Part shown: positions 1-64,000 of the stretch, in pieces
How positions within the stretch are numbered: the stretch's first letter is position 1
Layout: every line of letters begins with the position of its first letter
From: Natronospira bacteriovora
GTDB lineage: Bacteria > Pseudomonadota > Gammaproteobacteria > Natronospirales > Natronospiraceae
Direction of reading: 5' to 3'
Length of the DNA stretch: 64,000 nucleotides
Assembly: GCF_030848495.1 (NCBI RefSeq)
Contig: NZ_JAVDDT010000001.1
Span: 496,001-560,000, forward strand
Position numbers and translations under genes: made by a program
The notes under the pieces: model-generated
What the model was told of the DNA's origin: nothing
The model's input: the letters and a program-made list of their open reading frames with translations, nothing else
Database searches by the model: none

Positions 1-76
1 GGCTGCGAATCCTTTTTCAGCCGCCCGGAAAGGCGTCTGTTTACCCAGACCTGAGGGGGCATGCCACCCGGCCGGT

Positions 77-2101
77 TCAGGGCGAAACCAGATGCAGGCG
101 ATTGCGCCGGACAAAGGCTTCCAGATCCTCGGCGGGTAGGGCGGCGCTGAAATGAAAACCCTGGAAGAGATCGCAGCCCAGACCGTGCAATATCTGCCAT
201 TGCCACTCTGATTCCACGCCCTCCGCTGTCGTCCTCAGATCAAGGGCATGAGCCAGGCCGATGATGCTTTCCACCACGGCCTGTCCCTGCGCCTCGCTCA
301 TTTCAGCAATGAAGGAACGGTCAATCTTCAGGCGGTGAACCGGAAACTGTCGCAGCCAGCTGAGAGAACTGTAGCCGGTGCCAAAGTCATCCAGCGACAG
401 GCCCACGCCAAGCGAGCGCAGGCGCCCCAGACTGGCATGTCCGGTCTCGGTATCGTCCATGGCGACCTGTTCGGTCAGTTCCAGCTGGACCAGCTCCGCG
501 GGTGCCCCGCTGCGACGAAGGATTCGCTCGACCCGCGCCGGCAACTCCGGTTGCTCGAACAACTGTGCCGACAGGTTGACCGCGATCCCGAGTGACAGAC
601 CCCGCTTCTTCCACGCCGCCAGTTGACGACAGGCCTGTTCCAGAACCCAGTAATCCAGTTGCGGGCTAAGACCCATGGTGGTGACCAGAGGCAGAAACTG
701 CTCCGGCGTCAGCAAGCCCCGTTCCGGGTGTTGCCAGCGAACCAGGGCTTCGACACTCGCCACCCGACCTTCCCGATCCATGATCGGCTGGTAGTGGACG
801 AGCAGTTCGTCCTGACTCAGTGCCCGCCGCAACTCGGCTTCCATGATGAGACGCTCGCTGGCGTCGGACTCCATGCCGGGCTGGTACCTCAAAAGCAGTT
901 CCCCCTTGCGCTGACGTGCCCGGGAATGGGCCAGATCGGCCGAGCGCACCAGTACCTGCTCCCCTCGTCCGTCATCGGGAAACAAGGCAAAGCCGCAGGA
1001 ATAGCTGAGATGAATATCCTGCCCGTGAACCCGGATGGGTTCGCGAATCCCTTCCATGAGGTAGGTCAGATGGCTGCGCGCTTCCTCCTCGCCGCGCAGC
1101 TCCGGCAGTATGAAGGCGAACTCGTCCGCCCCCACCCGGGCGACCGTTCCGCCTTCCGGCAGGCGGGTCAGAAGGCGCCTGGCCAGTATCCTCAGCACTT
1201 CGTCGCCGCTGGCATGCCCCATGGAGTCGTTGAGGCGACGAAAGCGCTCCACATCAGCAAAGGCGAAGGCCAGCTTGAGATCCGTGTCCCGAAGGGTACG
1301 AATCGCACGCTGCAGTCGGGTCTCCAGGTTCCGGCGGTTGGGCAATTCGGTGAGCGGGTCATAGAAATTCAGCCGGGAGGCTTCGCTGCGGGCCGTGCTG
1401 GCCACTTGCTGCTCCTGCTGCAACAGCCAGATCACCAGACCGAGACCGATGAGGGCGTAGAACAGCAGGTCCACGAGGGGCAGGTAGGCCAGATAGGGAA
1501 TGGCCAGATGAAATCCGACCACCAGAATCTGCGCCAGCAGGCCGTGCATCAGATGCAGACCGTAAATGAACATGACAATGGCCAGGAAACCGGCGCCGGA
1601 GCTGAGCTCGCGGGTGCTGTGCCGCCAGATTACCCAGGCGGCCAGCAGAAAGACCGCCCCCAGCATCACGTGCCGCATGCCCACGCGCACGAACAATCTC
1701 AGCTCGGCCGCCCCGGGGTCGAAGGCACCGATCAGGACGCTGGAGGCGCCAAGCAGCGCCACCATGGCCACGAGAACGATGAGCCGGCGTGGAATCACTC
1801 GCCGCCCGATGCTCAGTGCCACCACACCGGCCAGCAGAAGTGCGGCCTGGGCGTAGAGACTGGCCATGGAGACTGCCGACACCAGGGTGCGCGGCCCCGT
1901 GCTCACGTCGAGAGCAAGCAGCACCAGCACCAGCGCCGCCGAGAAGACGTGCATCGCCATGGCAACGAAGCTCAGACCCCAGTGAACCAGGTAGGCGTGG
2001 CGATAATCGCGATAAAAACGGAAGAAGAATGCAGAAAGAACCAGGGCAAGAATACCCTGCGCAGCATAGACCGCTGTCACCATCTCAATCTGCGGATTCA
2101 C
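77..2101 (-). CDS. Membrane GGDEF-EAL protein, probable c-di-GMP phosphodiesterase
   Basis: About 674 residues. The N-terminal third (about residues 8-230) is a run of hydrophobic segments, seven or so by eye, so the sensor part is an integral membrane domain that I cannot assign to a named family. A GGDEF domain follows, but its signature reads GADEF (about 324-328) and no RxxD inhibitory site precedes it, so cyclase activity is doubtful. The EAL domain keeps its key motifs: EAL (about 451-453), ELTE, DDFGTG, LKIDRSF and AEGVE. The net activity is therefore probably c-di-GMP hydrolysis, with the GGDEF half possibly a GTP sensor. I chose the GTG at 2101 because a G-rich ribosome site (caggggg) lies just before it; an ATG at 2083 is the alternative. 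It is divergent from the S9 peptidase gene. Confidence 0.85.
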   Translation of the reverse strand: MNPQIEMVTAVYAAQGILALVLSAFFFRFYRDYRHAYLVHWGLSFVAMAMHVFSAALVLVLLALDVSTGPRTLVSAVSMASLYAQAALLLAGVVALSIGRRVIPRRLIVLVAMVALLGASSVLIGAFDPGAAELRLFVRVGMRHVMLGAVFLLAAWVIWRHSTRELSSGAGFLAIVMFIYGLHLMHGLLAQILVVGFHLAIPYLAYLPLVDLLFYALIGLGLVIWLLQQEQQVASTARSEASRLNFYDPLTELPNRRNLETRLQRAIRTLRDTDLKLAFAFADVERFRRLNDSMGHASGDEVLRILARRLLTRLPEGGTVARVGADEFAFILPELRGEEEARSHLTYLMEGIREPIRVHGQDIHLSYSCGFALFPDDGRGEQVLVRSADLAHSRARQRKGELLLRYQPGMESDASERLIMEAELRRALSQDELLVHYQPIMDREGRVASVEALVRWQHPERGLLTPEQFLPLVTTMGLSPQLDYWVLEQACRQLAAWKKRGLSLGIAVNLSAQLFEQPELPARVERILRRSGAPAELVQLELTEQVAMDDTETGHASLGRLRSLGVGLSLDDFGTGYSSLSWLRQFPVHRLKIDRSFIAEMSEAQGQAVVESIIGLAHALDLRTTAEGVESEWQWQILHGLGCDLFQGFHFSAALPAEDLEAFVRRNRLHLVSP

Positions 2102-2313
2102 GGATACCCCCTGACAACGGCGCCGGGGCCGTTCCCCTGAAGATAGCAATCCGCAGCCAGGGATGCACCTCTGCCGCCAATCCGGCAGGCCGGTGCCCTT
2201 ACGCTGGCGTTCCCGGGCCGCCTTCCCTATCCTGTAGCCCCCCGGGCCGTCGGCCGCCCGGCTCGTCAATCGATAGGGAATCCCGTCAAAACGCCGATTT
2301 GGGAGCGTGAACA

Positions 2314-4341
2314 ATGAATTTGAGACGAAATATCATCTGCCTGCTGGCCCTGGCTCTGACCGTGGGCGCCCAGGCCGTGATGGCCAAGGGAATGGAACTG
2401 GACGACCTGTATCGAATTCAGCAGGTCACTCAGGTGGCCATCTCACCTGATGGCGAACATGTCGCCTACCTGAAACAGGTTCAGCGCAACCCCTATGAAG
2501 ACGAGAACGGACCGGCGTGGAGTGAGCTGCATGTGGCCCGGGGCGCCGATGACAGCCGCGCATTCATCACCGGCAAGGTCAACATTTCAGCCATCGACTG
2601 GCTGCCTGACGGTTCGGCCATTTCCTTCCTCGCCCGGCGGGACGGAGATGACAGCCGTGCCCTGTACACCATCCCCCTGGATGGCGGTGAAGCCCGCCGT
2701 GTCTATCAGCACGACAGCGGAATCCGCAGCTACAGCTGGCACCCGGACGGCAAGCGTTTCGCTTTCCTGGGCACCGAACCACGCAGCGAACAACGTCGCA
2801 GCCTGGATGAGCGGGGCTTCAATGCCGTGGTGCACGAGGAAGGCCTGAACCCGGTGCGTGTGTGGATTGGCGAACGGGACAGCGGGAATGACGCGGAAAT
2901 GCTGGATCTGGACGGCTCTGCCTCCGAACTGCACTGGAGCCCGGAGGGTGACCGTCTGGCCATGATGATCGCCCCTACCCCGCTGATCGATGACCACATG
3001 ATGGCGCGCAAGCCCCAGGTCGTTGATGCAGAGAACGGCGATGTTCTGGTCTCCTTCCAGACCGAAGGGAAACTGGGCTCCCTGGCCTGGTCCCCGGATG
3101 GCCGGCACCTGGCCTGGGTTGGCTCGGCCGATCTGCACGATCCCCGAGAAGGGCGCCTTGTGGTCGGCAATGTCTCCAGCGGTGAAATCCGCACCATTCG
3201 GGGCGAAAGCTACCTGGGGCATGTCCAGTCCATGGACTGGCTGGACGAAGACACCCTCGTCTGGCTGGGCCACCGAGGCACCTGGAGTGAACTGGAGCGG
3301 GTCGGTATCGACGGCCGCGGCCGGGAAGTGCTGATCGGTCGGGAACAGCCCATCCTGCGCAACATGAGCCTGGCGGCCAACGGTGAAACCCTGGCCTTCG
3401 CAGCCGACCGCCCTGAACATCCGCGCGAGCTGCATGTCCTGAAGAACGGTGAGCTCAAGCGCTGGACGGATTCCAACCCCTGGCTCGCGGAGCGGGAGCT
3501 GGCCAGACAGGAGGTGGTCACCCACGAAGCCCGGGATGGCCTGGATCTGGAAGGGATTCTCATCCGTCCCCTGCAAGAAAACCGTCGCGGTGGCCATCCC
3601 CTGATCATGGTCATCCATGGCGGTCCGGAAGCGCACATCTCCAATGGCTGGAACACGAACTATTCCAACCCGGGGCAGGTTGCGGCCGCCAGGGGTTATG
3701 CCGTCTTTTACCCCAACTACCGGGGCAGCACCGCCCGGGGCGTTGAATTCAGCAAGCTGGGCCAGGCCGATGCGGCCGGTGCCGAATTCGATGACATTGT
3801 CGATGCGAAAGAACACCTGGTGGAAACCGGCCTGGTGAACAGTGACAAGGTGGGCATCACCGGCGGTTCCTACGGTGGCTACGCCTCAGCCTGGGGCGCC
3901 ACGGCACAGACCGAGCATTTCGCCGCCAGCGTGATGTTCGTCGGCATCAGCAACACCATCTCAAAGTTTGGTACCTCCGATATTCCCCAGGAGCTGATGC
4001 TGGTGCATTCCCGCAAGTGGCCCTGGGATGACTGGCAGTTCGCCCTGGAGCGCAGCCCGATCTACCATGCCGAGAAATCCCGAACCCCCATTCTCATCAT
4101 GCATGGCGAAGCGGACACCCGGGTTCACGTGAGTCAGTCCATGGAGCTGTTCCGCACCCTGAAGGTGCAGGGGAATACCCCGGTTCGAATGGTCACCTTC
4201 CCGGGCGAGGGTCACGGCAACCGCAATGCCACCAGCCAGCGGGATTACGCCATGCGCCTGATGCGCTGGATGGATCATTTCATTCGGGACGGGGCCGACA
4301 CTCTGCCGGCGCCCGAGCTGAATCACGGCGACCGGCTCTGA
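2314..4341 (+). CDS. Secreted S9 family prolyl-oligopeptidase-type serine peptidase
   Basis: 675 residues with an N-terminal signal peptide (about 1-24, ending AVMA), so it is exported, probably to the periplasm. Residues about 30-400 hold repeated SPDG-type blades typical of the WD40/PD40 beta-propeller that gates access in S9 enzymes. The C-terminal part is an alpha/beta hydrolase: HGGP oxyanion motif at 435-438, nucleophile Ser519 in GGSYGG, Asp601 in HGEAD and His634 in GEGHG. This is the acylaminoacyl-peptidase/dipeptidyl-peptidase branch, which releases amino acids or dipeptides from oligopeptides; the exact specificity cannot be read from sequence. The ATG is preceded by ggga g at good spacing. 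It stands alone between divergent GGDEF-EAL and downstream small genes, and fits a protein-scavenging lifestyle. Confidence 0.93.
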   Translation: MNLRRNIICLLALALTVGAQAVMAKGMELDDLYRIQQVTQVAISPDGEHVAYLKQVQRNPYEDENGPAWSELHVARGADDSRAFITGKVNISAIDWLPDGSAISFLARRDGDDSRALYTIPLDGGEARRVYQHDSGIRSYSWHPDGKRFAFLGTEPRSEQRRSLDERGFNAVVHEEGLNPVRVWIGERDSGNDAEMLDLDGSASELHWSPEGDRLAMMIAPTPLIDDHMMARKPQVVDAENGDVLVSFQTEGKLGSLAWSPDGRHLAWVGSADLHDPREGRLVVGNVSSGEIRTIRGESYLGHVQSMDWLDEDTLVWLGHRGTWSELERVGIDGRGREVLIGREQPILRNMSLAANGETLAFAADRPEHPRELHVLKNGELKRWTDSNPWLAERELARQEVVTHEARDGLDLEGILIRPLQENRRGGHPLIMVIHGGPEAHISNGWNTNYSNPGQVAAARGYAVFYPNYRGSTARGVEFSKLGQADAAGAEFDDIVDAKEHLVETGLVNSDKVGITGGSYGGYASAWGATAQTEHFAASVMFVGISNTISKFGTSDIPQELMLVHSRKWPWDDWQFALERSPIYHAEKSRTPILIMHGEADTRVHVSQSMELFRTLKVQGNTPVRMVTFPGEGHGNRNATSQRDYAMRLMRWMDHFIRDGADTLPAPELNHGDRL

Positions 4342-4391
4342 TTCCGCCCCATCATTCGCGGCGGTCGGGCCTCATGTGGCCCGGCCGCTGT

Positions 4392-4397
4392 TATAAT
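4392..4397 (+). promoter_or_regulatory. Candidate -10 box for the small gene at 4454
   Basis: A perfect TATAAT lies 57 bases before the next start codon, in the gap after the S9 peptidase. I see no good -35 hexamer at 16-18 bases upstream, so this is a suggestion only. Confidence 0.35.
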
Positions 4398-4453
4398 TTC
4401 TCCCCACTTCATTCACTAACGGATCAGGGCGACTGGCCCGAGAACCCAACGCC

Positions 4454-4672
4454 ATGACTAACGACAGCAACAAGCGCTTCGGCATCCGCATCACCCTGCC
4501 CCAGGGCGACCCCATGGCCCTGCCTCATTTGCTGGGCAGTGACTGGGAAAGCTATCGCTGGTACACGAGCCCCGAAGCCCGGGATCGAGCCCTGAAGGAC
4601 ATCCCCCGGGAACACCAGTTCTCGCGTCGGGGGGATCAGCCCTGGATCGTCTGCGAGCCAGTCGACCGCTAG
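4454..4672 (+). CDS. Small conserved-looking protein of unknown function
   Basis: 72 residues, charged, no signal peptide or membrane segment, so probably cytosolic. It starts with a short polar tail and continues as a compact domain with the motifs RFGIRITLP, HLLGSDW, RWY and REH, which look like a real conserved fold rather than chance coding. I recall similar short hypothetical proteins in related gammaproteobacteria but cannot name a family or function. The ribosome site is weak. A TATAAT box lies in the gap upstream, suggesting its own promoter. It converges with the large PAS-GGDEF-EAL gene, with only 10 bases between the stop codons. Confidence 0.65.
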   Translation: MTNDSNKRFGIRITLPQGDPMALPHLLGSDWESYRWYTSPEARDRALKDIPREHQFSRRGDQPWIVCEPVDR

Positions 4673-4682
4673 TAAAAGGTTT

Positions 4683-7265
4683 TCAGGGAAGGGGCTTGCC
4701 GTTGCGAAGGAGCTTGATCACGTCGTCGGCGCGACGCGGGCGACTGAAGAAATAACCCTGCGCTTCATCGCAGCCGATAGCGGCCAGCAGATCCCGCTGG
4801 GCCGCGGTCTCCACGCCTTCAGCAATCACTTTCAGGTTGAGATTGTGCGCCATGGCCACGATGGCACGGACGATCGCCAGTGCGTCTTCGTCCTCCGGCA
4901 GACCCATGACGAAACTGCGGTCAATCTTGAGAAAATGAATGGGGAAATCCTTGAGATAACTCAGGGAGCTGTGACCGGTTCCGAAATCGTCCACGGCGAT
5001 GTCGATGCCCATCTCGGCCACTTCCCGAAGGGTAGTCAACGCCCGTTTCGGGTTCTCCATCATCATGCTTTCGGTGATCTCCAGATGGAGGTCGGCCGCC
5101 ACCATGCCGCTTTTTGCGATCACCTCCGATAGTTCCGCCACCAGGCGACGACGATTGAATTGTCGCGCCGAGACATTCACCGCCACTCTCAGGGGTGGCA
5201 GCCCCATGCTCCGCCATTCGGCCGCCTGACGACAGGCTTCGGAAAAGACCCACTGCCCCAGCTCCCCGATGAGGCCATTTCGCTCGGCCAGGGGCACGAA
5301 GGCCGACGGCGGAATCAGTCCCTGCTCCGGATGCACCCAGCGAACCAGCGCTTCCACCCCGGTAATGCGGTAATCCTGGAGACTGACCGAGGGCTGATAA
5401 TGCAGCACGAACTGTCGCTCATTGAGCGCGTCACGAAGGGCCTTGGACATCAACAGTTCTTCATAGGCCCGCGCATTCATGTCAGCGGCAAAGAACTGAT
5501 AGCTGTTGCGCCCCTTCTCCTTGGCGCGGTACATGGCGGTGTCGGCATTGCGCAGCAGTGTGGCCGGACTGTCGCCATCCTGGGGATAGCAGCTGACACC
5601 GATGCTGCAGGAGGTGATCAGCTCATGGCCGGAGACCTCGATGGGCTCTGCCAGGGAAGCGAGGATCTTGCCGGCGATGCCGGCCAGATCATCCGGACCC
5701 TCGATATCCTCCACCAGCACGGCAAACTCGTCCCCCCCGAATCGAGCCACAATGTCACTGCTGCGAAGCAGGTGGGCGAGTCGCTCGGCAACGGCGACGA
5801 TGAGGCGATCACCAACCGGATGGCCAAGCGAATCATTGACCATCTTGAACTGATCCAGATCGAGAAAGAGTATGCCGGCAAAATCACCGCGGCGACTGGC
5901 CCGGGCAATGGCGTGCTGGCACTCTTCCTCGAAACGCGCCCGGTTCGGCAAGCCCGTCAGGGCATCGTGATGGGCCAGGTACTCCAGGCGTTTCTCGTAT
6001 TCCTTGTTCTGGGTGATGTCATTGAAGATGCAGACGTAGTGCGTGAGCTCCCCTTCCGCATCCTTGACCGTACTCAGACTCAGTAATTCCGGGTAGGCTT
6101 CTCCGCACTTGCGCCGGTTCCAGACCTCACCCTGCCAGTGACCATCCGCCTTTAGGGCATTCCAGACAGCATCACCAAGCGGCTCGCCGTTGGATTCCAC
6201 CGAGCGCAATGGCATGGGACGACCCAGCACTTCCTGGCGGGAATAGCCGGTGATGCGCGTGAAGGCCTTGTTCACCGACACCACCTTGCGATCCTGGTCC
6301 AGGATCATGACCCCTTCCGCCGTGTTCTCCAGCGCGGCGGCGGCGAGACGATACTGATTTTCTGCTCGGCGCTGGTCGGTGACATCCCGGTAAATGCCGT
6401 ACACACCGATCTGGTCTTCATCGATGTGTATGGGCGCCCCGAGTATGGACACCTCCACAAGGCTGCCGTCCTTTCGGCGACGGACCGAATCGGACTGTAT
6501 GGACTCGCTTGAAAGGACACGTTCGGACAAATGCCGGCCCTCTTCGCCGGCCGAAGCTGGAACGATCAGCTCATTGATCTCGTGACCCAGAACTTCTTTT
6601 GCCTGATAGCCGAAGAGCTCGAGCCAGGCGCGGTTGGCGCGAAGTATGCGATCCTTCCGATCCAGAAGCACGATGCCCTCGGGCGAAGCATCGAACAATT
6701 GCTTGAAGAAGGAGCGTTGGTCCTCGAGTGCCTTCTCGGTACGCCGCAGTGCTGCCAGATCCCGCGCCAACTCATCATTGGCATGCGCCAGCTTTTCGTT
6801 CTGCTGAACCAGACGCTCTTCGAGACTGCTGGCCTTCTTCTGTAGGCTGTCCTGGGTTGCCTTCTCGTGGCTGATATCCCGCACGGTGGCTCGCAGCAGC
6901 GGCCCATCACTGAAATCCAGCCGGGTGATAATGACTTCACAGGGAAAGGGGGTTCCGTCGGCACGACAGTGAGTCCACTCGAAGCGGATGTAGCCCTCAT
7001 TGAGCGCCTGGCGAATGTGCCGTGAAGCAACATCCCGCGAGGATTGGCCACCCGGCTGCTTCGGCGGAGATAGCTCGCTGGGATGGAGACCGATGAGTTC
7101 TTCCCGGTCGTGGTAGCCAAACAGTCGGGCAGCCGCCGGCGTCGATGCCACGACCTGATTGGATGCCAGCACCAGGACGGCATAGCTGGACGCCTCGAAC
7201 AAGGCGCGGTAAAGCTTTTCATCGCTCGGCAATTGCCGGGCCACTGTAGTGCGAGGCTTTGACAT
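4683..7265 (-). CDS. PAS-PAS-PAS-GGDEF-EAL dual c-di-GMP protein
   Basis: About 860 residues, cytosolic: no signal peptide or membrane segment. In order: PAS (about 15-135), a coiled coil (about 140-183), PAS (about 185-300), PAS (about 303-425), GGDEF and EAL. The GGDEF motif is intact (510-514) and is preceded by RSSD at 501-504, the spacing of the product-inhibition I-site. The EAL domain carries EAL (638-640), EITE, VDDFGTG, LKIDRSF and AEGVE. Both halves therefore look catalytically competent, making this the only protein of the local three with a plausible active cyclase. The three PAS domains suggest redox, gas or ligand input, which the sequence does not specify. I preferred the ATG at 7265, preceded by aggt, over an upstream one at 7301. 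Confidence 0.9.
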   Translation of the reverse strand: MSKPRTTVARQLPSDEKLYRALFEASSYAVLVLASNQVVASTPAAARLFGYHDREELIGLHPSELSPPKQPGGQSSRDVASRHIRQALNEGYIRFEWTHCRADGTPFPCEVIITRLDFSDGPLLRATVRDISHEKATQDSLQKKASSLEERLVQQNEKLAHANDELARDLAALRRTEKALEDQRSFFKQLFDASPEGIVLLDRKDRILRANRAWLELFGYQAKEVLGHEINELIVPASAGEEGRHLSERVLSSESIQSDSVRRRKDGSLVEVSILGAPIHIDEDQIGVYGIYRDVTDQRRAENQYRLAAAALENTAEGVMILDQDRKVVSVNKAFTRITGYSRQEVLGRPMPLRSVESNGEPLGDAVWNALKADGHWQGEVWNRRKCGEAYPELLSLSTVKDAEGELTHYVCIFNDITQNKEYEKRLEYLAHHDALTGLPNRARFEEECQHAIARASRRGDFAGILFLDLDQFKMVNDSLGHPVGDRLIVAVAERLAHLLRSSDIVARFGGDEFAVLVEDIEGPDDLAGIAGKILASLAEPIEVSGHELITSCSIGVSCYPQDGDSPATLLRNADTAMYRAKEKGRNSYQFFAADMNARAYEELLMSKALRDALNERQFVLHYQPSVSLQDYRITGVEALVRWVHPEQGLIPPSAFVPLAERNGLIGELGQWVFSEACRQAAEWRSMGLPPLRVAVNVSARQFNRRRLVAELSEVIAKSGMVAADLHLEITESMMMENPKRALTTLREVAEMGIDIAVDDFGTGHSSLSYLKDFPIHFLKIDRSFVMGLPEDEDALAIVRAIVAMAHNLNLKVIAEGVETAAQRDLLAAIGCDEAQGYFFSRPRRADDVIKLLRNGKPLP

Positions 7266-7282
7266 ATACCTGCAGTATAGAG

Positions 7283-7314
7283 GAATCCTGCCGGGCGCCA
7301 ACAGCCCGGGATTC
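7283..7314. other. Intergenic hairpin between binding-protein and PAS-GGDEF-EAL genes
   Basis: GAATC plus CCGGGC pair with GCCCGG plus GATTC across a seven-base loop with a small bulge. It lies directly after the stop of the binding-protein gene on the minus strand. No clear T-run follows on that strand, so it may be a weak or Rho-assisted terminator, or an mRNA-stabilising hairpin. Confidence 0.4.
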
Positions 7315-7321
7315 TTCCCTT

Positions 7322-8239
7322 TCAGTCCCCGACCTCGTGGTGGCGAAAAACCGGCTCAAACCAGAGTTCGGCGACATCCAATGGCGTCTCCTCAGGAAGA
7401 TCCGGGTTATTCAGCCAGATGATGGGGCGAGGGTTGGCAAAAAACCGCTCGATGGCTTCACGGTTGGCGGGGTGGGTCTCGAAGCGATGCCGGAACTCGC
7501 CACTTTCGATCAAGCGATTCAGGCCGTATTCCAGACGCTCGGCCAGGGCACTATTGTCCGCGGCAACGAAAAAGTAGATGGGCGCGGTATAGGCAAGCAG
7601 GAAGTGATCGGCGATCACGAGGTCATGACGTTGGTACATGGAGCGCTCCCCCCAGACCTCGGCCACCGAGCGGGGAATGTAATCGATCCTTCCGCGAACC
7701 AGCATTCTGAACAAGCCTTCGTAACTGGAGGCGGTTTCCACGCGAATGCCATTGGCGCGAAGGATGGCCGTATCCGGCCAGTCATGACCCTGCCCGGGGA
7801 TCAGTTCACTCAGGGTCTCGAGGGTGTCGACCCCCTCCAGTCTGGCGGCCTGGCCGGCCGGGACCACCGCGGCTCGAACCCCGAGCAACCCCCGAAGCAG
7901 AGGGATGCGAACCGGCCGAAGCTCGGTTTCCCGATCAGTGCTGGTCATGGTCCAGATGACATGGACATACTCATCCCGACCCATTTCATGCATGGCCCGG
8001 CTTTGAGTCATCTGTACCGGTGCTTCCACCAGACGGTAGGGCCCGAAGGTTTCCGAACTGGCCGCCAGAGCCGCGTCCAGCAGTTCCAGAAAATAGTCGC
8101 TGCGCTGATCCTCACCCACATCCGGGCGGATGTGGCCCACCTCCAGGACTTCCGCCACGGCCAGGGCTGGCTTCAAGGCCAGCATGAAGAACAGGACGGC
8201 CAGAACCGACTGTCGCCTACCCCAGTTGGACATGGTCAT
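7322..8239 (-). CDS. Periplasmic type-2 solute-binding-like protein coupled to a GGDEF-EAL sensor
   Basis: 305 residues with a signal peptide (about 1-30, hydrophobic core then ALAVAEV). The mature part resembles the SBP_bac_3/type-2 periplasmic binding fold: an N-terminal lobe around residues 33-110, a GLLGVRAAVV crossover strand, then a second lobe with ILRANGIRVETASSYEG and a C-terminal helical region (FVAADNSALAERLEYGLNRLI). No ABC permease or ATPase gene is nearby. Instead the gene overlaps the 3' end of the membrane GGDEF-EAL gene by about 23 bases, so the two are translated together. The likely role is to bind a ligand and pass the signal to that partner, as NspS does for MbaA in Vibrio; the ligand is unknown. 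GTG at 8242 is an alternative start. Confidence 0.8.
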   Translation of the reverse strand: MTMSNWGRRQSVLAVLFFMLALKPALAVAEVLEVGHIRPDVGEDQRSDYFLELLDAALAASSETFGPYRLVEAPVQMTQSRAMHEMGRDEYVHVIWTMTSTDRETELRPVRIPLLRGLLGVRAAVVPAGQAARLEGVDTLETLSELIPGQGHDWPDTAILRANGIRVETASSYEGLFRMLVRGRIDYIPRSVAEVWGERSMYQRHDLVIADHFLLAYTAPIYFFVAADNSALAERLEYGLNRLIESGEFRHRFETHPANREAIERFFANPRPIIWLNNPDLPEETPLDVAELWFEPVFRHHEVGD

Positions 8240-10619
8240 CACGACTTTCCAGATAGACCCTCAAATCAGCCAGTGGCATGGGTCGGGCCAGGAGATAGCC
8301 CTGGGCCATCTCACAACCCAGTGCCTTGAGATAGTCCAGCTGCTGTTTCTCTTCCACGCCCTCGGCCACCACCTGAATCTGCAGGTCGTGGGCAAGGGAG
8401 ACGATGGCCCGGGTCAACAGGGCGTCGTCTTCATCCCTGTCGATGTCCCGGACAAACTCCCGATCCACTTTCAGGGCATGCACGTTCAGTCGACGCAGAT
8501 AACTCAGGGCAGAATACCCGGTGCCGAAATCGTCGATGACCAGATTCACCCCCCGGCTTGCCAGATCCGCCAACAGTCGACGGGTGTGGATGTATTCCTC
8601 AAGGAAAAGACGTTCAGTCAGCTCGAGCTGCAGGGCCGACCCCGGCAGGCCGCTGGCCCGCAGCTCGCGCTCGACCATCCCCATGAAATCCTCCTCCAGC
8701 AGCTGCCTGGACGAGATATTCACGGCCATGTGCAGCCCGGCCATGCCCTCCATGCGGCGGAGGGTGGCCAGATCCTCCAGAGCGGTGGCAAGGACCCACT
8801 CGCCGATGGGGACAATCAGGCCGTTTTCTTCCGACAGGGCAATGAACTCCTCGGGAGACACCAGGCCCCGCTCCGGATGATCCCAGCGGATGAGAGCTTC
8901 CAGGCCCACCACCTGGCCACTGTCCAGTGCGATGATGGGTTGATAGTGCAAGGCGAACTGTCCCAGCGCCAGCGCCTGGCGCAAGTCGCTCTCAAGCGTC
9001 AGCCGATGCTGGGTTTCCCGCCCCAGCTCCGCCTGGTAGAAACGCAGGGTATTCTTGTGTGCCTTCTTGGCGGCATACAGCGCCGTATCCGCGGCCTGGA
9101 GCAGTTCCCGAGCCGTGCCACCCACCTGCGAGGAAAGCGCCACCCCGGCGGTAGCCGAGAGATAGAAGGTCTCCCCCTCCAGTGCCAGGGGTTCACGCAA
9201 TTCAGCCAGTACCCCTTCAAGTCGCCGGGACAGCACCACGGCTTCGGCGGCCCGCGGGATCACAATCAGAAACTCATCACTGCCAAAGCGGGCCAGCACC
9301 CATTCCGGATCACACAATCGCCGAAGCCGGTTGGCCACGGCGGTCAGCACCCGATCTCCGATTTCATGCCCGAGGCTGTCATTGATGTACTTGAAATTGT
9401 CGATGTCCAGGAAGACCAGCGCGGTGGTATGGCCGTCGTCACTGCCCCCTATTTCACGGCTCAGGTGCTCATAGGCCAGAACCCGGTTGGGCAGCTCGGT
9501 GAGGGTGTCGAAATGGGTATGAAAGTCCAGACGCTCCTGGACGGTGCGCAGCTGGGTAGTGTCTTCGATGAGGGCAATGAAATAGGGCCGCCCACCGTCA
9601 CTGACGGCCTTGAGGGAAGTCCAGGCCCAGCGATAGTGACCGTCTTCGCGGCGGAAGCGGATTTCACCCTGCCAGCTCCCGCCATCCTTCATGGCCTGCC
9701 AGGGATCACCGGCTTCTGGCGGCACACTGACGCGGCGGCGAAGACAGCCCCCTTCCTCGAACGCCGGCTGACCGATCAGTTGCTCCGGGCTGCAGGCACT
9801 GAACTCGAGAAAACGCGGGTTGGCGTATTCCACCACACCATCCCCCTTGATGATCAGCACGCCTGCCGGTGACTGCTCCAGTGCCCGGGCCAGCAGATCA
9901 CGCTCCCGCTCGACAACTTCCCGCGTCTCCACATCCCGCCGGATACGTTCAACTGCGTGGCCAAAGGCATGGCTCACGGCGTCAAGCTCATCCGGCCGCA
10001 ACCAGCCCCTTGCCGGGCGCTCCAGTCGCGGCTGGATGTTCAGGCGGTTGAGGCGCAGACGCTTGGCAAACGTGGCCAGCGACTGCAGATGGCGAGTGAC
10101 CATGAGATAGAAGGCAGACAGTATGAGCACGGACACGGAGAATGTCTTGAGCCCCTGGGCCACCAGGATCAAAAGGGCACGATCCCAGACGGCCGCGTGG
10201 ATGCCTTCCAGATCGGCAACCACATGCACCTCTCCCAGTGCATGCGTCCGCCCGTCCACACCCGTGTGACGAATGGGAAAGCGGTGATCGATGCGATAGG
10301 GATAATCACGGCTGTCACCGACGGAAAGCAGCAGATCACCTTCCACCCGGATCTGGTGCACATGAGGCAGCTGAAGAATCCCCTGAAGCTGGAGCAGCAC
10401 CTGCTCTTCATCCAGGGCCCACACACTGCGTCCGAGGCTTTCCGCGAAGGTGTACTCCGCCTGTTCCAGACTGCTTTCCAGCCCGGTCACATCCCGACGG
10501 TACTCACTGTAAAGCTGGTAGGCGGTGATCAGCAGCGTGAATACCGAACTGATCAGCAGGATGACCAGCACCACACGCAGGCTGAGTCGACGGTGGCGCA
10601 GCCACCGAGGCAGGCTCAT
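8217..10619 (-). CDS. Membrane sensor PAS-GGDEF-EAL protein, partner of periplasmic binding protein
   Basis: About 800 residues. A membrane segment (about 13-35), a periplasmic domain of about 120 residues, a second membrane segment (about 160-177) and a HAMP-like linker are followed by a PAS domain (about 245-365), GGDEF and EAL. The GGDEF signature is altered to GSDEF (446-450) and lacks a clean RxxD I-site. The EAL domain is intact: EAL (574-576), ELTE, IDDFGTG, LKVDREF and AEGVE. I infer a net phosphodiesterase whose output is set by the periplasmic domain and the coupled binding protein encoded just downstream. The ATG at 10619 follows gagaag; a GTG at 10628 is possible. A run of eight C (G on the coding strand) lies about 40 bases upstream of the start. 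Confidence 0.88.
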   Translation of the reverse strand: MSLPRWLRHRRLSLRVVLVILLISSVFTLLITAYQLYSEYRRDVTGLESSLEQAEYTFAESLGRSVWALDEEQVLLQLQGILQLPHVHQIRVEGDLLLSVGDSRDYPYRIDHRFPIRHTGVDGRTHALGEVHVVADLEGIHAAVWDRALLILVAQGLKTFSVSVLILSAFYLMVTRHLQSLATFAKRLRLNRLNIQPRLERPARGWLRPDELDAVSHAFGHAVERIRRDVETREVVERERDLLARALEQSPAGVLIIKGDGVVEYANPRFLEFSACSPEQLIGQPAFEEGGCLRRRVSVPPEAGDPWQAMKDGGSWQGEIRFRREDGHYRWAWTSLKAVSDGGRPYFIALIEDTTQLRTVQERLDFHTHFDTLTELPNRVLAYEHLSREIGGSDDGHTTALVFLDIDNFKYINDSLGHEIGDRVLTAVANRLRRLCDPEWVLARFGSDEFLIVIPRAAEAVVLSRRLEGVLAELREPLALEGETFYLSATAGVALSSQVGGTARELLQAADTALYAAKKAHKNTLRFYQAELGRETQHRLTLESDLRQALALGQFALHYQPIIALDSGQVVGLEALIRWDHPERGLVSPEEFIALSEENGLIVPIGEWVLATALEDLATLRRMEGMAGLHMAVNISSRQLLEEDFMGMVERELRASGLPGSALQLELTERLFLEEYIHTRRLLADLASRGVNLVIDDFGTGYSALSYLRRLNVHALKVDREFVRDIDRDEDDALLTRAIVSLAHDLQIQVVAEGVEEKQQLDYLKALGCEMAQGYLLARPMPLADLRVYLESRDDHVQLG

Positions 10620-10734
10620 GCTTCTCACCAGAGGCCACTCCCATCACACACGGTGCCACCCCCCCCAATCGCGGCGGATTCCCTGCCCGGCACGCGCTTT
10701 CCTTCAGACTAGCACCCCGTGACCGACATTGCCC

Positions 10735-12807
10735 TCAATCCCGGGCCACCACCTCCGGCAAGCGAATGACCTGGCCCGGTCTGAGACGCTCCATGTCCAC
10801 ATCCGGGTTGTACTGCAGAATCAGCCATTCCGGCACCCCGGACCGACGGGTCAGGCGCCAGAGCGAATCACCCCGCGTCACGGTGTAATCCTCACTGCCC
10901 ACGATGCGGTTGGCACGGAAAAAGGCCTCCTGCACCCGCTCGTGGAAGGCGACACGCCGTTGCTCGTATTCACCGGGTGATACCCGGGCGAAGTCCAGGC
11001 GCAGTCGCTGCCCGGTCACCACGGGCTCACCGAAGGCGAGACCATTGAGATGACGCAGGCGCTGGGTGGGAATATCAAGCCAATCCGCGTGGTGGCCGAG
11101 GGTCTCACCCCATTGCAGGACAATGCGGCCATCGGCGGCGACGGAATGATCGCGGGGATCGGCGGCCAGCTCCGGCTGGGTCTCCACGGGCGTACCCGGC
11201 GCCTCTTCCACCAGGGCCACGGCAGTCTCCACGACGTCTGGGGCGGACGGTGTTGCCGCCACGGTTTCCAGCGCCTCCACGGGCGAATCGTCCTCACCCC
11301 CGGCGGCTGCGATCACGTCTTCCTCCGGACGCAGACGAAGCACTTGCCCCGGGTAGATGTGATCCGTCTGCTCCAGTTCATTGATCGCCCGTAGCGCCGC
11401 AACAGTGGTTCGGAAGCGGGCGGCGATCAGGGAAAGATTGTCGCCACGGCGCACCTCGTAAACCCCATCCTCCGGCATGGTCTCGACCCGCAAGCCCGCC
11501 GTGCGACCAGCCGGAAGCGTGAGACGCTCACCGGCCCGCACCCGGTGGGCGCTGCGCAAGCGGTTGATGCGCACCAGCTCGGCAACGGACGTGCCGTAAC
11601 GATTCGCCACATGGGACAGGGTCTCACCGCGCTGAAGCACGTGATAGCGGTCCGGCTCCTGGCGCGCAAACCGCTGCCCCGCGGGAATCAGGGAAAGCAG
11701 CTCGCTGGGCGCCGGCGAATCCGCATTCGGCGGCAGACGCAAGGCGTATCCCCGCGGCACCAGCTTGCTGCCGTTCCAGACCGAGGACAGGAGCGCCGGA
11801 TTGTGGCGCCTGAGCTCTTCCTCTGAGGTCCCCAACACCTGGGCCAGCTCACTGACGGGCACATAGGCCGGCATCTCGACACCGTTGGGCTGCTGGGCCG
11901 GCTCCAGGCTCAGGGGATCGAAAAAACGCTCGGGGTCAGCGTGAATGTCCAGTGCGGCAAGAAAGGCCGGGTAGAAATTGCGGGAGGCAAAGCCGAAGCG
12001 GCGACCTTCGTACTGTCTGGCGAGGGTCACGATATCGTCGCTCCCCATCACGGAAACCGCCCGCCGTACTCCAGCCGCGCCGTGGTTGTAGGCCGTCAGC
12101 GCCAGTGGCCATGAACCGGTAACCTGGTAGTTGTGGCGCAGCAGCTGGGCGGCCGCCTCGGAGGATCGCCAGGGATCCAGCCGTTCGTCCACCACATGAT
12201 CCACCTGCATGAAACGCTGCCCGGTGCCCCGGGTGAACTGCCACATCCCGGCCGCACCGGCCCGTGAACGGGCGTAGGGGGTAAAGGAGGATTCCACATG
12301 GGGCAAGGCCACCATGCCCTCGGGTACGCCGTGCTCACGCATGACCTCCCGAATCCAGGGATCCCAGCGCCCGGAACGCTCCAGGCCCGCCAGAAAGCGA
12401 TCGCGCTGCCCGAGCTGGAATCGGATACGGTCGGCCGCGGCCCTCAGTTCCGCCGGCCCGGCCTCGTCGCCCCAGAGCGCCCGCAGCTCCCGCGACAGGC
12501 GATCATCCGCCTGTGGATCACGGGCCAGTTCCAGCAGGCCGTCCCGAATGCGACTGCGGGCCTCATCCACCACCCGTGAACGGGTCTGGCTGCCGGCATC
12601 GTCCGGAAAGCGAATGACCTCATAGACCACATCCAGATGGCGGTTGTCGTGCAGCAGACCACCATCGGTTCCAACCTCCGTGTAGATGCGCTGCCAGAAC
12701 CGAACATCGGGCTCGAAGGCTTCCGGACGCGGGAAATCGTCTCGGATATCCGCTCGACCGACCACGGCCAGCAGTAACAGGCTGATCAGGAGGATCATTC
12801 GGGACAT
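10735..12807 (-). CDS. MltD-like membrane-bound lytic transglycosylase with multiple LysM repeats
   Basis: About 690 residues with a hydrophobic N-terminal signal (about 4-20). A region of about 120 residues precedes the SLT transglycosylase domain, whose catalytic Glu is about residue 172 in HVESSF, followed by AGMWQFT and the TAYNHG motif. The C-terminal half carries LysM peptidoglycan-binding repeats: a degenerate one near 315-360, clear ones near 388-430 and 443-488, a divergent one near 565-610 and a clear one near 641-686. Family members such as E. coli MltD are about 450 residues with two LysM, so this is an enlarged version. It cleaves glycan strands to 1,6-anhydro products, which could feed the AmgK/MurU recycling pathway encoded later in the window. 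The start has aaggag eleven bases upstream. Confidence 0.88.
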   Translation of the reverse strand: MSRMILLISLLLLAVVGRADIRDDFPRPEAFEPDVRFWQRIYTEVGTDGGLLHDNRHLDVVYEVIRFPDDAGSQTRSRVVDEARSRIRDGLLELARDPQADDRLSRELRALWGDEAGPAELRAAADRIRFQLGQRDRFLAGLERSGRWDPWIREVMREHGVPEGMVALPHVESSFTPYARSRAGAAGMWQFTRGTGQRFMQVDHVVDERLDPWRSSEAAAQLLRHNYQVTGSWPLALTAYNHGAAGVRRAVSVMGSDDIVTLARQYEGRRFGFASRNFYPAFLAALDIHADPERFFDPLSLEPAQQPNGVEMPAYVPVSELAQVLGTSEEELRRHNPALLSSVWNGSKLVPRGYALRLPPNADSPAPSELLSLIPAGQRFARQEPDRYHVLQRGETLSHVANRYGTSVAELVRINRLRSAHRVRAGERLTLPAGRTAGLRVETMPEDGVYEVRRGDNLSLIAARFRTTVAALRAINELEQTDHIYPGQVLRLRPEEDVIAAAGGEDDSPVEALETVAATPSAPDVVETAVALVEEAPGTPVETQPELAADPRDHSVAADGRIVLQWGETLGHHADWLDIPTQRLRHLNGLAFGEPVVTGQRLRLDFARVSPGEYEQRRVAFHERVQEAFFRANRIVGSEDYTVTRGDSLWRLTRRSGVPEWLILQYNPDVDMERLRPGQVIRLPEVVARD

Positions 12808-13049
12808 TTTTCTGGGCACTCCTTGCGTTCTGTTTGCGGGCACGGTCAACCGGAAGGCAGCGGGAACCGGTCTCGATACTGTGACCATCGGAATACGCCG
12901 ATGACTCGCCCACCGTCAGCGCCAGGCCCCTCCGGGCGCTCTGCGGCTGAAACCATCCCCCGGCCGTCCGGTCGGATAGACCTGCGCAGGCCATCGCGAC
13001 TGCGTTATCCTGAGAGGATATTCAATTTCGACCGAACACAGGAAGCCCT

Positions 13050-14381
13050 ATGCACGCATCACCCCAAATCGCGGGCAGTGACCATCACACGGCCCACGTT
13101 GAGACCGTCTGCGAACGCTTCGATGCCGCCCTCCGACACACCGGGCTCAGTACCGCCATCGTCGGCAGCGGGCGTGTCGGCAAGCGATTCCTTGACGATA
13201 TTGCCTACCCCTTCAAGGTCAACCCGCTGTTCAACTACTGGGTTCCCCTTACCGCCCACCCGGACAGTTATGTGGTGTACCAGAGCGGACAGCGGCCCAG
13301 GCTGCTTTTGCATGCACCTTCGGATTTCTGGCACAAGACGCCGGAATCCCCCAGCGGTACCTGGACCGAGGCCTTCGATATCGAGCTGTTCGACGATGCG
13401 GGCAAGCTGGAAGCGGCCCTGCCCGACGGCGAGGCAACGGCGCTGCTGGCCGAAGATCGGCCGGATGGCCTGACCAAGGCCCGACAGAACCCGGAGGCTC
13501 TGATCAACTTCCTGCATTTCGACCGGGCCTGGAAGACGGATTATGAAAAGGACTGCATGCGCGAAGCCAATCGCCTTGGCGCACTGGCTCACCGAGCGGC
13601 GGAAAAGGCCTTCCGAGAGGGTGCGAGCGAATACGAAATTCATCAGGCCTTCTGCACCGCTTGCGGGCATACCCAGAACGAGCTGCCCTACCCGGCCATC
13701 ATTGCTCTGAACGCCAACGGCTCGACACTGCATTACGACCGCCTCGAGCGTCAGTCCCCCACGCCCCTGCTGTCCTTCCTGATCGATGCGGGGGCTGCCC
13801 ATGCGGGATACGCCTCGGACATTACCCGCAGCTACTCCGCCGCGGACCGGGAGTTTGCCGAACTGATCGAGGCGCTCGACGAACTGCAGCGGACACTGTG
13901 TGACGGTGTGCGCCCGGGTGTGAGTTTCGGAGACCTGCATGACCAGACACACCGTCTTCTCGCCACTGTGCTCGCCGACTGGTCTCTGATCACCGTGTCC
14001 GCGGAGGAAGCCTTCGACAGCGGGCTGACCCGCACCTTCTTCCCCCATGGCCTGGGTCACTTCATCGGCCTGCAGGTACACGATGTGGGCGGCCACATGG
14101 CGGATCACGAAGGCAACCGTGCACCTCCACCCCCGGCCCACCCCTATCTGCGAACCACCCGTGTGCTGGACGAGGGGCACAGCCTGACCGTCGAACCGGG
14201 TCTGTATTTCATCGACAATCTGCTCGACCCGCTGCGGGAAAAGAAGGAGGGTGCCGCCATCAACTGGTCACGGGTGGATCACTTCCGCCCCTATGGCGGT
14301 ATTCGCATCGAGGACGACATCCTGGTCACCGCCAGCGGTCATGAAAACATGACCCGTGACGCCTTCGCCAGTCTGGATTGA
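13050..14381 (+). CDS. pepQ: Xaa-Pro dipeptidase (prolidase) PepQ
   Basis: 443 residues, the same length as E. coli PepQ. The C-terminal pita-bread metallopeptidase domain shows all five metal ligands: Asp246 and Asp257 (DAGAAHAGYASDIT), His337 in HGLGHFIG, Glu382 in VEPGLYF and Glu421 in RIEDD. It is cytosolic and hydrolyses dipeptides with C-terminal proline, completing degradation of imported peptides. The ribosome site aggaa precedes the ATG. The 242 bp gap upstream, shared with the divergent transglycosylase gene, must hold promoters for both, but I see no consensus pair. The DUF4438 lipoprotein gene follows after 24 bases, suggesting co-transcription. Confidence 0.95.
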   Translation: MHASPQIAGSDHHTAHVETVCERFDAALRHTGLSTAIVGSGRVGKRFLDDIAYPFKVNPLFNYWVPLTAHPDSYVVYQSGQRPRLLLHAPSDFWHKTPESPSGTWTEAFDIELFDDAGKLEAALPDGEATALLAEDRPDGLTKARQNPEALINFLHFDRAWKTDYEKDCMREANRLGALAHRAAEKAFREGASEYEIHQAFCTACGHTQNELPYPAIIALNANGSTLHYDRLERQSPTPLLSFLIDAGAAHAGYASDITRSYSAADREFAELIEALDELQRTLCDGVRPGVSFGDLHDQTHRLLATVLADWSLITVSAEEAFDSGLTRTFFPHGLGHFIGLQVHDVGGHMADHEGNRAPPPPAHPYLRTTRVLDEGHSLTVEPGLYFIDNLLDPLREKKEGAAINWSRVDHFRPYGGIRIEDDILVTASGHENMTRDAFASLD

Positions 14382-14405
14382 TCGCAAGTCATCAAGGAGT
14401 TTCCA

Positions 14406-15389
14406 ATGAAAGCACGGCATTCAGTTCGCCACCATCATGTCATCGCCATCGTGGCCGCCGGCGTCCTCATGGGCTGCGGCAGCGAAACGGCCGCCAGCGA
14501 CGTGACACCGCTTGAGATCAACCGTGACCAGCTGGTGGAACAGTCCGTGGTGGGGGCCATCACCCAGCCACACCAGGCCAACCCGCCACTGCGGGTAGCG
14601 CCGGATGGCACGGTGAAGACCCTGCCGGGCACCGGGGGCATTACCTATAACTTTCGTACCGGCGATTCGGCGGTTCACATGGCCGGCGATCATGTGGAAC
14701 CGGCCGTCAGCATCCGTCATGGTGACCCCGGTGATACCGCCAACCATGCGCTCAATGTGCTCAGCCAGATCGGCAACCGGGTACGGATTCTCGACGGTGA
14801 GGCCGCCGGAGCCGAAGGCCGTGTCATCGGCAAGCACGGCGGTATCGAGAATGTCATGGTGGATTTTCCCGGTGCAGTCTATGACGATCTGGTGGTCGGC
14901 GACCGCATGCAGATCCGTGTCATCGGCCTGGGAATGGAAGCGCTTAACGTGGATAACATCCACCTGCGCAACATGAGCCCCGACCTGCTGCACGCCATGA
15001 CCGAACGCGGCATGGGCGTGAATGAGGCCGGCCAGCTGCGCGTGCCGGTGGCGCTGCGCATTCCAGCAAAGATCATGGGGTCCGGTCTGGGTCGCAACCA
15101 TGTGGCCACCGGTGATTACGACATCCAGCTGTTCGACGAAGAAGTGGTGGAACGATACGGCCTGGACCGCCTGCGCTTCGGCGACATCGTGGCCATTACC
15201 GATGCCGACCACAAGTTCGGCCGCATTTATCGGGGTGGCGCCATCAGCATTGGCGTGGTGGTGCACGGGATCAGCCGGGTCGCCGGTCACGGCCCGGGTG
15301 TCACCAGCCTGATCACGTCACCGTCGGGTAACATCGAGCTGGTGGATGATGAGGACATGAACCTGATCAATCTGCTACCCATTCGCTGA
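14406..15389 (+). CDS. DUF4438 family protein with lipoprotein-type signal
   Basis: 327 residues. The N-terminus is a basic stretch, a hydrophobic segment and VLMGC, which resembles a lipobox with Met at -2, so a membrane-anchored periplasmic protein is likely. The rest matches what I know of DUF4438: an early GTGGITYNF segment, the nucleic-acid-independent G-K-H-G turn in VIGKHGGIENVMVDF, and a C-terminal part rich in glycine loops (GRIYRGGAISIGVVVHG, GHGPGVTSLI). Family members are mostly known from thermophilic bacteria and archaea without an export signal; no biochemical function is established to my knowledge. It follows pepQ with an excellent ribosome site (aaggag) and precedes the antiporter gene. 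The family call is from memory of motifs. Confidence 0.7.
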   Translation: MKARHSVRHHHVIAIVAAGVLMGCGSETAASDVTPLEINRDQLVEQSVVGAITQPHQANPPLRVAPDGTVKTLPGTGGITYNFRTGDSAVHMAGDHVEPAVSIRHGDPGDTANHALNVLSQIGNRVRILDGEAAGAEGRVIGKHGGIENVMVDFPGAVYDDLVVGDRMQIRVIGLGMEALNVDNIHLRNMSPDLLHAMTERGMGVNEAGQLRVPVALRIPAKIMGSGLGRNHVATGDYDIQLFDEEVVERYGLDRLRFGDIVAITDADHKFGRIYRGGAISIGVVVHGISRVAGHGPGVTSLITSPSGNIELVDDEDMNLINLLPIR

Positions 15390-15475
15390 ATGCCTGACTC
15401 ATCGACCGCTCACCGGCAACCCCATTGTGGGCTGCCGGCGAGCGCGCGGTGTCCATGTTGCCGGGATTGCCTGAT

Positions 15476-16831
15476 ATGGAATGGTTGAGCCTGCTGCCAC
15501 CCCTGGTGGCCATCGCCGTCGCCATGTGGAAGCGGGAAGTGATCGTGGCTCTGCTGGCGGCGCTGTTCGTGTCGGAATTGCTGCTGGCGGGCTTCAATCC
15601 CGGTGGCGGCTTCACCGGCCTGATTGACCGTACCACGGATGTCTTTGCCAACCCCAACAGCACACGCATACTGCTGTTCAGTCTGCTGGTGGGCGCCCTG
15701 CTCTACTACATCCAGTACTCCGGTGGTGTGGCGGCCGTGGTGCAGATGCTCACACGCGGCGGCTACACCACCAATGCCCGGCGGGCCGGCCTGCTGCCGA
15801 CCTTCACCGGCTTTGCCATCTTCATCGAGACCAACATGAGCATCCTGACTTCGGGCATCATCGCCCGAGGCCTCTTTGACCGCTTCAGGATGAGCCGGGC
15901 CCGCCTGGCCTACATCATCGACTCCACCTGCGCCCCGGTGGCCATCCTCATCCTGCTCAATGGCTGGGGGGCCTACATCCTGGGACTGATCGACGAGTTC
16001 GACTATGAAAGCCCGGTCGCGGTTCTGGTGGCCACCATCCCCCTCAATTTCTATGCCCTGCTCACGCTGGCACTGGTGCTGTACACCGTCCTGACTACCC
16101 GGGTTCACGGCCCCCTGAAAACCGCGGAATCCCGGGGCGAGGAGATCCAGGACCGGGAAGACATCAAGCCCACCCGCGCCCGCTACATGCTGCTGCCGGT
16201 GGGCACCATGATCGGTGGCATTCTCTTCTTTCTCTGGCTCACCGGCGATGGCAGCCTGCTGGCCGGGGCTGGCGCCCAATCCGTGCTGTGGGCGACTGCC
16301 CTGGCCGTGATGGTGGCTTATGTGCTGTTGCGGGTGGACGGAGTGTTTGAACACCGGCGGCTGGTGGAGCTTGGTTTCCAAGGCATGGGGCGGCTCCTGC
16401 CCGTGGTGGCCACCGTGCTGCTGGCACTGGCCTTGGGCAGCAGCATGCGATCCCTGGGTACCGGCGAGTTTGTTGCGGCCATGCTCGGCCCCGCCCTGCC
16501 GGTCTTTCTGCTGGCACCGCTGACCTTTCTCGCAGGCGCCATCATTTCCTTTACCACCGGCACGTCCTGGGGCACCTACGGCATCCTGATCCCCATTGCC
16601 CTGCCCCTGGCCGCTGCCATGGGCGTTCCCCCCGCCCTGGTGCTGGCGGCGGTCATGGGTGGTGGCGTATTCGGCGACCATTGTTCACCCATCTCGGACA
16701 CCACCATCATTTCCTCCCTGGGCGCAGGCTGCGACCACCTGGAGCATGTGCGAACCCAGCTGCCCTATGCGCTGGCGGCCGGGCTCGTGGCCCTGATCGC
16801 TTATGCGCTCATGGGGCTGATCATGACTTGA
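15476..16831 (+). CDS. NhaC family Na+/H+ antiporter
   Basis: About 451 residues and roughly eleven membrane segments. The C-terminal signature is typical of the NhaC superfamily: FTTGTSWGTYGILIPI, then a glycine-rich GGGVFGDHCSPISDTT block, then a helix with CDHLEHVRTQLPY. These inner-membrane proteins exchange cytoplasmic Na+ (or an organic solute) for protons, often in salty or alkaline habitats; some relatives exchange amino acids or organic acids, so the substrate is open. I chose the ATG beginning MEWLSLLPPL because the mature helix starts there; ATG at 15455 and TTG at 15425 are in frame and none has a strong ribosome site. It could be co-transcribed with the DUF4438 gene 86 bases upstream. 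Confidence 0.85.
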   Translation: MEWLSLLPPLVAIAVAMWKREVIVALLAALFVSELLLAGFNPGGGFTGLIDRTTDVFANPNSTRILLFSLLVGALLYYIQYSGGVAAVVQMLTRGGYTTNARRAGLLPTFTGFAIFIETNMSILTSGIIARGLFDRFRMSRARLAYIIDSTCAPVAILILLNGWGAYILGLIDEFDYESPVAVLVATIPLNFYALLTLALVLYTVLTTRVHGPLKTAESRGEEIQDREDIKPTRARYMLLPVGTMIGGILFFLWLTGDGSLLAGAGAQSVLWATALAVMVAYVLLRVDGVFEHRRLVELGFQGMGRLLPVVATVLLALALGSSMRSLGTGEFVAAMLGPALPVFLLAPLTFLAGAIISFTTGTSWGTYGILIPIALPLAAAMGVPPALVLAAVMGGGVFGDHCSPISDTTIISSLGAGCDHLEHVRTQLPYALAAGLVALIAYALMGLIMT

Positions 16832-16861
16832 GGGCAAAAACGGGCTTGGCGGGTTAAAAAG

Positions 16862-17136
16862 GTTCTTCGCGGAAAAGCGGGGAGGAAATTCGGGTGTGGT
16901 TGCCGGGGCGGGTCTTGGTGGCCCTACCCAGAACACGCCGTGAATACGTCCCTGTAGGCTCGAGGGAAACATCCTTGTTTCCCACGGTTCTGGGCAGGGC
17001 CACCAAGACCCTTTCCAGAGCGCTGATTCGTCGGCTTAGTAGGGGCGTGCCCGAAAGCGTAAGGGGAACCACTGCCCGCTCCCACCAAGCCGACGCCCCC
17101 TAACCGCTCGGCACTCCCCGCTTTTCCGCGAAGAAC
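16862..17136. repeat. 275 bp non-coding element with 22 bp terminal inverted repeats
   Basis: Bases 16862-16883 (starting gttcttcgcgg) are the exact reverse complement of 17115-17136. Inside, 16910-16934 pairs with 17011-16987 at 24 of 25 positions, enclosing a small perfect hairpin (gggaaaca / tgtttccc). A third stem joins 17029-17037 to 17087-17095. The segment tgaatacgtccctgtaggctc resembles a short repeat I remember as scattered in many marine gammaproteobacteria. No convincing reading frame occupies the element. It fills the gap between the converging antiporter and OmpA-like genes. It could be a small non-autonomous transposable element, a composite of intergenic repeats or a structured RNA; nothing here decides between these. 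Confidence 0.75.
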
Positions 17137-17166
17137 AAAAAAAGGGCCCTCGTGGGCCCCTTTTTC
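17137..17166 (-). terminator. Rho-independent terminator, probably bidirectional
   Basis: GGGCCC, a four-base loop and GGGCCC, flanked by A-runs on the left and T-runs on the right, give a strong hairpin with a U-tract on either strand. On the minus strand it ends the OmpA-like lipoprotein transcript; on the plus strand it could end the antiporter transcript. Confidence 0.85.
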
Positions 17167-17191
17167 CTTGCATGCGGAATAGCGCCGATGA

Positions 17192-17881
17192 TCAGTCTTC
17201 GGTCACCGGCACCAGAGTCAGCTCCACACGTCGGTTCTGGGCACGGCCTTCGTCGGTCTCGTTGCTGGCAACAGGCTGGTCTTCGCCGTAGCCGACCACC
17301 AGCATGCGCTCTTCCATGATGCCCTTGCCCAGCAGATATCGGGCAACGGACTGCGCGCGACGCTCGGACAAACGCTGGTTGTAACTGGCGGCGCCCACGC
17401 TGTCGGTATGGCCCGCCACCTCGATGATGGTCTGATCGAATTCACGCAGTACCAGGGAAACCGAATCCAGCACGTCATGGAAGTCCCGGCGCAGGCTGTC
17501 ATCGTCAAAACCGAAGGTGATGTCACCCGGCATGTTCAGGTGAATGTTGTCACCGTCCCGGGTCACGGACACACCGCTCCCTTCCAGCTGTTCCCGCAGT
17601 CGGGCTTCCTGCCGATCCATGTAGGCACCCACCGTGCCCCCGGCCAGGCCACCCAGACCGGCACCAATCAGCATGCGCCGCTTGCGCTCGCGACGATCGC
17701 TGGCCGTCGCCGCACCCAGTATGGCACCACTGACAGCGCCAATGACGGTTCCAGTGGTGGCACGGGCTCGCTGCTCCTCACCGGTGTAGGGATCCAGCGT
17801 GGTGCAGGCGGCAAGCCCAATCGTGAACAGGGCAGCGACTGCCAGGCCGGCAATACGGACAAAAACTCCATTGCACATCAT
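17192..17881 (-). CDS. OmpA family peptidoglycan-associated lipoprotein with glycine-zipper
   Basis: 229 residues. The signal peptide ends in LAAC (cysteine about 26), so this is a lipoprotein. Residues about 40-90 are a glycine-rich zipper (GTVIGAVSGAILGAATA and GAGLGGLAGGTVGAYMD) that probably inserts in or packs against the membrane. The C-terminal part (about 110-225) is an OmpA-like domain with GHTDSVG and NQRLSERRAQSV, which binds the diaminopimelate of peptidoglycan. The architecture matches the YiaD/YfiB-like group rather than the beta-barrel OmpA. It tethers outer membrane and cell wall; YfiB-type members can also signal to c-di-GMP systems, but no such partner is adjacent. Ribosome site aggagg precedes the ATG. 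Confidence 0.9.
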   Translation of the reverse strand: MMCNGVFVRIAGLAVAALFTIGLAACTTLDPYTGEEQRARATTGTVIGAVSGAILGAATASDRRERKRRMLIGAGLGGLAGGTVGAYMDRQEARLREQLEGSGVSVTRDGDNIHLNMPGDITFGFDDDSLRRDFHDVLDSVSLVLREFDQTIIEVAGHTDSVGAASYNQRLSERRAQSVARYLLGKGIMEERMLVVGYGEDQPVASNETDEGRAQNRRVELTLVPVTED

Positions 17882-17954
17882 CTTCTATCCTCCTGATCAC
17901 CTGATCACCTGGCCACCGGCCCAACCGATTCACTGGAAGCCGGCGACGGTCTCC

Positions 17955-19877
17955 TCAATATCCACCCCCCGTACGATTGTCGACTTCACGATCAATCACG
18001 GTTTCATGCAGGGAATTCATTGGCCTTGCCTGTAGATTGCCCGTTGAGCCTGATCCTGCACGTTCAAGATAATAGAAACGGAAGTATTCGGCTGTATCGG
18101 CCTCTTCCTGGAAGCTGTTCTCCGCCCATGCCTGGAAATGTTCAGTTACAAGGTAGAAATCGTCCCGAATATCCACCAGGTCCCAGCTTCGTCGGCGGTA
18201 TCGATCACACTCCGAATCACTGACGGGTTCACGGGTGAGCTCCAGCCAGCGGTTTTCCTCGTCATCACCACAAGCCCGCATGATCAATTTGCCGTTTGTC
18301 ACGACCCATCCAACATTGATGGTTCGATTACCCAGTACCTCTTCACCGCTACCATCGTCGGCAAGGTCAAATCGGAGATCAGTCGTTTGGGAGGGCGCCT
18401 CCAGTCCGGCCCAGGCAAGGTACTCAGCGGCCACTTCCGCATCAGAAAATTCCATTTCACCCTGGTCAATCAGGTCCACTGAAGCCGACAAGAGCTCACC
18501 GGCATCATCATATTCCCGTACCAGCCCGGCCCAGCTGTATGGGAGCTCCTTGAGGAAGCGCAGTTCGAGTCGAGAATTATCGCCAGCCGTCAGAGTGAGG
18601 TCACTTCCATCGGCCGACCAGTTGATCGCCTGCCCTTCCTGCCAGCCCCCCTTTCGGACTTCCCCTGCACCATTGGCATCAAGCGCCACGCGAACAGCCC
18701 CCGAACGCTGCTGCCGACGTGGCAGGTTGAAGGCCCACACGCCTTCTGCGTCAAATGGCAGCTGATCAAGCTGTCCGGAAAAGGCTCGATAGACTGAGTT
18801 GGGCGAGCGGGTTTCGTCGTCGAGATCCTCATCATCGAATTCACGGAGTATTTCGGAACGGAGCAACACAATATCGGATTCAACCCCGGCCACGACACGG
18901 TGCAACTCAAGGCTCAGATAGCGTTCCGTGTAGGAGAATGCCTGAACCGATCCATCGGCAGACATTCGTGTTTCAGAACCCCGCCAGCTCATCTCACCCT
19001 CAGGTTCGATCATGGCTACACCGTTCTGGAAAAACCATTGAAAGTCGTCGCGACCTTCGGGTGCAGCGAGCCGCCCATAACCACTTGCATCCAACTCCAG
19101 CAACTGACCACGCTCGGCCGGAAAACGGGGCAGGAAAAGTGCAAGACGAGCCGGAAGGTCATCTTCACTGTCCCAGCCCACACGGGATTCCGTCGCACTG
19201 AGGGCGCGCGCGCGGGCCGTGGCAAGCAGATCCGGCCGTTCCTCTGCGGCACGAGCAATGATCTCGTCAATCAAGGCCGTGTCGGCGAGCAGGTCACTGA
19301 CGGAAGCAATTTCGTCTGATAACGACGGCCCCCCGGAATGAATACCCAGAAAAAGAGCCGTGGCGCCGTCCAACAACAGGACCGGATCCAGCTGCTCACT
19401 CAACTCATTGAAGCGATCCACGCTGCGTACAGGCTGATTGTCGTTGAGCTCAGCCAACATGCTCGACTCAACCGCTCTGAGTGCCGTGAACAGCAAGCGC
19501 GGCATCTCGTTCGGTGTCACGATGGTGTTTTCTGCCGCTGACAGGAGGTCACCATACCTGCCCACCAGCATCTCCAATGTCATGCCGGCACCCGCATCCA
19601 CTTCAACAGTCATCCAGAGAAATGTGTCCGGCTCAGGCTCATCCTCGCTCCGTATCCGGATACGGAAGACGCCGTTGGGCTGGCTGGTTGCACTCCATTC
19701 ACTCTCTCCATCGTGGAGCGTGACGGTTTGACCACTGTTATCACCGAGCTCCAGCCCTGAGCGAAGGTCGAGTACCACCGGATCCTCAACAGATTCGCAG
19801 GCCAAGAACAGTGGCAGCATCAGAATCAGCAGTACAAGCCCACTGAGGGATCGAGGAGTGGACCATAACTTGAACAT
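17955..19877 (-). CDS. Large putative lipoprotein of unknown function
   Basis: 640 residues that I do not recognise. The N-terminus is basic, then strongly hydrophobic (about 12-26), ending LFLAC, a lipobox-like cleavage site. The following 100 residues look like a small beta domain of the carboxypeptidase-regulatory/Ig-like kind (LRSGLELGDNSGQTVTL and NGVFRIRI). The middle is acidic and helical; the second half repeats a pattern of short beta strands with W/G/D turns (GVWAFNLP, GSDLTLTAGDNSRLELRF) of the sort found in ligand-binding beta barrels. The mature protein is very acidic. The start is well supported by ggaggt five bases before the ATG. Base composition looks somewhat lower in GC than the neighbours by eye, so lateral gain is possible. 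It faces the same way as the tRNA-Met gene behind its promoter region. Confidence 0.75.
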   Translation of the reverse strand: MFKLWSTPRSLSGLVLLILMLPLFLACESVEDPVVLDLRSGLELGDNSGQTVTLHDGESEWSATSQPNGVFRIRIRSEDEPEPDTFLWMTVEVDAGAGMTLEMLVGRYGDLLSAAENTIVTPNEMPRLLFTALRAVESSMLAELNDNQPVRSVDRFNELSEQLDPVLLLDGATALFLGIHSGGPSLSDEIASVSDLLADTALIDEIIARAAEERPDLLATARARALSATESRVGWDSEDDLPARLALFLPRFPAERGQLLELDASGYGRLAAPEGRDDFQWFFQNGVAMIEPEGEMSWRGSETRMSADGSVQAFSYTERYLSLELHRVVAGVESDIVLLRSEILREFDDEDLDDETRSPNSVYRAFSGQLDQLPFDAEGVWAFNLPRRQQRSGAVRVALDANGAGEVRKGGWQEGQAINWSADGSDLTLTAGDNSRLELRFLKELPYSWAGLVREYDDAGELLSASVDLIDQGEMEFSDAEVAAEYLAWAGLEAPSQTTDLRFDLADDGSGEEVLGNRTINVGWVVTNGKLIMRACGDDEENRWLELTREPVSDSECDRYRRRSWDLVDIRDDFYLVTEHFQAWAENSFQEEADTAEYFRFYYLERAGSGSTGNLQARPMNSLHETVIDREVDNRTGGGY

Positions 19878-19967
19878 GAAGACCTCCGAGCGAAGATGGC
19901 AATATCTGTAAACCGGCATTGTCGCTCCCCTGAGAGAACGAATAAAGAGGTCCGGCTCAAAGCCGCC

Positions 19968-20006
19968 AAAAAAAAAGCGGGCCGGCCTCGTGGCCAACCC
20001 GCTTTT
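19968..20006 (-). terminator. Rho-independent terminator after tRNA-Met
   Basis: On the minus strand AAAAGCGGG, then an inner GGCC/GGCC stem, then CCCGCTTTT continuing into a long T-run. It sits about ten bases beyond the 3' end of tRNA-Met and separates that unit from the lipoprotein gene. Confidence 0.88.
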
Positions 20007-20016
20007 CCCTGATGTC

Positions 20017-20093
20017 TGGTGGCTATGGGTGGGCTCGAACCACCGACCCCAGCATTATGAATGCTGTGCTCTAACCAACTGAGCTACATAGCC
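20017..20093 (-). tRNA. tRNA-Met(CAT), elongator type
   Basis: 77 bases on the minus strand with a complete cloverleaf: acceptor GGCTATG/CATAGCC, D arm AGCTCAGTTGGTTAGAGC, anticodon stem CAGCA/TGCTG with loop TTCATAA, and T arm GGTTCGAGCC. The 3' CCA is encoded. The sequence closely parallels E. coli elongator tRNA-Met rather than the initiator, because the first base pair G-C is normal. It lies after ychF, as in many gammaproteobacteria. Confidence 0.96.
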
Positions 20094-20220
20094 TTTTTCT
20101 TTTCGTATCCGCTGATCGCCTGGCAGCGCCAGCGAGGGCGGAATTTTCCCTTCCGGAGCCCGTCCTGTCAAGCCCCGAATCCACCGCCGGTCGCGACATC
20201 GCGCAGGCTAACGCTCCCTT

Positions 20221-21312
20221 TCAGACGTTGAAGCGGAAGTGGATGATGTCACCTTCCTGGACGATGTATTCCTTGCCTTCCAGGCGCCACTTGCCGGCAT
20301 CCTTGGCGCCCTGTTCCCCGCCACAGGCGATGAAATCGTCATAGGCGACCACTTCGGCCCGGATGAAGCCCTTTTCGAAGTCGGTGTGGATGACGGCGGC
20401 GGCTTTCGGTGCCGTGGAGCCGGCTTTGACCGTCCAGGCCCGGACCTCCTTTTCGCCCGCGGTAAAATAGGTTTCCAGCCCCAGCAGGCGGTAACCGGCA
20501 CGGATCACCCGATTCAGACCGGGTTCGTCCATGCCCGCATCCGACAGGAATTCGCCCTGCTCTTCCTCCGGTAGCTGGGCAATTTCAGCTTCCAGGGCCG
20601 CGCAAACCGGCACCACCTGGGCGCCTTCCGCCTGGGCACGCTCACGCACCGCGTCGAGATGCGGGTTGTTGTCGAAACCCGATTCATCCACGTTGGCGAT
20701 ATACATCATCGGCTTGGCCGTCAGCAGATGAAAATCACGGATGGCCAGACGATCGTCGTCGGACAGATCCATGCTGCGAACCGGCAGGCCTTCATCAAGA
20801 TGATTCTTGAGGCGCTCCAGAATCACCAGGCGCGAACGCGCATCCTTGTCACCGGATTTGGCAATCTTCTGGGTTCGCTGGATAGCCTTTTCGACGGTAT
20901 CCAGATCGGCCAGGGCAAGCTCGGTGCCAATGGTCTCGATATCGGCAATGGGGTCGATACGGCCATCCACGTGGGTCACGTCATCATCCTCGAAACAACG
21001 AACCACCATGGTGATGGCATCCGTTTCCCGGATGTGGGCAAGGAACTGGTTGCCCAGGCCCTCACCCTTCGAGGCACCGGCCACCAGGCCGGCAATATCC
21101 ACGAATTCCATGGTCGTGGGCAGAATCTTCTGCGGCTTGACGATGTCGGCAATGGCCTGCAAACGCGGGTCCGGCACCTGAACCACGCCCACATTGGGGT
21201 CGATGGTGCAAAAGGGATAGTTCTCGGCCGGGATTTCCGCGGCGGTCAGGGCGTTGAACAGAGTGGACTTGCCCACGTTCGGCAGGCCGACAATGCCGCA
21301 TTTGATACCCAT
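20221..21312 (-). CDS. ychF: Ribosome-associated ATPase YchF (OLA1/Obg family)
   Basis: 363 residues, the usual family length. The P-loop GLPNVGKST is at about 9-17, followed by the switch region and the Obg-type NPNVG-like DPNVGVV strand. A coiled-coil insertion follows mid-protein (about 130-200), and the C-terminal TGS/ubiquitin-like domain ends [12 protein letters not shown]. YchF prefers ATP, binds 70S ribosomes and is a negative factor in the oxidative stress response, inhibiting catalase in E. coli. It is cytosolic. It lies 24 bases after pth on the same strand, the conserved pth-ychF arrangement, and is followed by tRNA-Met. Confidence 0.97.
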
Positions 21313-21336
21313 GTCTTTCTCCAGAAATGAATTCGT

Positions 21337-21915
21337 TCAGGCCCGGCTGTGCAGGCGGTTCATGCCGGCTTCAAAGCCCTGGGCAAGCATATCCGGCAGG
21401 GCATCACAGGCGGCCGCAATGGCTTCCCGGATCAACCCTTCGTCCTCACTGCTCGCTCGCTTGAGGACATAGCCCACCACGGCCGATGCCTTGCCGGGAT
21501 GGCCGATCCCCAGACGCAGGCGTCGATACTCCCGCCCCAGGTGCTGATTCAGATCACGCAGGCCGTTATGACCGCCGTGGCCGCCGTTCCACTTCAGGCG
21601 AACGACGCCCGGCGCCAGGTCCAGTTCGTCATGAGCAACGAGAATCTCTTCCGGCTTGAGCTTGAAGAAATCCATCACGGCCCGCACGGACTGGCCGCTC
21701 CGGTTCATGAAGGTCATGGGCTTGAGCAGGCGCAGGTCATGCCCGGCAACATGAATGCGGGCGATGTCGCCATGAAACTTGCGCTCACCCACAAACTGCC
21801 CACCATGGCGGGCTGCCAGTTCGTCCACGAACCAGAAGCCGGCATTGTGGCGGGTATCAACGTAATCGGCCCCGGGATTTCCGAGGCCGACAACAAGCTT
21901 GAGCTGTTCGGACAT
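21337..21915 (-). CDS. pth: Peptidyl-tRNA hydrolase
   Basis: 192 residues. It releases peptides from peptidyl-tRNA dropped by stalled ribosomes so the tRNA can be reused. The signature VVGLGNPG opens the protein, catalytic His23 is in RHNAGFW, Asn71 is in TFMNRSG and Asp96 in VAHDELDL; GGHGGHNGLR completes the substrate site. It is encoded between rplY and ychF, the standard gammaproteobacterial order. A perfect nine-base-pair hairpin lies between rplY and this gene. Confidence 0.97.
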   Translation of the reverse strand: MSEQLKLVVGLGNPGADYVDTRHNAGFWFVDELAARHGGQFVGERKFHGDIARIHVAGHDLRLLKPMTFMNRSGQSVRAVMDFFKLKPEEILVAHDELDLAPGVVRLKWNGGHGGHNGLRDLNQHLGREYRRLRLGIGHPGKASAVVGYVLKRASSEDEGLIREAIAAACDALPDMLAQGFEAGMNRLHSRA

Positions 21916-21942
21916 GCCGTGTTGCTCCCCGGGAAGAGAGGA

Positions 21943-21967
21943 CGGTCCCGGCCGAAAACCGGGACCG
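21943..21967. other. Hairpin between rplY and pth
   Basis: CGGTCCCGG and CCGGGACCG form a perfect nine-base-pair stem with a seven-base loop. There is no T-run on the minus strand, so it is more likely an attenuating or mRNA-processing hairpin that lowers pth relative to the abundant L25 message than a full terminator. Confidence 0.5.
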
Positions 21968-21999
21968 TTTCCGGATGTCGTCGGAGAAGGCGGGCGGTA

Positions 22000-22668
22000 T
22001 TACTCGCCGCCTACCTCCTTCTTCTCTTCGCCCTCGGCCTTCTCCTCGGCCTCGGCTTCCTCTTCTTCCACATCTTCCTTGGCAGCGCGTGGCTGGTGGA
22101 TGGACACCACCTGCTGGTCGTGATCCGCGCCGTGCATCAGCTCCACGATTTCCACGCCGGACGGCAGCTTGATGTCCGACAGGTGGATGGAGTCGCCCAG
22201 GTCCAGCTCGCTCACATCCACTTCGATGTACTCGGGCAGATCCTTGGGCAGACAGGTCACTTCCACGTTGATCATGTTGTGGGTGATCACGCCACCACGC
22301 AGCTTGACCCCGGGGCAGGTCTTTTCGCCTTCGAAGTGCAGCGGCACGGTCATGCGCAGCTTTTCCTTGGCGCTGACACGCTGCAGATCGATATGCTCCA
22401 CCACGGTGGGCTTGTAGACGTGGCGCTGAAGATCCTTCAGCACGGCCTTTTCCTTCTTGCCGCCCACCTTGATCTCAAGCACGTGACTGTAGAAGGCTTC
22501 ATGCTTGAGATGGTTGATCAGTTCGTCGTGATCCACGGAAATCGGGGTCGGCTCCTTGCCGCCACCATAGATGATCCCCGGGATACGGCCCTGACGACGC
22601 AGGCGGCGGCTCGCACCTTTCCCCTTGTCGTCACGAGCCTCGGCATTGAGGCTGAATTCGTCAGACAT
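22000..22668 (-). CDS. rplY: 50S ribosomal protein bL25 (long CTC/TL5 form)
   Basis: 222 residues, the long form with an N-terminal 5S rRNA-binding L25 domain (about 1-95, with GKGASRRLRRQGRIPGIIYGG) and a C-terminal beta domain (about 96-185), followed by a very acidic Glu/Ala/Lys-rich tail (about 190-222). E. coli has only the short 94-residue domain, so this is the CTC/TL5 type. The tail is low complexity and probably disordered. It sits between prs and pth, as is usual. Ribosome site gagag precedes the ATG. Confidence 0.96.
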   Translation of the reverse strand: MSDEFSLNAEARDDKGKGASRRLRRQGRIPGIIYGGGKEPTPISVDHDELINHLKHEAFYSHVLEIKVGGKKEKAVLKDLQRHVYKPTVVEHIDLQRVSAKEKLRMTVPLHFEGEKTCPGVKLRGGVITHNMINVEVTCLPKDLPEYIEVDVSELDLGDSIHLSDIKLPSGVEIVELMHGADHDQQVVSIHQPRAAKEDVEEEEAEAEEKAEGEEKKEVGGE

Positions 22669-22748
22669 GTTTCACTCTCCGTATCGGACTTGGCCGATCT
22701 GTCGTTATCGAAGCACTGTTTCCGCGACCAGAAACCAGGCTTCGCTCC

Positions 22749-22774
22749 ACCCGTTCCCGGCACGGGAAACGGGT
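22749..22774. other. Hairpin between prs and rplY
   Basis: ACCCGTTCCCG pairs with CGGGAAACGGGT, with a three-base loop and one bulged base, in the 113 bp gap between prs and rplY. It lacks a T-run on the minus strand. It may moderate read-through or protect the upstream message. Confidence 0.4.
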
Positions 22775-22781
22775 ACCGGTC

Positions 22782-23753
22782 TCACTCTGCGTAGAGGGAG
22801 ATCACCGATTCTTCATCACTGATCCGGCGCATGGTTTCCGCCATCAGATCCGCAATGCCCAGCTGGCGGATGCGATCACAGCCGGCAGCCGCGTCGTGCA
22901 ATGGAATGGTGTCGGTCACCACCAGCTCATCCAGCACCGATCCGCTGATGTTGTCGATGGCCTTGCCGGACAACACCGGATGGGCAATATAGGCCTTGAC
23001 CTGGGCCGCGCCCTTTTCCTTGAGGGCGGCGGCGGCCTTGCACAGCGTGCCGGCGGTATCCACCAGATCGTCCACGATGACGCAGACCTTGCCGTCGACG
23101 TCACCGATGATATTCATGACCTGGGATTCGTTGGCGCGGGGTCGGCGCTTGTCAATGATGGCCAGGTCGGAATCACTCAGGCGCTTGGCAAAGGCACGCG
23201 CCCGGTCGGCCCCGCCCACGTCCGGCGACACCATGATGAGCTCGCGGCCGTCCTGCTCGGCCTGCTCCCGAAGGGTGCTCATGTCTTCAAGCAGCACGGG
23301 CGAGGCGTATACGTTGTCCACCGGGATATCGAAGAAACCCTGGATCTGATCAGCATGCAGGTCCATGGTCAGAACCCGATCCACCCCGGCCGAAGTCAGC
23401 ATATTGGCAACCAGCTTGGCGGTGATGGGTACGCGAGCAGCACGCGGGCGCCGATCCTGGCGGGCATAACCAAAATAGGGAATCACCGTGGTAATGCGCC
23501 CGGCGGAAGCCCGATACAGGGCATCCACCATCACCAGCAGCTCCATCAGGTTTTCATTGGAGGGCGGGCAGGTGGACTGGACGATGAACACGTCACGGCC
23601 GCGCACATTTTCGTTGATCTCAACGGCTACCTCGCCGTCACTGAATCGATCCACCCGGGCCTGACCCAGGGGCAAATTCAGCTTTTCGGCAATCCGTGCA
23701 GCCAGATCCGGGGTCGCATTCCCGGCAAAAACCATCATGTTCGCTACAGACAC
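22782..23753 (-). CDS. prs: Ribose-phosphate pyrophosphokinase
   Basis: 323 residues, close to the 315 of E. coli Prs. It makes PRPP from ribose 5-phosphate and ATP for nucleotide, histidine and tryptophan synthesis. Seen motifs: [10 protein letters not shown] at the N-terminus, RFSDGE, the ATP-binding FGYARQDRR, the catalytic flexible-loop region [10 protein letters not shown] and the PRPP loop [11 protein letters not shown] place the start at a GTG (23753) seven bases after aagggg; ATGs five codons on (MMVFAG) are alternatives. A candidate promoter lies upstream of the tRNA-Gln gene that precedes it, so tRNA and prs may be co-transcribed. Confidence 0.96.
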
Positions 23754-23837
23754 CGTGCATCCCCTTGTTGGCCAGACAAAACCACCACCCACAAACGCCC
23801 GGCCGCACCACCGGATGGGGTGCGGCCGGGCTGAATA

Positions 23838-23912
23838 TGGCTGGGGCGGCAGGATTCGAACCTGCGCATGACGGGATCAAAACCCGTTGCCTTACCGCTT
23901 GGCTACGCCCCA
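23838..23912 (-). tRNA. tRNA-Gln(TTG)
   Basis: 75 bases on the minus strand: acceptor TGGGGCG/CGCCCCA, D arm GCCAAGCGGTAAGGC, anticodon stem ACGGG/CCCGT with loop TTTTGAT, T arm AGGTTCGAATCCT, and encoded CCA. The weak U-A first pair is typical for glutamine tRNA. Its place between ispE and prs is conserved in many gammaproteobacteria. Confidence 0.96.
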
Positions 23913-23982
23913 GTCGAACACTGTCTTCGGCAGCGGCCCAGTCGGTCGCCGCATTTCGCTGTCCCGCCGAAGTGAGCGCGAG

Positions 23983-24011
23983 ATTATAGCAGCCGGGCTC
24001 CACTTCGTGTA
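23983..24011 (-). promoter_or_regulatory. Candidate promoter for tRNA-Gln and prs
   Basis: On the minus strand a perfect TATAAT (23988-23983) stands about 70 bases before the tRNA. Seventeen bases upstream is TACACG, a poor -35. A GC-rich segment follows the -10 box, as in stringently controlled tRNA promoters. Confidence 0.5.
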
Positions 24012-24052
24012 CCCCGCCCCCGGATGCGCCTGTACGTAGCAGGAGACAAGGC

Positions 24053-24922
24053 TCAGCCGGCCTGTTCCGCCAGGGCATCCAACAGGGGGGAGCGATTGCG
24101 CCCTCGGGCAAGCCAGGCCTGCCAGCGACCGGGCAGGGTCTTCAACGCCGTTTCGCCAGCCGCGCGAGACGCCAAGGCCACGAATACGCAGGAACCCGTA
24201 CCGGTCAATCGCGCTTCCCCAAGGTCGGAAAGCCACTCGAGTGCTTCGGCCACGGGCGGATGGAGTGCACGGGCGATGGGCTGAAAATCATTGCGGCTGC
24301 GGCCAGCGAGAAAATCCTCCATGGCAATGGCCGGGCTGTCGCGACGCAGCTCCGGGTGCGCGAACAGCGCCCCGGTGGCAATGGCACAATCCGGGCGTAC
24401 CACCAGGTACCAGGGCTCGGGCAGATCCACCTCGCTCAAGCGCTCCCCTCGACCCTCCGCCCAGGCGGCCCGGCCGCGAACGAAAACCGGCACGTCCGCA
24501 CCCAGCGTCAGGCCGATCCGCGCCAGCCGGGACGGGGAGAAAGCAAGCCCCCAGAGATGATTCAGTGCGACCAGGACGGTGGCGGCATCGGAGCTGCCAC
24601 CTCCGAGGCCCGCCTGACTCGGTATTTTCTTGTCCAACTCCACGACTGCGCCAAGAGCGGGCCGGCCGGCCGCCCGGCGCAGGGCGTCGGCCGCCCGAAT
24701 GACAAGATCGTCGGACTCGGGCACATCCACCAGCCCGCCCCGGCGCTGCAGAACGCCATCATCGCGGAGCTCGAAGCGCAGCTGGTCTCCCCAATCCAGG
24801 AACTGGAACAGGGTCTGGAGATCATGAAAGCCATCCTCGCGACGTCCGGTCACATGCAGGAAAAGATTCAGCTTCGCCGGCGCCGGCCAGGTACCGGCAG
24901 CGGGTTGATACAGGGCAGTCAT
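24053..24922 (-). CDS. ispE: 4-diphosphocytidyl-2-C-methyl-D-erythritol kinase
   Basis: 289 residues, GHMP kinase family. It phosphorylates CDP-ME at the 2-hydroxyl in the non-mevalonate isoprenoid pathway. Motifs: PAPAKLNLFLHVTGRREDGFH at the N-terminus, the ATP-binding glycine loop KKIPSQAGLGGGSSDAA, and the C-terminal LTGTGSCVF. Its ATG overlaps the lolB stop codon by four bases (ATGA), so the two are translationally coupled in a TPR-lolB-ispE operon. Confidence 0.97.
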   Translation of the reverse strand: MTALYQPAAGTWPAPAKLNLFLHVTGRREDGFHDLQTLFQFLDWGDQLRFELRDDGVLQRRGGLVDVPESDDLVIRAADALRRAAGRPALGAVVELDKKIPSQAGLGGGSSDAATVLVALNHLWGLAFSPSRLARIGLTLGADVPVFVRGRAAWAEGRGERLSEVDLPEPWYLVVRPDCAIATGALFAHPELRRDSPAIAMEDFLAGRSRNDFQPIARALHPPVAEALEWLSDLGEARLTGTGSCVFVALASRAAGETALKTLPGRWQAWLARGRNRSPLLDALAEQAG

Positions 24923-25575
24923 TCAGCGCTGTCGTCTGTGGCGGAAAAATCATTGTCGGGGATGGCGTCACCGAGCAGCCAGTTCCGGATACTGACACGC
25001 AGGCGGACATCGCCATTTTCGACCGTGACACGGCCGGGCAGCATCAGACCCTCCTGGGTATCATAGCGTTCGTAGTAAATCCGCCAGCCGGATTGAACCA
25101 GGTAAATCAGCAGGCCATCGTCATTGACCTGGCGGGTCTGTGGCGGGCTGCCTGGCGCCGGCATCCCCACCATCCACCAGCGCAGTTCGGAGAGGGGAAC
25201 CCGCCAGCCCATCTCCCGCTCCAGCTCGACTTCGGGGCGGGCGGTCTCCCATACATCGCCGCGGCTGTTCTCGATGATCATCCAGTCCTGGCTGCCACGC
25301 ACCCGCGTGGTGCCGATGCCGAAGGTCCCGCGCAGGCGAAAATCCATGTAATCCTGCCACTGGGACCATTGCAGCGAGGCCGTCCAGCCATCATCCGGAG
25401 TGCGCAATGCAGCCCGGCCGTCCAGAGACCAGGCCTGCAGGCGCTCCAGTGACTGGCGGTGAGCCTGCCAGGCCGCCTCGTCGCCCTCGGCGTCCGGCAA
25501 TTCCGGCAGACGCGCACAAGCCGCCAGCAGCAGCAAAAATGACGTGGCAAAAATCAGTTTCCCAGTCGTTCCCAT
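24919..25575 (-). CDS. lolB: Outer-membrane lipoprotein receptor LolB
   Basis: 218 residues with a lipobox LAAC (cysteine about 20). LolB accepts lipoproteins from the periplasmic carrier LolA and inserts them into the outer membrane. Features: the early WSLDGRAALRT strand, the hydrophobic-cavity beta sheet (WSQWQDYMDFRLRG, GTTRVRG), and PLSELRWWMVGMPAPG near residues 130-145, a conserved stretch of the family. It overlaps the upstream TPR gene by 22 bases and ispE by four, the standard order. The many lipoproteins in this window depend on it. Confidence 0.94.
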   Translation of the reverse strand: MGTTGKLIFATSFLLLLAACARLPELPDAEGDEAAWQAHRQSLERLQAWSLDGRAALRTPDDGWTASLQWSQWQDYMDFRLRGTFGIGTTRVRGSQDWMIIENSRGDVWETARPEVELEREMGWRVPLSELRWWMVGMPAPGSPPQTRQVNDDGLLIYLVQSGWRIYYERYDTQEGLMLPGRVTVENGDVRLRVSIRNWLLGDAIPDNDFSATDDSAE

Positions 25576-27203
25576 GTCGCCCTCAGACGCTCATCCTCTG
25601 GCCAGCGGTCACTGGCCTCCTGGTAAAGACGGCGGGCGCCGTCCCGATCCCCCGTCACCCAACGAACCTCGCTCAGATTGGCGGCAATCTCGGCGGACGG
25701 CTGGCGCTGCCAGGCTCGCTCCAGCCACTTCAGCGCCTCCTGATTCCGGCCCAGGCGATATTCCACCCAACCCATGCTGTCCTGAATCGCGGCACTGTGG
25801 GGGCTTTGTCGCAGGGCTTCCCGTATCAGCCGCCGGGCATGGCGCAGTTCAACGCCCTGGTCGGCCAGGCTGTAGCCGAGGGCATTGCGCATGGCCGGCT
25901 CATCCGGCCAGCGGGCATGGGCTTCGCGCAGCCAGCCCAGCCCCACGGAACTGCCACGGTCTGCCTGCAGCAGGGCAATCCCGCAGCGATAATGGCTCTC
26001 CGGGTTGCCGGCCGGTGAGGCCAGCACCTCACGACAGATGGCAGTGGCCATGTCGCGGTAGCCCCGGGTCGCCAGCACCGGTGCCAACTCCAGGAGAAAC
26101 TCGCGGCGCTGTTCACCCAGTCCCTCACCCAGCAGCTCAATGCGCTCCAGGGCTTCCTCTTCGCGGCCCAGAGCCAGCAACATGTCGATGCCGCCGACCC
26201 GCGCGGAAAGGTGATCCTCACCGGAAAGGATACGGTCGAAACCCGCCAGCGCGGATTCGTAATCACCGGCCTGGCCGGCAACGCGGGCCCTTTGGTAGAT
26301 GGTTTCCCTGACCCGGAAACCACGGCCTATCAGGCGCTCCATGTCGGCCACGGCTTCCTCGTACTGCCCGAGAAAGGCGTGCAGCAGACCGCGAGTGTAA
26401 ACGAGTGCGGAGGCTTCCCCGTCACTCTCGATCCTCGCGGCGACAAAGATCATGGCCTCCTCGCCCCGGTCCAGATCCCAGAGCAGGGTCACGAACTCCA
26501 GGGCATCTCCCAGGTCGCCCTCGGCTGCCAGCAGACGCGCCTCGGCCAATGCCGACGATAGACCGAGAACCGCCTCGGCCCTGAGTCGGAGCCATCGTGC
26601 CGACTGCCGTTGCGGATCCGACTTCTCGGCACGCGCCGCCAGCCGGGCGGCGTCTTCCGGACGGTGCAGGGACAGGGCAACACGCGCTCCCGCTTCCAGC
26701 ACCGCCGGATTCCGCTGATCCTGCATCAGATCCTGCATCAACCGCCATGCCCGCCACTGCCGGGGCTCGGACTGCAACTGCTGGGCCAATACCATCCAGT
26801 CTTCGTCACCGCCCCCCTCCAGCCAGCCCCGGAAGACGCGTTCACTGGCCTCCCGGCTTCCGGCCAGAAGTTCCAATCGCCCCACATACCAGAGCGCCTG
26901 CGGGCTGTCCGGGTTCAAGGCATGCCAGCGGCGTGCCATCAGCAGCGCATCCTCCCAGGCCAGGGCCTGAAGGGCATAGAGAGTGGCATCACGGGCGTAA
27001 TCGGCCGATGTCGTGGTCGGCATGGCTCCACGGTAATAATGCAGCGCCTGGTCCACATCCCCCCTGGCGCGCGCCAGCTCGGCCAGCAGAATGCGTTCAC
27101 TCTGCTCCACACCCTCGGGCTGGTACGGCCTCTCCGGTGCGGCGCAGGCCACCAGCAGCCAGGCCAGCAAGGGGATTAATGTATAATGTGGCGAAATTTT
27201 CAT
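25554..27203 (-). CDS. TPR-repeat lipoprotein
   Basis: 549 residues. The signal peptide ends LVAC (cysteine about 16), so it is anchored as a lipoprotein. The rest is almost entirely alpha-helical tetratricopeptide repeats; recognisable units include SPHSAAIQDSMGWVEYRLGRNQEALKWLERA near the C-terminus and WYVGRLELLAGSREASERVF near the N-terminus. A TPR protein is regularly found just upstream of lolB in this group; no specific biochemical role is established. It probably scaffolds envelope protein complexes. An upstream in-frame ATG (27305) would add a non-signal extension and destroy the lipoprotein signal, so I rejected it. It is divergent from hemA. Confidence 0.9.
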   Translation of the reverse strand: MKISPHYTLIPLLAWLLVACAAPERPYQPEGVEQSERILLAELARARGDVDQALHYYRGAMPTTTSADYARDATLYALQALAWEDALLMARRWHALNPDSPQALWYVGRLELLAGSREASERVFRGWLEGGGDEDWMVLAQQLQSEPRQWRAWRLMQDLMQDQRNPAVLEAGARVALSLHRPEDAARLAARAEKSDPQRQSARWLRLRAEAVLGLSSALAEARLLAAEGDLGDALEFVTLLWDLDRGEEAMIFVAARIESDGEASALVYTRGLLHAFLGQYEEAVADMERLIGRGFRVRETIYQRARVAGQAGDYESALAGFDRILSGEDHLSARVGGIDMLLALGREEEALERIELLGEGLGEQRREFLLELAPVLATRGYRDMATAICREVLASPAGNPESHYRCGIALLQADRGSSVGLGWLREAHARWPDEPAMRNALGYSLADQGVELRHARRLIREALRQSPHSAAIQDSMGWVEYRLGRNQEALKWLERAWQRQPSAEIAANLSEVRWVTGDRDGARRLYQEASDRWPEDERLRATWERLGN

Positions 27204-27326
27204 CCGTTGCCCCGCTACGGATCCGAATTGATTTGAGGCTGGGAGAGACAGCGGAATGTCATCGAGCACCGTGCCGGACAGCAGCTGGCGACCCGCAACC
27301 ACCATCAGTCACATACCTTCCCGTCC

Positions 27327-28598
27327 ATGCCCCTGATTGCGCTTGGAATAAACCATAACACGGCCCCGGTCGAGGTCCGTGAACAGCTGAGCTTCGATCC
27401 GGGTGAACTGGGCTCGGTTCTGACGGCCCTGTCGGCATTGCCCGGGGTTCAGGAAGTGGCCGTCCTCTCCACCTGTAACCGCACCGAGATCTATTCCAGC
27501 CTGGACGAACACGGCAGTGATGCCCTGCTGGCCTGGCTGCGGGAGCGGGGCGTGCGCGACCCGGAGCGGCTGAATCAGGCACTCTATCAGTACCAGGATG
27601 CCGACGCGGTTCGCCATGCCATGCGAGTCGCCTGCGGGCTGGACTCCATGGTGCTGGGTGAACCACAGATCCTCGGACAGATGAAACAGGCCTACGAAGC
27701 GGCCCAGGCAGCGGGCACCATCCAGCGCGGCCTGCATCAGCTCTTTCAGGGCAGCTTCTCGGTTGCCAAGCAGGTGCGCACGGATACCGGCATCGGCCAC
27801 AACCCGGTGTCGGTGGCCTATGCCGCGGTGGATCTGGCCCGGCAGATCTTCGCCGACTTCGATCGCCACACCGCATTGCTTCTGGGGGCGGGAGAGACCA
27901 TCGAACTGGCCGCCCGTCATCTGGCACAGCGGGGCATCGGCCGCATGATCGTTGCCAACCGAAGTCCCGAACGGGCCCGTGATCTGGCCGCTGAACACGG
28001 GGGGTACGGCATCGCCCTGAACGAGATCCAGCATCACCTGGCGGAGGCCGATATCGTGATTGCCTCCACCGGCAGCCGGGAACCCATCCTGACCCTGCCG
28101 ATGATGAAGGCCGCCTTTCGCAAGCGCCGCCACAAGCCGGTGCTCATGGTGGACATTGCCGTGCCGCGTGATATCGCCCCCGAGGTCAGTCAGCTGGCGG
28201 ACGTCTTTCTGTACACCATTGACGATCTGCAGGAGACCATTCGCGAAAACCTTGCCTCACGGGAACAGGCGGCCGCACGCGCCCTGGAAATCGTGGAAGC
28301 CCGCTCGCGACAGGTGGCCGCCACATTGGCGGGCCTGGATGCCGTTCCCGCCATTCGTCAGCTGCGTGAAGACGCCTTCGCCCAGCGCGACCGCAGTCTG
28401 CGCCAGGCACGCCGGATGCTGGCGGCCGGTCGATCTCCGGAGGAAGTGGCCGAGCACCTGGCCCACACGCTGACCAATCGCCTCATACATCACCCCACCG
28501 TGCAGTTGCGTGAGGCCGGTGAGCAGGGGGATGAGCCATTGCTGAAGGCGGCACGTGCCATTTTTGGTGTGGATGATGTGGAGAAGAAAAAGCAATGA
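27327..28598 (+). CDS. hemA: Glutamyl-tRNA reductase
   Basis: 423 residues. It reduces glutamyl-tRNA with NADPH to glutamate-1-semialdehyde, the first committed step of tetrapyrrole synthesis in bacteria using the C5 pathway. Catalytic Cys50 lies in [26 protein letters not shown] is the conserved substrate region; the NADPH fold contains [16 protein letters not shown] (Gly-rich loop); a C-terminal dimerisation helix follows. A TATAAT lies at 27182-27187, inside the first codons of the divergent TPR gene, and may be its -10 box, but no -35 is clear. The stop overlaps the prfA start (ATGA). Confidence 0.97.
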
Positions 28599-29680
28599 AG
28601 GACAGCATCCACCAGAAGCTGGATCAGCTCGAAGATCGCTTCGAAGAGATTTCCGCCCTGCTGGCGGAACCCGACACCGCTGGCGACCAGGAACAGTTCC
28701 GCAATCTGTCGCGAGAGTATGCCCGGCTCGAGCCGATCATGAAGGCCTTCCGGGACTACCGCGGGCAATTGGCCGATCTGGAAGCCGCGCGGGAAATGAG
28801 CCAGGACAGTGATCCCGAGCTGCGTCAGATGGGCGCTGAAGAAATCAGCCGGGGCGAGCGGCATCTGCAGGAACAGGAAGAACGGCTCATTCACCTCATG
28901 GTGCCCCGGGATCCCCACGATGACAGCAACCTCTTCCTGGAGATTCGGGCCGGTACCGGGGGCGATGAAGCGGCGTTGTTCGCCGGCGACCTGTTTCGCA
29001 TGTATTGCCGCTATGCCGAAAGCCGCGGCTGGCAGGTGGAAATACTGAGTGAAAGCCCCGGTGAAGTGGGTGGCTACCGGGAAGTCATCAGCCGAGTAGC
29101 GGGTGAAGACGCCTATGCCCACCTGAAGTTCGAATCCGGCGCCCACCGGGTGCAGCGGGTGCCGAAAACCGAATCCCAGGGTCGCATTCACACCTCGGCC
29201 TGCACCGTCGCCGTCATGCCCGAACTTTCTGCCGCCGAGGCCATCGAGATCAACCCGTCCGACCTGCGAGTGGATACCTACCGCGCAGCCGGGGCGGGGG
29301 GCCAGCATGTGAACAAGACCGATTCCGCCGTCCGCATCACCCATCTGCCCAGTGGAATCGTCGTGGAGTGCCAGGACGAACGCTCACAGCACAAGAACCG
29401 GGCACGCGCCATGTCGCTGCTGCAATCCAGGCTGGAAGCCGCGGAAGCGGAAAAACGCCAGCAATCCGAATCGGAAACCCGACGCAAACTGGTCGGCAGC
29501 GGCGACCGCTCCGAACGCATCCGAACCTATAATTTTCCCCAGGGCCGGGTCACGGACCACCGCATCAACCTGACCCTGCATCAACTGGAAAGCATCCTCG
29601 AAGGCCAGCTGGATCCGGTCATCGATGCCCTGATGCAGGAAGACCATGCCGAAAGACTGGCGCAGATGGCGGGTGATTGA
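28595..29680 (+). CDS. prfA: Peptide chain release factor 1
   Basis: 361 residues. RF1 reads UAA and UAG stop codons and triggers peptide release. The PxT recognition tripeptide is PKT (in [10 protein letters not shown]) and the catalytic GGQ is in [18 protein letters not shown]. The N-terminal coiled coil spans about residues 5-70. Its modifying enzyme PrmC, which methylates the GGQ glutamine and is usually encoded next in line, is here about 5 kb away beyond a sulfur-metabolism block. Immediately after the stop codon come an 11-C run and a hexamer-repeat hairpin. Confidence 0.97.
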
Positions 29681-29681
29681 T

Positions 29682-29692
29682 CCCCCCCCCCC
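29682..29692. repeat. Run of eleven C residues after prfA
   Basis: An uninterrupted C11 tract begins one base after the prfA stop codon. Tracts this long slip readily during replication, but this one is not in a coding region or obvious promoter. Confidence 0.9.
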
Positions 29693-29713
29693 AACCCGGA
29701 ATCCATCGCACAG

Positions 29714-29830
<117 letters not shown>

Positions 29831-29863
29831 CATTCACGGGCACAGACACGGCAGGTGACGGTC

Positions 29864-30880
29864 ATGGACATTCGTGAGGGCTTTGCCGGGGCAGTCGGCA
29901 AGACACCGCTGATCCGTCTGAAAGGGCTTTCCGAAGAATGCGGTTGCGAGATACTCGGCAAGGCGGAATTTCTGAATCCGGGCGGCTCCATCAAGGATCG
30001 CACGGCACTGGGCCTGATTCTGGATGCCGAGAAGCGGGGACAGATCCGTCCCGGCGGCGTGATCGTGGAAGGCACCGCCGGCAATACGGGCATCGGCCTG
30101 GCACTGGTGGGACGCGCTCGTGGCTACCGCACCGTCATCGTCATGCCGGAAACCCAGAGTCGCGAGAAGATTGAAATGCTGCGCCTGTCCGGAGCGGAGG
30201 TGCGACTGGTTCCCGCCGTCCCCTACCGCAATCCGGAGAATTACGTTCATCAGTCGCGCCGGCTGGCCGAGGCCTTGTCACAGGAGGAAACGGCCGGTGC
30301 TTTCTGGGCCAACCAGTTCGACAACACCGCCAACCGGGATTTTCACGCGGCCACGACAGGTCCGGAGATATGGCAGCAGACAGACGGACGGGTTGACGCC
30401 TTCGTCTGCGCCGCGGGGACCGGCGGCACCCTGGCCGGCGTGGGACGTTACCTGCAGTCGCAGCGGGCCGGGATTCAGACCGGCCTGGCCGACCCGGCGG
30501 GTTCCGCCGTCTGCAGCCTGCTGCAACGCGGCGAGGCGGTCACGGAAGGAAACTCCATTTCGGAAGGCATCGGCAACAGCCGCATCACGGCCAATCTTGA
30601 GGGCGCGCGCATTGATCAGGCCTGGACCATCCCCGATGAAGAATCCCTGCCCCTGGTCTGGCGCATGATGGAAGAAGAAGGCCTGATGCTGGGCAGCTCC
30701 AGCGGAGTGAACCTGGCCGGCGCCCTGCGCATGGCCGAGTCACTGGGTCGGGGGCATACCATTGTGACCATGCTTTGTGACAGTGCCCTGCGCTACCGCG
30801 CCAAGCTGTTCAACCCCGATTTTCTGCAGGAAAAGGGTCTGCCCTTTCCGACCTGGTTGCGCGACGCCGTCAAGCCGTGA
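29864..30880 (+). CDS. Cysteine synthase (O-acetylserine sulfhydrylase family)
   Basis: 338 residues, fold-type II PLP enzyme. It most likely makes cysteine from O-acetylserine and sulfide. The PLP lysine is Lys44 in GGSIKDRTA; the substrate loop EGTAGNTGIGLA and the phosphate-binding GTGGTLAG are present. Neighbouring genes on the other strand encode cystathionine beta-synthase and a lyase, so a role in a cysteine-homocysteine loop is plausible; members of this family can also act as CBS or use other sulfur donors. I chose the ATG at 29864 rather than an upstream in-frame codon at 29825, which would read out of the repeat element. Its last 88 bases overlap the convergent oxygenase gene. Confidence 0.9.
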   Translation: MDIREGFAGAVGKTPLIRLKGLSEECGCEILGKAEFLNPGGSIKDRTALGLILDAEKRGQIRPGGVIVEGTAGNTGIGLALVGRARGYRTVIVMPETQSREKIEMLRLSGAEVRLVPAVPYRNPENYVHQSRRLAEALSQEETAGAFWANQFDNTANRDFHAATTGPEIWQQTDGRVDAFVCAAGTGGTLAGVGRYLQSQRAGIQTGLADPAGSAVCSLLQRGEAVTEGNSISEGIGNSRITANLEGARIDQAWTIPDEESLPLVWRMMEEEGLMLGSSSGVNLAGALRMAESLGRGHTIVTMLCDSALRYRAKLFNPDFLQEKGLPFPTWLRDAVKP

Positions 30881-31500
30881 AGCCTGGATGAGTCGCGGCG
30901 AAACCAGCCCACGACCGAGAGCCGTTCCCGCCGGGTCTCGATCACTTCATGGGGAAGTCGGTCACTGAGAAAACAGACAAAGCGCCCCGGCGAGGGGTAG
31001 AGATCGACCGCTGACTTTCCCTCCGGATACAGACGGAGCTGACCGCCGTACTCCGGCCGCCATCGGCTGTTCAGGTACAGCACGGTGGACAGGACCCGGG
31101 CATCGTCATCCCGGAAGCGATCCACGTGACGAGCGTATCGCGCACCAGGGGGATAAACAGCGTAGTGCCCTTCCCAGTGCCGTATGCCCAGCATGAGGGC
31201 CTGGTTGAGACTCAGGCGCAGCTGTTCAATACGCTCCTGCCAGGCGGCTTCCATGCCACGCCGGGCTTTCGGGTTCAGCCAGCAGATACGATCACCGCGG
31301 ATGGCCTGGACACGAGCCCGGGAAGCCGCCCTTCCCACCGCCGCATCACGGAAGCTGCCAAGCTGAAGGCGCCGACGGAGGTTTCGCCGAAAACGTTCCA
31401 CCTCCGTCGGCAACAACAGATGATCACTGACGGCCCAGCCCTGATCAATCAGCGAATCAAGCAGCTGATCAAACAACGGCGATACTGGCGTATCAGGCAT
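30793..31500 (-). CDS. EGLN/PHD2-like 2OG-Fe(II) prolyl hydroxylase
   Basis: 235 residues. The double-stranded beta-helix fold shows the iron triad His125-x-Asp127 (ARHVDRF) and His184 (LPHEV), with Arg193 as the likely 2-oxoglutarate ligand. The stretch IRGDRICWL, then CY-like YAVYPPGARYARHVD, YYLN-like LYLNSRW, GGQLRLYPEGK and FLSDRLPHEV, follows human PHD2 (EGLN1) closely as I remember it. The bacterial relative PPHD of Pseudomonas hydroxylates a proline of EF-Tu, so that is the best guess for the substrate. The fold ends near residue 205; the last 30 or so residues are basic, overlap the cysteine synthase gene antisense, and may be dispensable. Its ATG overlaps the end of the SseB-domain gene. 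Confidence 0.85.
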   Translation of the reverse strand: MPDTPVSPLFDQLLDSLIDQGWAVSDHLLLPTEVERFRRNLRRRLQLGSFRDAAVGRAASRARVQAIRGDRICWLNPKARRGMEAAWQERIEQLRLSLNQALMLGIRHWEGHYAVYPPGARYARHVDRFRDDDARVLSTVLYLNSRWRPEYGGQLRLYPEGKSAVDLYPSPGRFVCFLSDRLPHEVIETRRERLSVVGWFRRDSSRLHGLTASRNQVGKGRPFSCRKSGLNSLAR

Positions 31501-31975
31501 TGCCGCCCTGACCACCTTCCATCGGAGCCGGGATGTTCTTGAGAACCGGCGGACCGAAATCCCGACGCAGACCACGCATCCCTTCCGCGGTGATCTGAAT
31601 ACCCACGGCAAGCCCGGGGTTGATGACAAGGCCCATGTCGTCACGCATGTTGTCGATGAGAAGCGGTGCCGGGAACTGGGTGGGATGATCGTAACCCGGG
31701 TGCTTGCCAACAAAGGACTCACAGCGCTCGCGGCCGGTGAAAATCGTCAACAACTGCTCACCCTGATCATTCTCAACCATCAGGCTCTGCACGCTGCCGA
31801 GGTTGTCGCCTTCGTTCACTTGCGAGTCCAGCACCATGTAGACATGGGAACGCAACAGTGCCTGAAACAGCGTGGCCAGTGAGATCTTGCCTTCCCGGCC
31901 CGCCTGCAACAGGAATTCCAGCTCACTCTTTATCTCGAAATCCTGCTCATTCGCCGCGTTTTCATTCTCTGCCAT
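31493..31975 (-). CDS. SseB N-terminal-domain protein
   Basis: 160 residues, acidic, cytosolic. It resembles the SseB N-terminal domain: an opening helix with LEFLLQAGREGKISLATLFQALLRSHVYM, the strand LLTIFTGRERCESF, a central loop and a final LVINPG...VGIQI strand-helix block. E. coli SseB is named for altered serine sensitivity; related domains occur in type III secretion and polymorphic toxin contexts. Here it sits beside cysteine/homocysteine genes and is translationally coupled to the prolyl hydroxylase by an eight-base overlap. Ribosome site ggaga precedes the start. The function is not known. Confidence 0.8.
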   Translation of the reverse strand: MAENENAANEQDFEIKSELEFLLQAGREGKISLATLFQALLRSHVYMVLDSQVNEGDNLGSVQSLMVENDQGEQLLTIFTGRERCESFVGKHPGYDHPTQFPAPLLIDNMRDDMGLVINPGLAVGIQITAEGMRGLRRDFGPPVLKNIPAPMEGGQGGNA

Positions 31976-32000
31976 TTTCTCAGTCTCCAGAAATCAGATG

Positions 32001-33170
32001 TCACTTGATGGCGGACAGTGCCCGCTCCAGGTCAGCCTTGAGGTCATCCAGGTCTTCGATCCCGACCGACAGCCGGATCAGCGTGTCACTGATACCCAGC
32101 TTCTCGCGATTGGCCTTCGGAACCGAGGCATGGGTCATGATGGCTGGATGCTCGATCAGACTTTCCACCCCCCCCAGACTCTCGGCCAGGGCAAACAGCT
32201 CGGTGTTCTCCAGGAAAGTACGTGCTTCATCCAGCCCGCCCTTGAGCCAGATGGTGATCATGCCGCCGAAGGCCTTCATCTGGCGCCTGGCCAGCTCATG
32301 CTGAGGATGACTCTCCAGACCTGGATAGGCCACCTTCTCGACCTCGGGCCGCGCCTCCAGCCAGCGCGCCAGCTCCAGGGCACTCTGGCAATGACGCTCC
32401 ATGCGCAGCGCCAGTGTCTTCAGGCCCCGCATGGCCAGGAAGCTGTCAAAGGGGCCACTCACCGCGCCCACGGAGTTCTGTAGATAGGCCACACGTTCGG
32501 CAAGCTCGTCATTGTCCCCGATCACGACAACGCCACCTACCATGTCGGAATGGCCGTTGAGGTATTTGGTGGCTGAATGCATGACGATGTCGAAACCCTG
32601 CTTAAGGGGTTGCTGGACATAGGGCGTGGCAAAGGTGTTATCGGCCACGGTCAGAATGCCGTGCTTGCGACCGATGGCGGCCACGGCTTCCATGTCCACC
32701 AGCTTGAGCACCGGGTTGGTGGGGGACTCCACCCAGATCATGCGGGTCTCCGGGCGAATGGCCGCTTCCACCGCCGCCGGATCGCGCATGTCCACAAAAC
32801 TGAAATCCAGTCCGGCGGAACGTTTGCGCACGTTCTCGAACAGGCGGTAGGTGCCACCATAGAGATCGTCCATGCAGATCACATGGCTGCCACTGTCGAG
32901 CAGCTCCAGCAGCGTCCCGGTGGCCGCCATGCCGGAGGCAAAGGCGAAACCGCGGCTGCCTTCTTCCAGGGAGGCCACGCAGGCCTCATAGGCGGCACGC
33001 GTGGGGTTCTGGGTACGCGAATACTCGTAGCCCTGATGTTCGCCCGGGCTCGACTGCACATAGGTCGAAGTGGCGTAGATCGGGGTCATGATGGCACCGG
33101 TGCTGGGATCCGGCTGCTGACCGGCGTGAATGCCCCGGGTTGCCAGGCCGTACTGCTTCTTTTCGCTCAT
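32001..33170 (-). CDS. Cystathionine gamma-lyase/gamma-synthase family PLP enzyme
   Basis: 389 residues, Cys/Met metabolism PLP family. The cofactor lysine is Lys202 in SATKYLNGHSD; YSRTQNPT and the Tyr of MDDLYGGTYRL line the active site. The family interconverts cystathionine, homocysteine, cysteine and O-acyl-homoserine, and members cannot be told apart safely by eye. Because the gene lies ten bases downstream of a cystathionine beta-synthase gene on the same strand, cystathionine gamma-lyase (reverse transsulfuration, homocysteine to cysteine) is the best reading; gamma-synthase is the main alternative. Confidence 0.9.
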   Translation of the reverse strand: MSEKKQYGLATRGIHAGQQPDPSTGAIMTPIYATSTYVQSSPGEHQGYEYSRTQNPTRAAYEACVASLEEGSRGFAFASGMAATGTLLELLDSGSHVICMDDLYGGTYRLFENVRKRSAGLDFSFVDMRDPAAVEAAIRPETRMIWVESPTNPVLKLVDMEAVAAIGRKHGILTVADNTFATPYVQQPLKQGFDIVMHSATKYLNGHSDMVGGVVVIGDNDELAERVAYLQNSVGAVSGPFDSFLAMRGLKTLALRMERHCQSALELARWLEARPEVEKVAYPGLESHPQHELARRQMKAFGGMITIWLKGGLDEARTFLENTELFALAESLGGVESLIEHPAIMTHASVPKANREKLGISDTLIRLSVGIEDLDDLKADLERALSAIK

Positions 33171-33180
33171 GATGCTGTCC

Positions 33181-34554
33181 TTACTGCTCGATTTGCTTGC
33201 CCCGGCGCAAATAGCCGAGGAGGTCGCTGCGGGTCACCATGCCCAGGAAGTGGCTGTCGCGAACCACCGCCAGGGCGGTATCGATTTCCAGGCGTTCGGC
33301 CAACTGGATCATCGGCAGATCCACCGACACACTGGGGAAGTTCCGGTTCATCACCTCGCCCACCGGCCGTTCGAAACCCTGTTCGCTTTCCCTCACGCCA
33401 CGGATCAGGTCGCCCTCATTGACGCCCCCCATGAGGCGATCTTCCTCGACCACCGGCAACTGGGAAAAGCCGTTGTCCCGCATGCGCTTGTGGGCGGTGG
33501 CCACGGTATCCTGGCGAGAAACGGCCACGGTGGCCCGATCCTCGTGGGGGCGGCTGATGAGATCGCGCAGATCGCCGTATTCCTCGCGCTCGATGAAGCC
33601 CTGCTCCCACATCCAGAAATCGTTGTACAGGCGGGAGATATAACGATTGCCGGTATCACAGGCCAGGGTCACCACGTTCTTTGGCTCGGTCTGCTCCCGG
33701 CAGTATCGAAGGGCGGCCGCCAGGAGGGTGCCCGAGGAGGATCCGGCCATGATGCCTTCCACGGCCAGCAGCTCCCGGGCGGTCAGAAAGGCTTCCCGAT
33801 CCGGAATGGCATACGCTTTCCTGACAAAGCTCAGATCACAGACCTCGGGAATGAAATCCTCGCCGATACCTTCCACCAGCCAGGAACCGGCCTCGCCGAG
33901 CACACCTTCATTGATGTAGCGGGTCAGCACCGAACCCTCCGGGTCGGCGACAATCAGCTCCACATCGGGTGCATGCTCGCGAAACCAGCGACCCAGACCG
34001 GTGACCGTGCCACTGCTGCCCACCCCGATCACTACCGCATCCACCTTGCCATTCAGCTGCTCGTGGATTTCCGGGGCCGTGGTGCGTTCATGGGCCAGGG
34101 CATTGTCCGGATTGCCGAACTGGTTGATGAAATAGGCATTGCGCTCCTCGGCAATGCGCAGGGCCAGGTCCTGGTAATACTCCGGATGCCCCTTCTGCAC
34201 GTCCGAGCGCGTCAGAATCACCTCGGCACCCATGGCCCGGCAGCTGGCGATCTTCTCCGGGCTCATCTTGTCCGGAATGATGAGCACCAGGGGATAGCCC
34301 TTCTGGCGGGCCACCAGAGCCAGACCCAGGCCGGTATTGCCGGCCGTGCCCTCGACAATGGTGTCACCGGGCTTGAGATCCCCGCGCTTCTCCGCCTCTT
34401 CGATCATGGTCAGGGCGATGCGATCCTTGACCGAGTGGGCCGGATTGTTCAGCTCCAGCTTGGTGAACAGGCGACAGGGGCCTGTATCCAGCCGGGTCAG
34501 TTCCAGCATGGGTGTGCGCCCGATCATCTCCAGGGCATTGCGGTAAATCTGCAT
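33181..34554 (-). CDS. Cystathionine beta-synthase with C-terminal CBS pair
   Basis: 457 residues. The N-terminal fold-type II PLP domain (about 1-320) has Lys43 in HSVKDRIAL, EGTAGNTGLGLA and the phosphate cup GVGSSGTVTGLG. Two CBS repeats follow (about 335-450), with GFSQLPVVEEDRLMGGV and TALAVVRDSHFLGMVTRSDLLGYL, the usual layout of regulatory CBS domains that can bind S-adenosylmethionine or adenylates. It condenses serine and homocysteine to cystathionine. I see no haem-binding N-terminal extension. The start has ggagg four bases before the ATG. Together with the downstream lyase it forms a two-gene reverse-transsulfuration operon. Confidence 0.93.
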   Translation of the reverse strand: MQIYRNALEMIGRTPMLELTRLDTGPCRLFTKLELNNPAHSVKDRIALTMIEEAEKRGDLKPGDTIVEGTAGNTGLGLALVARQKGYPLVLIIPDKMSPEKIASCRAMGAEVILTRSDVQKGHPEYYQDLALRIAEERNAYFINQFGNPDNALAHERTTAPEIHEQLNGKVDAVVIGVGSSGTVTGLGRWFREHAPDVELIVADPEGSVLTRYINEGVLGEAGSWLVEGIGEDFIPEVCDLSFVRKAYAIPDREAFLTARELLAVEGIMAGSSSGTLLAAALRYCREQTEPKNVVTLACDTGNRYISRLYNDFWMWEQGFIEREEYGDLRDLISRPHEDRATVAVSRQDTVATAHKRMRDNGFSQLPVVEEDRLMGGVNEGDLIRGVRESEQGFERPVGEVMNRNFPSVSVDLPMIQLAERLEIDTALAVVRDSHFLGMVTRSDLLGYLRRGKQIEQ

Positions 34555-34658
34555 GCGTCCTCCGCGAGGGCCTGAGGGTACCGTGGAAAGCCCGCTATTG
34601 TACGGCATGGCGGCCGCGAGAGGCACACCGGGGGTGCAGCCCGGTTACAATACATCCC

Positions 34659-35510
34659 ATGAAGGAAGCGGAATCGCAGAATCCCTCGGCCGGCGCATTG
34701 CTGGCATTGGCCGAAAACGCCCTGGAGGGCATCGTGGACGATGCCCGACGGGAGGCCCGATTGTTGCTGCGCCTGGCCAGCGGGGTGGCGGACACGGTTT
34801 TGCTGGCCTTTCCCGAAAGAACCTTTCCCCTTGAGACCGTTTCGCATTTTCAGGCCATGCTGCTCAGGCGTCAGGCGGGCGAACCACTGGCCCATATCAC
34901 CGGTGAGCGTGAGTTCTGGAGCCTGCCCCTGAGCGTCACCGCCGATACCCTGATTCCACGCCCCGACACCGAACTGCTGGTTTCAAGCGTTCTGGAGTGC
35001 CTGCCCGGCCACGAACAGCGGCTTGTCGATCTGGGCACGGGCAGCGGTGCCATTGCCCTCGCCTTGGCCAGTGAACGGCCGCAGTGGCAGGTCAGCGCCA
35101 TCGACCGCAGCGAGGCCGCCCTGGCCGTGGCGCGGCGCAACGGCCATCGTCTCGGGCTGAACGTGGAGTGGCTGCAAGGCGACTGGCTTGCGCCGGTGGC
35201 CGGGCGCCGTTTTCACCTGATCGTGTCCAACCCGCCCTACATCCCGGATCAGGATCCCCACCTGGGCCGCGGGGATGTCCGTTTTGAACCCCGGGAGGCG
35301 CTGGCGGCCGGGCACGATGGACTGGATGCTATCCGTCGCATCGCCCAGGACAGTCCCGCCTGTCTCGAGCCCGGGGGCTTTCTGCTGTTTGAACATGGTC
35401 ACGACCAGGGTGCAGCCGTTCGCCGGCTCCTGCACGCTGCCGGCTTCCAGGGGGTGCGGACACGCCGCGACCTGGCGGGCCACGAGCGGGTCACTCTTGG
35501 CCAACGCTGA
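34659..35510 (+). CDS. prmC: Release factor glutamine N5-methyltransferase PrmC
   Basis: 283 residues. It methylates the glutamine of the GGQ motif in RF1 and RF2 using SAM. A helical N-terminal domain (about 1-80) carries the RRQAGEPLAHITGEREFW segment; the SAM-binding LVDLGTGSGAIALAL and the glutamine-binding NPPY (in VSNPPYIPD) are intact. The in-frame ATG at 34659 is the natural start; a longer frame reaching 34512 overlaps the divergent CBS gene and is not needed. A TACAAT lies just upstream as a possible -10 box. In many relatives prmC follows prfA directly. Confidence 0.95.
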   Translation: MKEAESQNPSAGALLALAENALEGIVDDARREARLLLRLASGVADTVLLAFPERTFPLETVSHFQAMLLRRQAGEPLAHITGEREFWSLPLSVTADTLIPRPDTELLVSSVLECLPGHEQRLVDLGTGSGAIALALASERPQWQVSAIDRSEAALAVARRNGHRLGLNVEWLQGDWLAPVAGRRFHLIVSNPPYIPDQDPHLGRGDVRFEPREALAAGHDGLDAIRRIAQDSPACLEPGGFLLFEHGHDQGAAVRRLLHAAGFQGVRTRRDLAGHERVTLGQR

Positions 35511-35672
35511 TCCTCTCCCTGAAGAACGCCCCCTCGATAGGCTCAAAGCCCTGTATTCGTTTCAGAACCCGCGTCAGGCAGGCTGCTTCGCACCTGCCCG
35601 GACGCGGATAGGCACGGACATTTCACAATTTCACTTGCATTTGTCTCATTTTAGTATAGTCTTTTGTATAAG
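35511..35672. promoter_or_regulatory. AT-rich, promoter-like gap after prmC
   Basis: No gene is visible here. The last 50 bases turn sharply AT-rich compared with the rest of the window and contain TATAGT (35655-35660) and TATAAG (35667-35672), each a fair -10 box. TTGCAT (35635-35640) and TTGTCT (35641-35646) are possible -35 boxes, but neither pair has ideal spacing. It would drive the structured region that follows. Confidence 0.45.
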
Positions 35673-35674
35673 TC

Positions 35675-35883
35675 TTGAACAAAGGCGCCCGGTCGTGCCG
35701 CGATGGTCTTCCCCACCCCCCCATCCGGCCCGATAGCCGCCAGGCCCACCCTCTGCCTGGCGGCGCCATAACAAGAAGCCGGAGCATCCGGTCACCCTTC
35801 CGACAGGCGAGCGACGCAGGGATGCGAGAGAAAGCAAGTGAGTAACTCCCCACAGGGCTTCGGATTTCGAAGCCCTTTTTTTT
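35675..35883 (+). ncRNA. Candidate small RNA ending in a strong terminator
   Basis: About 200 bases with no convincing frame. Stems that can be read directly: CCGCCAGG/CCTGGCGG (35737-35763), CCGG-AGCAT-CCGG, and CGCA-GGGA-TGCG, which shows GGA in a loop; then the terminator hairpin. The terminator is over 300 bases after prmC and a promoter-like AT-rich block precedes the region, so an independent transcript is the simplest reading. The loop GGA motifs hint at CsrA/RsmA binding but are too few to claim it. A leader of moeB is excluded only if the terminator is efficient; a regulated leader (attenuator) is an alternative. Confidence 0.45.
35854..35883 (+). terminator. Rho-independent terminator
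   Basis: AGGGCTTCG and CGAAGCCCT form a perfect nine-base-pair stem with a five-base loop, followed directly by eight T on the plus strand. It stands about 80 bases before moeB. Confidence 0.92.
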
Positions 35884-35962
35884 GGTTCATCGCGGAAATG
35901 GGGAGTGGATATGGATTGGATTCGGAATGGGGCGAGATGGGTGGGATTGGTAGAATGGGGGA

Positions 35963-36709
35963 ATGAACGACACACGATATGCCCGACATCACGCCCTCCC
36001 CGGCTTCGGACCGGATGCGCAGGCCTTGCTGGCACGTAGCCGGGTCCTCGTCATTGGTGTCGGCGGCCTCGGCTGTGCCAGCGCCGCCTACCTGACGGCG
36101 GCCGGTGTGGGTGAACTGATGCTGGCCGATTTCGATACCGTGGACGAGGCCAATCTGCAGCGCCAGATCCTGTTCGGTGATGCCGAGCTGGGGCGGCGCA
36201 AGGTGGAGGCTGCCGCCGAGCGTCTGCATGCCCTCAATGGGCAGGCCCGCATTCGCTGCCTGGATCGGCGCCTGGACGAGCCAGCACTGCGGGCGGCGGC
36301 CGAAGAGGCTGATGTGATCGTCGACGGCAGCGACAACTTCCCCACCCGCTTCAATAGCAATCGCGCCTCCCTGGCCACGCGGACTCCGCTGGTATCAGGC
36401 TCTGCCATACGCTGGCAGGGCCAGCTGGCCGTATTCGACCCCGTACGACCGGCTTCCGGCTGCTACGCCTGCCTGTTCGACGAATTGGCACCGGATGAGG
36501 ACATGGGGGATTGCGCCCGCAATGGTGTATTGTCGCCGCTGGTGGGTGTCATCGGCAGCATGCAGGCCGTGGAAACCATTAAATTGCTTACCCATTGCGG
36601 CGATTCTGTTGGCGGGCGACTGTTACGCTATGATGCCCTGAGCGGGCGCTGGCAGGAGAGCCGATTCGCCCGAGACCCGGAATGCACGGCCTGTGGAGAT
36701 TGTTCATGA
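35963..36709 (+). CDS. moeB: MoeB/ThiF-type adenylyltransferase
   Basis: 248 residues, E1-like superfamily. It adenylates the C-terminal glycine of a sulfur-carrier protein such as MoaD (molybdopterin) or ThiS. ATP-binding VIGVGGLGCASAAYL, the Arg/Asn pair in NLQRQILF, DGSDNFPTRF, and two zinc pairs (CYAC near 171 and CTAC near 241) are present. The catalytic cysteine is in GDCARNGVL. It lies downstream of prmC, a common prfA-prmC-moeB order, but is separated by the putative small RNA. Its stop overlaps the next start (ATGA). Confidence 0.92.
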   Translation: MNDTRYARHHALPGFGPDAQALLARSRVLVIGVGGLGCASAAYLTAAGVGELMLADFDTVDEANLQRQILFGDAELGRRKVEAAAERLHALNGQARIRCLDRRLDEPALRAAAEEADVIVDGSDNFPTRFNSNRASLATRTPLVSGSAIRWQGQLAVFDPVRPASGCYACLFDELAPDEDMGDCARNGVLSPLVGVIGSMQAVETIKLLTHCGDSVGGRLLRYDALSGRWQESRFARDPECTACGDCS

Positions 36710-37203
36710 GCAATGAAGCCGATGCGCCTGAGGATTGTCTCGCCGCCCTGGAAGCCTCCGACAGCCCCGAGGCGCTCCAGCGCTACCTGCTTGACTGCAT
36801 CCCCCTGCTGCAACACATGGAAGTCTCCGTAAATACCGTCCAGCGGGATGGCGTCACCCTGAAGGCACCGCTGGCACCCAACAGCAATCACATCGGAACC
36901 GCCTTTGGCGGCAGCCTCCACGGTCTGGGGACACTGGCGGCCTGGGGCCTGCTCTGGGTTCTGCTGAGGGACCAGCCCGATGTTCACCTGGTTATCCGCG
37001 ACAGCCGCATGCGCTACCTGGAACCGGCCGAGGGGGAACTTACCGCACGCTGCCCTACCCCCAACATGGGCCTGATCACCCAGTTTCTGCGAGGCATCGC
37101 CCGTCGCAGCAAATCCGCCATCGAACTCCACAGCACGGTTGAAGCCAATGGCCGCGTCTGTGCCGAATTCGGCGGTGTTTTTGTCGCCATCCGACGGAAA
37201 TAA
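36706..37203 (+). CDS. YiiD C-terminal-like thioesterase domain protein
   Basis: 165 residues, hot-dog fold. It resembles the stand-alone putative thioesterase domain found at the C-terminus of E. coli YiiD: a helical start, MEVSVNTVQRDGVTLKAPLAPNSNHIGTAFGGSLHGLGTLAAWG with the central hot-dog helix, and later strands IRDSRMRYLEPAEGELTARC. Such proteins hydrolyse acyl-CoA or acyl-ACP thioesters; the substrate is unknown. The ATG overlaps the moeB stop and is preceded by ggag, so the two are coupled. Confidence 0.8.
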   Translation: MSNEADAPEDCLAALEASDSPEALQRYLLDCIPLLQHMEVSVNTVQRDGVTLKAPLAPNSNHIGTAFGGSLHGLGTLAAWGLLWVLLRDQPDVHLVIRDSRMRYLEPAEGELTARCPTPNMGLITQFLRGIARRSKSAIELHSTVEANGRVCAEFGGVFVAIRRK

Positions 37204-37341
37204 CCCCCCCTACGAATCCCCCCATACGGGGGAGAGACCACCTTCCCTCCCGGTGCTACCGTAATAACGGTGATGCATGCCGTCTATGCACTCATCAAAT
37301 ACTTCAAAATTTTCCCGACAGGGAATTGGGAGCAAAAGGTT

Positions 37342-38832
37342 ATGAACAAACATCTGATCGCGGCGGTTGCCGTCGCAGGCACATTCGCTTTGGGAGGCTG
37401 CTTCAGCAGCAGCTCTGACGACCCGAACCACATTGAGGGCCAACTTCTCGCACCGGCGGGAACCCTGGATGGTGACGGTGATGGGGATGGATCGGGCATG
37501 ATGGGTCATCGCCCTGCATCACTGCGTCCAACCGCTGGCGGCAGCATCCTTGCTGCGGCCGGAAATTGCGCGGACGTTCCAGGTGGCTACGAGGCACTGG
37601 CCGATGCCACCATCGAGTTCCTGGACGACAGCGGTGTCGTGACCGGCGAAGCGATTGAAGCCGATGAGTGTGGGGAATTCAGCGCCAACCCGCCGGCCGA
37701 TGCTGTTGCCATTCGCGCAACCCGCGATGGCTTCCGTCCGATTGAAGCGGAAGTCGCCAACTTTCGAAGTGGCGGGGCGGGCTATGCATCCACAATCCCA
37801 TCCAACTGGAGTTACCGCATCGGTTCGATGCAGGTACAGAGTGATGGACGCGTCGCCTTCACCCTGGTCGATGACCAGCGCGGGCTGGCCGTCATCGGAC
37901 TGCCGCCCCGTACAGTGGAGGCCCTGGTCAACCAGACACAGGTCACGACCGGTAGCCTGACCAGTAGCGCGGCCACACAGGAAGCGGCTTCAGTATCCGT
38001 TGTGCTTGACGCCAGTGGTTCCATGTATCAGTGGGCCTATACCGATGAAGATACCGGTGAAAGCTTCGACCGCTTCCAGTTGACCACATTGGCCACCCAC
38101 GAGTTTCTCGATATTCGTGGCGCCAACGATGAAGTCAGCTTCACGATTTTCGATGGCTCGGTGCACCTCATCAATGATGAGTGGATCGAGCAGAACTGGA
38201 CACTCGAGGATAACCAGGGATCGGAGATTGACTTCACCTTCAGCGCCTCCGGGTTCGCCTCGGATGAAGCGCCACTGCGTCTGATCACGGACGCGTTCAA
38301 CCCGCACTCCGGCATCTGGCTGAACAACACGGATCCTCAGACCATCGCCGATGAGCCACACGCGGCTACTCCGGATCTTCAGATCGCGAACTGGTACAAC
38401 TGGGGCGGCATGACTGCTCTATACGATGCCGTCGACGCCGGCCTTGATGTACTTGAAGATGCGGACAATGAACGCAAGATTCTGGTGACCATGGGTGATG
38501 GTGGCGACAACAGCTCCATTGAAACCAACAAGCAAGAAGTCATCGATCGCGCCAACGCACTCGGCATTCCGGTTCTTTCCATCGGCCTGGCCGTCAGCGG
38601 ATCCGCGGAAGACAATCTGCGTGATCTGGGGATTGACACGGGCGGCGATTACTTCTCGGTTGATGACATCGATATCTCTGATGCCTTCGTCAGCATTCAG
38701 AGTGGCATCCGCTTTCAATATCTCCTTGAGCTTCCGGGCGTGAGCCTTTCCGCCGGGGATATCCTGACTCTGCGCATTGACTATAACGGTGTCGTGACTG
38801 AACGGGATTACACGGTTCCCGACAGTCCCTGA
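37342..38832 (+). CDS. von Willebrand factor A domain lipoprotein
   Basis: 496 residues. The signal peptide ends LGGC (Cys20), followed by a Ser/Asp linker and a short Gly-Asp repeat (about 49-54). Residues about 70-165 look like a small carboxypeptidase-regulatory-type beta domain. A VWA domain follows from about 215: the MIDAS motif is DASGSM (VVLDASGSMYQW), with the later Thr/Asp ligands in GMTALYDAVDAGLD and TMGDGGDNSS. It is broken by a long insertion (about 245-340). A short C-terminal beta segment ends the protein. It is likely a surface or periplasmic adhesion/assembly factor; nothing nearby identifies a partner. A strong terminator follows. Confidence 0.85.
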   Translation: MNKHLIAAVAVAGTFALGGCFSSSSDDPNHIEGQLLAPAGTLDGDGDGDGSGMMGHRPASLRPTAGGSILAAAGNCADVPGGYEALADATIEFLDDSGVVTGEAIEADECGEFSANPPADAVAIRATRDGFRPIEAEVANFRSGGAGYASTIPSNWSYRIGSMQVQSDGRVAFTLVDDQRGLAVIGLPPRTVEALVNQTQVTTGSLTSSAATQEAASVSVVLDASGSMYQWAYTDEDTGESFDRFQLTTLATHEFLDIRGANDEVSFTIFDGSVHLINDEWIEQNWTLEDNQGSEIDFTFSASGFASDEAPLRLITDAFNPHSGIWLNNTDPQTIADEPHAATPDLQIANWYNWGGMTALYDAVDAGLDVLEDADNERKILVTMGDGGDNSSIETNKQEVIDRANALGIPVLSIGLAVSGSAEDNLRDLGIDTGGDYFSVDDIDISDAFVSIQSGIRFQYLLELPGVSLSAGDILTLRIDYNGVVTERDYTVPDSP

Positions 38833-38854
38833 TCACTTCCTGAGCGCAAAAAAG

Positions 38855-38889
38855 AAGCGCCAATGCGGTTACCCGCATTGGCGCTTTTT
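38855..38889. terminator. Bidirectional Rho-independent terminator
   Basis: A perfect 14-base-pair stem (AAGCGCCAATGCGG / CCGCATTGGCGCTT) with a four-base loop, A-run before and T-run after. It separates the converging VWA lipoprotein and Hsp33 genes and serves both. Confidence 0.95.
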
Positions 38890-38908
38890 ATCAGCTGGAG
38901 TGAATAAC

Positions 38909-39793
38909 TTAGTGGCGGGTCGTGCTCTGTCCTGAACTGGCATCGATAAATAGTGCCGCGGCATCCACACGATCGAAGTAGTAATGCCGGCCACAGAATT
39001 CGCAGGCCACTTGCACCTGCCCCTGCTCTTCAAGCACTTCCTCGATCTCTTCCTGTCCGAGGCGGCGCAGGACATCGACGATCTTTTCACGGGAGCAGGT
39101 ACAGCGAAAGCTGACCGGCCTGGCTTCGAATAGACGCAGGTTTTCTTCGTGATACAGGCGATGGAGAAGCTGTCTGGCCGGCAGCACCCGAAGCTCCTCG
39201 CCCTTGACCGTATCCGCCAGCGTGATGACCCGGTTCCAGCCTTCGCCACCCTCATCTTCTCCGGGAACAAGCTGAAGCAACAATCCGGAAGCCGCGTCGC
39301 TATCCGCTGTCAGCCAGAGTCGGGTGGGCAATTGTTCGGAGCGATCGAAATAGGCCTCCAGGCAGGTGGCGAGATCATCCCCTTCCATGGGCACGATTCC
39401 CTGATACCGCTCGGACTGACCTTGCTGCTCGATGGTGATGGCCATGGTGCCCTCGCCCAGCAACTCGCGAAAGCCGGCCGTGGAGGCCACTTCTGACTGA
39501 ACCTGAGCCGTACCCCGAATCACCAGCTCGCTGCTGCACTGAACCACCATCAGGCTGACCGGCCCATCCCCCTGAACCTGGAGAGTCATGGCACCCTCGA
39601 ACTTCAGAGTGGACGCCAACAGGCTGGCCGCCGCCATGGCCTGGCCAAGCAACGATCGCACCGGCGCCGGATAATCCGAATGTTCCAGCGCCGCTTGCCA
39701 GCTACTGTCCAGATGCACCAGTTCCCCGCGCACGGGGGCCTCCTCGAACAGGAAGCGATGAAGACTGTCCGCCTGTTTTCCAGATTCACTCAT
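38909..39793 (-). CDS. hslO: Redox-regulated chaperone Hsp33
   Basis: 294 residues. Hsp33 is a cytosolic holdase activated by oxidation and heat. The zinc-binding redox switch is intact at the C-terminus: CTC (about 237-239) and CEFC (about 269-272). The N-terminal domain has LGQAMAAASLLASTLKFEG and VQGDGPVSLMVV, typical of the family. The start ATG lies 13 bases after the gatB stop, so it may be read from the gatB message. A longer frame starting at TTG 39802 is possible but less natural. Confidence 0.95.
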   Translation of the reverse strand: MSESGKQADSLHRFLFEEAPVRGELVHLDSSWQAALEHSDYPAPVRSLLGQAMAAASLLASTLKFEGAMTLQVQGDGPVSLMVVQCSSELVIRGTAQVQSEVASTAGFRELLGEGTMAITIEQQGQSERYQGIVPMEGDDLATCLEAYFDRSEQLPTRLWLTADSDAASGLLLQLVPGEDEGGEGWNRVITLADTVKGEELRVLPARQLLHRLYHEENLRLFEARPVSFRCTCSREKIVDVLRRLGQEEIEEVLEEQGQVQVACEFCGRHYYFDRVDAAALFIDASSGQSTTRH

Positions 39794-39806
39794 GGCGCGC
39801 AAAAGC

Positions 39807-41237
39807 TCAGAGTTTCTTCTTCAGCAGTTCATTGACCTGCTGCGGGTTTGCCTTGCCCTTGCTGGCCTTCATGACCTGCCCGACGAAGAAGCCGAACAGC
39901 TTGTCCTTGCCGGCACGGTACTGTTCGAGCTGCTCGGGATTGTTGGCGATTACCTCGTCAATGATGGGCTCGATGGCCGAGCTGTCCGTGATCTGCTTCA
40001 GGCCCTTCTTGTCGATGATGGTGTCGGCATCGCCTTCACCGTTCCACATGGCTTCGAAGACGTCCTTGGCAATCTTGCCCGAAATCGTCTTGTCCTCGAT
40101 GCGCTTGATCAGGCCGGCCAGGCCTTCGGCCGTCACCGGCGCTGCCTCCAGCTCCACTCCATCCTTGTTCATGAAACCGGAAAAGTCACCCATGACCCAG
40201 TTGGCGGCCAGCTTGGGATCGCCGCCACTGGCCTTGACCACGGCCTCATAGAAATCACCCATCTCACGGGTGGCGGTGAGCACACCGGCATCGTAGGCAT
40301 TGAGGCCATAGTCTCCCTGGAATCGAGCCTTCTTCTCGTCCGGCAATTCCGGCAGATCAGCGCGCACGGTCTCCACGAAGGACGATTCAATTTCCAGCGG
40401 CAGCAGATCCGGATCCGGGAAATAGCGGTAATCGTTGGCTTCTTCCTTGGTTCGCATGGAGCGGGTTTCACCCTTGCCCGGATCATAGAGACGGGTTTCC
40501 TGAACCACGGTGCCACCGGACTCCAGCAAGTCGATCTGGCGTTCCACCTCGTATTCGATCGCCTTCTCCACGAAGCGGAAGGAATTGACGTTCTTGATCT
40601 CGGTGCGGGTGCCGAACTCCTTCTGGCCTTTCGGCCGCACCGAGACATTGGCATCACAGCGGAAGGAGCCTTCCTGCATGTTGCCGTCACAGATTTCCAG
40701 GTAGCGCACCAGGGAGTGCAGCTTCTTCATGTAAGCCACAGCTTCCTTCGGTGAACGAAGATCCGGTTCCGAGACGATTTCCAGCAGCGGCGTGCCGGCA
40801 CGGTTGAGGTCGATACCGGTCATGGTCTCAAACCCTTCATGCAGGGACTTGCCGGCATCTTCTTCCAGGTGTGCACGGGTGACGCCGATTGTCTTGGTGC
40901 TGCCGTCATCCAGCTCGATGTCCATGCTGCCTTCATACACCACCGGCAGTTCGTACTGACTGATCTGATAACCCTTGGGCAGATCCGGGTAGAAGTAGTT
41001 CTTGCGGGCGAAGACCGACCGCTCCGAAACCTTCGCACCAATGGCCAGGCCCAGCTTGACGGCCATTCGAACCGCTTCCTTGTTGAGCACGGGCAACATG
41101 CCGGGGTAGCCCAGGTCGATCAGTGAGGCCTGCGTGTTCGGTTCCGCCCCGTATGCCGTGGAGCTGCCGGAAAAGATCTTGCTCCGGGTCTGCAGCTGGG
41201 CGTGAACCTCGAGACCGATAACGGTTTCCCATTCCAT
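39807..41237 (-). CDS. gatB: Asp/Glu-tRNA amidotransferase subunit B
   Basis: 476 residues. GatB is the tRNA-binding kinase subunit that activates misacylated Glu-tRNA(Gln) or Asp-tRNA(Asn) for transamidation. The N-terminal [12 protein letters not shown], the [29 protein letters not shown] and HLEEDAGKS motifs are characteristic; the C-terminal helical YqeY-like tail begins near 400. Ribosome site agga precedes the ATG. A 167 bp gap, longer than usual, separates it from gatA; it holds a short direct repeat (TGTTCACTG twice near 41380-41400) but no clear promoter or terminator. Confidence 0.97.
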
Positions 41238-41404
41238 AATGAAAATCCTGATAAGCGTTGTCAGCGAACGGCTCCCGGAATGAACCGGAATGTTCTCAAG
41301 CCACTATTCAATCCCAACAGTATCCGACAGCCAGTTCACCAATCCGGCGCAACGCCATGTCGACTGGACGGCATTCTGTTCACTGGCGTCTGTTCACTGT
41401 TGGC

Positions 41405-42856
41405 TCAAATCCCCTCCGGCATCCGCCGGTGCCAGTCCGTCTGCTGCTGGAACTGGTGCGCCACATTCAGCAGACGCCCTTCATCGAAGAACTTGCCAAT
41501 GATCTGCAGGCCCACCGGCAGCCCGCCGGCAAATCCGGCCGGCACGGACACGGCCGGCAGACCGGCCAGGTTCACCGCAATGGTGTAGATATCATTGAGA
41601 TACATGGTGATCGGGTCATCCGTCTTCTCGCCAACACCGAAGGCCGGGGTCGGCGTGGTCGGGCCCATCAGCACATCCACGTCTTCCAGGCAACGCATGA
41701 AGTCGTCGCGAATCAACTTTCGCGTCTTCTGGGCCTGCAGATAGTAGGCATCGTAATAGCCGGCGGACAGAACATAGGTACCGGTCATGATGCGGCGTTT
41801 GACTTCCGGGCCGAAGCCCTCGCCACGGGAACGCTCGTAGAGGTCCAGCAGATCCCTGGGATCTTCGCAGCGATAACCAAAGCGCACACCATCGAATCGG
41901 GACAGGTTGGACGAGCATTCCGCCGGCGCCACCACATAATAGGTGGGAACGGACAGACCCAGGTTCGGCAGGTGCACTTCCCGTATTTCGGCACCCATCC
42001 GGCGATAGACATCCAGGGCATCCTCGACAGCCTTGCGGGTCTCGGCTTCCAGGCCATCGTCAAAGAACTCGCTCGGCACGCCCACCTTGAGCCCCTTGAG
42101 GTCCGCCCCCAGGGCCGCCATGTAGTCCGGCACGTCTTCCTGGGCACTGGTGGAATCCCGCTCGTCGAAGCCGGCCATCACCTGAGTCAGCAATGCAGCG
42201 TCTTCCGCACTCAGGGTCAGCGTACCGGCCTGATCGAGACTGGAGGCAAATGCGATCATGCCGTAGCGGGAGACCCGCCCGTAAGTGGGCTTGAAACCGG
42301 TCAGACCGGTCAGGGCCGCCGGCTGGCGGATGGAACCACCGGTGTCGGTACCGGTTGCGGCCGGAGCCATGCGTGCCGCCACGGCGGCGGCCGAACCACC
42401 GGAGGAACCGCCCGGCACCTTGCTGCGATCCCAGGGGTTCTTCACCGGGCCGTAGTAACTGGTTTCATTGGACGAGCCCATGGCGAACTCGTCCATATTG
42501 GTCTTGCCCAGCATGACCACGCCGGCGGCGGCCAGACGTTCAACCACGGTGGCGTCATAGGGAGAAACAAAGTTGTCCAGCATTCTCGAGCCGCAACTGG
42601 TCTTCACCCCCCGCGTGCAGAAAATATCCTTGTGAGCCAGCGGCAGGCCGGTCAACGGCCCCGCATTGCCGGTGGCAATGCGCTGATCGGCCTCGCGGGC
42701 CTGGGCAAGGGCCTGCTCGGGCGTGGGCGTGATGAAGGCGTTGAAGTCGCCATCCATCTTCTCGATACGGTCGAGGTAGTGGCGGGTCAGCTCCTCACTG
42801 GAGAAATCCCCGGCCTTCAGGCCGGCCGCCAGTTCTGACAGGGTCTTGTCATGCAT
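41405..42856 (-). CDS. gatA: Asp/Glu-tRNA amidotransferase subunit A
   Basis: 483 residues, amidase-signature family. It releases ammonia from glutamine for the transamidation carried out with GatB. The Ser-cisSer-Lys triad is visible: Lys in HKDIFCT (about 77), Ser in [10 protein letters not shown] and the nucleophile Ser in [15 protein letters not shown]. The gatCAB order with gatC first matches the usual operon. Confidence 0.97.
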
Positions 42857-42940
42857 GCTTGATAATCCCGTGTTTCAGCATCGGGCCCACCGCGGCGGGC
42901 TACTGTTGCTACAGCTGCGCAAAGGTCAGGAATCCGGGCC

Positions 42941-43228
42941 TTACTCGATCACCCGGGGGACCAGATACAGGCCGGCCTCCGTGGCCGGCGCGTTCTGCTG
43001 GTACTGATCGCGGTGATTGCTCTCGGTCACCTCGTCTTCCCGCAAACGCTGGGCCATGTCCAGCGGATGCGCCATGGGCGTGACCGAAGCCGTATCGGCC
43101 TTGCTCAATTGGTCGACAAAATCGACAATACGGGAGAGATTGTCCGCGTACTGGTCGATATCTCCGTCTTCAATGCGAAGTCGTGCCAGGTGGGCGATAT
43201 GGCGAACCTGGTCGGGACTGAGGGACAT
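42941..43228 (-). CDS. gatC: Asp/Glu-tRNA amidotransferase subunit C
   Basis: 95 residues, the normal size. GatC is a small belt-like subunit holding GatA and GatB together. Motifs: VRHIAHLARLRI at the N-terminus and the C-terminal LREDEV...APATEAGLYLVPRVIE. Ribosome site ggagg lies nine bases before the ATG. It is the first gene of the operon and divergent from mreB; the 238 bp gap between them must contain its promoter, which I could not identify. Confidence 0.95.
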   Translation of the reverse strand: MSLSPDQVRHIAHLARLRIEDGDIDQYADNLSRIVDFVDQLSKADTASVTPMAHPLDMAQRLREDEVTESNHRDQYQQNAPATEAGLYLVPRVIE

Positions 43229-43335
43229 GGGCGAAAGCCTCCGCTGCCGTGAAACAAGCGGTGAAATCTACCACAAGCGGCCCGTGGGCGTCATGGCCCG
43301 ACTGGCGGGGCAAATCCGGAAAACGCCGTTACCGA

Positions 43336-43364
43336 TTGCCCAAACCGGGGTCGGTTGCTAAAGT
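43336..43364 (+). promoter_or_regulatory. Candidate sigma-70 promoter for mreB
   Basis: TTGCCC (43336-43341), a 17-base spacer and TAAAGT (43359-43364) form a good match to a housekeeping promoter, giving a leader of about 100 bases before mreB. It points away from gatC. Confidence 0.6.
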
Positions 43365-43448
43365 ACGCGCGGTGCGCTATGCGGTTTTTTTCCCAGACTG
43401 CGAAGCGCGGAACACATCGCTCACGGGCCGACGGTTCGGCCCTACTGA

Positions 43449-44510
<1,062 letters not shown>

Positions 44511-44586
44511 GCTTGAATCCCGTCGACGGCCCTGTACAGGGCCGGGCAACCCGCCCGGCCCTTCCAGCCGTCAGTGAGGACAGGTA

Positions 44587-45522
44587 ATGGGCACCGCCTT
44601 CGGTGGCAATCGAAACACCAAGCTGTTCGGGCACGGACCCTCGCCGGTGGTTCGGGTCGCCCTGCTGATCCTGCTCTCCATTGTCATCATTGCGGTCGAC
44701 CACCGCGAAGGCCATCTTGACCGGCTGCGCCAGGCGCTTTCCATCGTGACCTATCCCATCCAGCTGATGGTGGATCTGCCCTCCGCCGCGCTGGAGCGGG
44801 CCAGCGAGACCCTGGCCACACGTGGCCACCTGATGGAAGAGAACCGCCGACTGCGGGAACAGCAACTGGAGCTCAGCGCCCAGAACCAGCGTCTGGCAAG
44901 CCTGGAACAGGAAAACGAACGCCTTCGGGAGCTGCTGCAGTCCGGCGCCCGGGTGGGTGAACGTCTGCTGGCCGCCGAGCTGCTCCAGGTCAGCCTTGAT
45001 CCTTTTCGCCACCGGGTGGTAGTGGACAAGGGCAGCCGTCACGGCGTCCATTCCGGGCAGCCGCTGCTGGATGCCGATGGCATCATGGGCCAGGTCACCC
45101 ATGCCGGCCTGTTTGGCGCCAATGCCATCCTGATTACCGACCCCAGTCACGCCATCCCCGTGGAGGTCAACCGCAACGGTCTTCGCACCATTGCCCTGGG
45201 TACCGGCGACATCACCCGACTGGATCTGCCTTATCTGCCCAATAGTGCAGACATCCGGACGGGCGACCTGCTCGTCTCCTCGGGCCTGGGCATGCGTTTC
45301 CCGAGAGGCTATCCGGTGGCCGTGGTGACCGAAGTCCGCCGCCGACCCGGGGAAACCTTCGCCGAAATTCACGCCGAACCCGCTGCGGCACTCAATCGCA
45401 GCCGGGAAGTGCTGCTGGTCTGGCGGGAAGACAATCTGCCCTTTGACCATGATCCCATGCAGCTGGAACGTCACGATGGCGCCCGCGAAGGCGACGGCAA
45501 TGAGGGGAGAGACGGATCATGA
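44587..45522 (+). CDS. mreC: Rod shape-determining protein MreC
   Basis: 311 residues. A single membrane anchor (about 22-40), a coiled coil with repeated Glu/Leu heptads (about 70-120) and a periplasmic double beta-barrel. MreC activates the PBP2-RodA synthase. A highly charged tail of about 25 residues closes the protein. Ribosome site gagga precedes the ATG; its stop overlaps the mreD start (ATGA). Confidence 0.95.
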   Translation: MGTAFGGNRNTKLFGHGPSPVVRVALLILLSIVIIAVDHREGHLDRLRQALSIVTYPIQLMVDLPSAALERASETLATRGHLMEENRRLREQQLELSAQNQRLASLEQENERLRELLQSGARVGERLLAAELLQVSLDPFRHRVVVDKGSRHGVHSGQPLLDADGIMGQVTHAGLFGANAILITDPSHAIPVEVNRNGLRTIALGTGDITRLDLPYLPNSADIRTGDLLVSSGLGMRFPRGYPVAVVTEVRRRPGETFAEIHAEPAAALNRSREVLLVWREDNLPFDHDPMQLERHDGAREGDGNEGRDGS

Positions 45523-46007
45523 CGGACGCACCGGCACAGGGCCGCTCGGTGGTCTTCGCTTCCCTGTTGATGGCGCTGATGCTGACCATCTGGCCGCTGC
45601 CCGAGGCCATCGCCCCCTTCCGGCCGGACTGGTCGGCCCTGTTCCTGATCTACTGGATCATGGCCCTGCCACACCGCTTCAACGTGGGCACGGCCTGGTG
45701 CGTGGGCCTGATTCTGGATGTGCTGACCGGCAGCCTGCTGGGCCAGCATGCCATTGCATTGGCCATTACCGGCGTGCTGGTCGCCATGAGTCATCTGCGT
45801 GTGCGGGTTTTCCCGGTCTGGCAGCAGGCCATGACGGTGATGGTGCTGCTGGCCGTGAATGAACTCATCCTGATCCTGGTGGAAGGCGCCACGGGACAGT
45901 TGTACGATCTGGAATGGCGTTGGGCACCCATTGTCACCGGGATGCTGTTCTGGCCGTGGGTGCTGTTTTTCCTGCGCTCCCTGCGCCGGCGCTTCGATGT
46001 AAGCTGA
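45519..46007 (+). CDS. mreD: Rod shape-determining protein MreD
   Basis: 162 residues, five or six membrane segments. It is the inner-membrane partner of MreC in the elongasome. The conserved GLILDVLTGSLLGQHA motif is present near residues 68-83. It overlaps mreC by four bases and is followed after one base by the GTG of mrdA, so expression is tightly coupled. Confidence 0.94.
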   Translation: MTDAPAQGRSVVFASLLMALMLTIWPLPEAIAPFRPDWSALFLIYWIMALPHRFNVGTAWCVGLILDVLTGSLLGQHAIALAITGVLVAMSHLRVRVFPVWQQAMTVMVLLAVNELILILVEGATGQLYDLEWRWAPIVTGMLFWPWVLFFLRSLRRRFDVS

Positions 46008-46008
46008 C

Positions 46009-47889
46009 GTGTCTGTTCATCTTCACATTCGGGATCAGGAACAGGATCGACGCCTGTTCATGCGACGCGGCATTGTGGCCGCCGTGCTGGCCACCGGCCT
46101 GCTTCTACTGCTGGTGGCGCGTATGTTCGTGCTGCAGGTGGTCGATCACCAGCATTACGCCACCCTGGCTGATGGCAACCGGGTGCGGGTGGAACCCATT
46201 CCACCCACACGCGGACTGATCTTCGACCGACGAGGCGAGATCCTCGCCGAAAACGTGCCCAACTACCAGCTCGAGCTGATCCCGGAACAGGTGGAAGACA
46301 TCGGCGCCACCCTTGACGCCCTGGGCGCCATGATCGAAATCCGGGAATCGGACAGGGAACGGTTTTTTCGCCTGCTACGCAGCCAGCGGCGCTTTCAACC
46401 GGTTCCCATTCGCCAGAACCTCACGGAAACGGAGATCGCCCGCTTCTCGGTTGACCGGCAGAGCTTCCCCGGCGTCGAAATCCGTGCACGCCTGGCCCGA
46501 CACTATCCTCATGGTGAATTGACCTCGCATTTGGTGGGCTATCTGGGCGCCATCAGCCGGGAAGACCTGAACCGCATCGATCGCAGCCGCTACAGCGGCA
46601 CCACCCAGATCGGCAAGACCGGCATCGAATTTTCCTACGAACCCATCCTGCACGGTGGGGCAGGGAGCCGGCGGGTGGAGACCAATGCCCAGGGTCGCGT
46701 GATTCGTACGCTCGATGTCCGGGAGCCAGCCGTGCCGGGCGATGACCTCTACCTCAGCATCGATCTTCGCCTGCAACGTGTCGCCTGGGATGCCATGGAG
46801 GGAAAGCAGGGCGCCGTGGTGGCCCTGGATACCCGGGATGGCAGTGTGCTCGCCATGGTCAGCCGCCCGGGATACGACCCCAACGTGCTGGCCACCGGCC
46901 TGGATCGGACGGCCTTCCGGGCCATGGAAAGCGATCCGGCGCGTCCCCTGTTCGACCGCGCCACCCGGGGACGCTACCCCCCCGGCTCCACGGTCAAGCC
47001 ATTCCTCGGCCTGGCGGGCCTGGATGCCAATGCCATGGATCCGGATCATCAAGTCAACTGCACCGGTGAATTCTTCATTGACGGCCGCGACCGCCCCTTT
47101 CGTGACTGGCGGCGGGAAGGCCATGGCCCCACCGATTTCAAGCGTGCCATGGCCGAGTCCTGTGACATCTACTACTACATGCTGGCGATGGAACTGGGTA
47201 TCGACCGCATCCACCATTATCTGACCCAGTTCGGCCTGGGCAGCCGCGCCGGTCTGGACATCCCTGGCGAAAGCGCCGGCCTGATTCCTTCCCGGGAGTG
47301 GAAACGCCGGGCGCTGGGCGAAGGCTGGTTTCACGGCGAGACGGTGATTGCCGGCATCGGGCAGGGCTACATGCTGGCCACGCCCTTGCAGCTGGCCAAG
47401 GCCACCGCCGCACTCGCCAACCGCGGCGAGCTGCGCCGCCCCCGCTTGCTGCATGGCCTGCGCAATGCCTTTACCCGTGAGTTCGAGGCCATGGCCGCAC
47501 CGGAGCCGTATCGCTCGGAGCTTCTGGACCAGATCAACAGCAACAATTGGCAACTGACCGTGGACGCCATGGTGGAATCCATTCACGGGCCCCGGGGCAC
47601 AGGCCGCTCCATCGGCTTTGGCGCGCCCTACCGCATCGCCGGCAAGACCGGAACGGCCCAGGTCTTCGGCCTGGGCGAAGACGAGGAATACGAACACGAG
47701 GAGGTCGCCTTCCACCTGCGCGACCACGCCCTGTTCATCGCCTTCGCCCCGGCGGAGGATCCGAAGATCGCCATCTCCGTACTGGTGGAGCACGGCGGCA
47801 GTGGTGGCGGTGTTGCGGCCCCGGTGGCCCGCAAGGTAATGGATGAGTTCCTGCTGCATCGGCAGGAGGAGAACGACAATGGCCGCTAA
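46009..47889 (+). CDS. mrdA: Penicillin-binding protein 2 (elongation transpeptidase)
   Basis: 626 residues, starting with GTG. One membrane anchor (about 20-42), a pedestal domain beginning RGLIFDRRGEILAENV, and the transpeptidase domain with SxxK Ser327 (PPGSTVKPF), SCD in ESCDIYYYM (the SxN position) and KTGTAQ near 542. It cross-links new peptidoglycan in the lateral wall together with RodA. It overlaps the rodA start by 11 bases. Confidence 0.97.
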   Translation: MSVHLHIRDQEQDRRLFMRRGIVAAVLATGLLLLLVARMFVLQVVDHQHYATLADGNRVRVEPIPPTRGLIFDRRGEILAENVPNYQLELIPEQVEDIGATLDALGAMIEIRESDRERFFRLLRSQRRFQPVPIRQNLTETEIARFSVDRQSFPGVEIRARLARHYPHGELTSHLVGYLGAISREDLNRIDRSRYSGTTQIGKTGIEFSYEPILHGGAGSRRVETNAQGRVIRTLDVREPAVPGDDLYLSIDLRLQRVAWDAMEGKQGAVVALDTRDGSVLAMVSRPGYDPNVLATGLDRTAFRAMESDPARPLFDRATRGRYPPGSTVKPFLGLAGLDANAMDPDHQVNCTGEFFIDGRDRPFRDWRREGHGPTDFKRAMAESCDIYYYMLAMELGIDRIHHYLTQFGLGSRAGLDIPGESAGLIPSREWKRRALGEGWFHGETVIAGIGQGYMLATPLQLAKATAALANRGELRRPRLLHGLRNAFTREFEAMAAPEPYRSELLDQINSNNWQLTVDAMVESIHGPRGTGRSIGFGAPYRIAGKTGTAQVFGLGEDEEYEHEEVAFHLRDHALFIAFAPAEDPKIAISVLVEHGGSGGGVAAPVARKVMDEFLLHRQEENDNGR

Positions 47890-49009
47890 CTACCTTGGCA
47901 GCACCCTCAACAGCGGTGGCTCTTCAGGCAACGGTGTCCTCAGCACCCTGCGCCTGGACGGTCCGCTCCTTCTCGGGCTGCTCATCCTCTGCTGCTTCGG
48001 CCTCACGGTGGTCTACAGCGCCAGTGGCGAGGATACGGGACTGCTGCTCCGCCAGCTCATCCGCATGGGCCTGGGTCTGGCTGTGCTGGTAACCCTGGCA
48101 CAGATCCCGCCCAGCCTGCTCCGGGCCTGGTCACCGTGGGTCTTTCTCGGTGTCATTGCCCTGCTGCTTCTGGTACTGATCATGGGCGAAATGGGCAAGG
48201 GCGCCCAGCGCTGGCTCAGCCTGGGCTTCATTCGCTTCCAGCCCTCCGAGATGATGAAGCTGGCCATGCCGCTTGCTCTCGCCTGGTACCTGCATGATCG
48301 TCACCTGCCACCGCGCTGGTGGCAGATTCTGCTGATGCTGTTCGCCATCGCGGTGCCGGTCGCACTCATCGCCCGCCAGCCAGACCTGGGCACGGCCCTG
48401 CTGGTGGCCTCCGCCGGCTTCTTCGTTCTCTTCCTCGCCGGACTGCGCTGGCGCTACATGATAGGTGGCCTGTTTGCCCTTGCCGCCGCCCTGCCCGTCC
48501 TCTGGTCTCATTTGCACGACTACCAGCGCCAGCGCGTACTCACCTTCCTGAATCCGGAATCCGACCCCCTGGGGGCTGGCTATCACATCATTCAGTCCAA
48601 GATCGCCATCGGTTCGGGTGGCTTCTTCGGCAAGGGCTGGACTGAAGGTACCCAGTCCCAGCTCCAGTTCCTGCCCGAACGCTCCACGGATTTCATTTTC
48701 GCTGTCCTGGGGGAGGAATTCGGCCTGCTGGGTGTGGGCCTGCTGATCCTGATCTACCTCTTCGTCTTCTGGCGCGGCATGGTGCTGGCCCTGCGCGCCC
48801 AGGACAATTTCGGCCGTCTTCTGGGTGGCAGCCTGATGCTGACGTTCTTCGTCTACATCTTCGTCAACACCGGCATGGTCACCGGCCTGGTGCCGGTGGT
48901 AGGGGTTCCCCTGCCGCTGGTCAGCTATGGCGGCACGTCCATGGTGACCCTCATGGCCGGTTTCGGTATTCTCATGAGCATCAACAGTCATCGACGGTTC
49001 ATGTCGTGA
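47879..49009 (+). CDS. rodA: Peptidoglycan glycosyltransferase RodA
   Basis: 376 residues, SEDS family, about ten membrane segments. RodA polymerises lipid II into glycan strands with PBP2. Conserved stretches: GKGAQRWLSLGFIRFQPSE, the catalytic-loop region PERSTDFIFAVLGEEFG and the C-terminal PLVSYGGTSM. I chose the ATG at 47879 with ggagga upstream; a longer frame (47843) inside mrdA is unlikely. The stop codon is almost fused to a hexamer-repeat hairpin. Confidence 0.97.
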   Translation: MAANYLGSTLNSGGSSGNGVLSTLRLDGPLLLGLLILCCFGLTVVYSASGEDTGLLLRQLIRMGLGLAVLVTLAQIPPSLLRAWSPWVFLGVIALLLLVLIMGEMGKGAQRWLSLGFIRFQPSEMMKLAMPLALAWYLHDRHLPPRWWQILLMLFAIAVPVALIARQPDLGTALLVASAGFFVLFLAGLRWRYMIGGLFALAAALPVLWSHLHDYQRQRVLTFLNPESDPLGAGYHIIQSKIAIGSGGFFGKGWTEGTQSQLQFLPERSTDFIFAVLGEEFGLLGVGLLILIYLFVFWRGMVLALRAQDNFGRLLGGSLMLTFFVYIFVNTGMVTGLVPVVGVPLPLVSYGGTSMVTLMAGFGILMSINSHRRFMS

Positions 49010-49014
49010 TCTAA

Positions 49015-49129
<115 letters not shown>

Positions 49130-49179
49130 GCATATTCGGCGCTCGACACTTTGGATCCAACGGAGTCACTGGCAGACAA

Positions 49180-50163
49180 ATGAAAAGCACTCTGGCTATC
49201 ACCGCCCTTCTGGCTTTCATGCTCAGTCCCCTGACGCTGTCAGCCGCCAACTGGCTGGAGCGAGAGGATGTGCAGGCCTTCATCGAGCGCATGGATTCGG
49301 AACACGACCTGGACCGCGACTGGCTCGAATCCGTGTTTGCCAATGTCATTCGCCAGGATGCCGTACTGGAAGCCATTGCCAGCCCGGCCGAGGCTCTGCC
49401 CTGGCATCGCTACCGGCCGATCTTCCTCACCGAGGCGCGCATCCAGGCCGGCGTGGACTTCTGGAAGGCCAACGAAACCGTCATCCGTCGCGCCAGCCGG
49501 GAATACGATGTGGATCCGGAGATGCTGGTGGCCATCATCGGCATCGAGACCTACTACGGGCGTCATCAGGGTCGGCACCCGGTGCTCGATTCCCTGGTCA
49601 CTCTGGGCTTCGACTACCCGCCCCGCGCCGCCTTCTTCCGGCGCGAACTCGAACAGCTGTTCCTGCTTGCGGACGAGGAAGATCTCGACATTCACGAGCT
49701 GCGGGGTTCCTACGCCGGGGCCATGGGGCTAGGCCAGTTCATTTCCTCCTCCTGGCGGGCCTACGCGGTGGATTTCAGCGGCAGCGGCAATCGGGACCTG
49801 CTAAACGACATCGAAGATGGCATTGGCAGTGTGGCCAACTACTTCGCCCGGCATAACTGGAAAGGTGGCGACGCCGTGGCCGTACCGGCAATCCTTCCCG
49901 ACGACCGCTCCTTCAGCGTCAACAACCCGCTACAGCGCAAGCGGGCTCATGAACTGCGTGCGGCCGGACTGATCTTCAGCGAAGGTGTGGATGACGATGA
50001 GCTGGTATTGCCGGTGCAGCTGGATACGGGCAACGGTGATGCCTGGTGGGTGGGGCTGAACAATTTCTGGTCCATTACCCGCTACAACCACAGCCCCCTT
50101 TATGCCATGGCGGCCTGGGAGCTGAGCCGCGAAATCGCGAGGGAGAAGGATGGCCGTCGTTAA
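49180..50163 (+). CDS. mltB: Lytic murein transglycosylase B
   Basis: 327 residues with a signal peptide (about 1-22, ending SAAN). It lacks a lipobox, so it is periplasmic and soluble. The catalytic glutamate is Glu123 in IIGIETYYGRHQG; AMGLGQFISSSW and the C-terminal NFWSITRYNHSPLYAMA complete the family signature. It cleaves glycan strands to anhydro-muropeptides. A longer in-frame start at 49048 would translate the repeat element into poly-threonine and hide the signal peptide, so I rejected it. It overlaps rlpA by 14 bases. Confidence 0.95.
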   Translation: MKSTLAITALLAFMLSPLTLSAANWLEREDVQAFIERMDSEHDLDRDWLESVFANVIRQDAVLEAIASPAEALPWHRYRPIFLTEARIQAGVDFWKANETVIRRASREYDVDPEMLVAIIGIETYYGRHQGRHPVLDSLVTLGFDYPPRAAFFRRELEQLFLLADEEDLDIHELRGSYAGAMGLGQFISSSWRAYAVDFSGSGNRDLLNDIEDGIGSVANYFARHNWKGGDAVAVPAILPDDRSFSVNNPLQRKRAHELRAAGLIFSEGVDDDELVLPVQLDTGNGDAWWVGLNNFWSITRYNHSPLYAMAAWELSREIAREKDGRR

Positions 50164-50941
50164 ACGTTCACCGGGGCTCCCGCGAAGCACCCTTTTCCTG
50201 GCCGGGCTCACCCTGCTGGTGGCGGCCTGCGCCCCCTTCGAGACCCGTGACAGTGGCCCGACTGCACCGCCCCCCGGGCTGGACAATATCCCCGAGCCCG
50301 TACCCCGGAATGAACCGCGCAGCCGGTACGGGAACCCTTCCAGTTATGAAGTCTTCGGGCGGACCTATTACGTCATGGATTCTGCCGAGGGCTATTCCGA
50401 GGAAGGCGTCGCCTCCTGGTACGGCAAGAAGTTTCACGGCCAGCGCACCAGCAGCGGCGAGGAATACGACATGTACGCTCTTACCGCTGCCCATACCCGC
50501 CTGCCCCTGCCCACCTATGTGCGGGTGACCAACCTGGAAAACAATCGCAGTGTGATCGTGCGTGTCAATGATCGCGGGCCATTCGCCCATGACCGCATCA
50601 TCGACCTGTCCTATGCGGCTGCCCATCGTCTGGGCCTGGTGGATGCCGGAACCGGCCGGGTTCGAGTGGAAGCCCTGTCCCGCCACCGGGACGGCATGGG
50701 CATTCCCTCGGGCCGGGTTCGAATCCAGGTCGGGGCCTTTGGCGAGGCGGGCAATGCCCGCGCCCTGAAGGAGCGGCTGGAACGCGAGGGCATTCGACCT
50801 GTCCATATCCGCTCCGAAAGCGGGCGCCGGGGTGTCCACCGGGTTCAGGTCGGCCCCCTGGAGGGTGAACAGCGAATCCAGGCCATGCTCGATCGACTGG
50901 CCCGGGCCGGCTTCGAGGACACTCGCTTCGTCCACGACTGA
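50150..50941 (+). CDS. rlpA: Septal ring lytic transglycosylase RlpA
   Basis: 263 residues, lipoprotein (VAAC, cysteine about 27). A double-psi beta-barrel (about 85-170; VASWYGKKFHGQRTSSGE, RVNDRGPFAHDRIIDLS) is followed by a C-terminal SPOR domain (about 185-262) that binds denuded glycan at division sites. In Pseudomonas the enzyme cleaves naked glycan strands. It continues the mltB message. Confidence 0.94.
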   Translation: MAVVKRSPGLPRSTLFLAGLTLLVAACAPFETRDSGPTAPPPGLDNIPEPVPRNEPRSRYGNPSSYEVFGRTYYVMDSAEGYSEEGVASWYGKKFHGQRTSSGEEYDMYALTAAHTRLPLPTYVRVTNLENNRSVIVRVNDRGPFAHDRIIDLSYAAAHRLGLVDAGTGRVRVEALSRHRDGMGIPSGRVRIQVGAFGEAGNARALKERLEREGIRPVHIRSESGRRGVHRVQVGPLEGEQRIQAMLDRLARAGFEDTRFVHD

Positions 50942-51047
50942 GGCGGCCGGCTTTTGCCGTCACCTGGCCCATCATGGGCCCTGGCCCTGTTAAAATGCGG
51001 GACTGGCTTCCGTTTCCACCCATCGGTATTCATCAGGTGTACAAACG

Positions 51048-52193
51048 ATGATTTCATGCGTTCGCTCTGTTGTTCCGGCCCTGCTGGCCGCACTCGTTCT
51101 CGTCGCCGGGCCGGCCCTGTCCAGTCCGATCCCTTCCGCCCCGTCCGTGGATGCGGAAAGCTATGTCTTGATGGATTATCACAGTGGCCGCGTACTGGCC
51201 GAGAAGGATCCCGAAAAGGTGGTCGAGCCGGCCAGCATCACCAAGGTCATGACAGGCTATGTGGTCTTCAATTCCCTGCGCACCGGCAGCATCGCGCTCG
51301 ATGATGAAGTCATGGTCAGTGAACGCGCCTGGCGCATGCCCGGATCGCGCATGTTCATCGAGGTGGGACGGCGTGTTTCCGTGGAAGATTTGCTCCAGGG
51401 CATGATCATCCAGTCCGGCAACGACGCCAGCGTTGCGCTGGCCGAACACGTGGCCGGTTCCGAGGCTGCCTTCGTGGACCTCATGAATCAGTACGCTCAA
51501 CGTCTGGGCATGGAGAACACCAGCTACGCCAATGCCACCGGCCTGCCGGACGAAAGCCAGTACACCACGGCCATCGATACTGCCCGGCTTACCCGGGCAC
51601 TGATTCAGGAATTTCCGCAGTACTACAGCTGGTATTCGGATCGGGAATTCACCTTCAACGGCATTCGCCAGAATAATCGCAATACCCTGTTGTGGCGCGA
51701 TGATTCCGTGGACGGAGTCAAGACCGGCCATACCAGCTCCGCCGGCTACTGCCTGGTCACGTCCGCCGAGCGCAATGACAGTCGCCTGATTTCGGTGGTC
51801 ATGGGGTCGAGCAGCGAACGCTCTCGTGCCGATGCCAGCCAGTCCCTGCTCAATTACGGTTTTCGCTTCTTCGAGACCCACCGCCTCTACACGGCCGGTG
51901 AAAGCCTGGCTGAAGAGCGGATCTGGGGTGGTGCCCGCGATTACCTGAACCTGGGCGTGAACGAGGATCTTTTCGTCACCATCCCCCGAGGCACCTACCG
52001 TGATCTGGATCCCGTCCTGAATCTGCGCGGCCGCCTGGATGCGCCCATTTCGGCGGGAGACCCGGTGGGCAAGGTCAGGGTACGGCTCAATGACGACGTG
52101 ATTGCCGAGCGCGAAGTGCATGCCCTGGAGGACATTCAGTCTGGCAGCCTCTGGCAGCGCATGGTCGATCGCGTGAAGCTGTTCTTCGACTGA
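51048..52193 (+). CDS. dacA: D-alanyl-D-alanine carboxypeptidase (PBP5/6 family)
   Basis: 381 residues with a signal peptide (about 1-26). It removes the terminal D-alanine of muropeptide side chains, limiting cross-links. Active-site motifs: SITK (Ser63-Lys66), SGN at 123-125 and KTG at 225-227. The C-terminal beta domain and a terminal amphipathic helix (QRMVDRVKLFF) anchor it to the inner membrane. The D-amino acid aminotransferase gene starts two bases later, fitting reuse of the D-alanine released. Confidence 0.96.
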   Translation: MISCVRSVVPALLAALVLVAGPALSSPIPSAPSVDAESYVLMDYHSGRVLAEKDPEKVVEPASITKVMTGYVVFNSLRTGSIALDDEVMVSERAWRMPGSRMFIEVGRRVSVEDLLQGMIIQSGNDASVALAEHVAGSEAAFVDLMNQYAQRLGMENTSYANATGLPDESQYTTAIDTARLTRALIQEFPQYYSWYSDREFTFNGIRQNNRNTLLWRDDSVDGVKTGHTSSAGYCLVTSAERNDSRLISVVMGSSSERSRADASQSLLNYGFRFFETHRLYTAGESLAEERIWGGARDYLNLGVNEDLFVTIPRGTYRDLDPVLNLRGRLDAPISAGDPVGKVRVRLNDDVIAEREVHALEDIQSGSLWQRMVDRVKLFFD

Positions 52194-52195
52194 TC

Positions 52196-53077
52196 ATGGC
52201 GATCCCCCACGAAACAGCCTGGCTCAACGGCGAATTCCTTCCGCTTCAGGAAGCCAGAATTTCACCACTGGATCGGGGTTTCCTCTTCGGTGACGGCATC
52301 TACGAAGTGGTGCCGATCTATGACGGACAGCCCTTCGAACTGGAGGCCCATCTGGATCGCCTCGAATACAGCCTGGGGGAAATCCGCCTGCGCAACCCCC
52401 TGAGCCGGGCTCAGTGGCGATCCATGATTGCCGAACTGGTCGAGCGAAACGGGGGCGGTGACCAGACGGTGTATTTCCAGATCACCCGGGGTGCTGATTC
52501 CCAGCGCGACCACGGATTCCCGGATCCTGACCTGGCCCCCACCTGCTTTGCCATGAGCAGCCCCCTGGCGCCGGCCCCTGCCCGTTTCGCCAGCGACGGA
52601 GCCCGCGCACATCTGGTGGAGGACATTCGCTGGCGACGCTGTGACATCAAGGCCACCGGCTTGCTGGCCAACGCCATGGCAAAGCAGGCCGCCCGCGACG
52701 CCGGCGCCGATGAAGCCCTGCTGCACCGGGACGGCCAACTGATCGAGGGCAGCTCCATGACCCTGTTTCTGGTTGAGAATGGTGCCCTGCTGACGCCGCC
52801 GAAAGGCCCGTCGATATTGCCGGGCATCACCCGGGACGTGGTCATCAATCTGGCACGTGACCTGGGCGTGGCTGTGGAAGAGGCCCCGCTGGCCATGACA
52901 CGGCTGCAAAGCTGTGATGAACTCTGGTTCACCAGCTCCAGCCGCGAGATCATGCCGGTGACGCAGGTGGATGGCATTACCATTGGTGACGGTCGCCCTG
53001 GCCCGGTCTGGCAACGTTTCCAACAGACTCTCTCGGAAAGAACCCGTGTGCAGTCGAGTACGGTGAAGGTTTCATGA
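52196..53077 (+). CDS. dat: D-amino acid aminotransferase
   Basis: 293 residues, class IV PLP aminotransferase. The PLP lysine is Lys152 in RRCDIKATGLLANAMAKQ, a sequence pattern of D-alanine transaminases; DRGFLFGDGIYEVV at the start and EGSSMTLFLV follow the family. It converts D-alanine and 2-oxoglutarate to pyruvate and D-glutamate. Placed directly after dacA, it likely recycles D-alanine from the cell wall or supplies D-glutamate. A branched-chain or aminodeoxychorismate role is less likely given the lysine context. Its stop overlaps the next start. Confidence 0.9.
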   Translation: MAIPHETAWLNGEFLPLQEARISPLDRGFLFGDGIYEVVPIYDGQPFELEAHLDRLEYSLGEIRLRNPLSRAQWRSMIAELVERNGGGDQTVYFQITRGADSQRDHGFPDPDLAPTCFAMSSPLAPAPARFASDGARAHLVEDIRWRRCDIKATGLLANAMAKQAARDAGADEALLHRDGQLIEGSSMTLFLVENGALLTPPKGPSILPGITRDVVINLARDLGVAVEEAPLAMTRLQSCDELWFTSSSREIMPVTQVDGITIGDGRPGPVWQRFQQTLSERTRVQSSTVKVS

Positions 53078-53349
53078 AGGATATCGACGAGAACAACACC
53101 CCCCTGGAATTTCCCTGCGACTTTCCGCTCAAGATCATGGGCCGGGACGAAGACGGCTTTCGCGAGCACGTCATTGCCATCATCAGCCAGAAGGCCGGCG
53201 CTGACGCCGTGGTGGGCATTCGTGACCGGGAAAGCAAGGGCGGGCGCTTCATTTCCCTCACGGTGACCGTACGGGCCGAAAGCCGCCCTCAGCTGGATGA
53301 CATCTACCGGGAACTGCACGCCTCCGATCGCGTGCTGATGACCCTCTGA
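53074..53349 (+). CDS. ybeD: DUF493/YbeD family protein
   Basis: 91 residues, ACT-like fold. The core [17 protein letters not shown] and the C-terminal [14 protein letters not shown] match YbeD. The protein sits between dacA and lipB in most gammaproteobacteria; its function is not settled. It overlaps the aminotransferase gene by four bases (ATGA). Confidence 0.95.
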
Positions 53350-53360
53350 AACGGCGAAAA

Positions 53361-54011
53361 ATGGCGTCTACCGCGACCACCAGTCAGGACATCCCGCCAC
53401 CGGAATTCCGGGAGCTGGGCCGGCGTGATTTCGACCCCGTGTGGGAAGAGATGAAGCAGTGGACCCTCGCCCGCAGCGGCGATGAAAGCGACCGCATCTG
53501 GCAAGTGGAACACCCCCCGGTCTTCACCCTGGGGCTGGCCGGCAAGCGCGAGCATGTACTGGCACCGGGTGATATCCCGGTCATCGACATCGACCGCGGC
53601 GGCCAGGTGACCTATCACGGCCCCGGGCAGCTGGTGGTCTACCCCCTGATCAACCTGCGCCGGCTGAAACTCGGTGTACGCGCCCTGGTGGAAGCCCTGG
53701 AACAGGCCGTCATCGACACCCTGGCCGGATACGGTATTGATGCGGCCAATCGCCGCGATGCCCCCGGCGTCTACGTGGAAGGCCGCAAGATCGCCGCCCT
53801 CGGCCTGCGGGTACGCAACGGCTGCACCTACCACGGCCTGGCCTTCAACGTGAACATGGATCTGGAACCCTTCCAGCGCATCAACCCCTGCGGCTATGAA
53901 GGCCTGGAAGTGACCCAGGTCACCGACCTCGGCGGCCCCGCCGACCCCATGACCGTATGGCGGGACCTGCAGCCGCATTTGCTGCGTCGCCTGGGTTATC
54001 CGACCCCCTAG
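53361..54011 (+). CDS. lipB: Octanoyl-(acyl carrier protein) transferase LipB
   Basis: 216 residues. It moves octanoate from ACP to lipoyl domains in lipoate synthesis. Signature: [18 protein letters not shown], catalytic Lys143 in [11 protein letters not shown] and Cys177 in NPCGYEGL. lipA, which usually follows, is absent here; a half-copy of the hexamer repeat begins about 20 bases after the stop instead. Confidence 0.97.
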
Positions 54012-54029
54012 CCCAACGAGCCAAGGCTC

Positions 54030-54066
54030 TCGTAGTCGTAATCGTTGTCGTAATCGGCTTTTCGAC
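54030..54066. repeat. Hexamer-repeat element 3, left arm only
   Basis: TCGTAG, TCGTAA, TCGTTG and TCGTAA units followed by TCGGCTTTTCG. The matching right arm of the other copies is missing; only CGAAAAG at 54100-54106 could pair with its end. It looks like a degenerate or half element behind lipB. Confidence 0.75.
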
Positions 54067-54131
54067 AGCAGCAACAAGCCCCGGGCAGCAATCCGCAAAC
54101 GAAAAGACGAACACCTCGCAGCCTCAGGTTT

Positions 54132-54202
54132 TTTCGTAATCGTAATCGGCTTTTCGAACGGAGCGAGGAATCAAAATCCGATTACGATTACGACTACGAT
54201 CA
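54132..54202. repeat. Hexamer-repeat hairpin element 4
   Basis: The left arm TCGTAATCGTAATCGGCTTTT and the right arm AAAATCCGATTACGATTACG flank an 18-base loop, GAACGGAGCGAGGAATC. The stem is nearly perfect. The same loop, inverted, is in element 5. The last bases of the right arm run directly into the stop codon of the DUF429 gene on the minus strand. Confidence 0.9.
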
Positions 54203-54967
54203 CGCCGGGGAAGGGGCGCTTCCCCGGCGTGTCCATATCCACCCTTCCTTTGCCAGGTCCTCATCCAGACGCGGTGGCGCCATGGCCTGGCCTTCCAGGA
54301 AATCGATGCCGGCCAGGATGCAGACAGCGGCATCCAGGACATCCGCCTGGGTGCGCAGGGCCTGAGTGGCCGCTGAGTGGGCTCCGGGCAGAGCCAGTGT
54401 CTCGCCGAAGCCTTCCATGATGATATCGCGCCGCTCCAGTTCGGCGGCCGGCTTGTAGCGGCGCCAGGGCAGCTCGTGCATGCGCAGGGTGGCGGCGGGA
54501 TAGACCTCGATGACGCCACCCTCGTCCCCGGCCCCGGGATGCCAGAGCAGCGGCAGATGCCGGCGACTGTGTTCACGCACCTCGGCCAGCAGACCCAGGG
54601 CCGCCCTCGCCGTGCGGGCGATGAAATTCGCGCCCACCTCCATGGGGCGGCAACCGGTTCGTTCGTGGATGAAGCTGTCGCAGCGGCGGTGAAACAGTTC
54701 ATCCGCCCCGGGGCCAATCCCGGCCCCGGCACGGTGTTCGGCCAGTGACTGCCCCAGCGCCACCGGCCAGCCCAATGGTGCGTCAATGCAGAGCAAGGGC
54801 CGCTCGGCAGCGGATATCCATTCGGCCACCTGCTCCACCGGCACCACCTCGGCCCCGGACATGGCTTCCACCAGCACCCAGCCGGCCTCCCCCCGCACCG
54901 CGCGGGCCAGCCCGGTTTTCTCCGCCGCCGTGGCGCAATCAATCCCGATGATGCAGTCCCAGGTCAT
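54200..54967 (-). CDS. DUF429 family predicted nuclease
   Basis: 255 residues with an RNase-H-like layout: first strand IIGIDCATA, second acidic strand LLCIDAPLGWP, mid-protein FHRRCDSFIHERTG and EVYPAATL, and a C-terminal QADVLDAAVCILAGIDF. These match DUF429, a family predicted to be nuclease-like but without a firm function. Ribosome site agggag lies eight bases before the ATG. Its stop codon is continuous with the hexamer hairpin. It is flanked on both sides by these elements, so the gene sits in a repeat-bounded cassette with no link to its neighbours. Confidence 0.82.
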   Translation of the reverse strand: MTWDCIIGIDCATAAEKTGLARAVRGEAGWVLVEAMSGAEVVPVEQVAEWISAAERPLLCIDAPLGWPVALGQSLAEHRAGAGIGPGADELFHRRCDSFIHERTGCRPMEVGANFIARTARAALGLLAEVREHSRRHLPLLWHPGAGDEGGVIEVYPAATLRMHELPWRRYKPAAELERRDIIMEGFGETLALPGAHSAATQALRTQADVLDAAVCILAGIDFLEGQAMAPPRLDEDLAKEGWIWTRRGSAPSPA

Positions 54968-54999
54968 GGGCCAAACTCCCTGTCAATCTGGCAGTACCC

Positions 55000-55057
55000 T
55001 CGTTGTCGTTGTCGGCTTTTTGATTCCTCGCTCCGTTCGATAATCCGATTACGATTA
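55000..55057. repeat. Hexamer-repeat hairpin element 5, overlapping the murU stop
   Basis: TCGTTGTCGTTGTCGGC and a T-run, the loop GATTCCTCGCTCCGTTC, then AATCCGATTACGATTA. The loop is the reverse complement of that in element 4. On the minus strand the hexamer TAATCG supplies the TAA stop of murU. In RNA the arms pair with one GU wobble and one U-U mismatch per hexamer. Confidence 0.9.
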
Positions 55058-55726
55058 CAAACTGCTCAGTTTGCGATTCAACTGCTCCAGGCGGTCGGGG
55101 GTTCCGACATCGACCCATTCGCCGGTGTGATGAATGCCCGCCACGCGGCCGGCACTGACTGCGTCACGCAGGCGGGGAGCCAAGGGCCAGGCACCCGGGG
55201 GAGCATCGGCGAACAGCTCGGGGTGATACAGGCCGATGCCGGCGAAGGTCAGGCGTGGCTCCCCCGCGGTTTCAACGCGACCGTCTCGCAGGGCGAAGTC
55301 ACCGCCGGGATTGTGCGCCGGGTTGTCCACCAGCAGCAGGCAGGCCAGGTCTTCGCGCCCCAGTTCAAGCTGCCTGAAATCGGTATCGCACCAGACGTCA
55401 CCGTTGACCACCAGGAAGGGCTCCGGCCCCAGCAATGGCAGGGCATGGCTGATGCCGCCGCCGGTTTCCAGAGCCGGCCAGCCCTCCGGCGAATAGAACA
55501 GGCGGGCACCAAGGCGGGCGCCATCGCCCAGCGCGGTTTCCAGCGTCTCACCCAGCCAGCCCAGATTGATCACAATCTCGGGCCAGCCGGCCGCTACCAG
55601 GCGCCGGATCTGGTGCTCGATCAGGGGCCTGCCATCCACTTCCAGCAACGGCTTCGGGCATCGATCCGTGAGTGGACGCATGCGTTCCCCGCGCCCGGCC
55701 GAGAGAATCATGGCTCGACGCCTCAC
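55055..55726 (-). CDS. murU: N-acetylmuramate 1-phosphate uridylyltransferase MurU
   Basis: 223 residues, nucleotidyltransferase fold. The opening [34 protein letters not shown] binds the nucleotide; [13 protein letters not shown] carries the metal Asp and [13 protein letters not shown] ends the domain. In Pseudomonas MurU converts MurNAc-1-phosphate to UDP-MurNAc, bypassing de novo MurA/MurB. It is coupled to amgK: the GTG start shares bases with the amgK stop (GTGA), with ggggag upstream. Other sugar-phosphate guanylyl/thymidylyl-transferases look similar, but the operon context fixes the call. Confidence 0.92.
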
Positions 55727-56724
55727 GCCGATGCTCCCCTTGCCGCGCCCGGGCTCCAACGCTCGATCAGTGACTGCAGGGGCCGCAATGCCGGTTCCGC
55801 CGCGGCGGCCTGGCGCAGATAGGCAAAAAATCGCGGAACGTCGCTGAGGTAATGGGGTTTTCCGTCGCGATGAGCGATGCGGGCAAAGATGCCGATGACC
55901 TTGAGGTGCCGGTGTACCGCCATCCAGCGGCAGTCATCCAGAAAATCCGAGCGGGAATGGGGAACCGGCAGCCCGGCCGCCAGCGCCTGACGGTGGAAGC
56001 GACTCAACCCGGCTTGCACGGTGGCGGCGGGGAAGCTGTGAAAGGCGTCCATGAACAGGCAGACCGGATCGTAACTGATGGGGCCAAGCACGGCATCCTG
56101 GAAATCGATCACCCCGGGTGCCGGGTGGGATGCCATGAGATTGCGGGGCATGAAATCCCGGTGCACGAAAACCCGGGGCTGGGCCAGGGCGCGATCACAG
56201 AGTTCCCTGAACAGGCTTTCGAGCAGCTCACGCTCCTCACCGGGCACGTCGATACCGCGCTCCCGGGCCAGATACCAGTCCGGGAAAAGGGCCAGCTCCC
56301 GCATGAGCAGATCGCGGTCGTATTCCGGCAGCCCCTCGGTCTCGGTTCCCGACTGCATGCGAACCAGGGTATCCACGGCGGCCTCCATCAGGGGCGCCGG
56401 ATCACGGTATGAGAAGGCCTCCAGATAGGTCTCCCGGCCCAGGTCCTCAAGCAGCAGAAAACCCTGGTCGATATCGGCGGCACGAATGGCCGGCACACGG
56501 ATGTCCGCCCGGGCCAGGCGCTGTGCCACATCCCGGAATGGCGCCGTGTCCTCTCGGTCGGGCGGCGCATCCATCACGATCAGGCTGCCCGACTCCAGGC
56601 CACTGACCCGGAAATACCGCCGGAAGGACGCATCCGCCGAGGCCGGCGCGAGATGGAATGGACATTGCGGATACAAGCCTGCAAGCCAGGCTTTCAGGGC
56701 CTCCAATCTGGCATCGGCACTCAT
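55723..56724 (-). CDS. amgK: N-acetylmuramate/N-acetylglucosamine anomeric kinase AmgK
   Basis: 333 residues, aminoglycoside-phosphotransferase-like fold. It phosphorylates recycled MurNAc (and GlcNAc) at the anomeric position for MurU. Kinase motifs: ATP lysine region [10 protein letters not shown] (here [11 protein letters not shown]), catalytic loop [11 protein letters not shown] with Asp, and metal [13 protein letters not shown]. The adjacent lptD gene on the other strand repeats the Pseudomonas neighbourhood. Start ATG at 56724 follows gggag; an upstream ATG at 56787 is less likely. Confidence 0.93.
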
Positions 56725-56908
56725 TTGCACTCCCGTTCCCTGATGCGCTGGCCCTGGTGGCCGTTTGCCGTTGAACACCGCGGGCATTTGTGCGATTTTA
56801 CCGCGCGCTCATATCCGGTCATCATACCTGCTTGCCGCCCGAGAACCAGCCAGCCAGGCTGGGCCGTGGCTCATCGCCGAATCAGGGATCGAGGAACAGG
56901 ATCGCCCC

Positions 56909-59209
56909 GTGCAGCCAAGGCCGAAACCCGACCGTCATTGCCCGGAACCGCCGCCTGCCAGCGCCAGCTGGCTGCTGTTGCTCGTCCTGCTGCTTCCCGC
57001 GACCACGCCGGCCATGACACTGGAACGGGAGGAGCCCCAGCCCTGGCGTCTCTGCCCCGCCTGGCCGCCGGAGCGCCCCCCCGAGACCATTGGCCCGCCA
57101 CCCACGGCCGAGACACCCGTGGACATCGAGGCGGACGAGATGGACGGGGTTCTTGAGGAGTATTTCGTCTACCGCGGTGACGTCATCCTGCGCCAGGGCA
57201 CCCGTCAATTGCGAGCGGAGGAACTGCTCTATCTGCCGCAGACACAAGAAGCGCGGGTCAGGGGAGATGTCAGCTTCCTCCAGAATGACCTGGCCTTCAG
57301 CGGCGTCGAAGCCAGCTTCGATCTGGGCAACGACAGCGGTGTCTTCGATCAGGCCGGTTTTCGCCTGCTGGATCGCCACGCGCGGGGCGAAGCCGGACAA
57401 CTGGTTCGGCAGGATGAGAACACCACCTTGCTGGAGGATCTTTTCTATACCACCTGCCCGGACGACAACCGGGACTGGGCCCTGAATGCCCGGCGCATGC
57501 ACATGGACCATGACAGCGGCCGCGGGGTGGCCCGTCACCTCTGGCTGGAGTTCAAGGGTGTGCCTTTCTTCTACAGCCCCTGGCTGAGCTTTCCGCTGGA
57601 TGATCGTCGCAAGAGCGGCTTCCTGTTCCCGGATTTCGGCCGCTCGGAACGCCATGGAACCGAGATTGCACTGCCCTTCTACTGGAACATCCATCCACAG
57701 CTGGATAGTCTGCTGACACCCCATCACCGCAGTGAGCGCGGCACCCAGCTTTACACCGAAACCCGCTACCTGACCCGCAGCACCCGTGGCAGTCTGCAGG
57801 CGGACTACCTGCCGGACGACTCGGTATTCGGTGATGACCGCTATTACCTTCAGTACCGCCAGAGCACCCGGTTGCCGGCAAACTGGCGGGTGGCTGCCAA
57901 TATCCAGCGCGTCTCCGACACCGAGTATTTCCTGGATCTGGACGACTCGCCCGGCGCTCGATCAAGAACTCATCTGCCACAGTCACTGACCATCAGCCAG
58001 AATACCGACTGGTATCGCTTCCAGAGTCGATTCCGCATTTTTCAGACCATTGACGACGCCATCGAAGACAGCCGCCTGCCCTACCGGGAGCTGCCGGACA
58101 TGCGCCTGGATTCCGACCTCCCCATTGGCGGCAGCGGCTTCCATGCCGAACTGGGCAATCGCTTCACCCGCTTCGAGCGCGCCGACTCCCTGGAGGCCGA
58201 CCGCCTGCACCTGCATCCGAGAATCACTGGGCGCTTCGGCACCCCGGGCTGGTTCGTTCAGCCTTCCATCGGCGGGCAATACACCCGCTACGACCTGAAC
58301 AATCCGACGGCGGAAACCCGTCGCAACAGCGGGGCCGAACTTGAACCCGGCGAAGACCGAACCCTGACCCGCAGTGCGCCTGTCTTCAGTCTCGATTCCG
58401 GGCTCATCCTCGAACGCCCTTTCGCCGATAGCCTGCATCTGCGCCAGACCCTGGAGCCACGGCTGTTCTACCTTTACGTGCCCTACCGGGATCAGAGCGC
58501 CTTCCCGCGTTTCGATACCCGCGAGATGGATTTCACTTTCGCCAGCCTGTTCATGGAAGATCGATTCATCGGTCCCGACCGCCTTGGTGACGCCAATCAG
58601 GTGGGGGTGGCCCTGACCTCGCGAGTTCTCGACAGCCGCTCGGGGCGCAGTCTGCTGACCGGCAGCCTGGGACAGATCCATCACTTCGACGACCGGGAGG
58701 TTGGTCTGGGTAGTGGCGATCCCGTCACCACCCAGCGCTCCGAGCTGGTTGGTGAAGTGCAACTGGCACCCACCGAAGCCTTCAGCGCCAGAACCACCGT
58801 CCTGTGGGATCCGGAAGATCGACAAACCCAGCGTAGCGCGATACAGTTCCAGTACCGCCCGGAAGCGCGAAAAGTCCTGAATCTTGGCTATCGCAACCGG
58901 CGCGACCGACTCGACCAGGTGGATTTTTCCTTTGCCTGGCCCATCACAGACCGCATCCGCGCCTTCGGACGCTGGAATCACTCTCTGCAGGATGACGAAA
59001 CCCTGGAACGTTTCGGCGGTCTGGAGTATGAGAGCTGTTGCTGGGCCCTTCGATTCACCACCCGGCGGCACATTTACAACCGCGATGGCGATGTGGATCG
59101 CTCCTTCATGATCCAGCTGGAGCTCAAGGGCCTCGGGGGAGTTGGCCAGACCGTGGATGATTTCCTTGACGAAAGCATCATGGGCTATGGCTATCGTGAT
59201 TACGACTGA
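56909..59209 (+). CDS. lptD: LPS-assembly outer-membrane protein LptD
   Basis: About 766 residues. It forms the outer-membrane barrel, with LptE, that inserts LPS. A signal peptide (about 18-36) is followed by the OstA-type periplasmic beta-jellyroll (about 65-200), which receives LPS from LptA, then the long barrel. Four cysteines that make the inter-domain disulfides appear in the expected places: LCPAW, TTCPDD and the CC pair in YESCCW. I place the start at a GTG (56909) after aggat; a longer frame to 56765 overlaps the amgK promoter region. Confidence 0.94.
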   Translation: MQPRPKPDRHCPEPPPASASWLLLLVLLLPATTPAMTLEREEPQPWRLCPAWPPERPPETIGPPPTAETPVDIEADEMDGVLEEYFVYRGDVILRQGTRQLRAEELLYLPQTQEARVRGDVSFLQNDLAFSGVEASFDLGNDSGVFDQAGFRLLDRHARGEAGQLVRQDENTTLLEDLFYTTCPDDNRDWALNARRMHMDHDSGRGVARHLWLEFKGVPFFYSPWLSFPLDDRRKSGFLFPDFGRSERHGTEIALPFYWNIHPQLDSLLTPHHRSERGTQLYTETRYLTRSTRGSLQADYLPDDSVFGDDRYYLQYRQSTRLPANWRVAANIQRVSDTEYFLDLDDSPGARSRTHLPQSLTISQNTDWYRFQSRFRIFQTIDDAIEDSRLPYRELPDMRLDSDLPIGGSGFHAELGNRFTRFERADSLEADRLHLHPRITGRFGTPGWFVQPSIGGQYTRYDLNNPTAETRRNSGAELEPGEDRTLTRSAPVFSLDSGLILERPFADSLHLRQTLEPRLFYLYVPYRDQSAFPRFDTREMDFTFASLFMEDRFIGPDRLGDANQVGVALTSRVLDSRSGRSLLTGSLGQIHHFDDREVGLGSGDPVTTQRSELVGEVQLAPTEAFSARTTVLWDPEDRQTQRSAIQFQYRPEARKVLNLGYRNRRDRLDQVDFSFAWPITDRIRAFGRWNHSLQDDETLERFGGLEYESCCWALRFTTRRHIYNRDGDVDRSFMIQLELKGLGGVGQTVDDFLDESIMGYGYRDYD

Positions 59210-59224
59210 AACAATGGAACGCAA

Positions 59225-60514
59225 ATGCGCAAGATGATGATCGGCGGCCTTGCCGCCCTGCTGACGCTGACGGCATTCTCGGCCGCGGCCAACACGCCGC
59301 TGGACCGTATCGTTGCGGTGGTCAATGACGAAGTCATCCTGAACTCCGAGCTGGAAGAGCGCATGGATACCATCCGCATGCGCATGGGCGGACCCGGTGC
59401 CCAGATGCCGCCGGAGCAGGAGTTTCGCCGCCAGGTGCTTGATTACATGATTGACGAGGCGGTGCAGTTGCAGCGCGGGCGCATGGGCGGGCTGCGTGTC
59501 AGTGATGACGAGGTCAACCAGGCGCTGGCCCGGATCGCCTCCCAGAACAACGTCACCCTGGCCCAGTTGCCCGAAGTCATGGAGGCCGAGGGCCTGGATT
59601 ACGCCACCGTTCGGGAACAGATTCGCCGTGAACTCATGCAGCAGCGGGTACAGCAGCGCATGCTGCATCGTGAAGTCACCGTCTCCGATCGTGAAGTCCA
59701 GGAATTCCTGGCCGAGATGGAAGCCCGGGGCGATCTGGACAGCGAGTATCTCGTCTCTCACATCATGATTGGCACAGGCGCATCCGATGACGCGGAAGCC
59801 CTGCGGGAAGCGCGCGAAAAGGCCGAAAACGTTCATCAGCAATTGCAGGAGGGCGCCGACTTTGGCCAGATGGCCGTCACCCATTCCGACAGCCGCACCG
59901 CCCTGGAAGGCGGCGATATGGGCTGGCGCGCCGGGCCGGAACTGCCCACGGTATTCGCCGAACGGGTTGTGGGCATGAATGCCGGTGACATCACCGCCCC
60001 CTTCCGCACCTCCAGCGGTTATCACATTCTCAAGCTCCAGGATGTCCGTCGTGGTGACCAGCTCATCGTGCAGGAACGCCGCTCTCGTCACATTCTGATC
60101 CGGCCCTCGGAAGTATTGCTCCCGGAGCAGGCTCAGCTGAGGCTGGTTGATCTGCGCCGCCGCATTGTCGAAGAAGGGGAAAGCTTCTCGGAGCTGGCAC
60201 GCGAACACTCCCAGGATCCCGGCTCGGCGTCCCTCGGCGGCGACCTGGGCTGGCAGACCCGTGGCCAGTTCGTTCCGGCCTTCGACCAGAAGCTGGATCA
60301 GATGGAAATCGGCGAAATCAGTGAACCGTTCCAGACCCAGTTCGGCTTCCACATCGTGCAGCTGATGGAAACCCGGGAACGCGACCGCACCCTGGACGCA
60401 CGCCGCAACCAGGCCCAGCAGTTCATCCGCGCCCAGAAGGCCGAGGAACGCATGGATGCCTGGCTGCAGAAGCTGCGCGACGAGTCCTACATCGAAATCC
60501 GCCTCGGGGGCTGA
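59225..60514 (+). CDS. surA: Periplasmic chaperone and peptidyl-prolyl isomerase SurA
   Basis: 429 residues with a signal peptide (about 1-22). The N-terminal chaperone domain begins LDRIVAVVNDEVIL; two parvulin domains follow (about 175-275 and 285-385), each with the SHIMI/RHILI start, GGDMGW/GGDLGW and SGYHILKL/FGFHIVQL end; a C-terminal helix completes the chaperone. It folds outer-membrane proteins including LptD, encoded just upstream. The order lptD-surA-pdxA-rsmA is standard. Confidence 0.97.
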   Translation: MRKMMIGGLAALLTLTAFSAAANTPLDRIVAVVNDEVILNSELEERMDTIRMRMGGPGAQMPPEQEFRRQVLDYMIDEAVQLQRGRMGGLRVSDDEVNQALARIASQNNVTLAQLPEVMEAEGLDYATVREQIRRELMQQRVQQRMLHREVTVSDREVQEFLAEMEARGDLDSEYLVSHIMIGTGASDDAEALREAREKAENVHQQLQEGADFGQMAVTHSDSRTALEGGDMGWRAGPELPTVFAERVVGMNAGDITAPFRTSSGYHILKLQDVRRGDQLIVQERRSRHILIRPSEVLLPEQAQLRLVDLRRRIVEEGESFSELAREHSQDPGSASLGGDLGWQTRGQFVPAFDQKLDQMEIGEISEPFQTQFGFHIVQLMETRERDRTLDARRNQAQQFIRAQKAEERMDAWLQKLRDESYIEIRLGG

Positions 60515-60516
60515 AC

Positions 60517-61512
60517 ATGCCCCTGTCGCGGCCGATCGCCCTCAGCTGCGGGGAACCTGCGGGTATCGGTCCCGACCTGGCCCTGAGCCTGGCCCAGCAG
60601 GATCGGGATTATCCCCTGGTTCTGCTGGGTGACCGCTCGGTTCTTGCCGAACGAGCCGATGCCCTCGGCCTGACCGTCCAGTTGCACGCGTGGGAGGACG
60701 GCGATACTGCCCGGGAAGCCGGCCACCTCTCGTTTCTGCACATCCCGGTTCATTCGCCCGTCCGGGCGGGCCATCTCGACCCGGTCAATGCCGCGCACGT
60801 AATCCGTCTGCTGGAGATTGGCTGCGATGGCTGCCTCGGTGGCCGTTTCGCCGCCCTGGTCACGGCGCCACTCCACAAGGGCGTGATCAATGAGGCCGGC
60901 CGCTCGTTCTCCGGCCATACGGAATTCCTGGCCGAGCGCAGCGGCGCCGCCCAGCCGGTGATGATGCTGGCCTGCCCCGGCCTGCGCGTGGCTCTCGCCA
61001 CCACGCATCTGCCCCTGCGCCAGGTGGCCGATGCCATCAGCCCGAAAGGGCTTGAAAGCGTCATCCGTGTCCTGCATGCCGACTTGCGACGGCTATTTGC
61101 CATCGACAACCCCCGTATCCTGGTCTGCGGCCTGAACCCCCATGCCGGGGAAGGCGGGCATCTGGGCCATGAGGAAGGCGAGATCATTGCACCCCTGCTG
61201 GAACGTCTGCGCCGTGAAGGCATGCAGTTGAACGGCCCCCTGCCGGCAGACACTCTGTTCACCCCCAAGGTACTCGAACAGGGCGATGCGGTGCTGGCCA
61301 TGTTCCATGACCAGGGCCTGCCGGTACTCAAGCACAAGGGTTTCGGCAAGGCCGTGAACCTGACCCTGGGCCTGCCCATCATCCGCACTTCGGTGGACCA
61401 CGGCACCGCCCTGGATCTGGCCGGCAGCGGCAGGGCCGATGCCGGCAGCCTGCAGGCCGCCATTGGCCTCGCCGTGGAACTGGCGGAAAACCAGCCGGAA
61501 ATACCGTCATGA
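60517..61512 (+). CDS. pdxA: 4-hydroxythreonine-4-phosphate dehydrogenase
   Basis: 331 residues. It oxidises 4-phosphohydroxy-L-threonine in pyridoxal phosphate synthesis. Motifs: SCGEPAGIGPDL, VTAPLHKGVINEAG, FSGHTEFLAE (metal His), GLNPHAGEGGHLG (metal His) and MFHDQGLPVLKHKGFGKAVN (metal His). Its stop overlaps the rsmA ATG. Confidence 0.97.
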   Translation: MPLSRPIALSCGEPAGIGPDLALSLAQQDRDYPLVLLGDRSVLAERADALGLTVQLHAWEDGDTAREAGHLSFLHIPVHSPVRAGHLDPVNAAHVIRLLEIGCDGCLGGRFAALVTAPLHKGVINEAGRSFSGHTEFLAERSGAAQPVMMLACPGLRVALATTHLPLRQVADAISPKGLESVIRVLHADLRRLFAIDNPRILVCGLNPHAGEGGHLGHEEGEIIAPLLERLRREGMQLNGPLPADTLFTPKVLEQGDAVLAMFHDQGLPVLKHKGFGKAVNLTLGLPIIRTSVDHGTALDLAGSGRADAGSLQAAIGLAVELAENQPEIPS

Positions 61513-62288
61513 ATGAACATCGCGCTCGCAAGCGCTTCGGCCAGCACTTCCTGCACGACCGCAATATCATTGGCCGCATCGTCGATGTCATCGACCCGAA
61601 GCCGGGCGACAGACTGCTGGAAATTGGTCCTGGCCTGGGCGCCATCAGCGGGCCCCTGATGGAGCGCCACGGTGACCTGGATGTGGTCGAGATCGACCGC
61701 GACGTCATCCCCCACCTGCAGGAGAAATGCGCCGGCCTGGGGGAGCTTCGCGTGCACAACGTGGATGCGCTGAAGTTCCGTCTCGACAGCCTTGGGCCCG
61801 GTCCCTGGCGGGTAGTGGGCAACCTCCCCTACAACATCTCCACCCCGCTGATGTTCCATCTCTTCAGCCAGATCAGCGCCATCACCGACATGCACTTCAT
61901 GCTGCAGAAGGAAGTGGTGGATCGACTGGTGGCCGAACCGGGCACCTCCGATTACGGCCGTCTGGGCATCATGAGCGCTCTGTACTGCGAAGCCGAACAC
62001 CTCTTTGATGTCCCGCCCGGCGCCTTCAGCCCTCGCCCCAAGGTGCAGTCGAGCATCGTGCGCCTGCGTCCCCGCGCTACCCCGATCTGCCCTGCCGACC
62101 ATCAGGAGGTGCTGGCCCAGCTGGTCCGCCAGGCCTTCTCCAGGCGCCGCAAGACCCTGCGCAATGCCCTCAAGGGCCTGGTGAACGCCGATACCGTGGA
62201 ACAGCTTGGCATCGACCCAGGCGCCCGTCCCGAAACCCTGCCGCCCGAAGCCTTTGCGAAGCTGGCGGAACGGGTGGTCGCGGGGTGA
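61509..62288 (+). CDS. rsmA: 16S rRNA (adenine1518-N6/1519-N6)-dimethyltransferase
   Basis: 259 residues. It dimethylates two adjacent adenines in helix 45 of 16S rRNA with SAM. Motifs: KRFGQHFL, LEIGPGLGAI (SAM), catalytic NLPYNIS, VVDRLVAEPG and FSRRRKTLRNAL. ATGA overlap with pdxA. In E. coli apaG and apaH follow directly; here a REP-like hairpin and a Usp gene lie between. Confidence 0.97.
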   Translation: MNEHRARKRFGQHFLHDRNIIGRIVDVIDPKPGDRLLEIGPGLGAISGPLMERHGDLDVVEIDRDVIPHLQEKCAGLGELRVHNVDALKFRLDSLGPGPWRVVGNLPYNISTPLMFHLFSQISAITDMHFMLQKEVVDRLVAEPGTSDYGRLGIMSALYCEAEHLFDVPPGAFSPRPKVQSSIVRLRPRATPICPADHQEVLAQLVRQAFSRRRKTLRNALKGLVNADTVEQLGIDPGARPETLPPEAFAKLAERVVAG

Positions 62289-62335
62289 TGAGGATTGCGC
62301 CACATGTAATGGCAAAACGTCGGATTCTGGCCATT

Positions 62336-62353
62336 GCGCGGATGAATCCGCGC
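62336..62353. repeat. REP-like palindrome
   Basis: GCGCGGATGAATCCGCGC is a perfect palindromic hairpin (seven pairs and a TGAA loop), followed by CTACAG. This GCGGAT-GA-ATCCGC core followed by CCTAC resembles short intergenic repeats I recall in many gammaproteobacteria. It lies 48 bases after rsmA and before the Usp gene and might protect or end the rsmA message. Confidence 0.65.
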
Positions 62354-62475
62354 CTACAGAGGGCAATCGGTGAATTATTGTAAAGTTCCCACCGCCTCAG
62401 AATTCCTCATAGGTTTTTGCCGCCCCTACCCTCGCCTATACTGACCGCAGGATATCCGCTCACTGGGGGAAACAC

Positions 62476-62934
62476 ATGAATGTCTATCAGCACATTCTGG
62501 TAGCGACGGATCTGGCCGAAGACAGCGACCAGGTGCTGGCTCGTGCCATGCAACTGGCGGAAACCTCGCGAGCACGCCTGTCCCTGCTCCACGTGGTGGA
62601 GTACCTGCCGGTGGATCCGGCCGGGGAGGCCCTGCTGCCGCCGCCGGTGGACATGGAAGAGGAATTGATCAACAGCGCCCGTGAGCGCATCCAGGGCCTC
62701 ATCCACCGTCAGCAGCTGGAACCGTCGGAAGTACTGATCGAAATCGGCCAGACCAAGGCCGAGATCAAGCGCGTGGCCGGCGAAATCGGTGCGGATCTGA
62801 TCGTGCTGGGCAGCCGTGAGCGGCACGGCCTGGCACTGCTGAGGGGGGGCACCCAGCGCTCGGTGGTTCACAACGCACCCTGCGATGTGCTCGCCGTGCG
62901 CATCCAGGAACCAGCGGATGGCGAGGGCGATTGA
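62476..62934 (+). CDS. UspA-family universal stress protein
   Basis: 152 residues. The nucleotide-binding Usp fold opens YQHILVATDLAEDSDQVLARAM; the ATP-type loop near the C-terminus reads VLGSRERHGLALLRGGTQRSVVHNAPCDVLAVR, matching the G-2x-G-9x-G-S/T pattern. Small cytosolic stress proteins of this kind accumulate on growth arrest; target unknown. Ribosome site ggggga precedes the ATG and TATACT at 62437-62442 may be its -10 box. It interrupts the otherwise conserved rsmA-apaG order. Confidence 0.93.
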   Translation: MNVYQHILVATDLAEDSDQVLARAMQLAETSRARLSLLHVVEYLPVDPAGEALLPPPVDMEEELINSARERIQGLIHRQQLEPSEVLIEIGQTKAEIKRVAGEIGADLIVLGSRERHGLALLRGGTQRSVVHNAPCDVLAVRIQEPADGEGD

Positions 62935-63030
62935 GAAAGCGCTGATTCATTCCTCCTCTCCGCCAACGCCGAGCCACGGCATTCGGGTAGAATGGTGATT
63001 TCCGTCATTTCTCTGGCAGACTGGTTTTCC

Positions 63031-63414
63031 ATGGACACCCCCAACAACCACAACATCCTGGTCGACGTGAGCACCCGTTTCCTGCAGAGCGAGTCTGACC
63101 CGGTTCAGGGCCGTTATGTATTTGCCTATACCATCACGCTGCGCAATGACGGGCGGATTGCCGCCAAACTGCTCAAGCGACACTGGGTCATTACCGACGC
63201 CAATGGCAAGGTGCAGGAAGTCCATGGGGACGGGGTGATCGGGGAGTACCCTTATCTGCAGCCGGGCGAGAGTTACGAATACACCAGTGGCACCATCATC
63301 GAGACACCCGTGGGTTCCATGGAGGGCAGTTACCTGATGGAGGCCGATGACGGGCAGTCCTTCGACGCCCCCATCGCGCCCTTCCGTCTGGCCGTCCCCG
63401 GCGTCGTCAACTGA
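63031..63414 (+). CDS. apaG: ApaG protein (Co2+/Mg2+ efflux-associated)
   Basis: 127 residues, fibronectin III-like fold, close to the 125 of E. coli. RYVFAYTITLRNDG, the pyrophosphate-type loop and EYTSGTIIETPVGSMEGSY are characteristic. Function is unsettled; it has been linked to metal resistance and nucleotide binding. I use the ATG at 63031; an upstream ATG at 62992 would place its start within a TAGAAT box that looks like the promoter -10. apaH follows after 19 bases. Confidence 0.93.
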   Translation: MDTPNNHNILVDVSTRFLQSESDPVQGRYVFAYTITLRNDGRIAAKLLKRHWVITDANGKVQEVHGDGVIGEYPYLQPGESYEYTSGTIIETPVGSMEGSYLMEADDGQSFDAPIAPFRLAVPGVVN

Positions 63415-63433
63415 ATTCCACCCCGAGGCACAA

Positions 63434-64000
63434 ATGGCCATTTTTGCTATTGGCGACATTCAGGGCTGTTATCGAGAACTGGAACAGCTGCTTGACCGAA
63501 TCAATTTCGACCCGTCCGAGGACAGCGTCTGGTTCGCCGGCGACATCGTCAACCGGGGGCCGGAATCCTTGCAGGCCCTGCGCTTCGTGCGCAACCTCGG
63601 TGAACAGGCCATCACCGTACTGGGCAACCATGACATGCATCTGCTGGCCATGGCCCACCGGGATGAGGCCAGCCTCAAACCCAAGGACACCCTCGCCGAG
63701 ATCCTGGACGCGCCGGATGCCGGTGAACTGCTGGACTGGCTGCGCCACCGCCCCTTCCTGCACCATGATCGGGACCTTGGCTATGGCATCGTCCACGCCG
63801 GGCTTCCGCCGCAATGGGACATGAGCGAAGCCCTGGCCCGATCGCGGGAACTGGAAGCGGCACTGCAGGGCCCCGACTACCGGGATTTTCTGGCCCATAT
63901 GTACGGCAACGAGCCCGACCAGTGGGATGAGTCCCTCAGCGGCCATGACCGCCTGCGCTACATCATCAACTGCTTCACCCGCATGCGCTTCGTGGATGCC
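63434..64000 (+). CDS. apaH: Diadenosine tetraphosphatase ApaH (truncated by window end)
   Basis: 189 complete codons are visible; the reading frame is open at the right edge, and the E. coli protein is about 280 residues, so about 80-90 residues are missing. It splits Ap4A symmetrically into two ADP. The metallophosphatase blocks are present: GDIQGCYREL, GDIVNRGPES, GNHDMHLL and HAGLPPQWD. The ribosome site gagg precedes the ATG. It is the last gene of the apaG-apaH pair. Confidence 0.95.
   Translation, partial: MAIFAIGDIQGCYRELEQLLDRINFDPSEDSVWFAGDIVNRGPESLQALRFVRNLGEQAITVLGNHDMHLLAMAHRDEASLKPKDTLAEILDAPDAGELLDWLRHRPFLHHDRDLGYGIVHAGLPPQWDMSEALARSRELEAALQGPDYRDFLAHMYGNEPDQWDESLSGHDRLRYIINCFTRMRFVDA

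Follow-up and report, generated by a model that had tools for sequence, protein, structure and literature searches.

Gene layout at the locus

The window, a 64,000-nucleotide stretch of the Natronospira bacteriovora genome, carries on its minus strand two overlapping genes, one for a membrane receptor and one for a secreted type-2 solute-binding protein (SBP). The receptor gene (10619-8217, 800 amino acids) starts at ATG 10619 in the ORF list, with an alternative start at GTG 10628. The SBP gene (8239-7322) starts at ATG 8239, with GTG 8242 as the alternative, and just before this ATG, inside the receptor gene, lies a ribosome-binding-site-like GGAAAG. The 3' end of the receptor gene and the 5' end of the SBP gene share positions 8217..8239 of the minus strand, an overlap of 23 bp, or of 26 bp if translation starts at the GTG, in agreement with the first-pass annotation, which had placed the two ORFs at the same positions with an overlap of about 23 bases. 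A larger plus-strand ORF (7259-8329) shadows the SBP gene; the minus-strand frame is the right one because related proteins occur in many species.

The third gene of the presumed operon (4683..7265, minus strand) encodes a soluble 3xPAS-GGDEF-EAL protein with intact GGDEF and EAL domains; its start is TTG 7301 in the ORF list, and ATG 7265 is likelier. This gene is kept across the genus, and three Natronospira species, whose SBPs are 52-53% identical, have both it and the overlapping receptor-SBP order. Since that order recurs in these three species and in more distant genera, the overlap is more than chance. The SBP and the receptor gene are each single-copy in a scan of the 3.0-Mb genome. 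No ABC transporter gene was seen by eye in the ORF list, either in the operon or adjoining it, as had been claimed from the first reading. A further GGDEF-EAL gene lies a few kb downstream of the pair (77-2314, minus strand), and counting it, three GGDEF-EAL genes occupy one strand within ~11 kb.

The receptor consists of a first transmembrane helix (TM1), a periplasmic CHASE5 domain (~residues 39-141), a second transmembrane helix (TM2), a HAMP-like linker, and PAS, GGDEF and EAL domains. Pfam matched the last three, which had been recognized at first reading, and also CHASE5 (PF17149, 51.4 bits against a 27-bit cutoff), which had been missed; it occupies ~105 residues between the transmembrane helices.

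Predicted folds of the binding protein and the CHASE5 domain

The window SBP belongs to an unnamed family marked by the motif QGHDWPDT, with W154, D156, P189 and R190 among its invariant residues. Profile searches gave no Pfam or NCBIfam match for it, and against PF00497 (SBP family 3) the Pfam cut-off was not reached; 20 of 78 relatives match PF00497 at E<=0.01 (best 4.3e-5). Its N-terminus, an RR n-region and a hydrophobic helix followed by ALA, fits a signal peptide by eye. An AlphaFold model built with 78 sequences (pLDDT 93.7) has the type-2 SBP fold, which agrees with the earlier description of a type-2 binding protein with a signal peptide. The structure matches of this model were filled by opine and amino-acid SBPs, including 2o1m (Z 17.5 over 214 residues) and the LAO protein 6mkx (Z 17.3), and the VFT2 domain of BvgS (3mpk) matched with Z 15.6. 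Kinship with PotD or NspS was considered and rejected, given the lack of any Pfam spermidine/putrescine SBP match at E<=0.1 and the amino-acid SBPs as nearest structures; the initial impression that the protein is not PotD-like was correct. PotD is missing from the structure-match lists shown, an absence that alone proves nothing.

A search of GTDB genomes with the single SBP returned nothing, as the family is divergent, and a five-row alignment returned 362 relatives. Eighty of these, many from metagenome bins, were taken for locus analysis. They are mainly gamma- and betaproteobacterial, the nearest including Natronospira; one locus each bears the label Synergistota, KSB1, Planctomycetota, Rhodothermota or Thermodesulfobacteriota. 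In one of them, from Aliagarivorans taiwanensis (L059:6004-6939), the SBP gene is split in two ORFs and is probably a pseudogene or a sequencing error. The binding pocket was compared by reading the alignment. Of 78 members, 76 keep Arg103, which stands in a T-x-x-x-R context like that of the Arg with which amino-acid SBPs bind carboxylate, and position 191, by motif reading the amine-binding Asp of amino-acid SBPs, is Ser, Gly or Ala in this family. The kept Arg103 and the lack of Asp at 191 suggest that the ligand is a carboxylate other than a plain amino acid, as far as can be inferred from an alignment.

The AlphaFold model of CHASE5 has a confident core (pLDDT ~95) and long flanking helices, and its topology is a long first helix and then a short one, a sheet of four strands, and a helix that leads into TM2. 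As modelled, CHASE5 is a PAS/Cache-like single domain. WalK and CdgS9, an ortholog of LapD, are among the solved domains that it matches best (Z ~9).

Conserved pairing of binding proteins with CHASE5 receptors

The genomic survey for conserved pairing that the first-pass annotation had proposed showed the SBP gene overlapping or touching a CHASE5 receptor gene at 15/80 loci of relatives, and PF17149 matched every coupled receptor tested (16/16, window included). In the SBP tree the window protein falls in an eight-member clade (SH-aLRT 99) that is wholly coupled to CHASE5-GGDEF-EAL receptors (8/8). Overlaps are mostly 8-26 bp where a GGDEF-EAL receptor lies upstream of the SBP; where a GGDEF or histidine-kinase receptor follows the SBP, they are mostly 28 bp, with a single case of 4 bp. 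The CHASE5 partners of the family differ in output, being GGDEF-EAL, GGDEF-only or histidine-kinase proteins, and one SBP clade of six members has as its partner a CHASE5 clade, likewise of six, in which histidine-kinase and GGDEF outputs are mixed. The direct evidence is genomic, and on this evidence the pair is real and conserved. Neither of the refuting conditions named at first reading held: the two genes are co-conserved, and homologous binding proteins are not always paired with ABC permeases. An ABC partner for the SBP was sought and rejected, since in none of the 80 loci does an ABC gene adjoin it; ABC ATPase-like ORFs occur elsewhere in 5/80. Family members also stand beside other sensors, namely MASE1-GGDEF (L088), dCache-GGDEF (L080) and hybrid kinases (L050). 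One run (L022:5131-11237) brings together the genes for a hybrid histidine kinase and a response-regulator-PAS-GGDEF-EAL protein with two tandem SBP genes of the window's family, which overlap by 11 bp; this is possibly a two-SBP version of the pathway acting through a phosphorelay.

The CHASE5 domains themselves were placed in a tree of 59 domains, from which seven long-branch rows (L044, L172, L177, L179, L182, L183 and L185) were left out. All 16 CHASE5 domains coupled to the window's SBP family formed one clade (93/91) despite their three output types, requiring one label change against 14.2 in shuffles. With the excluded rows counted, 16/17 SBP-coupled domains belong to this clade; the exception is a Synergistetes pair (L044), outside the CHASE5 clade in the first tree, where, as in L048, a CHASE5-like cyclase lies upstream of the SBP. 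The sister of the coupled clade (92/95) is a pair of receptors without an adjacent SBP (L159, L162), and each of their genomes (G156, G226) has an unlinked SBP of the window's family, whereas none is present in the seven remaining genomes whose CHASE5 genes lack an adjacent SBP (Fisher p 0.028, in a small sample; SBP presence was not built into the tree).

Beyond what the first reading saw, CHASE5 receptors in general tend to adjoin SBP genes. PF17149 is present in 42/369 gammaproteobacterial genomes, and 35 of the 49 CHASE5 genes outside Natronospira adjoin an SBP gene, as recognized by a leave-one-out profile. Of 39 neighbours scanned, 21 matched Pfam SBP_bac_3, and three further SBP families were each named once; the common CHASE5-adjacent SBPs are related to the window's family in a profile comparison (probability 97.5, E 6e-12, 16% identity). 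As controls, dCache_1 receptors had SBPs as about 3/30 upstream neighbours (sequence reading and pooled Pfam counts), and CHASE8 receptors had their known partner YfiR upstream at 14/30 loci. The rule is weaker phylum-wide: an SBP was adjacent in 12 of the 29 top-scoring CHASE5 loci by profile in either orientation, and in up to 17 by eye. Vibrio-like CHASE5 proteins (~800 aa) were considered as MbaA and rejected, since they have a histidine-kinase motif and lie beside a divergent SBP gene. At L292, L293 and L294, ~800-aa CHASE5 histidine kinases, from genomes of one family (f185), are transcribed divergently from a 252-aa SBP-like gene. At L295:3139-6038, the gene for a 359-aa binding protein (type-1-like by eye) overlaps that of a weak CHASE5-GGDEF cyclase by 4 bp. 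Pairing with CHASE5-like domains may thus extend to other classes of SBP.

Overlapping genes kept together across many bacteria suggest that CHASE5 listens to binding proteins rather than tasting chemicals itself. An alternative is that CHASE5 senses its own ligand directly, the SBP being a co-regulated scavenger or the uptake partner of a distant transporter, and the overlap a result of operon compaction. The modelled PAS/Cache-like fold is compatible with direct sensing as well as with docking; it lends this alternative some weight in that Cache domains often bind ligands directly. So do the many orphans, 56/78 SBP-family members in the tree (~70%) having no coupled signalling gene, and the many receptors without an adjacent SBP, especially beyond the gammaproteobacterial sample. 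Also counting against a single signalling unit, co-occurrence of SBP and CHASE5 is weak (p about 0.1) once the own genus is dropped. Against direct sensing, no ABC gene adjoins the SBP at any surveyed locus, and compaction does not predict the correspondence between an SBP family and a CHASE5 clade across outputs and gene orders. We regard direct sensing as unlikely.

Adjacency is not proof, and the two genes might be mere neighbours with no direct functional link. A published negative points the same way: the Pseudomonas aeruginosa SBP PA4985, whose gene lies in the vicinity of that for the CHASE5 kinase AruS but does not adjoin it, failed to bind this kinase in two-hybrid (PMC11113362), a result that counts against SBP-CHASE5 docking. 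That the overlap recurs in more than one gene order and with several types of output is hard to reconcile with an accidental neighbourhood, to which we give hardly any credence. On balance we lean towards a reading in which CHASE5 is mostly an SBP docking domain. SBP and CHASE5 would then form a portable module carried by phosphodiesterases, cyclases and kinases, and different SBP families would correspond to different CHASE5 clades.

Receptor output, proposed mechanism and known systems

The GGDEF motif of the window receptor is degenerate (GSDEF), and every EAL catalytic motif checked is present. The window's clade is similar: nearly every member has the EAL motifs searched for, and most have an altered GGDEF motif, which is GSDEF in Natronospira and unrecognizable in several others. 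With EAL motifs intact and GGDEF mostly altered, phosphodiesterase activity is the likelier output of the clade, and judging from its motifs the window receptor is likelier a c-di-GMP phosphodiesterase, with a GSDEF domain that is probably regulatory. The motif of MbaA is SGDEF, yet c-di-GMP synthesis was inferred for it in vivo (PMC8079147), so cyclase activity of the window receptor is conceivable as well. The GGDEF-only partners in Dyella and Oleiagrimonas have an intact GGEEF, so the same kind of SBP probably drives opposite c-di-GMP outputs in different lineages.

We put at roughly three in four the probability that the pair is one signalling unit in which the SBP docks on CHASE5 and sets c-di-GMP hydrolysis. 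The SBP would capture a small solute, probably carboxylate-bearing, in the periplasm, and in one of its states, loaded or empty, would dock onto CHASE5 in the receptor dimer. The change of conformation would reach the intact EAL domain by way of TM2, the HAMP-like linker and PAS, and there set the phosphodiesterase activity. The observed basis is the overlapping pairing, the family-specific CHASE5 clade, the swapping of outputs, both folds and the EAL motifs; from it we infer the docking, the direction of the response, the ligand class and the enzymatic direction. The first-pass suggestion of a different ligand-to-c-di-GMP pathway stood in part: a route from a non-PotD SBP to c-di-GMP is well supported by the pairing and the absence of ABC genes.

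Signalling could also run inside out, as in LapD, with the cytoplasmic c-di-GMP state determining whether CHASE5 retains the periplasmic SBP or lets it go. The second Foldseek match to the CHASE5 model is 4u64, the periplasmic output domain of a LapD ortholog (Z 9.1), and LapD does bind a periplasmic protein, its partner being a protease. WalK and Cache domains match the model equally well, however, and the SBP family is also paired with histidine kinases and intact cyclases. Moreover, the GGDEF and EAL domains of LapD are catalytically dead, its EAL being degenerate, whereas the EAL motifs are intact here. We consider inside-out signalling very improbable, and prefer control of the receptor by the SBP.

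SBP-driven receptors are an accepted mechanism (PMC9602780). Few c-di-GMP examples of them are characterized. In a search largely confined to open-access papers, we found none that proposes CHASE5-SBP coupling, and CHASE5 came up in a relevant way only as the sensor domain of AruS (PMC11113362). NspS appears nowhere in the main text of a 2022 census of c-di-GMP sensing, and none of the CHASE passages retrieved from that article concerns CHASE5 (PMC8846402). If CHASE5 is indeed an SBP docking domain, many receptors without a known signal would gain a named partner, ligand screening could target the neighbouring SBP, and one SBP/CHASE5 module leading to opposite c-di-GMP outputs or to phosphorylation would be available as a natural system.

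In its logic the window pair comes closest to NspS-MbaA, the polyamine-sensing system of Vibrio cholerae and Sinorhizobium meliloti. Both pairs have overlapping genes and an orphan SBP without its own transporter, and both receptors are membrane GGDEF-EAL proteins with an altered GGDEF motif. The periplasmic region of MbaA (residues 24-256 in S. meliloti; PMC9993111) is far longer than the window CHASE5. NspS is PotD-like, whereas the window SBP resembles amino-acid SBPs, and nspS lies upstream of mbaA, whereas the SBP lies downstream of the receptor in the window and its clade. NspS/MbaA, named at first reading as the closest described logic, is accordingly a fair functional analogue that differs in SBP family, periplasmic domain and gene order.

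ScrB-ScrC of Vibrio parahaemolyticus, a periplasmic SBP-like protein and a GGDEF-EAL membrane protein encoded in one operon, resembles the window pair by its general description; that operon also holds the signal-synthesis gene scrA. CdgH, RmcA and BvgS use the same SBP fold as a sensor fused to the receptor, whereas the window SBP is a separate diffusible protein; the V. cholerae tandem SBP structure 5gzs, which we take to be CdgH, is among the matches of the SBP model. YfiR-YfiN is similar in that a small periplasmic protein is encoded beside a c-di-GMP receptor with a CHASE-type domain. YfiR, however, is a DUF4154 protein and not an SBP, and CHASE8 is a Pfam family separate from CHASE5; profile searches gave no CHASE8 match in this genome and no DUF4154 match to the window SBP. 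At four loci with CHASE8 receptors lacking YfiR (L204, L208, L212 and L213), SBP-like upstream genes, of the phosphonate-binding or ABC_sub_bind type by eye, stand in YfiR's place.

Follow-up and report, generated by a model that had tools for sequence, protein, structure and literature searches.

Certain bacterial small RNAs (sRNAs) bind through cytosine-rich regions. PmaR of Agrobacterium tumefaciens is one (PMC6234868), RoxS and FsrA of Bacillus subtilis are others (PMC8216469), and AbcR1 is stated to use an anti-Shine-Dalgarno region (PMC6234868). Among the sRNAs that act as CsrA sponges, RsmZ has eight GGA motifs and RsmX six (PMC4005645).

The element described here lies between prmC and moeB within a 64,000-nt stretch of DNA (the window), whose overall G+C content is 62%. 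One counterpart by layout is the AbcR/mmgR type of the alphaproteobacteria (suhB, RF00519), which likewise has a C-rich motif before a G+C-rich terminator; AbcR is presumably of the same kind as mmgR, a grouping that we make by likeness only. The suhB model matches the element at chance level over 35833-35891 (12.7 bits against a gathering threshold of 41, E 6.5), far under the family threshold, and the terminator part alone matches. With PmaR, RoxS and FsrA the element shares C-rich unpaired segments as the proposed pairing part (PMC6234868, PMC8216469); however, there is no Rfam sequence match, the element has multiple stems, and these RNAs belong to a different class or phylum. PmaR also differs from the proposed element in being mainly an activator, with the majority of its predicted sites lying off ribosome-binding sites (PMC6234868). 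RsmZ and RsmX resemble the element in having several stems and an intrinsic terminator, but where they have six to eight GGA motifs (PMC4005645) the element has a single conserved GGA loop, of the AGGA type.

The element and its setting

The prmC–moeB intergenic region spans 35511-35962, the prmC stop codon ending at 35510. prmC (NCBIfam TIGR03534, score above cut-off), moeB (a MoeB/ThiF-family gene, PF00899) and the YiiD-type thioesterase gene that comes next are all on the plus strand. There is a second MoeB/ThiF-family gene (G000:C1:443331-444062, L034), 43% identical to the moeB of the window; the two other genomes of the genus each carry a second copy too, as does the sister genus. Past the prmC stop codon lies a strong hairpin (35570-35606) that has no U-run; unrelated hairpins occupy the same place after prmC in the relatives L002 and L003. 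The features of the element, all on the plus strand, are as follows.

35630-35660, plus strand: putative promoter, with TTCACT (35630-35635), a 19-base spacer and TATAGT (35655-35660); conserved core at 35633-35659
35666-35883, plus strand: predicted sRNA transcript of about 215 nt, its 5' end placed from the -10 hexamer; kept between prmC and moeB in 3/3 genus genomes
35697-35729, plus strand: SL2, a predicted stem with a C-rich apical loop (35707-35720)
35736-35764, plus strand: SL3, a predicted 10-bp stem present in all three species, its fifth pair changing from C-G to A-U
35778-35792, plus strand: SL4, a predicted GCCGG(A)/(U)CCGGY stem, 5/5 pairs standard in 3/3 sequences
35793-35810, plus strand: CACCCUUCCGACAGGCGA, a nearly invariant linear stretch and proposed pairing segment, 17/18 bases identical in all three species
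35815-35826, plus strand: SL5, a predicted hairpin with an AGGA-type loop ((A)GGGA/(A)GGA), its stem changing among the three species
35844-35853, plus strand: AACUCCCCAC, a second C-rich single-stranded stretch, kept in all three species (in L003 with one A inserted and one change)
35854-35883, plus strand: intrinsic terminator, 10 pairs at 35854-35876 followed by a T-run of 8 T (35876-35883), giving 8 U

An earlier, sequence-only reading had pointed to an AT-rich, promoter-like block at this locus. The AT-richness is borne out: the most AT-rich 46-base stretch of the window starts at 35620 and is 74% A+T, a value reached by just 7 of the 63,955 stretches of that length in the window, all in one cluster at 35620-35684. 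A promoter scan of the region returned no consensus sigma-70 site, and we infer that TTCACT and TATAGT would act as the -35 and -10 hexamers. The block is nonetheless conserved, with zero indels in the alignment of the three genus species and 23/34 columns identical in every species pair. The core pattern, allowing up to 2 mismatches, occurs once per genome in each of the three genus genomes, at this locus, while a reversed control has 0 occurrences in these genomes. The promoter spacer contains part of a dyad, perfect in L002 only, which we did not count as a binding site.

The same reading had described a strong terminator more than 300 bases past the upstream gene. Measured from the end of the prmC stop codon at 35510 to the terminator start at 35854, the gap is 344 bases. 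Between 34500 and 37500 there are 8 terminator-like sites (shuffle mean 2.0), and none is stronger than this one. In the window's species the terminator loop contains part of another GGA.

Several stems had been proposed ahead of the terminator, and the folds agree. The single-sequence fold of 35675-35883 has an energy of -78.4 kcal/mol (z -2.2, with 5 of 200 shuffles equally good), which taken alone is a modest edge over chance; for the relatives the corresponding z values are -4.3 and -4.6. For the three transcripts together RNAalifold yields a consensus of -44.3 or -42.1 kcal/mol depending on the alignment method (z -4.8 and -4.9), and none of 300 column shuffles is as good with either method. 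SL1 is distinct in the two relatives only. The remaining stems were defined by us and then checked for pairing in the three sequences, and compensatory changes are seen in the SL2 inner stem, SL3, SL5 and the terminator. In particular, the SL2 inner stem is GGGUAG/CUGCCC in one relative versus GUGA/UCAC in the other while the apical loop is CUCCCCC in both; in the window's SL2 the stem is bulged and the C-rich loop is longer than in the relatives. The SL5 stems are CGCA/UGCG, CUGCA/UGCAG and GGCA/UGCC, and the loop that they carry presents (A)GGGA in the window, as the sequence-only reading had noticed of a GGA in one loop. SL4 hardly varies and so offers little covariation. Across the 3'-half alignment 95.7% of 47 cells pair, some pairs being lost because MAFFT placed the window's terminator one base out of register, and 3/16 pairs are changed on both sides; with only three sequences this covariation count is weak, being matched by 27 of 500 letter shuffles. 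The pairing and the two-sided changes lend support to the stems, short of proof from three sequences.

In the predicted folds the SL2 loop (P(unpaired) 0.87-1.0) and the ACUCCCCAC stretch before the terminator (0.60-0.93) form conserved, unpaired C-rich segments. The AAGGA loop of SL5 has values of 0.43-0.69, and CACCCUUCCGACAGGCGA a mean of only 0.52-0.60. That this 18-mer is nearly unchanged amid changing stems suggests a segment for pairing or for protein binding. We infer that CACCCUUCC within it, like both C-rich motifs, would be complementary to G-rich, Shine-Dalgarno-like sequence.

Conservation, coding potential and family membership

When the window's genome and its surroundings, 56 genomes in all, were searched at the DNA level, 3 had the element, the window's own among them. 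All 3 are of one genus, and in both other genus genomes it likewise lies between prmC and moeB. In the 5' half the sequence drifts (39-45 of 96-103 columns identical) while the stems persist; in the 3' half 61-63 of 85-90 columns are identical per pair. The flanks are less alike, with 11-18 of 39-40 columns identical before the promoter and 22-28 of 64-91 past the terminator.

A covariance model from relatives had been suggested as a check. One made from the 3' domain does recover the genus, although nothing convincing beyond it: within the order 3/19 genomes match, all of the genus; within the class 6/369, two of them the genus; and within the phylum 4/398, one of which is the window's own genome. 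Six of the seven extra-genus matches (4 + 3) were rejected as chance, resting mainly on the terminator or on scattered bases. The seventh, L007 1501-1581 (the same sequence as L037), comes from an uncultured Chromatiaceae metagenome-assembled genome and reads GUUGG GACAU CCAAC CACCCUUCUGA. This hairpin, whose stem has changed in a compensatory way, and the segment after it resemble SL4 and part of the linear stretch that follows, but the rest of the element is absent; a contig pattern scan gave just L007 and one Mesorhizobium match, and the resemblance is therefore probably chance. Among the sampled genomes the element is restricted to one genus, although diverged relatives may be missed by the class and phylum searches, which used stricter filters. 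In the sister genus genome moeB is at a contig end, and the search for prmC there gave just one partial match (39%).

The element matches no Rfam family. At the gathering threshold Rfam 15 has no match to the region, and at a permissive threshold the region and its two relatives gave only chance-level matches, all below gathering threshold; riboswitch families in Rfam match neither the region nor the relatives. 6S RNA was considered and rejected, as RF00013 does not match here and the 6S gene is located elsewhere in 4/4 genomes. A small protein, antisense or sense, fares no better. Antisense frames belong to no Pfam or NCBIfam family, and what they match in the relatives is short and limited to the conserved bases. 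On the plus strand, one frame across the 3' domain resembles a protein in two species, but in the third a one-base indel interrupts it (by eye). Substitutions in the 3' domain have no consistent third-position excess, and each pair of species differs by 5-13 indel columns. Judged from these patterns, the element is non-coding.

Proposed mode of action and rival explanations

At the sequence level the element has what is expected of an intergenic sRNA gene: its own promoter and terminator, a position between genes, and a non-coding sequence. Promoter, stems and terminator are conserved in 3/3 genus genomes, so that the small-RNA candidate of the earlier reading has gained ground, and the element is very probably a real sRNA gene. 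As to how it works, we give a probability of about 0.6 to a stand-alone, Hfq-assisted, trans-acting sRNA that would pair through its C-rich segments with G-rich ribosome-binding sites. This is the most economical reading because hfq is present in the 4/4 genomes searched and the RNA would end in U8. An RNA of about 215 nt would start from an AT-rich promoter of its own and stop at its own intrinsic terminator; Hfq would bind the U-tail; and the SL2 loop, CACCCUUCCGACAGGCGA and ACUCCCCAC would pair with mRNAs at their G-rich ribosome-binding sites, so blocking translation. A target search used one segment, the 15-base complement of CACCCUUCCGACAGGCGA with up to 2 mismatches, and gave 10, 5 and 4 matches in the three genomes (each including the locus itself) versus 11, 11 and 10 for the control; no orthologous target across the three species was noticed among these matches. 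As the matches did not outnumber those of the control and pointed to no target common to the species, the mechanism stays conditional.

One alternative, though an unlikely one, is the attenuating moeB leader that the sequence-only reading had offered, a cis-acting RNA in which transcripts from the AT-rich promoter end at the terminator unless a signal gives read-through into moeB. The terminator does lie directly upstream of moeB in all three species, and in one relative the moeB start is about two dozen bases past the U-run. However, a single-structure test of the three sequences, cut before the terminator 3' arm, found no conserved antiterminator, since the 5' arm finds a different partner in each species; no riboswitch family matches; and the order's other moeB homologues (gene identities by eye) are without the element; their neighbours are unrelated genes, a peptidyl-prolyl isomerase-like gene that follows prmC, or prmC itself, immediately adjacent. 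Moreover, each of the three species has a -10-like hexamer (TAGAAT, TACAAT or TAAAAT, by eye) after the terminator and ahead of moeB. The TAGAAT of the window (35951-35963) ends 6 bases before the moeB ATG, and TACAAT is at the same place in one relative; because the hexamer is so near the ATG in these two species, moeB may have a promoter of its own that yields a leaderless mRNA.

It is improbable that the element sequesters CsrA/RsmA in the manner of RsmY/RsmZ. All three genus members (3/3) have csrA, whereas none was detected in the genome of the sister genus (G003), where 83% completeness leaves its loss short of proven, and the AGGA-type loop of SL5 is carried on a stem with compensating sequence change. 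On the other hand, each RNA has 3-4 GGA motifs, mostly buried in stems, and conservation is highest in C-rich rather than GGA-rich sequence; with SL5 the only GGA loop that is conserved, there is no support for an RsmZ-type sponge.

Equally doubtful is an origin by processing of the prmC mRNA, as its 3' UTR, in place of an independent gene: the strand is the same, and prmC transcription may enter the region because the hairpin at 35570-35606 has no U-run, but the promoter block has been kept and occurs at this locus alone, whereas the sequence between that block and prmC is poorly conserved. Nor do we find it likely that the RNA is a genus-specific dual regulator, with C-rich arms on the ribosome-binding sites of numerous mRNAs and the single CsrA hairpin SL5, on which CsrA and Hfq would compete or hand over.

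A limited look at the literature on this lineage found no sRNA study of the locus, which may yet have been described elsewhere. If the stand-alone sRNA gene is real, it would represent an RNA family absent from Rfam, apparently a lineage-specific addition to a well-known and otherwise ordinary kind of gene, and its near-invariant 18-base stretch amid drifted flanks would provide a handle for target finding.
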